A DNA stretch of 29,571 nt from Enterospora canceri. Its lineage: Eukaryota > Microsporidia > Enterocytozoonidae. Position 1 is the first letter of the stretch. Each line of letters starts with the position of its first letter. The position numbers and the translations under genes were made by a program. The notes beneath the pieces are model-generated. The model was not told the origin of the DNA and searched no databases. It saw only the letters and a program-made list of their open reading frames with translations. Shown here piece by piece: positions 1-29,571 of the stretch. The stretch covers positions 1 to 29,571 of the forward strand of contig LWDP01000037.1 of the NCBI GenBank assembly GCA_002087915.1, written 5' to 3'.

Positions 1-89
1 AATTTGACCATAAAACATAAGGGACAAATTAGCACAAAAATATGTAAAAATTAAAGGAGATTCTGGTATCCAGAAATGCCCTTTTCATC

Positions 90-1276
90 CTACAATTTAT
101 CCATCAATATTTTGCTCTTCTGATTCTCCTCCAACACCTCCTTCAATCCACTTCCAAGTGTCTCCAACTCGCTCTGAACTGCACAGAATGCGTAGATGTC
201 GTACAACAAGTTGAATGGTAGCATCACACTTATTTCGTAGAAAGTGAAACTGTTGTAGTAGCTATCCACTACCACCGTAACCAGGTTACAGATGAATTGG
301 ACTCCAATGAGACTCATCAAACAGACCCGTTGAATCCGATACTCCTCACTGAGCCTGAATCCAGCCAGAAGCACCAGCATCAGATCGATGGCCAGATTGA
401 TCAATTTGATGATCAGGTTCTCTGATACGCCCAAATCAACCCGATACTTCCTGATTGTGATTGAGGTGGCTCCTGGCTGCATCCGCAGCATCAGGTCGGA
501 GACGTTGATCAGCAGAAAGAAGAGAAACGAGATCTGGAGACTCTTCAGTCTCTGCCTCTTCTCAAATGCATCAACTATTCTGGCATCGCTGTTTACGGCC
601 GAAATGATTCTGGTTGAAATGTAACCAATTTTGTTGTAGAACGTGATGGCCAGAATGATCTCAATTGCAGTGGTTGCGACTGTGAGGACANCCTGATTGT
701 GATTGAGGTGGCTCCTGGCTGCATCCGCAGCATCAGGTCGGAGACGTTGATCAGCAGAAAGAAGAGAAACGAGATCTGGAGACTCTTCAGTCTCTGCCTC
801 TTCTCAAATGCATCAACTATTCTGGCATCGCTGTTTACGGCCGAAATGATTCTGGTTGAAATGTAACCAATTTTGTTGTAGAACGTGATGGCCAGAATGA
901 TCTCAATTGCAGTGGTTGCGACTGTGAGGACAACAAGAAGGTACCTGATTCTCAGTCCAGCAGACATGAAGAGAAATAGGATCTGTATTGCCTTGAGTAT
1001 CGCAATTGAGTAGAAGAAGATCAGGATGATGATTGTGTTGTAGTAGAGCTGGACATTCTCGGCCAGAAGGGCCTGGACGAAGCCAATGAAGAGCAGCAGA
1101 TTCAGGTTCAGGATCGTGGCGATCTTGTTCAGGACGTAGGCGGCTATTTCCTGGGACGCGTGGCTCTGGTCTGGGAGCTGCAGGACGAAGACGAGGACGT
1201 CCTTGGCCAGGAGGAAGAAGGCGTGGAGGAGGATGCGGTGGGAGATGTCACGGCGGATTCGGTTGATGTGGATCAT
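90..1276 (-). CDS. Polytopic membrane protein, reading frame broken by an assembly duplication
   Basis: The frame opens at the ATG ending at 1276, preceded by a CCC motif (CAGCCCATG). It is interrupted at the single N at 691, where a perfect 241-bp direct duplication (450-690 and 692-932) follows. Counting one copy plus the N as artefact removes 242 bp and leaves 945 bp, exactly 315 codons, so the true gene is probably a continuous protein of about 314 residues ending at 90. The product has roughly seven to eight hydrophobic segments of 18-25 residues spread along its length, with short charged loops and a hydrophilic tail, so it is an integral membrane protein. I do not recognise the family. 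The start overlaps the stop of the upstream gene by 4 bp (ATGA), suggesting cotranscription or very tight packing. Confidence 0.75.
450..932. repeat. 241-bp perfect direct duplication around a single N (assembly join)
   Basis: Bases 450-690 and 692-932 are identical and separated only by the N at 691. Two contig ends that overlap but were not merged would give exactly this pattern. Collapsing them restores one open reading frame, which supports an artefact over a real duplication. Confidence 0.9.
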
Positions 1277-2013
1277 GGGCTGCCCTTGTTTGTAAACAGT
1301 GAAACGGCCTCCCTGATTTGGTGACTCATTTCCAGGCGAAATGGATCGACCTTGTTTTTCTGGGCAGCAGCCAGGACGTGACTGGGGGAGTCGCCAGCAC
1401 CGTTAGTTAGGGCAGTCTCCTCGTACCTGATCAGGTCGTAGAAGCAGTGATCACTATCGTTGAAAAGGGAGTCAATCACAGTCTGTTCAGGCTGAATGAA
1501 GTCACCTGACACCTTGAGGAGGCCAATGAATGTGTTGAAGACGCCTCTATCCATTTTGGACTGCTCTTTGGCCAATTCATCAATTAGTGATCCATTGTTG
1601 TAGAACATTGGTAGAGTCACCAGGAGTGGAGCCAGTCGATTTGATTCAACCAGGTAGGCGACCAGACACTGCTGTGGCACATTCATCAATTTGCTTCTGA
1701 TCACCTTTGAGTCACCGTATTCCTGGAAGACTGATTCAATGATGGTCTGGTAGTCAGAATGAGTCAGGGTGTAATTTGGGTCAGACAGGTTTCGGTAGAT
1801 TGGATGGGCCACGCTATTGATGGTATCAGAAATGTGGGAGTGGATTTCTGGTTTGGTCTCTCTGATTAGTTGGGTTAGTTCTCTCATTTCGTAGAATAGT
1901 TCTGGGGCAGAAGTGAGAATGACAGTTAGTTCTGGTTTAGACAGATTGGATTCAGCTGCTATTTTGGGAATGGTACTGAATTTGAGTGAAGTTGGCAGTG
2001 GTAGATCAGACAT
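1273..2013 (-). CDS. Hypothetical soluble protein, 246 residues
   Basis: The ATG at 2013 is preceded by TTTTCACCC, the strongest form of the start motif in this window. The protein has no signal peptide or convincing membrane segment and reads as mainly helical, with many Leu, Ile and Glu residues and scattered Pro. I recognise no domain. The downstream gene's ATG overlaps this stop codon in a 4-bp ATGA arrangement, and the PIP kinase gene lies 44 bp upstream on the same strand. It may be a lineage-specific or highly diverged protein; nothing visible points to a function. Confidence 0.75.
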   Translation of the reverse strand: MSDLPLPTSLKFSTIPKIAAESNLSKPELTVILTSAPELFYEMRELTQLIRETKPEIHSHISDTINSVAHPIYRNLSDPNYTLTHSDYQTIIESVFQEYGDSKVIRSKLMNVPQQCLVAYLVESNRLAPLLVTLPMFYNNGSLIDELAKEQSKMDRGVFNTFIGLLKVSGDFIQPEQTVIDSLFNDSDHCFYDLIRYEETALTNGAGDSPSHVLAAAQKNKVDPFRLEMSHQIREAVSLFTNKGSP

Positions 2014-2057
2014 GGGTGAAAATATTGTAATAATATTATAACTACCATCATTATTAA

Positions 2058-2888
2058 CTAATTACCACCACACCTATTAAACCTCTCTTTCACCATTCTT
2101 TTGATTCTCTCCCCATATTTCTCTGGATTTGCAGCTGTCCTTGTATCACCGTAGAATACCAAACTGTACATTCTCTCTACCTTCTTCCCAATTCTGTACT
2201 CAGTGAGGGTGTCTACAATTCCAATTGCACATTTGCTCCCATCTGAACTGACTCCAACCACTATTGAATAATCCATGAGACCAATACGAGTCAGAAAATC
2301 AATATCAGAATTGAGCTGACTGATGCTACTGGGAGAGAGACCTATGGATCCATCCAAATTGTGCCTGATTGCACTGATCTCATTCCGCCTCAGATTGGTC
2401 CCCTTTAAGTCGTATATTCTGCTATACTTCCTATCAAGCACATTCTGCATCACTACGTAGTGGTGCTTATGGCCTGTGAAATACTCAACTGTGAATATCC
2501 CATGGTATCTGGCAATGAATGTGTTACCACGGCAGTGTTCCACAAAATGGGAGATGTTTTCAACCAAATAGTCGAATTCACCCTTTCTGATCTCCTTAAT
2601 GCAGTACTTGAAGTCGCCTGTGTAGAAGACAAGCGAGTTTGACTTGCCCCTGACGTGTTGGTTGAACACGAATTCGTCACTGGTGATTTGCACTACCTGT
2701 TTGGTGCCCAGTATTCCACCACAGTGCATTTCACCAATAAATGATTCATCAAATACGACTTGATCAGTCTGATCAATTAGTTCTGAATCAATCTGGTTGC
2801 ATTCGATATCATCGTCATAGTCTGTGAAATAGCGTACTGTTCTGATTGCGTCTCTGATTCTGTCTATTTTGATACTGCTCAGTTCCAT
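2058..2888 (-). CDS. Phosphatidylinositol phosphate kinase (PIP5K/PIKfyve family), minimal
   Basis: This is a lipid kinase that phosphorylates phosphatidylinositol phosphates, controlling membrane identity and actin or vacuole signalling. Visible family marks in its 276 residues are: a glycine/serine-rich loop near 81-85 followed by the ATP-binding lysine in YCIKEI (K98); RYHGIFTV at 127-134; the hallmark IYDLKGTN at 158-165; the catalytic MDYS at 205-208; and the metal-binding IGIVDTL at 222-228. A PEKYGERI segment near 255-262 matches the C-terminal part of the fold. It consists of little more than the kinase core, whereas fungal Mss4 and Fab1 have long extra regions. The CCC motif (ATCCCAATG) fixes the start. 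I cannot say whether it makes PI(4,5)P2 or PI(3,5)P2. Confidence 0.88.
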   Translation of the reverse strand: MELSSIKIDRIRDAIRTVRYFTDYDDDIECNQIDSELIDQTDQVVFDESFIGEMHCGGILGTKQVVQITSDEFVFNQHVRGKSNSLVFYTGDFKYCIKEIRKGEFDYLVENISHFVEHCRGNTFIARYHGIFTVEYFTGHKHHYVVMQNVLDRKYSRIYDLKGTNLRRNEISAIRHNLDGSIGLSPSSISQLNSDIDFLTRIGLMDYSIVVGVSSDGSKCAIGIVDTLTEYRIGKKVERMYSLVFYGDTRTAANPEKYGERIKRMVKERFNRCGGN

Positions 2889-2964
2889 TGGGATGGTTGT
2901 GGTCTGGTTGATTTGATTGATAAAGGGGTAGTTGCAATATTATTGATAGACTATTAATTACTGC

Positions 2965-4230
2965 CTATATTCCAATTTCATCAGTCTGAATATGGGCATG
3001 GGTCTCATTCCTTATTTTTTGCATATTTCTAATCAAACAGTATCCTGGTACAGCCAATCCATGCAATACGACACTTACGAAGACTGAGCACATTGCGTAA
3101 TCAACGGTGAGGGCATCGAACTTGATGTCGTAGAGGAGCGAGTAGTAGACAGCACCAACACCAATGGGCCCAAAGAACCCAATGAATGCTGCCTCAACTG
3201 GTGTTTTGATTGCTGGAATAAGTGGCCTATAGAGAACCAGAACAGTAATCAGCCTAATCAGAATCACCAGAAATATGACCAGAAACATTCTGGTGTTGAA
3301 CCTGCTGAAGTCGATTCTCGAACCAAGGAAGACGAACAGCGCCATGAAGAAGCTGTTTTCAATCACGTCTGATATTTTGGTGTTTGATTGCTCATTCGTG
3401 TACCAGGCGCCCTTGTTGAGAAAGAGGCCAGCGAAGAAGATGGCAATGAGTTCAGATCCATCGAGAATGGTCATTGCTGCCAGATTCAGAAAAGCAAGGG
3501 CAAATGAATGGATCATGAGGATGTCTGAGTTGAGCAACTGGTGCTGGTAGCACTTCTTGGAGCAGAAACGGGTGACTGATCCAAGAATGGAGCCAACCAA
3601 AATGCTGATGACTATTTTCAGGAGAAATGTGTCAAGGAGGAAGTCGATGAGAACGGCCCTGATATTTCCAAGGGAGATTGACTTGTTAAGGAGGACGCTG
3701 ATGTTGAGAAGGACGATTCCAATTCCGTCATTCACGCCTGATTCGGCCACAAGGAGCATTCTGAGGTGCTCATCCACGTTCTTCTTCGCAAATCGGCCTG
3801 AAACAATGGAGCTGCTCAGAATTGGATCAGTGGGCGTGAGAGCGGCAGCAAGGGCCCAGCTCGTGGCACCGCCAAAGTACGTGAAGGCGAAGATGCAGAG
3901 AAACGTCAGAAAGCACTTCAGAATTCCAGCCGTGATGATCAGGTTGAAGAGACTGGTCAGATTCCGCCTAAGATGGGTCTGATCCACTTTCAGGGCAATT
4001 GCCATGGTTTGGAGGCAGAGGACTATTCGACTGAAATTGAGGACGATGACCTTGCTGTAGACGTAGTGGGTGTTCAGAATATTCAGGCCGTGGTGGCCTA
4101 CTGCAATTCCAAAGAGCATCGTGACCAGGGGGTCAGGGATGTGGTATCTGTTTTTGACGTATTTCGCAACCATCGAGTAGAACAGGATGAAGAGCGAGGA
4201 CGCACAAAGCAGCTTGGTGATGTCTTCCAT
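2965..4230 (-). CDS. Na+/H+ exchanger of the CPA1 family
   Basis: A 421-residue membrane antiporter with about a dozen hydrophobic segments, expected to exchange Na+ or K+ for H+ across the plasma or an internal membrane. The transport-core signatures are clear: LTPTDPILSSSIV at 131-143 and AESGVNDG at 162-169. The ND pair (N167, D168) marks the electroneutral CPA1 type, and the wording resembles fungal Nha1/Sod2 exchangers. It lacks the long cytoplasmic tail of fungal Nha1, ending shortly after the last membrane segment, so regulation by a C-terminal domain is probably lost. The start has no clear CCC motif; an AAGGGCG run lies about 10 bases upstream. Confidence 0.9.
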   Translation of the reverse strand: MEDITKLLCASSLFILFYSMVAKYVKNRYHIPDPLVTMLFGIAVGHHGLNILNTHYVYSKVIVLNFSRIVLCLQTMAIALKVDQTHLRRNLTSLFNLIITAGILKCFLTFLCIFAFTYFGGATSWALAAALTPTDPILSSSIVSGRFAKKNVDEHLRMLLVAESGVNDGIGIVLLNISVLLNKSISLGNIRAVLIDFLLDTFLLKIVISILVGSILGSVTRFCSKKCYQHQLLNSDILMIHSFALAFLNLAAMTILDGSELIAIFFAGLFLNKGAWYTNEQSNTKISDVIENSFFMALFVFLGSRIDFSRFNTRMFLVIFLVILIRLITVLVLYRPLIPAIKTPVEAAFIGFFGPIGVGAVYYSLLYDIKFDALTVDYAMCSVFVSVVLHGLAVPGYCLIRNMQKIRNETHAHIQTDEIGI

Positions 4231-4384
4231 GTCTGAAACGCCCTTACCGTTTTAGATGCGAGACCGAAGTTGCAGTCGTAAACAAGGGCTACGATGCTTC
4301 CAATTTGCGTCTTCTTTTATGTAAAATAAGCTTAAATCTCTTTATGCATTTCTAATTGTTTCATTCGCAGAAGTCATCTTTCTT

Positions 4385-4846
4385 TCACTTGTTCTTTTCC
4401 CTTAGATTTGCGTTACTCAGGTTGCTTCCTTTGATGAGTCTGCAATACGGCTTATACGCCAGTTCCAGGCAGAATACGAATGGAATCAGGAGCAGGAAGA
4501 AGACTGCTGCAAGAAGAGACCACGACCTGAATCCCTTTGCCACCACTGCGAATGCGACTGTGTCGGCGTACGCTGCTGGAAGCCCTGCTTCTGCCATTGA
4601 CCTGCATCCGATTGCCTTCTCGATCCCGTCTGCCTGCTTCTCCACCACTGGTCGTGTTATGTAGACAAGCAGCCCCAGAAAGAGTGCCTCAAGCAGACTC
4701 CACCTCAGAAAGAGCCCCAGACTCCGATCATGCCTGTAATACATGTAGACTATAAATAGGTTTGATATGCCCATTCTTATGAGTAGGTTCCTTAGACTGC
4801 ACCTGTTCTCTTCAATTGTCTTTAATGTTTTGTCAGATCCACGCAT
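4385..4846 (-). CDS. Small membrane protein, TMEM208/SND2-like
   Basis: A 153-residue protein with hydrophobic stretches near residues 25-35, 45-65 and 107-132. The N-terminal layout (Lys-Thr-Ile-Glu-Glu-Asn-Arg, then a first membrane segment and paired segments) and the late Ser-Trp-Ser motif before the last hydrophobic block resemble TMEM208/SND2, an ER membrane component of the SRP-independent targeting pathway. This is recognition by layout and a few residues only; other small ER proteins could look similar. The ATG is preceded by TTTGACCC, the same start motif as its neighbours. Confidence 0.55.
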   Translation of the reverse strand: MRGSDKTLKTIEENRCSLRNLLIRMGISNLFIVYMYYRHDRSLGLFLRWSLLEALFLGLLVYITRPVVEKQADGIEKAIGCRSMAEAGLPAAYADTVAFAVVAKGFRSWSLLAAVFFLLLIPFVFCLELAYKPYCRLIKGSNLSNANLREKNK

Positions 4847-4861
4847 GGGTCAAATTTATAA

Positions 4862-4983
4862 ATAATTGTAGTAGAGTAGTAAGTAGAGTAGTAGAGTAGT
4901 TATATAAGTAGTTACACTAGTTAGTCTATCTACTAACCTACTGATACTACTGATATTACTGACACTACTAATATCAGTAACAA
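4862..4983. repeat. GTA/TAG-rich low-complexity spacer
   Basis: The gap between the ZPR1-like gene and the TMEM208-like gene is mostly degenerate TAGTA, GTAGAG and ACTACTGA units. Similar DNA occurs in spacers at 5668-5735, 6946-7080, 15600-15740 and 29490-29571. Confidence 0.7.
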
Positions 4984-4999
4984 CCCTATTTATTACAGC

Positions 5000-5659
5000 C
5001 TATATTTCATTCTCATATTGTTCCATTTTCACCTTCATCTCTTCCATGATCTCATCTGGTACTCCATTCCCCTCTTTCTTAGTCGAATACTTCTCGTATC
5101 TCACACACCTCTCTTCCTCCAAGTCTTCTACCTCAACATCCTCTATTTCAGTATACTCAATATTCTGCCTGCATATTCTGCTGTATCCACTCCTATCATC
5201 CACCCGTATCTCAACCACGCCATCTTCTGCCACCTGCTTCAACGTCTCAATGCACTTTCGTAGTGCCTTGCTTTCCTCTCCTCCTTCCATGCTCTCAGCC
5301 AGACAAATCATCCTGTAAACCAAGGTACTCATTGAATCAACGTACGCATTCTCACACTTAAATTCCATCACTAACTCCCCCTTCCTCCTCACACTCACCA
5401 TTGCCTCGTTGTTGATGAATGCCATCCTGTTCTCAAACTCCTCATTTCCCCCTGACTCAAATTCCACTCGTACACCGTAATCCAGTTCCACCCTATCATA
5501 GGATGAATAGTGAAGTTGGCCGCAATTCTCACATACAACTGCATTCATCACCTTGTGTGGCCGTACATCTGCCACCAGAAACCAGCAATTCTGCTTCACT
5601 CCGTCACAGTAGGCGCACTTTGACTCAGTCGATCTGATTTGGTAGACGTGTTCTGGCAT
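5000..5659 (-). CDS. ZPR1-type zinc-finger protein with a single module
   Basis: The 219-residue product begins with a CxxC pair (C15, C18), then 24 residues, then CENCG (C43, C46). This is a zinc ribbon followed by a beta-rich segment, a helical stretch near 107-140 and a VVEIRVDDRSGYSRI strand, which is the order of the ZPR1 zinc finger plus A-domain. Eukaryotic ZPR1 binds the elongation factor eEF1A and helps it fold; it normally carries two such modules in over 400 residues, whereas only one is present here, as in archaeal homologues. The C-terminal 60 residues are very acidic and lysine-rich. The start is the only reasonable ATG; the motif before it is degenerate (TTTTACTCC). Confidence 0.6.
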   Translation of the reverse strand: MPEHVYQIRSTESKCAYCDGVKQNCWFLVADVRPHKVMNAVVCENCGQLHYSSYDRVELDYGVRVEFESGGNEEFENRMAFINNEAMVSVRRKGELVMEFKCENAYVDSMSTLVYRMICLAESMEGGEESKALRKCIETLKQVAEDGVVEIRVDDRSGYSRICRQNIEYTEIEDVEVEDLEEERCVRYEKYSTKKEGNGVPDEIMEEMKVKMEQYENEI

Positions 5660-5751
5660 GGAGTAAAATGTTGTAGTAGAGTAGTAGTGAAAATAATAGA
5701 GTAGTAATAATAGGGTACTAGTAATAATTGTACTAATTACTGTAACAACAC

Positions 5752-6888
5752 CTACGAACTTACTGGAGTAAACACTTCTATTGTCCCCTCATCTGATACC
5801 ACCACAATCTGGTCATCCTGTACGAAGACTGAATGCCCCTTGTCCACCTCGATCCTGAACCCATCGAAAACAAGCTCATTCCTCTTCAGTGCCACCAATC
5901 CACCCCTGAACATTGCGAAATCGATCATCTTTGGCTCCACCTTCCCAGAATGCACCAAATGGTCGCTGCCAATTCCACCCTCGTAGACCGATACGCCACT
6001 GCTGTTCACAAAAAGGTGGTTCTCCTTCACAGAGAGCACCGGCTCCAGCTCCATCGCCCCCAGCTGCTCGCACTCCCTCGAATCGATGTCGTACTCGACC
6101 AGGACGTTCCTGGAGTCGATCACAAGGAGCCTGCTTCCGAGCCAGCCCACGATCTCGTAAACCACCTTCTTCTCAAAGAAGGCGGAATGGTGGCTTCCGC
6201 CACTCAGACTGTACGTCTTCACGAATCCAGTTGCATCGAGAAGAAAGAGCTGGTCGCGAACTAGGGCGATGTTCTTGACGGAGACACTGTGCTGGAGAGT
6301 CAGAAGCGACTTCTGCTCCCTGCCGCTGACCTCGACCACTCGCACCGCATTGGCGTCGCAGACGTAGCCGACTCGAACGCGTCCATCTCCTCCGTCGCTG
6401 ATGCACATGTTTCGTACGCTGCTGTCTGCGATCTTCGAATACGATTCACCCGAATAGTCACCGTAGTAGATGCTGAATCCGTCACAGAGGAAGATGCACC
6501 CATTTTGAAGAAAGGCCTCCCTGACCAGAATGTTCAGTCTCACCACCTGAATCCGCTCCAGTTTCATCTGGTTTCCACCCCTGCCATTTCTGCTGAACAA
6601 GTCAACCACTTCCTGGTGCCTCTTCTTCTCGTTTTCCAGTGAATGCATAATGGACTCAATTCGGTGTCTCGATCCAACGTGATAGGGCGATGCGCTCCTT
6701 ACGTCTGCCACCTCCACAAAGTGCTCGTACCACCGCCACAGGGTGCTCTCTTCCCTTCTTTCAGCCCGTCTTCCCCTTTCATCGTCTATTTTTGCCTCTG
6801 TTCTGAATGCCTCTGCTGCCTTGCTCAGGCCGCTGCATACGAGGTGCTCGTAGACCAAATGGTTGAAGTCCTCTACTGGTTTGGTCAT
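5752..6888 (-). CDS. LisH-domain protein with probable degenerate beta-propeller
   Basis: Start chosen at 6888 because a CCC motif lies just upstream and the open frame before it is only translated TAG-rich spacer that would overlap the neighbouring Sm-like gene. Residues about 5-35 (HLVYEHLVCSGLSKAAEAF) form a LisH dimerisation motif. It is followed at about 49-67 by a Trp-rich helix (TLWRWYEHFVEVADV) resembling the LUFS extension of Flo8/LEUNIG transcription co-regulators. From about 110 on, repeated short beta strands with Asp/Ser/Gly turns suggest a diverged WD-like propeller, although no clear WD pairs remain. A role as a transcription co-regulator or scaffold is likely but inferred. It is divergently transcribed from the Sm-like gene across 196 bp. 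Confidence 0.65.
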   Translation of the reverse strand: MTKPVEDFNHLVYEHLVCSGLSKAAEAFRTEAKIDDERGRRAERREESTLWRWYEHFVEVADVRSASPYHVGSRHRIESIMHSLENEKKRHQEVVDLFSRNGRGGNQMKLERIQVVRLNILVREAFLQNGCIFLCDGFSIYYGDYSGESYSKIADSSVRNMCISDGGDGRVRVGYVCDANAVRVVEVSGREQKSLLTLQHSVSVKNIALVRDQLFLLDATGFVKTYSLSGGSHHSAFFEKKVVYEIVGWLGSRLLVIDSRNVLVEYDIDSRECEQLGAMELEPVLSVKENHLFVNSSGVSVYEGGIGSDHLVHSGKVEPKMIDFAMFRGGLVALKRNELVFDGFRIEVDKGHSVFVQDDQIVVVSDEGTIEVFTPVSS

Positions 6889-6945
6889 GGAATGGGTGTA
6901 CAGGCTGAGGATGTCAAACAAGTAACAATGATTGATTTGACAGGG

Positions 6946-7080
6946 TAGTAAATAGGGTGGTAATAGGGTAGGGTTAATAGATAGGGTAGTAAATAGAGTA
7001 ATAATAGGGTAGTAGTAGTAGTAATAGGGTGGTACAATTATTTCTACTACTACTACCATTTCTACTACTACAACTATTCT
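6946..7080. repeat. GTA/TAG low-complexity spacer with a 13-bp inverted repeat
   Basis: The spacer between the divergent LisH and Sm-like genes is made of TAGGGTAGTAA-like units that switch to the opposite-strand CTACTACTAC form. Bases 7009-7021 (GTA repeats) are a perfect inverted match to 7044-7056 with a 22-nt loop, so a hairpin could form between the two promoters. Confidence 0.7.
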
Positions 7081-7084
7081 ACCC

Positions 7085-7330
7085 ATGTATCCTTCTACAC
7101 TAATCAGACTCAATAGGAAGAACACTGTCTACGTCGAACTAAAGAACAGCACCAAAGTGACTGGATTCATGTTGAACTGTGACGTAGCAATGAACATGCA
7201 CATCAAGAATGCTGAAATAGAGGACAGGAGTGGGAAGACAAAGGTGAGTGAGATGTACTTGAGGGGACAGAGCATCAAACTGGTTAAGTTGCACACGTGG
7301 GTGATGAGCAAGCAGGAGATGTTCGTGTGA
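7085..7330 (+). CDS. Sm/LSm-fold RNA-binding protein (SmD1 or LSm4 type)
   Basis: An 81-residue Sm-fold protein, a subunit of a seven-membered ring that binds U-rich RNA in snRNPs or in mRNA decay. The Sm1 motif is VYVELKNSTKVTG followed by CDVAMNMHIKNAEI, carrying the Asp and the Met-Asn that contact RNA; the Sm2 motif is MYLRGQSIKLVKL. The DVAMN-H-K wording is closest to SmD1, while the leading PSTLIRL and the Cys before Asp recall LSm4, so I leave the paralogue open. It has no RG-rich tail. ACCC directly precedes the ATG. The next gene follows after 25 bp on the same strand. Confidence 0.85.
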   Translation: MYPSTLIRLNRKNTVYVELKNSTKVTGFMLNCDVAMNMHIKNAEIEDRSGKTKVSEMYLRGQSIKLVKLHTWVMSKQEMFV

Positions 7331-7355
7331 CTAGCTAGTTGCACAATAACCCCTA

Positions 7356-7622
7356 ATGAACATTTTGGTGCTTCTACCACTGGCTCTACTGGCAGACAGG
7401 AATAAACCAAGTCTAATTCAGGCAATGATTAGAACAGTGGCACTGTTTCCAATGACAGTATTCAACTTTGCTCTCCACGCGTACTACAAAAGAAAGGGAA
7501 TTAGACCACAAACAGCAAGTAGACTTGTTTTTAATAATTTTATCAGGAGACTAACTAACAAGGATAATAAGGAGAGTAGTAAGGATAATGATAAGAGTAA
7601 CAAGAATGATAAGAATGACTAA
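7356..7622 (+). CDS. Small basic membrane-anchored protein, unknown
   Basis: An 88-residue protein. The ATG follows AACCCCTA, the local start motif, which supports it as a real gene. Residues 1-15 and about 24-42 are hydrophobic; the middle is basic with aromatic residues (HAYYKRKG). The last 20 residues are almost only Asn, Lys, Asp and Ser, encoded by AAGGATAATAAG-like triplets of the kind that build the spacers here. It could be a small organelle or ER membrane protein; no family is recognised. Confidence 0.6.
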   Translation: MNILVLLPLALLADRNKPSLIQAMIRTVALFPMTVFNFALHAYYKRKGIRPQTASRLVFNNFIRRLTNKDNKESSKDNDKSNKNDKND

Positions 7623-7652
7623 ACTAAACTAGACTAAACTAAACTAAACTAC
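7622..7652. repeat. ACTAA-type pentanucleotide tract
   Basis: Directly after the preceding stop codon lies a run of about six slightly imperfect ACTAA units. The tract may serve as a 3' end region for the small gene; no function is shown. Confidence 0.6.
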
Positions 7653-7709
7653 TTCTTCTCTACTACATTAAATAGTGGTTATTTATTAGTCTAACAATCT
7701 ACTCATCTA

Positions 7710-9503
7710 CTACTCAAACTCAATCACTTCATTGATCCTTAGAACTGCTATTGCTGCCTCTGTAGCTGCCTTCAATGCCTTCATTTTGTATCCAACTGGC
7801 TCCACCACCCCACTTTTCAGGTTGTCTCCTACGACACATCCACCCTCAGTGATGTTCACGCCACACGGTGCCCCTGTCTCCAGACTCATCCGCTCCATTT
7901 GGCCAAACACCTCCAATCCGCAGTCACCTGCATTCTCAACCAGCCCAACCACGATGTCTCGCAGTGCCTCTGCGTATTTGTAGATTGCGATGTGCTCTCT
8001 CATCTCAATGCGACTGGCATAGTCCCTGAGGTGGCTGTAGAGCATCTGCTCAATAGCACCGCCACCAGGTAGGACACTGACATTGCTAATGTTACTGTTA
8101 CTAGAGTTACTATTGTTACCCTTATTGTTACTAGTAATATTGTTACCCTTACTATTGTTACCCTTACTAGTAATATTACTACCCTTACTATTGTTACTAG
8201 TAATATTACTATTATTACTATTACTGTTACTACCCTTATTATTACTATCACCCTTACTATCACAACTGTTACTACCTACCACCCTCAGTACGTCATTCAT
8301 TGCCCTGTGTACCTCATCGCATATTTGTCTACTTCCTCCCCTGATCACCACTGTCTGAATCCCACAGTCGATCTCAACCATCCTGTGCTCCCCAAACTGC
8401 CTGATTCTGAATCCGCCTCTGACACTGCCACTTCCACAGGGTGCATCGTTGATCACTGCCCCAGTCGCACTCCGAATCAGTCGCAGATCGTCGACGTGGA
8501 CTCGTCGTACGACAGTGACGCCCAGTCTCACGCACTCCCTGACGCAGCAGTCGTCCATTCCACCAGTCAGCAGAATCAGCCTCGTTTTGACGCCGTCACC
8601 TACGATCTCATTCAGCCGCCTCAGAGTCAGCTCCCTCTCGCACTGCCCAATCTGGTCAGTCTCGTCCACTGCCGCGTACGCTGTTCCAAGAGGCATCTTC
8701 TCCCTCATCAGGCTGAAGTCACCCAGAAATATCCCAGTCTGTTTCGAACTGAACGAGTTCATCAGCTCATCGGCCACGGTGCAGTTCAGCACCAGTCCAC
8801 TGATCAGGTGGCTGTCACTGATTGATCCACCAGTCTGTTTGACTATTTTGATCAGTCTCGGATTGGTGATGGATGTGATGATGCTGGTGAAATGAGATAG
8901 GTGATCAGAGAGTATCTTAGAAGCAAGGGTGGAGGTGATGATGTTATAACTGTTACTATTGTTATTACTGTTACTACTATTGTTATTATTACTATTGTTA
9001 TTACTATTGTTATTACTAGTAACACTACTAACATTAGTAATGTTATTACTAGTAACACTGTTCACCCCCCTTGACATCATCTTCTTTACTATTTCGTTGA
9101 ATGCCATCCTGTACCCATTCACTACCACAGTTGGCTCCAGGCTGAACTTGTTGATCAGCTCCACCCCATTTGATATCAGTGCGTGGCTCAGCAGCACCAC
9201 TGTCGTCGTTCCGTCTCCAACAGATCGGTCCTGCTCAACTGCCACACTTCGTAGGATGTTGCAGACTGGCTCAGAGAGAAGAAGCGACTTGCAGATCGTA
9301 GCACCGTCATTTGTGATGAATACGTCACCAGTTGCATCAATGCACATTTTATCAAGGCCCATTGGGCCAAATGACGTCCTCAATGCCCGATGCATCGGCT
9401 GTAGATCAGTCAGGTGCTTCCTGTAGGCCGCCTTTCCGCCGTGGACACGCGTGTTGGTGAGGAGAGCAAAGTTCTCATGTGAAGTATCACGAGGAGAAGA
9501 CAT
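7710..9503 (-). CDS. CCT1: CCT/TRiC chaperonin alpha subunit with Asn-rich insertions
   Basis: One of eight subunits of the cytosolic chaperonin ring that folds actin and tubulin with ATP. The start at 9503 has the TTTTCACCC motif; the open frame extending upstream is spacer. Group II marks are GPMGLDKM at 46-53, the ATP-site ITNDGAT at 63-69 and GDGTTTVV at 96-103, LTGGMDD in the apical part (312-318), and PGGGA at 479-483. The alpha paralogue is shown by GLVLNCTVA (236-244), DFSLMREKM (262-270), the VVRRVHVDDLRLIRSATG region, and the end KSGVVEP...KALKAATEAAIAVLRI. Two Asn/Ser/Thr-rich insertions (149-190 and 410-476) have no counterpart in known CCT1. They lie near the equatorial-intermediate boundary and in the loop before PGGGA, and bring the length to 597 instead of about 550. 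Confidence 0.92.
   Translation of the reverse strand: MSSPRDTSHENFALLTNTRVHGGKAAYRKHLTDLQPMHRALRTSFGPMGLDKMCIDATGDVFITNDGATICKSLLLSEPVCNILRSVAVEQDRSVGDGTTTVVLLSHALISNGVELINKFSLEPTVVVNGYRMAFNEIVKKMMSRGVNSVTSNNITNVSSVTSNNNSNNNSNNNNSSNSNNNSNSYNIITSTLASKILSDHLSHFTSIITSITNPRLIKIVKQTGGSISDSHLISGLVLNCTVADELMNSFSSKQTGIFLGDFSLMREKMPLGTAYAAVDETDQIGQCERELTLRRLNEIVGDGVKTRLILLTGGMDDCCVRECVRLGVTVVRRVHVDDLRLIRSATGAVINDAPCGSGSVRGGFRIRQFGEHRMVEIDCGIQTVVIRGGSRQICDEVHRAMNDVLRVVGSNSCDSKGDSNNKGSNSNSNNSNITSNNSKGSNITSKGNNSKGNNITSNNKGNNSNSSNSNISNVSVLPGGGAIEQMLYSHLRDYASRIEMREHIAIYKYAEALRDIVVGLVENAGDCGLEVFGQMERMSLETGAPCGVNITEGGCVVGDNLKSGVVEPVGYKMKALKAATEAAIAVLRINEVIEFE
8076..8276 (-). repeat. Asn/Ser-rich coding repeat inside CCT1 (second insertion)
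   Basis: About 200 bp of degenerate TTACTATTGTTACCC-type units in frame encode 67 residues of Asn, Ser, Lys, Gly, Thr and Ile just before the PGGGA loop. The unit matches the TAGTAA low-complexity DNA of nearby spacers. Confidence 0.85.
8934..9059 (-). repeat. Asn/Ser-rich coding repeat inside CCT1 (first insertion)
   Basis: About 126 bp of GTTATTACTATT-type units encode a 42-residue Asn/Ser/Thr block between the first equatorial segment and the intermediate domain of CCT1. Confidence 0.85.
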
Positions 9504-9573
9504 GGGTGAAAATAGGCAAAAATATTCAGCAAAATAATCAGGGCAAATAGAAAGGGTAGTCACCCATAGCATT

Positions 9574-9768
9574 ATGGATAACAAGGAGAGGAAGTACAGG
9601 ATAGAGAAGTACGAGGTAAAGGGTGATGGAAGTAGTAGAATGGGACTGAAAGTGACTAATAAGGTGAGTAGTGTGACTAGTGTGAGTAGTAAGGTGACTA
9701 GTCACAGAAGTAACTTTACTAATTTGAGGGTATTCAACTTCAAACACATTAGTAGGAGGTATCAATAA
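9574..9768 (+). CDS. Small basic protein, 64 residues, unknown
   Basis: The ATG at 9574 is preceded by TCACCCATAGCATT, so a CCC motif lies at a plausible distance. The gene is divergent from CCT1 with 70 bp between starts. The product is basic and hydrophilic: a charged N-terminal third (KERKYRIEKYEVKGDG), a Ser/Thr/Val middle built from GTGAGTAGT-like triplets, and a basic end (FKHISRRYQ). No domain is recognised. The repetitive middle makes chance openness possible, so I hold this gene with reserve. Confidence 0.45.
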   Translation: MDNKERKYRIEKYEVKGDGSSRMGLKVTNKVSSVTSVSSKVTSHRSNFTNLRVFNFKHISRRYQ

Positions 9769-9838
9769 TTGCAACTACAATTGCAATTATAGTGCACCAT
9801 TTACTACTTGAATTTACTGCTTGAATTCACTACCTGAA

Positions 9839-10204
9839 TTATTCCTGCTTTACGTAACTGAATATTCTCTTAGGATACTTCTTCATGAGAATACGCGTGT
9901 TCTTGCTCTTCAGATGCTTCTGGTGCGAGCTGAGTCCTCGTCTCAGTGCTCGCGTCTTCTTCTCCCTCAGCTCCTTTGGAACGTGCCTCTTCTTCTCGTA
10001 GATCTCACACATCGCCTTGATCTTCTTCTCCTGCTGAACCGTCTTGATTCTGGCTATGCTCTTCCGTGCCATTCGAATTGCATCTGGCTCAACCTGCTTC
10101 GTGTGCTTCTGCTGCAGCAGATCCTGCAGCTCTGCCACTGTCTCCCTGTGCTGGTTGTTCAGCTGCTCGTCAGAGAGGGCTCTGAGGTCACTGGCCTGGA
10201 TCAT
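9839..10204 (-). CDS. RPL35: 60S ribosomal protein L35 (uL29)
   Basis: A 121-residue basic ribosomal protein of the large subunit, near the exit tunnel. Family features are the N-terminal helix with DLRALSDEQL, the conserved VEPDAIRMARKSIARIKTV segment (about 40-58), and the eukaryotic C-terminal extension with PKELREKKTRALRR and LKSKNTRILMKKYPKRIFSYVK. Length matches eukaryotic L35. The start is fixed by TATCCCCAATG. No intron interrupts it. Confidence 0.95.
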   Translation of the reverse strand: MIQASDLRALSDEQLNNQHRETVAELQDLLQQKHTKQVEPDAIRMARKSIARIKTVQQEKKIKAMCEIYEKKRHVPKELREKKTRALRRGLSSHQKHLKSKNTRILMKKYPKRIFSYVKQE

Positions 10205-10228
10205 TGGGGATAAAAATAGTGAAATATT

Positions 10229-11088
10229 TTACAGGGTGAATAGGCGTAGGGTGGAATTGGAGTAGTCGATTTCGTAGTAGAAATCAACCACCCTGATGGT
10301 CCTGGGGTACTTCCAGCTGAAGTTGCCTATTTTGGTGCAGCAGGCTGCCTTGGTCTCGTTATTCGTGATATCAGAAATGGCACTGATTAGTTCAGGCAGA
10401 TTGGATGAGTCCTGGTCCATGCAGATGCGTCTGGCTAGTTCAGGAAGAAGGTGTCTCATTCGTAGGAGATGACGGTAGTCCAATTCACCAGAATAGTGGC
10501 GGATCAGGCTGATTATGGGATCAGGGTGATTNAGGGTGAATAGGCGTAGGGTGGAATTGGAGTAGTCGATTTCGTAGTAGAAATCAACCACCCTGATGGT
10601 CCTGGGGTACTTCCAGCTGAAGTTGCCTATTTTGGTGCAGCAGGCTGCCTTGGTCTCGTTATTCGTGATATCAGAAATGGCACTGATTAGTTCAGGCAGA
10701 TTGGATGAGTCCTGGTCCATGCAGATGCGTCTGGCTAGTTCAGGAAGAAGGTGTCTCATTCGTAGGAGATGACGGTAGTCCAATTCACCAGAATAGTGGC
10801 GGATCAGGCTGATTATGGGATCAGGGTGATTATGGGATCAGGGTGATTCAGGCTGTATCGAACTGATTCACCAGTGGAAATGTCAAACTGTAGGGGTGGT
10901 TCAGGTGGCTGATCATTCAGGTGCTCCTTGATTACGGCTGATTTGTGGGTGAATTCAAGGGGGAAGGGGGAATTTGACTGAATTTGATTCAATTTGGAGA
11001 GTTGGGCTGATTCGATCAGTGGGGCCAAATTGAGGTGGGAGACTGGCTGAAATGGGGTGGTAGAGGGTGGTGCACTGGATATTCTCAT
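10229..11088 (-). CDS. Hypothetical protein broken by an assembly duplication and a 17-bp tandem repeat
   Basis: The gene starts at the ATG at 11088, where GGCCCATTC matches the local start motif. The frame runs to a stop at 10813 inside a 17-bp tandem repeat (10815-10831 and 10832-10848). The rest of the protein lies in another frame and is present twice because of a 299-bp duplication around the N at 10532. Discounting the 300 bp and one 17-bp unit leaves 543 bp, exactly 181 codons, so the intended product is probably about 180 residues ending at 10229. Its first third is Pro/Ser-rich; the second half is helical with several cysteines and a basic aromatic end (about WKYPRTIRVVDFYYEI). I recognise no family. 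Confidence 0.55.
10233..10831. repeat. 299-bp perfect direct duplication around a single N (assembly join)
   Basis: Bases 10233-10531 and 10533-10831 are identical with only the N at 10532 between them. The left copy ends exactly where the first 17-bp tandem unit ends, so the assembler probably stopped at a fork caused by that short repeat. Confidence 0.9.
10815..10848. repeat. 17-bp tandem duplication, frame-breaking
   Basis: The unit ATGGGATCAGGGTGATT occurs twice in direct succession. Seventeen is not a multiple of three, and the second unit introduces a stop in the minus-strand gene; one unit alone would keep the frame open. Confidence 0.85.
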
Positions 11089-11116
11089 GAATGGGCCACT
11101 TAGCAGGTACTCCAAA

Positions 11117-12064
11117 TCAGGGGCATGGTTTCAGGCTGTACAGCAGTTTGATCAAAATGATGAATGGATTTGGGTGGGATATTTCAACATCCTTGTTCAG
11201 CAGCAGATCAGAGGAGTAGCCGCCAATCAGCTGATCAGGTGCTACCACCAGATTCATGTATTGATCAAACTTGTTGGTGATGTTGATTGGATTCCGATTG
11301 AACTGGATTCTACTGCTCTCTTTTGGTATGGCCATGATGGCTTCTGGATCCAATTTGTCAGACTGAATCAGGTTGTTCATTTCGACGGTGTTGATGAATC
11401 TGCTGGTGATGAATACCCTGACTCTCCCACAGTTGATGAAGAATGTGAAATAGTTTGCTATTTTGTTGTGCTGAAGAAGACTGTAGCAGATTGTACTCTT
11501 TCTACCGTTAGTTATGGAGTTGTAGAATACTGGAATCAACTTATCGTAGTGCTTGTTATTTGTGGTGGATTTCTTCAGTTTCATACTTAATTTATGGTTA
11601 CTTCTATTTGGGTAGTCTCCAGTATTTTCTACTTCCCTGACTACCCCTGCCATCTCTTCTCTCTCATATTCAACCAGTACATCCACACTTATCCTTCTAC
11701 CATTGTAGTAGTATTCCACTACCCCTCCTTTCTCAGGCATTTTACTGCTATTTATGTCTATTTCACCCCTGTAGAATATTTTGAGTATTTCACCCTCGTA
11801 TTTGATTTCAGCCGTACTAATCCATATTGCCTTATTTCTGATAAACTTGCTACCGTCATATCGTATTATGTACCTGCTTTCCTGGTCACAGACGTATTTC
11901 ACCAATGAGTCATTCATGACCACCACCATTCCATCTTCGTCGTATAGGACTGACTCATCCTCTAGGAGTGGCCGCCTGATATTGGATAGAAAGACGTTGA
12001 TGATGCTCTCATGTCCATCTTCCAGCTCCACCTCGTACTCGTAGACTCCATTCACCAGATCCAT
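11117..12064 (-). CDS. Hypothetical protein, 315 residues
   Basis: Start taken at the ATG at 12064, preceded by CAGCCCCATTG. The soluble product has no signal peptide. Its first half is beta-rich and acidic, with many Tyr, Asp and Glu (for example VYEYEVELEDGHE near the start); the second half is more basic. It ends in a hydrophobic segment (PFIILIKLLYSLKP). I find no recognisable domain. It is divergent from the GPN GTPase gene across 58 bp and 28 bp upstream of the broken gene on the same strand. Confidence 0.7.
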   Translation of the reverse strand: MDLVNGVYEYEVELEDGHESIINVFLSNIRRPLLEDESVLYDEDGMVVVMNDSLVKYVCDQESRYIIRYDGSKFIRNKAIWISTAEIKYEGEILKIFYRGEIDINSSKMPEKGGVVEYYYNGRRISVDVLVEYEREEMAGVVREVENTGDYPNRSNHKLSMKLKKSTTNNKHYDKLIPVFYNSITNGRKSTICYSLLQHNKIANYFTFFINCGRVRVFITSRFINTVEMNNLIQSDKLDPEAIMAIPKESSRIQFNRNPINITNKFDQYMNLVVAPDQLIGGYSSDLLLNKDVEISHPNPFIILIKLLYSLKPCP

Positions 12065-12122
12065 CAATGGGGCTGTTTGTTTACTAAACAGTCTTAAATA
12101 GTACGCTTATTCACCCTCATCA

Positions 12123-12872
12123 ATGGCCACCAAAAACATCCTGTTTCTGTTTGGTGCTGCTGGAGCAGGCAAGACGACATTTGCGACCAATTTCAAGGAG
12201 AAGCAGAGCAGAATGGCAGTCACCCTGGTGAATCTGGATCCAGTTGTGCGAGACAGGGGCCAGTTTGACTTCGACATCTGCGACTACGTGAGCGTGGAGG
12301 ACGTGATGGATGAATTCGACTATGGGCCAAATGGTGGGCTATTTGAGTCACTGCGGTACCTGGAGGAGATCTTCTTCCCTGACGAGACTGTCGATGACGA
12401 ATCGGTCCCATTTCTCCAGCCTGATTCCATCACGATATTCGATTGCCCTGGTCAAATAGAGCTCTTTCTTCACTCGTCAATCATCCCCAATTTCATCAAG
12501 AGATTCTCAAGCAGGGAGGACTGCTCCATTGCAATCTGCTACCTGACGGATGGAACCACCATTTCAAGCCTGAACAAATTCAGGTTCAACCTGCTCATTG
12601 CCCTGGTGAGCACAAACAGGTTCGTGTTTCCGATGCTAAATCTGATCACGAAGACTGATCTGATGGACAGGAGTCAGAGAAGCGTGGTCTGGGACGAGAC
12701 AGGGAGCTGTGTTTCGGTTGAGCTGGATTCAGAGGGAAGCCAGTTTGACAGGCGACTGAATGAGTTTGTTGAGCTCTACGGAATGAGCACGTTTGTGCCA
12801 GTCGACTGGGAAGACGACAGCTGCGTCGAAATGGTCTTCGAGAACGTGGGACGAGTCCTAGGCCTCGATTAG
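12123..12872 (+). CDS. GPN-loop GTPase (GPN2/GPN3 type)
   Basis: A 249-residue GTPase of the family required to assemble and import RNA polymerase II (and III) into the nucleus. Motifs in order: P-loop GAAGAGKTT (11-19), NLDP (37-40), the GPN insertion GPNGG (68-72), the G3 motif DCPGQIE (107-113) and G4 TKTD (176-179). GPN proteins work as dimers with the GPN loop reaching the partner's active site. The length and lack of a long acidic tail fit GPN2 or GPN3 rather than GPN1/Npa3; I cannot separate those two by eye. CACCCTCATCA precedes the ATG. TBP lies 54 bp downstream on the same strand. Confidence 0.9.
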   Translation: MATKNILFLFGAAGAGKTTFATNFKEKQSRMAVTLVNLDPVVRDRGQFDFDICDYVSVEDVMDEFDYGPNGGLFESLRYLEEIFFPDETVDDESVPFLQPDSITIFDCPGQIELFLHSSIIPNFIKRFSSREDCSIAICYLTDGTTISSLNKFRFNLLIALVSTNRFVFPMLNLITKTDLMDRSQRSVVWDETGSCVSVELDSEGSQFDRRLNEFVELYGMSTFVPVDWEDDSCVEMVFENVGRVLGLD

Positions 12873-12926
12873 CTGCCAAATTGGCCTGGATGAAATTGGT
12901 GCATTTTTGTTGTTTTGTTAGCCCCT

Positions 12927-13571
12927 ATGCCCAGTAAAAATAAAGGCACCACTTTCATCCAGGACGAATACGAGGCAGAACAGGACGCAAGCAGGGAGGA
13001 GCACGTGGCAGGCGGACAGGAGGGCAGGCCTGAGATCGTCCCAGTCCTCCAGAATGTGGTTGCGACTGTGAATTTGAACTGCAAGCTCGATCTGAAGAGC
13101 ATTGCTCTCCATGCCAGAAATGCGGAATACAACCCAAAGAGGTTTGCGGCCGTGATAATGCGAATACGCGAGCCAAAGACGACTGCGCTGATCTTCGCGT
13201 CTGGGAAGATGGTGGTGACTGGCGCAAAGAGCGAGAAGGCGTCGCAGGTGGCGTCGCAGCGCTACGCCAAGATCATCCAGAAGCTCGGCTTCTCCGTCTT
13301 CTTCGACTCGTTCAAGATCCAGAACATCGTCTCGAGCTGCGACCTGAAGTTTGCGATCAAGCTCGAGGGCCTCGCCTACGCCCACTCGAACTACTGCTCC
13401 TACGAGCCAGAGCTGTTTCCTGGGCTGATCTACCGAATGGTGAAGCCTAAGATTGTTCTACTGATATTCGTTAGTGGGAAGATTGTGCTGACTGGGGCCA
13501 AGCAGCGTGAGGACATCTTCGAGGCATTCGAGAACATCTACCCCGTTCTAAGCCAGTACAGAAAGCTGTGA
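12927..13571 (+). CDS. TBP: TATA-box-binding protein
   Basis: General transcription factor that nucleates initiation by all three nuclear RNA polymerases. It has 214 residues: an acidic, variable N-terminal tail of about 37 residues, then two imperfect repeats of the saddle fold. The first runs from [15 protein letters not shown] (about 42-56) to AKIIQKLG; the second from [16 protein letters not shown] to the C-terminus. Each contains a matching strand-helix block ([17 protein letters not shown] and [17 protein letters not shown]). The phenylalanines that kink TATA DNA are partly visible ([16 protein letters not shown]). The start at 12927 is set by GCCCCTATG; the open frame before it begins with TTG and is not used. 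Confidence 0.96.
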
Positions 13572-13711
13572 CCATTTTGCGTAACCAATACCAGTCCACC
13601 ATAAATTATTGTCCAATAGTGATCACTGTTCTACATTGCCAATGACACCTTCCTATTCCTCTGATGAGTGGTGATTCACCTTTACCGTTGTAAGGGGAAT
13701 CAGTCAACTGC

Positions 13712-13855
13712 CTATTCATCTTCTTCAACAGCACCAAAGAAGAATGTTAGCACTGGGACTGAGACCATCACTATTCCAGCCAGAAATAGCAGTTTGGCAA
13801 AGTGCCTGTTTTTGGTTCTGATTTCCTCTTCTTCCTTGTCAATGTCCTTGAACAT
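13712..13855 (-). CDS. Tiny membrane protein, VMA21-like first segment (47 residues)
   Basis: A short minus-strand frame encodes a charged N-terminus (KDIDKEEEEIRTKNRHF), one membrane segment (LLFLAGIVMVSVPVLTFFFG) and an acidic end EEDE. The KLLFLAGIVMVSVPVLTFF stretch strongly recalls the first membrane helix of VMA21, the ER assembly factor of the V-ATPase. VMA21 normally has a second helix and an ER-retrieval tail; neither is visible in any minus frame before the TBP gene. It may be a reduced VMA21, an unrelated single-pass protein, or a frame open by chance. No CCC motif precedes this ATG, although the spacing to the gene upstream is normal. Confidence 0.45.
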   Translation of the reverse strand: MFKDIDKEEEEIRTKNRHFAKLLFLAGIVMVSVPVLTFFFGAVEEDE

Positions 13856-13911
13856 CTCCTCTTTTCCAATTTGCTACTTAACTGGCTGATGAACTGATCA
13901 GTGACTGAATT

Positions 13912-14154
13912 CTACTTGAAAACAAGAAACTCAACCAGGGCGTCTACGACCACTCCACCAGAGGCATCCATCTTCCCCTGCTTCAAAACACCCTTCACTT
14001 TGAAAGCAGCAGGGGTGCCGTCGAGAAGGTCGCTCTCCTTGAACAGACACGTGCACAGTCTCCGAAACAGCTCCTCTGACACCTTCCAGGGCCTCTTCAG
14101 TGGCACCAGACACTCTACCGTAACCAGTCTGTAACTCGTATTCTCTTTCTCCAT
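13912..14154 (-). CDS. Small protein, possible Rpb7-type N-terminal domain (80 residues)
   Basis: The ATG follows GCCCTA, supporting a real gene. The pattern near the end (LLDGTPAAFKVKGVLKQGKM then DASGGVVVDALVEFLVFK) resembles the last part of the tip domain of Rpb7/Rpc25/Rpa43 polymerase stalk subunits, where a Gly-rich strand pair ends in a Val-Phe-(Arg/Lys) turn. In those proteins an S1 or other beta-barrel follows, but here the protein stops. The match is weak and could be coincidence. It is divergent from the elongin C-like gene across 62 bp. Confidence 0.5.
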   Translation of the reverse strand: MEKENTSYRLVTVECLVPLKRPWKVSEELFRRLCTCLFKESDLLDGTPAAFKVKGVLKQGKMDASGGVVVDALVEFLVFK

Positions 14155-14216
14155 TAGGGCTATTCAATATTTATGCTTCTGTAACATGAATAGTTGTTTG
14201 TATCAATCTGTAGTTT

Positions 14217-14495
14217 ATGCGACCAATTATGCTTGTATCATGTGAGGACGACGTGTTTGAGGTTCCTGAGGACGTGTGCTGCACGAGTGAGACCCTGAGG
14301 CTGTTCATTGGCTGTGGCAGCACCAGAATGACTCTTCCGATCAAGACGAAGCACCTGGAAAGATGCATCGAATTCATGAGATTCAAGCACGCCTCAGAGA
14401 GTGGCGAAAGAGAGAGCAAGTGGCTTGAGGCGTTCAAGATCAAGGACGAGGAGGCCGTGGACATGCTGGACGTAGCCAGTTACATGCGACTGTAG
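14217..14495 (+). CDS. Elongin C / Skp1-like BTB-fold protein
   Basis: A 92-residue protein with the compact Skp1/elongin C layout: an initial strand pair (IMLVSCEDDVFEVPED), a helix, a second strand region ending in MTLPI, a helix (HLERCIEFMRFKH) and a final helix pair (FKIKDEEAVDMLDVASYMRL). It ends where elongin C ends, without the F-box-binding tail of Skp1, so I favour elongin C, the adaptor in elongin and cullin ubiquitin-ligase complexes. Elongin C is about 110 residues in animals and 99 in yeast, so this is slightly reduced. The start has no CCC motif. Confidence 0.6.
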   Translation: MRPIMLVSCEDDVFEVPEDVCCTSETLRLFIGCGSTRMTLPIKTKHLERCIEFMRFKHASESGERESKWLEAFKIKDEEAVDMLDVASYMRL

Positions 14496-14554
14496 TTGAT
14501 TCCATGCATAAACTAGTTAAGCTTAACTGACTTATTCCAACCCCTGTGAAACAT

Positions 14555-15577
14555 TCACCTTTTTGTGAACAGGTCGTAGGAGACTTCCTTGTATTCGACT
14601 ATTTCGCCTATGTTTCCCACTGCCAGAATTCTGCCGCCATTCAGGGCGTATCTGACTGCATTCTTGTGCTCGACCTCAAGGACGTTGTTGAACAGGTTCG
14701 TCTGAAACAGCCGCATCGGATGCTCCAGCTCAACAACTCCGCCTTCTTTCTCAACCAGAATTCTGTTTGCTGCCACATCCAGCCCGTTTCCAAATAGATG
14801 CCCATCTCCTGATCCATATGAATATATCAATAGGGTGCATTCATCATCTCTATATTTCAGCGAGTATTCTCTGATTGTACAGCTTCGTCCTTCTTCTGCC
14901 TGCCACAGACTGTAACTCAGCTCCCTGTAGAATTCATCAAATTCAATCTGGTTGTAGAACGTCTTTCCGAATACTTTGCATGCCCTGTTCTTGCTCACGT
15001 GGTTCTCGTACGTCACCCACGCACTGCTGCACTTTGAATAGGTCTCAATCATTCTGTCAGTGATCAAAATGGTGTTTCTGAACGAATACTGTGATCCAGC
15101 CTTGCTGAAGATGTTCTCGTTGATCTTTGGCGTCTCCCTGAGCTCCTTGGCCAATTCCTGGTAGCTGCTCTTTGCTGCTGTCTCCCTGATGAATTCCACG
15201 GCCACTGCTCCCCCTGGGCCCTGCCTTCTCTTTGTCTCCACCCCTGGCAACTCCTCGTTCTTCACCATTTCGTAACTCGCCTTGCAACTGCCCTGTTCCA
15301 GAAACTTGTTCGTCATGAAGAACTCCCTGCTCTCCTCTGCCACCCTGTCGCCCTGCTTCACTGTCTGATACTCCTTCTTCAGCTCCTTCTTGAACCTGCT
15401 GTTTCCTGCTGGATAGTTCAGAATGGTTGGTGATCTGTTCTCTCCCACCAGTCTCCCTCCACTCAGACAGCTGCTCTTGTGTGACTTGTAGAATGGTATT
15501 GCAGTAGTCACAATCTCCCCTGCTTCCTGCTCACTCTCTGAATCAACAAGCGTGAATACTTTTTTATCTCCTGCCAT
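14555..15577 (-). CDS. Hypothetical protein, 340 residues
   Basis: The ATG at 15577 follows CACGCCTAT, a weak form of the start motif. The product is hydrophilic with no membrane segment. The first half is rich in Lys, Glu and Ser with probable disorder and helices; the second half (from about 190) is beta-rich with aromatic residues (YGSGDGHLFGNGLDVAANRI, then short strands ending in IGEIVEYKEVSYDLF). No known domain is recognised. It is divergent from the peroxiredoxin gene across 189 bp of repeat-rich spacer. Confidence 0.7.
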   Translation of the reverse strand: MAGDKKVFTLVDSESEQEAGEIVTTAIPFYKSHKSSCLSGGRLVGENRSPTILNYPAGNSRFKKELKKEYQTVKQGDRVAEESREFFMTNKFLEQGSCKASYEMVKNEELPGVETKRRQGPGGAVAVEFIRETAAKSSYQELAKELRETPKINENIFSKAGSQYSFRNTILITDRMIETYSKCSSAWVTYENHVSKNRACKVFGKTFYNQIEFDEFYRELSYSLWQAEEGRSCTIREYSLKYRDDECTLLIYSYGSGDGHLFGNGLDVAANRILVEKEGGVVELEHPMRLFQTNLFNNVLEVEHKNAVRYALNGGRILAVGNIGEIVEYKEVSYDLFTKR

Positions 15578-15599
15578 ATAGGCGTGATATTCATCGCAA

Positions 15600-15740
15600 A
15601 TATAGTGATAGTGGTAGTTAGTTAGTTAGGTGGGGTGGTAGCAACTACAGTGGTAACTACGTTAATTATGGTGTTGGTTATTCAATCTAGTTATTTGCCT
15701 ATATTACCCTATTACTCCCTACTACACCCCATTACTCCCT
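15600..15740. repeat. GTTAGTTAG / ATTACTCCCTACT low-complexity spacer
   Basis: The spacer between the divergent unknown gene and the peroxiredoxin gene holds TAGTTAGTTAGG units on one side and repeated CCCTATTACTCCCTACT units near the peroxiredoxin start, similar in flavour to the other spacers. Confidence 0.6.
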
Positions 15741-15766
15741 ATTAGTGTTGTTTCTCTTTTTCACCC

Positions 15767-16303
15767 ATGAATCCATTAGACGAAATTAGCATCAAGGAAT
15801 TCGTGCTTGATTCATATTCAAATGGCGAGTTCAGCAAATTCTCATTTGGTGACGTGGAAGAGCAGTACACCTGCATCATATTCTACCCACAGGACTTCAC
15901 ATTCGTCTGTCCAACTGAGCTAAGGAAGATCTCGGAACTCAACCAGCAGTTTCTGGACCTGAAGACACGGGTTGTCTGCTGCTCGAATGATTCAATTCAC
16001 TCCCACAAGGCGTGGTCAAATCGATCTGTTCACGATGGTGGATTGGGGCCAATGAGCATTCCAATGCTCAGTGACAAGAACAACAAGCTGTCGAAGTATC
16101 TTGGTCTCTTCAACGAGAAGGAGGGCTACGTCTGCAGGTCCACGCTGATCTACGACAACAAGAATGGGACTGGGAAGTATCTCAGCGTGTACGACGATGC
16201 CATTGGAAGGTCGTCCTTTGAGTTGATGAGGCTGCTGGAGGCATTCGACTTCAACGAGGTGCATGGGAACGTATGTCCAATTGACTTCAAACGAGCTAAT
16301 TAA
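15767..16303 (+). CDS. 2-Cys peroxiredoxin (AhpC/TSA family)
   Basis: Thiol peroxidase that reduces hydrogen peroxide and alkyl peroxides using thioredoxin. The peroxidatic cysteine C48 lies in the canonical FYPQDFTFVCPTE (39-51); the resolving cysteine C170 lies in GNVCPID near the C-terminus, so it is a typical 2-Cys enzyme working as a head-to-tail dimer. The GGLG loop that slows disulphide formation is present, but the chain ends eight residues after the resolving cysteine and lacks the YF helix. Together these suggest the enzyme is less prone to over-oxidation. Length is 178 residues against about 195 usually. TTTTTCACCC directly precedes the ATG. Confidence 0.95.
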   Translation: MNPLDEISIKEFVLDSYSNGEFSKFSFGDVEEQYTCIIFYPQDFTFVCPTELRKISELNQQFLDLKTRVVCCSNDSIHSHKAWSNRSVHDGGLGPMSIPMLSDKNNKLSKYLGLFNEKEGYVCRSTLIYDNKNGTGKYLSVYDDAIGRSSFELMRLLEAFDFNEVHGNVCPIDFKRAN

Positions 16304-16403
16304 ATGAGACTGCCTTAGTTCTGATTAGTTCTGCTTCTACCCACAACAGCACTCAAACAGCACCGTAAACAACCTCAAACAAATAATTCCAGCTGTAAAC
16401 AAC

Positions 16404-17276
16404 ATGCTACCACTGTTGTTGAGGAGTGCCAGGATGCTCACGTTGGATGAGAGGTGCCAGCAGATTGGGATTGAGCCAGAAGTCTGTCTCAAATACACCA
16501 GCAGTGCACCAGAGGCACTGACGTGTGACGTGTATCGTGGATGCAACGATAACACGAGTGTTGGATCAGGGAAGATCAATGTTGTTGATCTGTTGCGGAT
16601 TGTGAAGGAGATCAAGGCAGGAAAGAAGGACGGTGAGAAGACTAAGAAGTGTGAGAGTGTGCCAGCAAGCACGGCTGGCCAGTGCACCTGTTCCAGTGCA
16701 CCAAATACCCAGTGCCACGACGTGACAGTCACGCGTGTCCAGTACTCGACAGTGAGCATTGATCGGCCTATCACGCTCTACCGTGAGATGACTACGACAG
16801 TGACACGTGTGCGACCAATCACGAACTACAAAGTCACCACGTTCACTGAGACAGTGACAGAGAGTAGGAAGGAGGATGAGAAGACGAAAACGAAGACAAC
16901 GACGAGTGATGAGGTGCCTAAGACAGTCACAGTCAGCCCAACAAGCAGCAAAACAAAACCAGTGGAGTCATCCACAAGTTATAGCTCAATTCCACCTGTG
17001 ACAGTGAATGAGACTGTGACCAAAACAGTGACCAAAACAAACCCAGGCGAGACCACACCCCAATCCACCCGCCCTAGTGCAGTCAGGCCATCCAGCTGTG
17101 AGCCTGGTAAACTCAGCTGTGATAAAACGTACAATATAAAACTAAGTAGGAAAGAAGTAGACAGACTCATGCGGAAGAAGAAGCGAGTCAGAACGAGGAC
17201 CATCGTAAACACGGTCTACCGTAAGAAGCGTGGGGACGTGAGTGACGAGACGGTGACAACCACGGTCTACAAGTGA
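16404..17276 (+). CDS. Thr/Val-rich cysteine-containing protein, probable surface or spore protein
   Basis: A 290-residue protein. The start has a short hydrophobic stretch (MLPLLLRSARML) that could be a weak signal peptide. Residues 18-101 carry about nine cysteines, including CTCSSAPNTQC. From about 103 to 220 it is dominated by Thr, Val and Ser in TVTRV-type repeats (VTVTRVQYSTVSIDRP and VTRVRPITNYKVTTF), with charged KTKTKTT linkers. The last 60 residues are strongly basic (RLMRKKKRVRTRT). The composition fits secreted microsporidian wall or polar-tube proteins, but no known family is recognised. It lacks the CCC start motif. It converges on the secreted family member at 17306 with 29 bp between stops. 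Confidence 0.6.
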   Translation: MLPLLLRSARMLTLDERCQQIGIEPEVCLKYTSSAPEALTCDVYRGCNDNTSVGSGKINVVDLLRIVKEIKAGKKDGEKTKKCESVPASTAGQCTCSSAPNTQCHDVTVTRVQYSTVSIDRPITLYREMTTTVTRVRPITNYKVTTFTETVTESRKEDEKTKTKTTTSDEVPKTVTVSPTSSKTKPVESSTSYSSIPPVTVNETVTKTVTKTNPGETTPQSTRPSAVRPSSCEPGKLSCDKTYNIKLSRKEVDRLMRKKKRVRTRTIVNTVYRKKRGDVSDETVTTTVYK

Positions 17277-17305
17277 TTTGCTTTCTCTACAGTGATTCCC
17301 ATTTA

Positions 17306-18178
17306 TCATGAGACAGGGGCACTAAGAGCACCAAGCAGGTTGGGTGGAATTGGGTTGCTTTGAGGGCAGCCTGTGAGATACTCCACAACACGCCTGGAAA
17401 GTGACAGGATGAAATAGGAGTCCTTTTGGGTGATGCTGGTGAATTGGGCTGAGGTATCCACCTCGAGTTTGTGTCTGACGGTGTCGAGATCCCTACGAAG
17501 ATCACACGCGTATTTGGCATCGAATGTTTTGAGCTGTTTGTAGAACTCCCTAAAGAGCTTACGGATTCCATTGCAGGTGTTTTCAATTTCAGTGATGATC
17601 AGGTACTTCAATTTGCAGAGAATCGTGGACTCGGCTTCAGCAGCAGCTGCATTTGTCAGTTCAAGAAGATGGGTGAGCTGTTCGAATGTCTTGGCCTGGA
17701 GACCAAACTCGGTGTCCTCGACGATCTCAGCAACTTGGGAAGGATTTCCCTTTGCTACGTTTTCGATAGTAGTTGCCATTTCACTCTTGATTAGAGCAAG
17801 AATGGCCTTGGCCTGTTGCTCAAGACGATCGAATTCAGTTACAACACACTTTTCAAGGGCAGATTGGAAGACAGTCAGGCGCAGATTTATCAGGGCGATG
17901 ATTTCGGCCTCGAGTTTCGTGATGAGGCCTTTGACCTCGCTGTACGCAGCTGCATTCAGGGCAGCCAGAGACGTGTGAAGCGTAGTAAATGCATTCTCAC
18001 CTGCCGCATGAGACGCAGTAGTCAGGTTCGTCTGCATGTTCTTGAACAGCAGCTCGATGTCCTTGACTGCATTGTTGGCCTTCTCGTTCGGGACACAGTC
18101 TCCGTTCTGCAAGGGCTGGCACGGGTTGCCGTTGCGGTAGCAGAGGACTCCTAGGAATCGGCTCAGGGCTATCAGCAT
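17306..18178 (-). CDS. Secreted helical protein, family member A
   Basis: Start chosen at the inner ATG (18178) because the shared TATA element is then 20 bp away, exactly as in the two related genes; an ATG two codons upstream (18184) is also in frame, and a third at 18229 lies beyond the TATA. The 290-residue product opens with a signal-peptide-like stretch (MLIALSRFLGVLC), then CxxNGxxC and CVPNEKANNAV. The rest is mostly long amphipathic helices rich in Ala, Leu and Glu. It shares with member C the blocks EDTEFGLQAKTF, LFREFYKQL and KDSYFILSLSRRVVEYLTGC. Function unknown; secreted, spore or host-facing role inferred. Confidence 0.8.
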   Translation of the reverse strand: MLIALSRFLGVLCYRNGNPCQPLQNGDCVPNEKANNAVKDIELLFKNMQTNLTTASHAAGENAFTTLHTSLAALNAAAYSEVKGLITKLEAEIIALINLRLTVFQSALEKCVVTEFDRLEQQAKAILALIKSEMATTIENVAKGNPSQVAEIVEDTEFGLQAKTFEQLTHLLELTNAAAAEAESTILCKLKYLIITEIENTCNGIRKLFREFYKQLKTFDAKYACDLRRDLDTVRHKLEVDTSAQFTSITQKDSYFILSLSRRVVEYLTGCPQSNPIPPNLLGALSAPVS

Positions 18179-18197
18179 ATGCATAAAATAGAAATTG

Positions 18198-18206
18198 TTT
18201 TTATAC
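18198..18206 (-). promoter_or_regulatory. TATA element of family member A (GTATAAAAA)
   Basis: On the minus strand GTATAAAAA ends 20 bp before the first base of the inner ATG. The same nonamer at the same distance is found before the genes starting at 23247 and 24404, while housekeeping genes here lack it. Confidence 0.7.
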
Positions 18207-18211
18207 CTGAC

Positions 18212-18238
18212 ACGAACAAATTGTTGCATTTTGTTCGT
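18212..18238. promoter_or_regulatory. Inverted repeat upstream of the TATA element (member A)
   Basis: ACGAACAAA (18212-18220) is a perfect inverted match to TTTGTTCGT (18230-18238) with a 9-nt loop. It lies 5 bp beyond the TATA element. A similar repeat with the same CGAACAAA half lies 4-5 bp beyond the TATA of member B, making it a candidate transcription-factor site. Confidence 0.5.
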
Positions 18239-18368
18239 CTATTAAGCATAATGGACCTAATTGGAAAGTGCCTATATTCTATGTTCCTAAGAACTCCTAT
18301 CCTTATGAATAACCCTTTCACTCTACAAATATAATTGTCATCTTGTTGTTTTTGTCATTTTTCCCCCT

Positions 18369-21300
18369 ATGATTAACAATATCAAGTTTCTCTGGTACAC
18401 GAAGGAGGAGGTTGTTAGGCTGTCTGAGAAGGAGGTGAAGGTGGCTGCGTCTCTCGACAAGTTCGGCCACCCTGTTCCAGACGGAATGTACGATCTCGCA
18501 ATGGGCCCCTGTGATTCCGACCAAGTCTGCAAAACGTGCTCGTTGGACTGCCTCCAATGCCCAGGCCACTTTGGTCACATCCCAATTCAGCCTGTGATCA
18601 ACCCACTCTGTTACGAAATGCTCTTTCTGATTCTCAGGGCGTCCTGCTCAAACTGCTTCAAACTCAAAGTCTCCCAAAATGAGAAGTTGAATTTCTACCT
18701 CGAATTGGAACAGTGCGAGACCAATCTGCGTACGACCAAGGCGGAGACATTCCAGGAGTTTGAGGAGATTCTGGTTGGTGGTGAGCGTAGAAACGGCCAC
18801 TGCGAGGAGGAGCACCACTCTGTGGCTCTGACCTGGCTCAGAAAAGCAAGCACCAGGGGCAGATGTCCTTTATGCAATGGGACGAACAAAAAGTACAAGA
18901 AGGGCGCCAATATGCGCATTCTGTGCGATGATCCGATGGATGGGCTTGTGACTGTGGGAAACCGTGACGTGATGAAGGACGTGAATGCGACCTACGCCAA
19001 TGACAAGGTGATATTTGACAAGCTGCTGAAGATTGGGGATGACGAGAAGGGTGGAATTGGATTTCTGTTTCTTGAGGTGCTTCCAGTCACCCCCAACAAA
19101 TTCAGGCCAATTAAGAAGAGAGACGGGTTTGTGTTTGAGAATGCCACGAATGCGCAACTGAACTCGATTCTGACTGCGTCCCTGCTCTCTGAGAGGGACG
19201 AGAAGTACTCGGCCGAGTTGCAGAGCCTCGTTTCGCTCTACTTCGACTCGGCCAGGGACCAGAAGCAGCAAGGAATCAAGCAGCTGCTTGAGAAGAAGGA
19301 GGGTCTCTTCAGACAGAACATCATGGGAAAGCGAGTCAACTACTCGGCCAGATCGGTGATATCCCCTGATCCGTGGATTGGAACTGGTGAAATTGGGGTT
19401 CCACTCGTCTTTGCGAATCAGCTCACGTTTCCTGAGCGAGTCAACTCCACCAACCTGAAGAAGATGCAGGAGCTGGTGACTGGTGGCCCATGCGCGTATC
19501 CTGGGGCCAATTTCGTATTGGAGAAGACTGATTCCCAGCAGAAGCTGCTGAGTCTCAAGGTGCTCTCCAAAAGCAGAAGGAGGCAGATTGCTGCTCGATT
19601 TGCCACTTCCAGGTGCGAATTCACTGTCTACAGGCACCTGGTCACTGGAGACCGTGTTTTGGTCAACAGGCAGCCATCTCTTCACAAAATGTCGATGATG
19701 GGCCACCGTGTCCGAGTTCTCAAGAACGAGAAGACGCTTCGAATGCACTACGTGAACTGTAAGCCGTACAACGCCGACTTCGATGGTGACGAAATGAACA
19801 TCCACTTCCCACAGTCGCATGCTGCCCAGGCTGAGATTGAGGAAGTCTGCCTGACTGATTTCAACTTTCTGGTTCCGTCTACGAATGAGCCAATTCGTGG
19901 ACTGACCCAGGACCATCTGGTTGTTGCTGCTGTGATGACAAGCAAGAATGAGATCTACGACCGTGATGAATACCACCATATTGTCCATAGTGCACTCTAT
20001 GAGGAAGTTGATGGCCCCCTTGTTTTCGTGGATCCATTTCTGACTGTCTCAGATGGTGAATCAAGGCGTGTCTTCTACAGTGGCCTGAACGTAGTCAGCA
20101 CCGTCTTGGTGAATGTGACTAAGGGGCTTCCAACAAGCCTAACTCACCGATTCAAGTCTAAAATAACAGGGGAGACTGTCATATTTCGTGAATCAGAGAT
20201 GCTTACTGGGCTACTGGATAAGAACACCCTTGGAACAGCAGTTAACTCGTTGATTCATGTTTGTGGGAAGCTATTTGGCTACAAAATATGCAATAGGCTT
20301 CTTACGATATTTGGGAGAATGGTGAATGGGTACATGGCATTACGGGGATTCACATTGGGCCACGACGACTTGCTTCTCGATGAAGAGGGGGAAAAGAGGC
20401 TTCAGAACGAGCTACTGGTCAGAAACAGGCGTAGTAGGGTGGAATCAGAGAACAAGAGCAACATTCAGGTGCTGTTGAGGGAGACAAACGGGGCATTGAG
20501 TGGGTTACAGGGGCTTCTGGCGAGTTCAATGCAGAAGTCGTTTTTAGGCAACAACATTCTGGCGATGGTGCAATCAGGGGCAAAGGGATCAATGGTGAAT
20601 GTGTCACAGATTTCGATATGTCTGGGGCAGCAGGAGCTGGAGGGAAAGAGAGTTCCAGCACAGGCGAGTGGGAAGTCACTTGCCTGTTTTGAGGCTGATG
20701 AATATTTCACGAGTCCAGCAGCAGGTGGATTTGTCTACGAGAGGTTTCTGACTGGGCTGTCTCCTGGCTCATTCTACTTCCATTGCATGGCAGGAAGAGA
20801 GGGGCTGATTGATACGGCCGTGAAAACAGCAAATTCAGGATATTTGCAAAGGTGTCTGGTGAAGCATCTTGAGGGAACTACGATCTGCTACGATGGGACT
20901 GTGAGGAATCACAGGAGAATAGTCCAATTTGAGTACGACGGTGATGCAGATCCAGGCGCATCTGTTGGGGTGTTAGCAGCTCAGAGCATAGGAGAGCCAT
21001 CTACGCAAATGACACTAAACACGTTTCACCTGGCTGGAGTTGCTGGGAAGAATATGACATTGGGGATTCCGAGACTCAGGGAGATTGTGATGGTTGCATC
21101 TAAAAACATAAAGACGCCCATAATTAAAATGGCAGTGGATGAGAAGATGGGGATGAAACTGGAACAGGTGTTCAGGCGAGTGACTGCATCTGACTGTGTG
21201 GGGCAGCTGTGGGCTGAGGAGCAGTTTGTGAAGGAGAGGAATGCGGTGGCTGATGGATTCGTCAAGCGTGTTGTGGTCACATTCAGAATCCTTGATGAGG

Positions 21301-22199
21301 AGGGTGCCGTTGTTCATGCAATTGACAATTTGTTTGTCAGTAAGCTTAATCGAATGATCAAGGTTAAATCGACTTCTTGTGGCATTGAAATGAATGAACA
21401 AGATGAACAGGTTCATGAGACGAAGAAGGAGGAAAATAGCGATGACGAGAGCACCGATGTGGATGATACCACGGTGGATGGTGAGACTGAGACCAACAAG
21501 ACGCCCCTGAGTGAATCAGGTGATTCAGATTCATCGGAATCAGAACATTCTCATGGTTCCAGTAACCTCATCCATCTCAGAATGACCAAAAGTGGCCTAT
21601 ATTCCCTGGAAATCAACTTTCAGCCTACGATGACTCAGAATATTCTTCCACTTGCAGAGGCTGTTCTAAGCAAAATTGTGATACGAGAGATTCCTGGGTT
21701 TGCTGGTGGCAAAATGGACACTACCCGACCCAACCACCCTGGTCCAGCCACATTCTACCTTGATGGATCCAATTTCACCACACTTTTCAATATCACCCTG
21801 ATATCCAATAATCCCGATGTATTCTACAATTCGTACTCAAATGACATTCACTCAATTTGTGGCCATTTTGGAATAGAAGCAGCTAGAAATGTGATTGTGG
21901 CTGAAATTGAGAGCGTATTCGATGTCTATGGAATCAGAATAGAAACAAGGCATCTTGATTTGGTAGCAGACTATTTGACAAGGGATGGATTGTATCAGGC
22001 ATTCAACAGGCAATCATTTGACATGGATGATTCAATATTGCAGAGGATGTCATTTGAGAGCTGTTTTGAGAGAGTGAAGGATGCCAGTCTCTTTAGGCTG
22101 AGTGACAATATGAACAATCCTAGTGCAAACATTTGTGTAGGGAATATGATTCATAATGGAACAGGCTGCTTTGATCTGCTGTATGATTTGGACATATGA
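18369..22199 (+). CDS. RPA1: RNA polymerase I largest subunit
   Basis: Catalytic subunit of the polymerase that makes ribosomal RNA in the nucleolus. The 1276-residue chain starts with the clamp zinc region (CKTCSLDCLQCPGHFGHI, about 56-73). It contains the lid/rudder region with GKRVNYSARSVISPDP and the active-site metal loop NADFDGDEMNIHFPQ (from residue 468, Asp 470, 472, 474). Further on are the funnel, the bridge and trigger region (PGASVGVLAAQSIGEPSTQMTLNTFH), and a C-terminal jaw/cleft segment. Its identity as Pol I rather than Pol II or III is supported by the acidic Asp/Glu/Ser insertion at about 1006-1064, which sits where yeast Rpa190 has its DNA-mimicking expander, and by the absence of heptad repeats. 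Yeast Rpa190 is 1664 residues. CCCCCT precedes the ATG. Confidence 0.95.
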   Translation: MINNIKFLWYTKEEVVRLSEKEVKVAASLDKFGHPVPDGMYDLAMGPCDSDQVCKTCSLDCLQCPGHFGHIPIQPVINPLCYEMLFLILRASCSNCFKLKVSQNEKLNFYLELEQCETNLRTTKAETFQEFEEILVGGERRNGHCEEEHHSVALTWLRKASTRGRCPLCNGTNKKYKKGANMRILCDDPMDGLVTVGNRDVMKDVNATYANDKVIFDKLLKIGDDEKGGIGFLFLEVLPVTPNKFRPIKKRDGFVFENATNAQLNSILTASLLSERDEKYSAELQSLVSLYFDSARDQKQQGIKQLLEKKEGLFRQNIMGKRVNYSARSVISPDPWIGTGEIGVPLVFANQLTFPERVNSTNLKKMQELVTGGPCAYPGANFVLEKTDSQQKLLSLKVLSKSRRRQIAARFATSRCEFTVYRHLVTGDRVLVNRQPSLHKMSMMGHRVRVLKNEKTLRMHYVNCKPYNADFDGDEMNIHFPQSHAAQAEIEEVCLTDFNFLVPSTNEPIRGLTQDHLVVAAVMTSKNEIYDRDEYHHIVHSALYEEVDGPLVFVDPFLTVSDGESRRVFYSGLNVVSTVLVNVTKGLPTSLTHRFKSKITGETVIFRESEMLTGLLDKNTLGTAVNSLIHVCGKLFGYKICNRLLTIFGRMVNGYMALRGFTLGHDDLLLDEEGEKRLQNELLVRNRRSRVESENKSNIQVLLRETNGALSGLQGLLASSMQKSFLGNNILAMVQSGAKGSMVNVSQISICLGQQELEGKRVPAQASGKSLACFEADEYFTSPAAGGFVYERFLTGLSPGSFYFHCMAGREGLIDTAVKTANSGYLQRCLVKHLEGTTICYDGTVRNHRRIVQFEYDGDADPGASVGVLAAQSIGEPSTQMTLNTFHLAGVAGKNMTLGIPRLREIVMVASKNIKTPIIKMAVDEKMGMKLEQVFRRVTASDCVGQLWAEEQFVKERNAVADGFVKRVVVTFRILDEEGAVVHAIDNLFVSKLNRMIKVKSTSCGIEMNEQDEQVHETKKEENSDDESTDVDDTTVDGETETNKTPLSESGDSDSSESEHSHGSSNLIHLRMTKSGLYSLEINFQPTMTQNILPLAEAVLSKIVIREIPGFAGGKMDTTRPNHPGPATFYLDGSNFTTLFNITLISNNPDVFYNSYSNDIHSICGHFGIEAARNVIVAEIESVFDVYGIRIETRHLDLVADYLTRDGLYQAFNRQSFDMDDSILQRMSFESCFERVKDASLFRLSDNMNNPSANICVGNMIHNGTGCFDLLYDLDI

Positions 22200-22212
22200 A
22201 ATTAGTCAATTT

Positions 22213-23247
22213 TTAGTTGCATATTCCTTGGTGTTTCTTGCTTCCATACGATGTGGCGTATGTTGCAGACCATACTGCAATTACATTGGTTATTTTGACA
22301 CTGATTTCCTTCACAATCACACAGAGACGGGCTTTCAGTTCCTCAACATTGCCTGTTGCTACTGCATTTGAAGTAAGAATGTTCTGTTCCAGTACACCAC
22401 AGATATCAACCAGGAGACACTTCTCTGTTTTGGCTAGAATTGTAGTCAAATTGGCGTAGAATTCCTCAAAGAGATTCCTCAGGTCATCTTGAATGATGCA
22501 ATCCTGATTTCTCATTCCTGCTATCAATTTGTGCTTGCATTTATCATGTTCGCTACCCATTCTGGTTTGTATCTTCCTTGCTACCTTTTTTACATCTTTG
22601 AGATCATCTCTTTCATCACTCTCATCAGGTTCACTGTTCTCTCTTGAACCATCATTTGATCTTGGATGATCATTTGGCCTACCGTTTCTCCTTGATCTTG
22701 AATCGTCATTTGGTTTAGAAACATCTCTAGGTTCAGCAATCAGTGCAGAGACCTCGCTGGCTAAGGAAGTTCTAAGTGATTCCATTTGGTTGCTGATAAG
22801 AGAACTGAGATCACCATCCTTCTTGCAACAAAGCACTTCTACGGCATCCTCCAATTCATCAACCAATGCCTTGATTTCACTCTGCTGCAAAGAGAAGCAT
22901 TTGTTGATGGCTGCCTCAATAAGCTCCTCCATCTCATTGCAGTTGATCTGATTTCCTTCGCATATTACATTCTCAGTTGATTCGTAGGCCTTACAGATCC
23001 TGACCTGGAGCTCCTTGATCAGGACGGAAATCATCTGTGAGAGATACGCGATGGTGGTCGTGCAGTCGCCCTCCCTGTCTCGTGATTCCTTCTTGTACTT
23101 TGGCTTCTTCCTGTAGGGAATACACCTTTCAGTCGAAGAGGAGTCGCTGTCGTAGCAGTAGCTCACTGCATCCCTGCTGGTCAGGTCCTGCCTGTTGGCA
23201 TAGCCTTCGAATGCAAAGCAGAGCAATGCGTGAATCATTGTCAACAT
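22213..23247 (-). CDS. Secreted helical protein, family member B
   Basis: A 344-residue product with a good signal peptide (MLTMIHALLCFAFEG) and then a Cys/Ser/Tyr-rich and basic segment, followed by helical regions. In the middle (about 170-220) is a hydrophilic, low-complexity linker rich in Asp, Ser, Arg, Asn and Pro (KPNDDSRSRRNGRPND). The C-terminal part contains LRNLFEEFYANLTT, matching LFREFYKQL and LFKEFEKN of members A and C, followed by another long helix. About 14 cysteines suggest disulphides outside the cytosol. It converges on RPA1 with 13 bp between stops and shares the promoter of A and C. Divergent paralogue; function unknown. Confidence 0.75.
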   Translation of the reverse strand: MLTMIHALLCFAFEGYANRQDLTSRDAVSYCYDSDSSSTERCIPYRKKPKYKKESRDREGDCTTTIAYLSQMISVLIKELQVRICKAYESTENVICEGNQINCNEMEELIEAAINKCFSLQQSEIKALVDELEDAVEVLCCKKDGDLSSLISNQMESLRTSLASEVSALIAEPRDVSKPNDDSRSRRNGRPNDHPRSNDGSRENSEPDESDERDDLKDVKKVARKIQTRMGSEHDKCKHKLIAGMRNQDCIIQDDLRNLFEEFYANLTTILAKTEKCLLVDICGVLEQNILTSNAVATGNVEELKARLCVIVKEISVKITNVIAVWSATYATSYGSKKHQGICN

Positions 23248-23266
23248 ACTTTATGCTTCATTTCTT

Positions 23267-23275
23267 TTTTTATAC
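23267..23275 (-). promoter_or_regulatory. TATA element of family member B (GTATAAAAA)
   Basis: Minus-strand GTATAAAAA ends exactly 20 bp from the first base of the ATG at 23247, the same spacing as in members A and C. Confidence 0.7.
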
Positions 23276-23280
23276 TTATA

Positions 23281-23306
23281 CGAACAAAATACACACATAT
23301 TTTGTT
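23281..23306. promoter_or_regulatory. Inverted repeat upstream of the TATA element (member B)
   Basis: AACAAAATA (23283-23291) pairs perfectly with TATTTTGTT (23298-23306) across a 6-nt loop, preceded by CG so that the left half reads CGAACAAAATA. Position relative to the TATA matches the repeat of member A within 1 bp. Confidence 0.45.
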
Positions 23307-23414
23307 TATCTGATTAAGCTTATTTCATAGTTAATTCATTCATATTGCCCCTGTATTCTACTTCATATTGTTTCATTCATTTACTAATTGGTAGTGTCTT
23401 CATTTCCACTGGTC

Positions 23415-24404
23415 TTATCTGTTACAATAGTGGTATTGCTCCTGATAATCCTGATGATACTGTTGTGGTGCTGTTAGAAATTGTACTGGATAAACTCCTT
23501 CAACGTATCCACAGCCTGTGAGTCTCTCAATCAGCCTCTTTAGGATCGAAACCACCAAATAGGCGTCTTTTGAGAGAATGCGATCAATGGCATCAGAGAT
23601 GTTGTTTTCCAGGTGCAATTTGGTCTGTTCAATCTGCTTCTTTTGCTGTGCTACGAAAGCAGCATCCAATGCTCGTGCATTCTTCTCAAACTCCTTGAAC
23701 AGCTTTGCAATGGCTGCGCTAATCAGGGCCTTTTCATTTGCAATGCACTGGGCAATTTTAGAGAGGATGTCCTTCTCCTGTTTTGCGTAGGAAGCAAGCA
23801 AGGCACCTGTGATTAAGTTGGCTGCTGCAAATGCATCAGATTGGTATCCATTTTGGGTGTCCTCGAGATCGTTTTTAATGGCAGGTGGCGATTCCTGGGA
23901 GAGAGCGCTGATTTTGGCAGCGATGTCGTCTTTGGCCTGTGCAAGGGCTGCTGCTCCCACGGTACGTGACTTGGCGAAATCAGCTCGAATTGCATGTTTG
24001 ATGCAAAAGAGAAGGGAAATCAGCCTCTCTTTGACAAGGGCAAGGACGTCCTGTTCGAGATGCTGAGCAAGGGCGTAGAGTTCGGAAGCAGTTCGTACGT
24101 CGATTTCAAGGAGTGACCTGTAGAGCTCACGAAATGCGTCATTGATTTCACGAATAACAGCCCTGTACAGGTTGTCATTCAAACTCTGTAAAATGAGGCC
24201 AATTTCCCTCAAGGCCTGGCAAGCAGCCTCAGATGGAACACACTCATCTGGTGCAATGGGCTCAGGTGGGCAGTAGTCGGGCCTACATGGCTCAAAGCAT
24301 GGGCTGTAGCACGGGTTGCTCAGTACAGCAGCGGCCCTGACCCGTTCAGGTGGGCAGAAATTCGTGCATGTTAGCGAAAGGATGTGCTTTGTGAACCCCA
24401 ACAT
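23415..24404 (-). CDS. Secreted helical protein, family member C
   Basis: Start chosen at the inner ATG (24404); another in-frame ATG lies two codons upstream as in member A, and the open frame beyond that runs through the TATA element. The 329-residue product begins with a moderately hydrophobic leader (MLGFTKHILSLTC), then a Cys/Pro-rich segment (about 15-52) with SPCFEPCRPDYCPP, then CVPSEAACQAL. Long Ala/Leu/Glu/Lys helices follow. Blocks shared with member A include EDTQNGYQSDAF, LFKEFEKNARALDAAF and KDAYLVVSILKRLIERLTGC. The C-terminal tail is Tyr/Gln/His-rich (QQYHQDYQEQYHY). It lies head to tail with member B, 167 bp upstream of it. Probably secreted; function unknown. Confidence 0.8.
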   Translation of the reverse strand: MLGFTKHILSLTCTNFCPPERVRAAAVLSNPCYSPCFEPCRPDYCPPEPIAPDECVPSEAACQALREIGLILQSLNDNLYRAVIREINDAFRELYRSLLEIDVRTASELYALAQHLEQDVLALVKERLISLLFCIKHAIRADFAKSRTVGAAALAQAKDDIAAKISALSQESPPAIKNDLEDTQNGYQSDAFAAANLITGALLASYAKQEKDILSKIAQCIANEKALISAAIAKLFKEFEKNARALDAAFVAQQKKQIEQTKLHLENNISDAIDRILSKDAYLVVSILKRLIERLTGCGYVEGVYPVQFLTAPQQYHQDYQEQYHYCNR

Positions 24405-24423
24405 ATGCATAAAATCACGTTTA

Positions 24424-24432
24424 TTTTTATAC
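24424..24432 (-). promoter_or_regulatory. TATA element of family member C (GTATAAAAA)
   Basis: Minus-strand GTATAAAAA ends 20 bp from the first base of the inner ATG at 24404, as in the other two members. No matching CGAACAAA inverted repeat is seen here; instead ATGCATAAAGCATG lies just beyond. Confidence 0.7.
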
Positions 24433-24570
24433 TTAAAATGCATAAAGCATGAAATCAATAATACCCTTCTTTACAACAACTAATAAAGAAATGAACAGAA
24501 GCAGAATACAATATCCAATATCTGTCAGGATACTTAAATATTGACAATATTACGTGTCAAACTCTCTTCT

Positions 24571-25611
24571 ATGTCTCCTAAAATATTTTATCCCATTCAT
24601 ATGACTAACAAAACCATAGCAGATGAATCTGAACTCACAATGGATTCTATACTTTGGAAAGCAGTCTATGCCTCTCATAAGCTAACTAAGAGCAAGTTAG
24701 AGACAGTCTGTCTCTCTGAAATTATCGAGCAGTGCAAAAAGAAGGAACTGTCCCTTATGAATGCAGCCATAATTCTTCTGGCTCTCTCCAAAATAACCAG
24801 ACGGAAAACAAGACACATTCTGGAAGAATGTACGCGATTCCTGGTGGCTGTAAATGGCCAACTCAGAGCCAAGGAAACCAGACAAAAGCGCAAGGTTGAA
24901 GCTGGTGTCAATTCATCCGTTATGAAGGAAGACGTCTTTCAGAAGACGTCTCTTCATCTTCAACAGGAATCAGAACAGTTCAATTTCAACTCAGGTGGCT
25001 TCGATCTTGACATTCCAAGTCACCTTGAGCCTGAGCTTGTTCGAAACAACACGAGTGACATCATGAACATTTCCAATCCAAATCTCACCAAAAACACGTC
25101 TTCTGCTTTTGAAAGAGTCAAAAAACCACGGGAAATTGAAGACAAAGTCATCGAATTGAACATTGAAGCAATGCATAAGAAACTGCTTAAGAAGTCGACT
25201 GAAATCGATCTTCTCAAGGAATCCAAATGCGTCCTTGAACACGTTGGCCCTGCCCTATTCGTGAATGAGATTGTCCTGAATGCAATAAAGACTGAAATTG
25301 ACGCCTACAACGCAGAAGTCATCAGAAATAGCACTACATTGCACGAGACTGGCCTTGGACAGTTTGAAGACGTCCATCAGGCCGATTTCGACTTCGCAAA
25401 CGGCCACGTCGCCTCCGATGACCCAAATCGGCCTCTTTTGAATTTGCATGAAATTGGAGACGAATTCGTGTTCCACGAGGCCATGGCGACACTGCCACGG
25501 GAAGAGCAGGCGCGCCTCTTCGTTGGCCTTCTGGCTGCTCTGACTGCCTCCACACACTCCGCCACACAAAATAGCCCATTTGGAGACATCTTCGTTGAAA
25601 AAATCGAATAA
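24571..25611 (+). CDS. Cohesin kleisin subunit (Scc1/Rad21/Rec8 type)
   Basis: Kleisin closes the SMC1-SMC3 ring that holds sister chromatids together. The N-terminal domain (about 24-95) has the expected pattern: ILWKAVYASHKLTKSKL corresponds to the Smc3-binding helix region, and NAAIILLALSKITRRKTRHI (65-84) to the Rad21 stretch ending in Tyr/Arg-Lys and a following helix. The C-terminal 50 residues (LPREEQARLFVGLLAAL through PFGDIFVEK) match the winged helix that binds Smc1. The middle is hydrophilic, suited to separase and loader contacts. At 346 residues it is far shorter than fungal Scc1 (about 566). I took the first ATG; the ATG at 24601, after TTTTATCCCATTCAT, may be the real start. 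Confidence 0.75.
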   Translation: MSPKIFYPIHMTNKTIADESELTMDSILWKAVYASHKLTKSKLETVCLSEIIEQCKKKELSLMNAAIILLALSKITRRKTRHILEECTRFLVAVNGQLRAKETRQKRKVEAGVNSSVMKEDVFQKTSLHLQQESEQFNFNSGGFDLDIPSHLEPELVRNNTSDIMNISNPNLTKNTSSAFERVKKPREIEDKVIELNIEAMHKKLLKKSTEIDLLKESKCVLEHVGPALFVNEIVLNAIKTEIDAYNAEVIRNSTTLHETGLGQFEDVHQADFDFANGHVASDDPNRPLLNLHEIGDEFVFHEAMATLPREEQARLFVGLLAALTASTHSATQNSPFGDIFVEKIE

Positions 25612-25613
25612 GT

Positions 25614-26273
25614 TTATTTCAGTTCCAACAGTCTGGCCCTGACTTTCTTCTTAAATTCCTCACTTTCCACCAGCTGCTCCTTTCTCTCTGTTTCGCGCCT
25701 CTTGATCTCCTTCTCTGCCTTCATAGCCCGCGAATAGATCTCGTCGCTCAGTGTCACGTACTTCCAGCCAAACTTGCTCAGAAGCTGCCCAATCGTGCAC
25801 GTCCTCCTCTCTACGTTGTTTGTGACCACGTGCAATGCTTCTGGGAACATCACGCGCTCTACGCCCACGAACTGTGCTGGAATCGCCTCGTAGCATCCGA
25901 GTTTCCCCAGTGCCTCTCCACCCCTGTTTGTCTTTCTCTGTACCATCGTCCTTAGCACTTTGAAAAAGTATTTCGATGGCTCCTTGTAGTGGAATGCTCC
26001 TCGCATTGGATTCACAATGCATCTCTTCCTCTTCCAGTCCTTGTACTTTCCAACGTGTCTTTCAAGTGGCCCTGTGAAAATGGCTCTTTCACATGCGACC
26101 ACGTCCACTTCGTAGCCCTCGAGAAGCAGCTTTGCCACCCGACTGGCCAATTTGCCTACGACATGTCCACTTGCATCTACAACCACCTTTCTACTTAAAC
26201 ACTCATCATTGTTGCAGCAGTCACCATTGTTGCAGCAGTCATTGCTATTGCAGCAATTATTCTGATTACTCAT
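25614..26273 (-). CDS. RPL13A: 60S ribosomal protein L13A (uL13) with a Cys-Asn-rich N-terminal extension
   Basis: Large-subunit ribosomal protein. The universal core begins near residue 30 with VVVDASGHVVGKLASRVA, continues through RKRCIVNPMRGAFHYKEPSK (about 78-97) and RTMVQRKTNRGGEALGKL, and ends in a eukaryotic helical Lys/Glu tail. The first 25 or so residues are unusual: repeated Cys-Cys pairs spaced by Asn, Ser, Gly and Asp (QNNCCNSNDCCNNGDCCNND), which normal uL13 lacks. The ATG at 26273 carries TTTTTGACCCA, a perfect local start motif, so the extension is probably translated. It converges on the kleisin gene with only 2 bp between stops. Confidence 0.92.
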   Translation of the reverse strand: MSNQNNCCNSNDCCNNGDCCNNDECLSRKVVVDASGHVVGKLASRVAKLLLEGYEVDVVACERAIFTGPLERHVGKYKDWKRKRCIVNPMRGAFHYKEPSKYFFKVLRTMVQRKTNRGGEALGKLGCYEAIPAQFVGVERVMFPEALHVVTNNVERRTCTIGQLLSKFGWKYVTLSDEIYSRAMKAEKEIKRRETERKEQLVESEEFKKKVRARLLELK

Positions 26274-26401
26274 TGGGTCAAAAATTTGCTAAATTTCTTT
26301 TACTAAGGAATTTGCCTAACTACCCATCATTCTCAATTATATGACTAACTACCTACTATAATACTATTATCGTTAATTTACAGGTGAAATAGTAGTCAAA
26401 A

Positions 26402-27166
26402 CTAGCCTCTGATACCAGCAATCCTCTGCTTGCTTGTATCCAATACCACGTCGATGTTTCTGTACCACATCCTGTTTCGTACAATCCACATCTGTGAGCA
26501 GACTCCACAGAGCATCACAACAGAATTAACCAGAAATGCGGGAATAAGCGACAAATCGTCAAAGAAGGCAGGCGACATTCGAACCAGAAAGTAGGAGCCA
26601 CCAAATGAAAAGAGAAAGATGCAGAAGTGCGTGGTGTGGTTGTAGATGAGGCGGAAGCAGAGGAGAATGGCCACGTGAGAGACACCGAAGCCAAGCACAA
26701 CCTCAGTCTCAGCCTGGTTGCGGCCAACTGCCTCAAAATGGCGAAATGGAGCCAGAATGTGGTCAGCCACGATGCCAGTGTACGCCACGATGTAGCGGTT
26801 GGCAAGAGACATCGTGTGAGACGCAGTGAGTCTGTAGACGACGTGCAGGAGCACGGAAACAAGGACGCCTATGACCAGGGACGTGGTGACGCCCTGAACT
26901 AACGAGAGTGTCATTTGGTGCGAGATGTTGTTTGAAATGAACCTGAGCGTGTTCAAATGGATCTTATTTGTGATGCTGTAGAGGAGTAGAAGCTGTAGTA
27001 GAATGTATGAGAGTGTGTATGAGGCAATTCCAAAGAAGGCGACGTAGAAGGCCATGCATGCGAAGAGGAGGCGGGTGGCTGGCGGCCTGGTCGCAGCAAG
27101 GCGGGCTGACTCGAAGAAGGAGCCGTTGAGGTAGTTTAGGCAGAAATCGGATATTTCAAAAATCAT
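26402..27166 (-). CDS. Polytopic membrane protein, 254 residues, unknown
   Basis: Start chosen at 27166 because TTCGCCCT directly precedes that ATG; an upstream in-frame ATG at 27211 would run into the divergent RPS10 promoter. The product has five or six hydrophobic segments (about 33-65, 86-115, 155-175, 180-200, 210-235) with a conserved-looking loop of aromatic and charged residues between (YRLTASHTMSLANRYIVAYT). A short basic C-terminal tail follows. No transporter or enzyme signature is recognised. Confidence 0.75.
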   Translation of the reverse strand: MIFEISDFCLNYLNGSFFESARLAATRPPATRLLFACMAFYVAFFGIASYTLSYILLQLLLLYSITNKIHLNTLRFISNNISHQMTLSLVQGVTTSLVIGVLVSVLLHVVYRLTASHTMSLANRYIVAYTGIVADHILAPFRHFEAVGRNQAETEVVLGFGVSHVAILLCFRLIYNHTTHFCIFLFSFGGSYFLVRMSPAFFDDLSLIPAFLVNSVVMLCGVCSQMWIVRNRMWYRNIDVVLDTSKQRIAGIRG

Positions 27167-27221
27167 AGGGCGAACTAAACAAACAACAAGGCGCCTAAAC
27201 AAATTTGTCAAAATTTACCCA

Positions 27222-27512
27222 ATGTTTTTGAGGAATTCACAGATGTACGCGATAAAGAGGTTTCTGTACCAGAACAAGGGGATTGTGGTGCCATTTGGGA
27301 AGCAGGGAATGCATCCGACACTGCGAATGAAGAACTGCGTCGTCCACAAGGGACTTCGAACTCTTTCGAGCAAGGCGTATCTTGAGAAGCACGCGGCATG
27401 GCAACACGCGTGGTTTCTGGTCACGACAGAGGGATATGCGAGGCTGAGGGACGAAGTCGGCCTCAGCGACGCCACTGTGCAACAGGAGAATCAGCTGGAA
27501 ACAAAAGCATAA
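27222..27512 (+). CDS. RPS10: 40S ribosomal protein S10 (eS10)
   Basis: A 96-residue small-subunit protein with the eS10 winged-helix core. Visible marks are AIKRFLYQNKGIVV, a segment ending in MKNCVVHKGLRTLSSKAYLEK (corresponding to the conserved NLHVMKAMQSL region), and the invariant-like AWQHAWFLVTTEGYARLRDEV. It ends soon after the core, without the longer Arg/Gly-rich tail of animal S10, as in fungi. TTTACCCA precedes the ATG. It is divergent from the membrane protein gene across 55 bp and converges on the next gene with 13 bp between stops. Confidence 0.92.
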   Translation: MFLRNSQMYAIKRFLYQNKGIVVPFGKQGMHPTLRMKNCVVHKGLRTLSSKAYLEKHAAWQHAWFLVTTEGYARLRDEVGLSDATVQQENQLETKA

Positions 27513-27525
27513 ACAGTATTTAAGT

Positions 27526-28332
27526 CTAATTTGTTTTGTCCCTGTTTTCAAGAAGATCGTCTTCCGGGAATGAGAAGTTGTCGAGAAAGACGCGTTTTGG
27601 TCGCAAGAAGGCGTTTCTGGCTTCGAGGAGAATCCTTTCCGCCATCTGCCTGACGTTTCCGACTGACGCCCTAAGAATATTGAGTCTACGAAGCTGGACT
27701 TCCTGAAATATTGCTGGATGCATTCTGAGGAGAACTAGGACGGCGTAGAGGATCCTGGTGGCTGCCTTTGACTCTCCAACACCGTCTGTTGCTGCCAGAA
27801 TGAGCCTGTCTGCCACCTGGACCATGAATGTCCTGCATCCCCTATTAATTATACTTCTTTCTGCAATTTGAAGAATGAAGAACAGAAACCCCTCAACACG
27901 GGCATTTTCTGGTCGAATTGCATCCAACACGGCTGCCTCGAAGCCACTGAAGTGGAATTCGGTCTCCTGCTGCAACAGATAGACCGTCATTAGCGTCGGA
28001 ATCCCAAGCTCCTCGTCCCCAAGGCACCCCACAAGCTCGTCGTAGAGATTCTTCGGATTCCGAATCAGAGGAAGCAGCTCCGCCGTCTTCTCGATCACCT
28101 CCGCCTTCCTGTTCTCCCGTAGCACCTGCTTCAGCTCCAGATCGATGCTAAACTGCGCCAGTGTTTCAGCATCAAACGAGCTCGTCATTTCAGAAATGCG
28201 ACTGAGAATCTCGACGACTCCATCGGTGTCGCCGCCCTTAGCACGACCCAGTGCCACAATCTGCGCCGCCAGCTGCGCCATTTCGCCCTCTTTCTTCTCT
28301 TTTTCCCTTCTCATTTTCTGGCCCACCTCCAT
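27526..28332 (-). CDS. Helical protein, unknown (268 residues)
   Basis: The ATG at 28332 follows TCTGCCCAG, a CCC motif. The first 20 residues are strongly charged (KMRREKEKKEGE), then the chain is almost entirely helical with Leu, Ile, Ala and Arg in a pattern suggesting ARM/HEAT-like or alpha-solenoid packing. A conserved-looking C-terminal motif (FLRPKRVFLDNFSFPEDD) ends it. No signal peptide or membrane segment. I do not recognise the family; an adaptor or ribosome-biogenesis role would be guesswork. Confidence 0.7.
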   Translation of the reverse strand: MEVGQKMRREKEKKEGEMAQLAAQIVALGRAKGGDTDGVVEILSRISEMTSSFDAETLAQFSIDLELKQVLRENRKAEVIEKTAELLPLIRNPKNLYDELVGCLGDEELGIPTLMTVYLLQQETEFHFSGFEAAVLDAIRPENARVEGFLFFILQIAERSIINRGCRTFMVQVADRLILAATDGVGESKAATRILYAVLVLLRMHPAIFQEVQLRRLNILRASVGNVRQMAERILLEARNAFLRPKRVFLDNFSFPEDDLLENRDKTN

Positions 28333-28389
28333 CTGGGCAGAATCCTCCTCTTTTTGAAACCAAAACAGCCTATGACTGGGCCAGGTGAG

Positions 28390-28812
28390 TTACGGCCTAT
28401 AAATCACCCAAATGCATGCGGCAACAACCACTGCCACTGCACAGAAAGTGAGTCCTTTCTTCACGACCTCGATTCCAACTGTCTCGTTGAATTTGACTGT
28501 TTCAATCCGCCCATCCAGGCTGTACAGGAAGGTGCGACCGAGATTCTCCCTGATTCGAATTCCTTCCTTTCCCACCGTAAACTCCTCTGGCTGCGCCAAT
28601 ACGCCGCAAATGAATGCGAATGAGATGGTCTCCCCCGATATCTCGATTCTGTAGCAGTCACCTGCCCAGTCCAGGGCGTAGCTGACTCCGCCGTGTCTCC
28701 TCACTGCGAATATCCTCCTTGGTGCCAAACCAGTTGCCCCAGTTTCCCCGTGAATGACCGTCTTGTCCTCCTTCTGCCTGAAATCCGCGTCCTCGTAGAT
28801 TTCACCTGGCAT
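28390..28812 (-). CDS. Tail-anchored membrane protein, unknown
   Basis: Taken from the ATG at 28812, which has TTTGGCCCA immediately before it, the same form as RPL13A, RPS10 and the PIP kinase. An in-frame ATG at 28848 would add 12 residues and overlap the start codon of the divergent CET1 gene. The product (140 residues) has a soluble, probably beta-rich region with short strands (ISGETISFAFICGVL, IRIRENLGRTFLYSLDG) and one C-terminal hydrophobic segment (LTFCAVAVVVAACIWVIY). It ends two residues later in Arg-Pro, a typical tail-anchor layout. No family recognised. Confidence 0.65.
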   Translation of the reverse strand: MPGEIYEDADFRQKEDKTVIHGETGATGLAPRRIFAVRRHGGVSYALDWAGDCYRIEISGETISFAFICGVLAQPEEFTVGKEGIRIRENLGRTFLYSLDGRIETVKFNETVGIEVVKKGLTFCAVAVVVAACIWVIYRP

Positions 28813-28846
28813 TGGGCCAAATTTCTCAAAATTGCTGAATTCAGCC

Positions 28847-29491
28847 ATGGTCAAATTCGACTACGATGAATTCGTAAAGCATTTTCTGAATGAGATTCTG
28901 AACCGATCCAAGGGCCGTGGATTTGAGATCGAGGTGCGAATTGGAACAATTCAGTCGACTGTGACCAGAAACAGAATGTTTCTCAGGACGATGCATCCCG
29001 TAGTCTTCGCTGAGCTGCCACCAGGCGTGAAATTCAACACGGACGTGGGCGAGGCGTGGCACAGCCGCGTCAGGCGCGAGATGGCTGCGGCCGTGACGGC
29101 TGAAACCAGAGACGTCGTCTACGTTGGGTCTCATTGCAGGAAGATCGTAGGAGAAGGAAAGGCTGTTTACGAGAGGAAGTTGAAGAGGGAGTCAATTGTG
29201 GTATTCATGCCCAGGCACAAATACGACATGAAGGTGTCTGTTGCGATAGAGAAGCAGATTGGGGAGCCAGGGGCGTTCAGGCCGAGCTACGTGCGAGAGA
29301 GGCAGAGGACGAGTCTGCAAAGGGAGCGATGCGTGATCGATTTGACGAAGGTGGCTGCTCACAGGGCGGATTCACAGGGTGGATCGGAAGAAGGAAGAGT
29401 CGAATACGAAATGGAGGTGGAGATCACGGACGAATCAATCACGGTGGACGAGTTGTACGAAACAGCAGAAAGGTTGATGAGGTTGAAGTAG
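28847..29491 (+). CDS. CET1: mRNA-capping RNA 5'-triphosphatase, fungal Cet1 type
   Basis: Removes the gamma phosphate from nascent mRNA as the first step of capping. This metal-dependent tunnel-fold enzyme of fungi, microsporidia and some protists differs from the cysteine phosphatase of animals. In the 214 residues I see the first glutamate strand FEIEVRIGTI (26-35), the basic strand YERKLKRESIVVF (108-120), KYDMKVSVAIEK (125-136), RERQRTSLQRE (150-160) and the second glutamate strand EYEMEVEI (186-193). Paired ExE motifs in the first and last strands bind the metal. The size fits a minimal catalytic core, without the yeast N-terminal extension that binds the guanylyltransferase Ceg1. The start is the ATG in CCATGG; the leading part of the open frame uses TTG. 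Confidence 0.9.
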   Translation: MVKFDYDEFVKHFLNEILNRSKGRGFEIEVRIGTIQSTVTRNRMFLRTMHPVVFAELPPGVKFNTDVGEAWHSRVRREMAAAVTAETRDVVYVGSHCRKIVGEGKAVYERKLKRESIVVFMPRHKYDMKVSVAIEKQIGEPGAFRPSYVRERQRTSLQRERCVIDLTKVAAHRADSQGGSEEGRVEYEMEVEITDESITVDELYETAERLMRLK

Positions 29492-29571
29492 GGGTAGTTA
29501 GGGTGGTAGAGTAGTAGGGGTAGTTAGTAACATGAATATGGTAGTAAATATGGTAGCAAATATGGTAGCAA
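29492..29571. repeat. GGGTAGTTAGGGTGGTAG-type low-complexity DNA at the window end
   Basis: After the CET1 stop the sequence is a degenerate run of GTAGGGGTAGTTAG and ATATGGTAGTAA units, of the same kind as internal spacers. No gene is visible before the window ends. Confidence 0.6.

Follow-up and report, generated by a model that had tools for sequence, protein, structure and literature searches.

The window analysed here is a whole contig of 29,571 nt, numbered along its forward strand, from a genome of 2,242,678 bases in 75 contigs. Three ORFs on its minus strand, here called genes A, B and C, begin with an ATG followed by a Leu codon. Counted from this Met-Leu ATG, gene A (17306..18178) encodes a protein of 290 aa with a Cys-containing N-terminus, gene B (22213..23247) a protein of 344 aa with a stretch rich in Asn, Asp, Arg and Ser, and gene C (23415..24404) a protein of 329 aa. 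The gene for the largest subunit of RNA polymerase II (RPB1), which has a CCCCC start motif and the Pfam RNA_pol_Rpb1 domains 1-5, is located on the plus strand between A and B (18369..22199). The same strand carries the gene of a canonical TATA-binding protein (TBP; 12927..13571; Pfam TBP, E 2.7e-68). It matches the PDB chain named ECU04_1440 protein (E 1.3e-100), from Encephalitozoon cuniculi. Together with CCC before most of the sampled starts and with a named homologue of C only in Ecytonucleospora hepatopenaei, this match makes a microsporidian origin of the genome likely.

Several further features were noted in the window. A Thr/Val-rich ORF of 290 aa without a Pfam match (16404-17276) faces A and has neither CCC nor TATA just upstream. 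A chaperonin gene of the TCP-1/cpn60 family with long Asn/Ser-rich inserts occupies 7710-9572. At 691 and at 10532, a single N separates the two copies of an exact direct duplication, of 241 and 299 bases, respectively; these sites are therefore likely scaffolding joins of overlapping contigs, and the ORFs spanning them (593-1276 and 10229-10759) are in part artefacts. The translation of an aquaporin-like ORF (L054) suggests a similar duplication join.

A pattern search located three copies of GTATAAAAA in the window, all on the minus strand: at 18198..18206 before A, at 23267..23275 before B and at 24424..24432 before C. The initial annotation had placed this element on the coding strand of all three genes, and this was confirmed; it occurs nowhere else in the window. 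The gap between the box and the Met-Leu ATG (first base at 18178, 23247 and 24404 for A, B and C, respectively) is 19 nt in each case, which agrees with the previously proposed distance of exactly 20 bp if one counts from the final A of the box. TATAAAAA thus has its first T at -27 relative to this ATG, and TATAAAA at this position agrees with the microsporidian TATA-type core promoter, in which TATA[AT]A[AT] begins some 25 to 32 nt before the start codon. It should be noted that the spacing is exact because Met-Leu was chosen as the start. The starts of A and C both contain ATGCATATG, as had been described, and if its first ATG is used, the distance becomes 14 bp in A and C versus 20 bp in B. 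The CCC start motif had been reported missing from the three genes; indeed, CCC was absent within 40 nt upstream of their starts, and both CCC and GGG were absent within 15 nt. Outside the box the upstream sequences of A, B and C differ in large part, and A and C have TTTTATGCATATG in common. The motif TTTATGC/GCATAAA lies between the box and the ATG in all three genes; it was rejected as their start-site element, since before other ORFs it is no more than mildly frequent.

The three genes had also been described as related and secreted. The protein comparison supported the relationship for A and C, which are paralogues (28% identity, E 3e-35), but not for B, which gave E values of 0.005 against A and 0.56 against C and, in an hhalign comparison with the A/C family, a probability of 5% (E 0.007, 36 columns). 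Consequently, B was rejected as a proven paralogue. A homology search with B recovered only its own protein, and the whole-genome protein search gave nothing but B itself with B as the query and recovered A with C as the query. A further search, with an alignment of the four-member A/C family, recovered only A. The only named homologue of C, the hypothetical protein EHP00_1634 (P0001) of Ecytonucleospora hepatopenaei, is 47% identical to it over 94% of C; a full-text literature search for this locus tag returned no paper, and the spore-surface proteins in PMC8874471 carry numbers of another kind. The Pfam scan of A, B and C gave no family above the cut-off. According to a passage of PMC3486916, however, polar tube proteins are difficult to recognise from sequence. 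As for secretion, A and B passed a crude test for a hydrophobic N-terminus, whereas C and its closest relative failed it. The AlphaFold model of C (mean pLDDT 64.3) consists of two predicted helices of ~110 residues and a low-confidence head containing Cys residues. The model of B, folded alone, is of low confidence (mean pLDDT 47.7) and helical, with an outline resembling that of C. The predicted helical hairpin of C and B is only a hint, and a structural role of these proteins in the spore would be a guess.

The whole genome was then scanned for the box upstream of an ATG, as the initial annotation had proposed. The pattern GTATAAAAAN{17,21}ATG was found at 15 places versus 2 for the reversed control, and the same 9-mer at 3-7 nt from an ATG at 4 places versus 3. 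In four simulated full-size genomes, a box with a 19-nt gap to an ATG was found 0 or 1 times on both strands. Eight of the 15 places are gene-like starts and seven are not starts. The eight belong to A, B, C, a histone-like gene, a gene for a thioredoxin-domain protein, a 260-aa ORF without a family, NOG1 and thymidylate synthase. For the looser box [CG]TATAAAA at 18-22 nt from an ATG, 57 places (the 15 included) were counted versus 52 for the reversed control, which is no clear whole-genome excess; at 8-12 nt the counts were 44 versus 36.

The coding side was inspected at 37 of these 57 places, namely the 15 exact-9-mer places, 20 others taken mostly in contig order (one from C67), the C25 place (L041) and one place in L036; only about 50 codons were judged in each of the 20 further stretches. 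This yielded 17 gene-like starts, 16 non-starts (the seven among the exact-9-mer places and nine in which a stop follows in no more than 12 codons) and four undecided places. Acceptance was based on a PDB match for L065 and L072, a weak PDB match for L070 and a Pfam match for L061. L058 and L074, which gave no match, were accepted as open frames with CCC, and L057 and L075 were accepted by eye, having an open frame, Met-Leu and a partly hydrophobic beginning. For the 65-aa ORF of C25, the Pfam scan gave no family. The undecided places (L060, L066, L068 and that of L036) have open frames without CCC, and the start is strongly hydrophobic in L068 alone; if counted, they would add one start at -27, one at -26 and two at -28, and four to the CCC-less group.

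The TATA of the 17 gene-like starts lies at -27 in ten, at -26 in four, at -28 in one and at -29 in two. With A, B and C left aside, it lies exactly at -27 in 7 of 14. The ten starts at -27 are those of A, B, C, the histone-like gene (L001), the 260-aa ORF (L004), L058, L065, L072, L074 and L075. Position -26 is found before the genes of the thioredoxin-domain protein (L002) and NOG1 (L008), before L057 and before the C25 ORF, position -28 before thymidylate synthase (L014), and position -29 before an HMG-like gene (L070; E only 0.011) and a ferritin-domain gene (L061). Besides A, B and C, the exact 9-mer stands at exactly -27 before the L001 gene and the L004 ORF. The L001 protein matched Pfam Histone and CENP-T_C, both above the cut-off, and may be histone H4. 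The boxes of the Trp-tRNA synthetase (L065) and Lys-tRNA synthetase (L072) genes, GTATAAAAG and CTATAAAAA, have one base different and are placed exactly at -27, and NOG1 and thymidylate synthase have the exact 9-mer 1 nt off this position. The ORF start behind the TATA at -29 in L061 (L061:31-183) encodes a ferritin-like domain (Pfam PF00210, E 2.4e-5). As the box is located at or near -27 before unrelated genes, the equal spacing in three genes does not require a special class. CCC within 15 nt was present at 8 of the 17 starts, which indicates that TATA and CCC are not mutually exclusive.

ORFs were also collected from the window and 20 other stretches, 229 kb in all, giving a rough gene set of 166 ORFs of at least 120 aa, with overlaps of <60 nt allowed. 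In 108 of them, CCC lies no more than 15 nt from an ATG located among the first 40 codons. The other 58, about a third of the sample, are CCC-less, as are A, B and C. TATA at -24 to -31 was found in eight ORFs, three of which are A, B and C. CCC accompanied TATA in 2 of these 8 versus 106 of the 158 others (p 0.022, A-C included).

The same or nearly the same box distance before everyday genes makes an ordinary promoter likely. We consider it quite probable that GTATAAAAA is the ordinary core-promoter TATA box of this genome rather than a switch reserved for surface proteins. Its identity as a promoter TATA box is supported by the fixed position, the excess of the 9-mer (15 versus 2) and the canonical TBP gene, and the promoters of A, B and C would be ordinary in kind. 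The TBP encoded in the same window would bind the box, which would set the transcription start a few bases before the start codon. Passages of PMC2803860 give 5' leaders of <7 nt for Encephalitozoon cuniculi and also cite 5' ends found by other authors far from the start codon in some genes. Leaders as short as those of E. cuniculi, combined with a fixed distance from TATA to the transcription start, would result in a nearly fixed TATA-to-ATG distance in any gene.

Similar arrangements have been described in other microsporidia. In Nosema ceranae, according to parts of PMC2685015, TATA motifs peak near -27 upstream of starts and occur at -25 to -32 in 12.5% of 280 genes versus 4.1% at random. 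Sections of PMC3486916 report TATA upstream of 194 T. hominis genes and conserved positions of the TATA and CCC motifs between N. ceranae and T. hominis, and an excerpt of PMC3726280 reports that TATA is likewise enriched in N. apis. A term search of the main text of a T. hominis transcriptome study (PMC4654818) gave no hit for TATA, CCC or promoter. Judged by these excerpts, the genome studied here resembles N. ceranae, T. hominis and N. apis in that a minority of genes have a yeast-type TATA while many starts are of the CCC type, and resembles N. ceranae in that TATA begins near -27 from the start codon (PMC2685015). It differs from the three in that A, B and C share the longer core GTATAAAAA and in that TATA starts are fewer (8 of 166 in a rough ORF set). 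The CCC at 108 of the 166 sampled ORFs resembles the microsporidian CCC/GGG-like start signals described in part of PMC2803860, from which A, B and C differ in having no CCC or GGG within 15 nt.

Some findings count against the reading of the box as an ordinary promoter element. As TATA starts are rare (8 of 166), three of them within 7 kb would need descent or shared control, and a descent of B from A or C would be conjectural. In addition, the TATA ORFs carry CCC less often and, with A-C left aside, hydrophobic N-termini more often than the others, and the looser box shows no clear excess at either distance.

Shared ancestry, by which duplicate genes would have kept their upstream region, is compatible with an ordinary promoter. 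As paralogues, A and C likely also share the promoter by descent, and the presence of TTTTATGCATATG in both is consistent with this. B adjoins C, and its low-confidence model has two long helices like that of C. On the other hand, the similarity of B and C is not significant (see above), the upstream regions have large parts outside the box that do not agree, an inverted repeat is present upstream of A and B but not of C, and the same kind of box and position is found before unrelated genes. As the explanation for all three genes, common descent is possible but somewhat unlikely.

The inverted repeat just mentioned suggests another source of control, namely a factor that would bind this palindrome and regulate A and B, the TATA spacing being incidental. 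A perfect inverted repeat, ACGAACAAA-n-TTTGTTCGT, was found on the minus strand (18212..18238), separated by 5 nt from the box of A that follows it, and its near copy, AACAAAATA-n-TATTTTGTT, lies 7 nt upstream of the box of B (23283..23306); the region upstream of C has no repeat of this kind. Besides these two places in the window, 10 further repeat-like places were noted, sometimes between divergent genes. The pattern AACAAAATN{4,10}WTTTGTT gave 14 hits at 11 places versus 5 hits for the control. The stricter pattern ACRAACAAAN{4,14}TTTGTTYGT, which was written after the set of the looser pattern had been seen, occurred at 11 places in the whole genome and at none in the reversed control or the four simulated genomes. 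Eight of these places precede an ORF start by 12-79 nt, two are inside ORFs (C22 and C34), which counts against such a factor, and C75:41077 is without a clear neighbouring start. The ORFs identified by Pfam next to the repeat encode an RPN1/RPN2-domain protein, a DEAD helicase, an aquaporin-like protein, Fcf1 and GPI2, the last two forming a divergent pair; 4 of the 10 ORFs scanned gave no match. A V-ATPase E subunit ORF (Pfam) adjoins a near copy. Standing before several housekeeping ORFs, the repeat is no mark of surface genes.

The half-site TTTGTTYGT was found 3-9 nt before TATAWA at A, B, C25, C34 and C52, which would suit such a factor; the pattern TTTGTTYGTN{3,9}TATAWA gave 8 hits (C8 and C24 too) versus 5 for the control and is hardly above it. 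TTTGTTT/AAACAAA half-sites are frequent in the last 60 nt before the sampled ORFs. To our eye, the half-site resembles forkhead sites. Fork-head-like motifs upstream of T. hominis genes are reported in a passage of PMC3486916. The literature searched contained no composite promoter of palindrome and TATA, and a search on forkhead and sporogony returned nothing on this point. The inverted repeat near gene starts is a possible candidate regulatory element, and a palindrome-binding factor as the main control of A and B seems unlikely given the lack of the repeat at C. It is doubtful that A and B could belong to a small regulon in which such a factor would act beside the TATA at -27, with the CCC-less TATA genes as its sporulation-stage secreted branch.

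Promoters reserved for surface or invasion proteins, and probably stage-regulated, had been suggested in the initial annotation; such a class would be marked by TATA without CCC, as in A, B and C. We examined this using the hydrophobicity of the first residues as a proxy for signal peptides. At a threshold of 1.5, hydrophobic N-termini were found in 5 of 8 TATA ORFs versus 22 of 158 others (p 0.003, A-C included) and, with A-C left aside, in 3 of 5 versus 22 of 158 (p 0.026); at a threshold of 2.0 the latter comparison became 2 of 5 versus 15 of 158 (p 0.085). The first proxy used gave 2 of 8 versus 19 of 158 with A-C included (p 0.27), which speaks against the class. CCC-less ORFs had hydrophobic N-termini in 14 of 58 cases versus 13 of 108 for those with CCC (p 0.05; p 0.11 without A-C). 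Within the CCC-less ORFs, TATA added little (2 of 3 versus 10 of 52 without A-C, p 0.12). Among the 17 TATA starts, the proportions were 4 of 9 CCC-less and 1 of 8 with CCC (p 0.29), or 2 of 6 and 1 of 8 without A-C (p 0.54); the other CCC-less starts hydrophobic by the proxy are those of L075 and of the thioredoxin-domain protein (L002). As several proxies and thresholds were tried post hoc, the nominal significance of the smallest p values is not to be relied on. Any enrichment of hydrophobic N-termini in TATA genes is weak and varies from test to test, p ranging without A-C from 0.026 to 0.54 by set and proxy. A secreted-like gene of the CCC class was also observed in the window: the 88-aa ORF at 7356-7622 combines a strongly hydrophobic N-terminus with a CCCC start motif. 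The housekeeping test went against the proposed class, since the box is located at or near -27 before histone-like, tRNA synthetase, NOG1 and thymidylate synthase genes. The part of the proposal that identified a promoter TATA box is supported and likely right, while the evidence lends no support to a promoter class dedicated to surface or invasion proteins, which appears quite improbable.

A chance origin of three A/T-rich matches with equal spacing can be dismissed for the 9-mer. TATAAAA within 25 nt before an ATG is indeed common (438 in the genome versus 476 in the control), but the 9-mer averaged 0.11 copies in 100 dinucleotide shuffles of the window, none of which reached the three copies found, and the simulated genomes gave the same answer.

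The ordinary TATA box also bears on where the proteins A and C begin. Their frames are open upstream through the box to earlier ATGs at 18229 (A) and 24443 (C), so that a mechanical gene caller would place both starts upstream of the box; if the box is used, the mRNA would not contain these ATGs. Leaders of <7 nt as in E. cuniculi, taken together with TATA at -27, would put the start at Met-Leu or at the ATG that precedes it by 6 nt. The first residues of the E. hepatopenaei relative are Met-His, and those of A and C would be the same if translation began at this preceding ATG. The box would thus place the start of A and C at Met-Leu or close to it and not at the beginning of the longer ORF, and the TATA position may in this way aid the choice of start codons. 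The exact TATA spacing would be a matter of core-promoter geometry and, probably, of near-absent 5' leaders and would not mark a gene class, and the inverted repeat may be a candidate regulatory element in a group in which few have been described.
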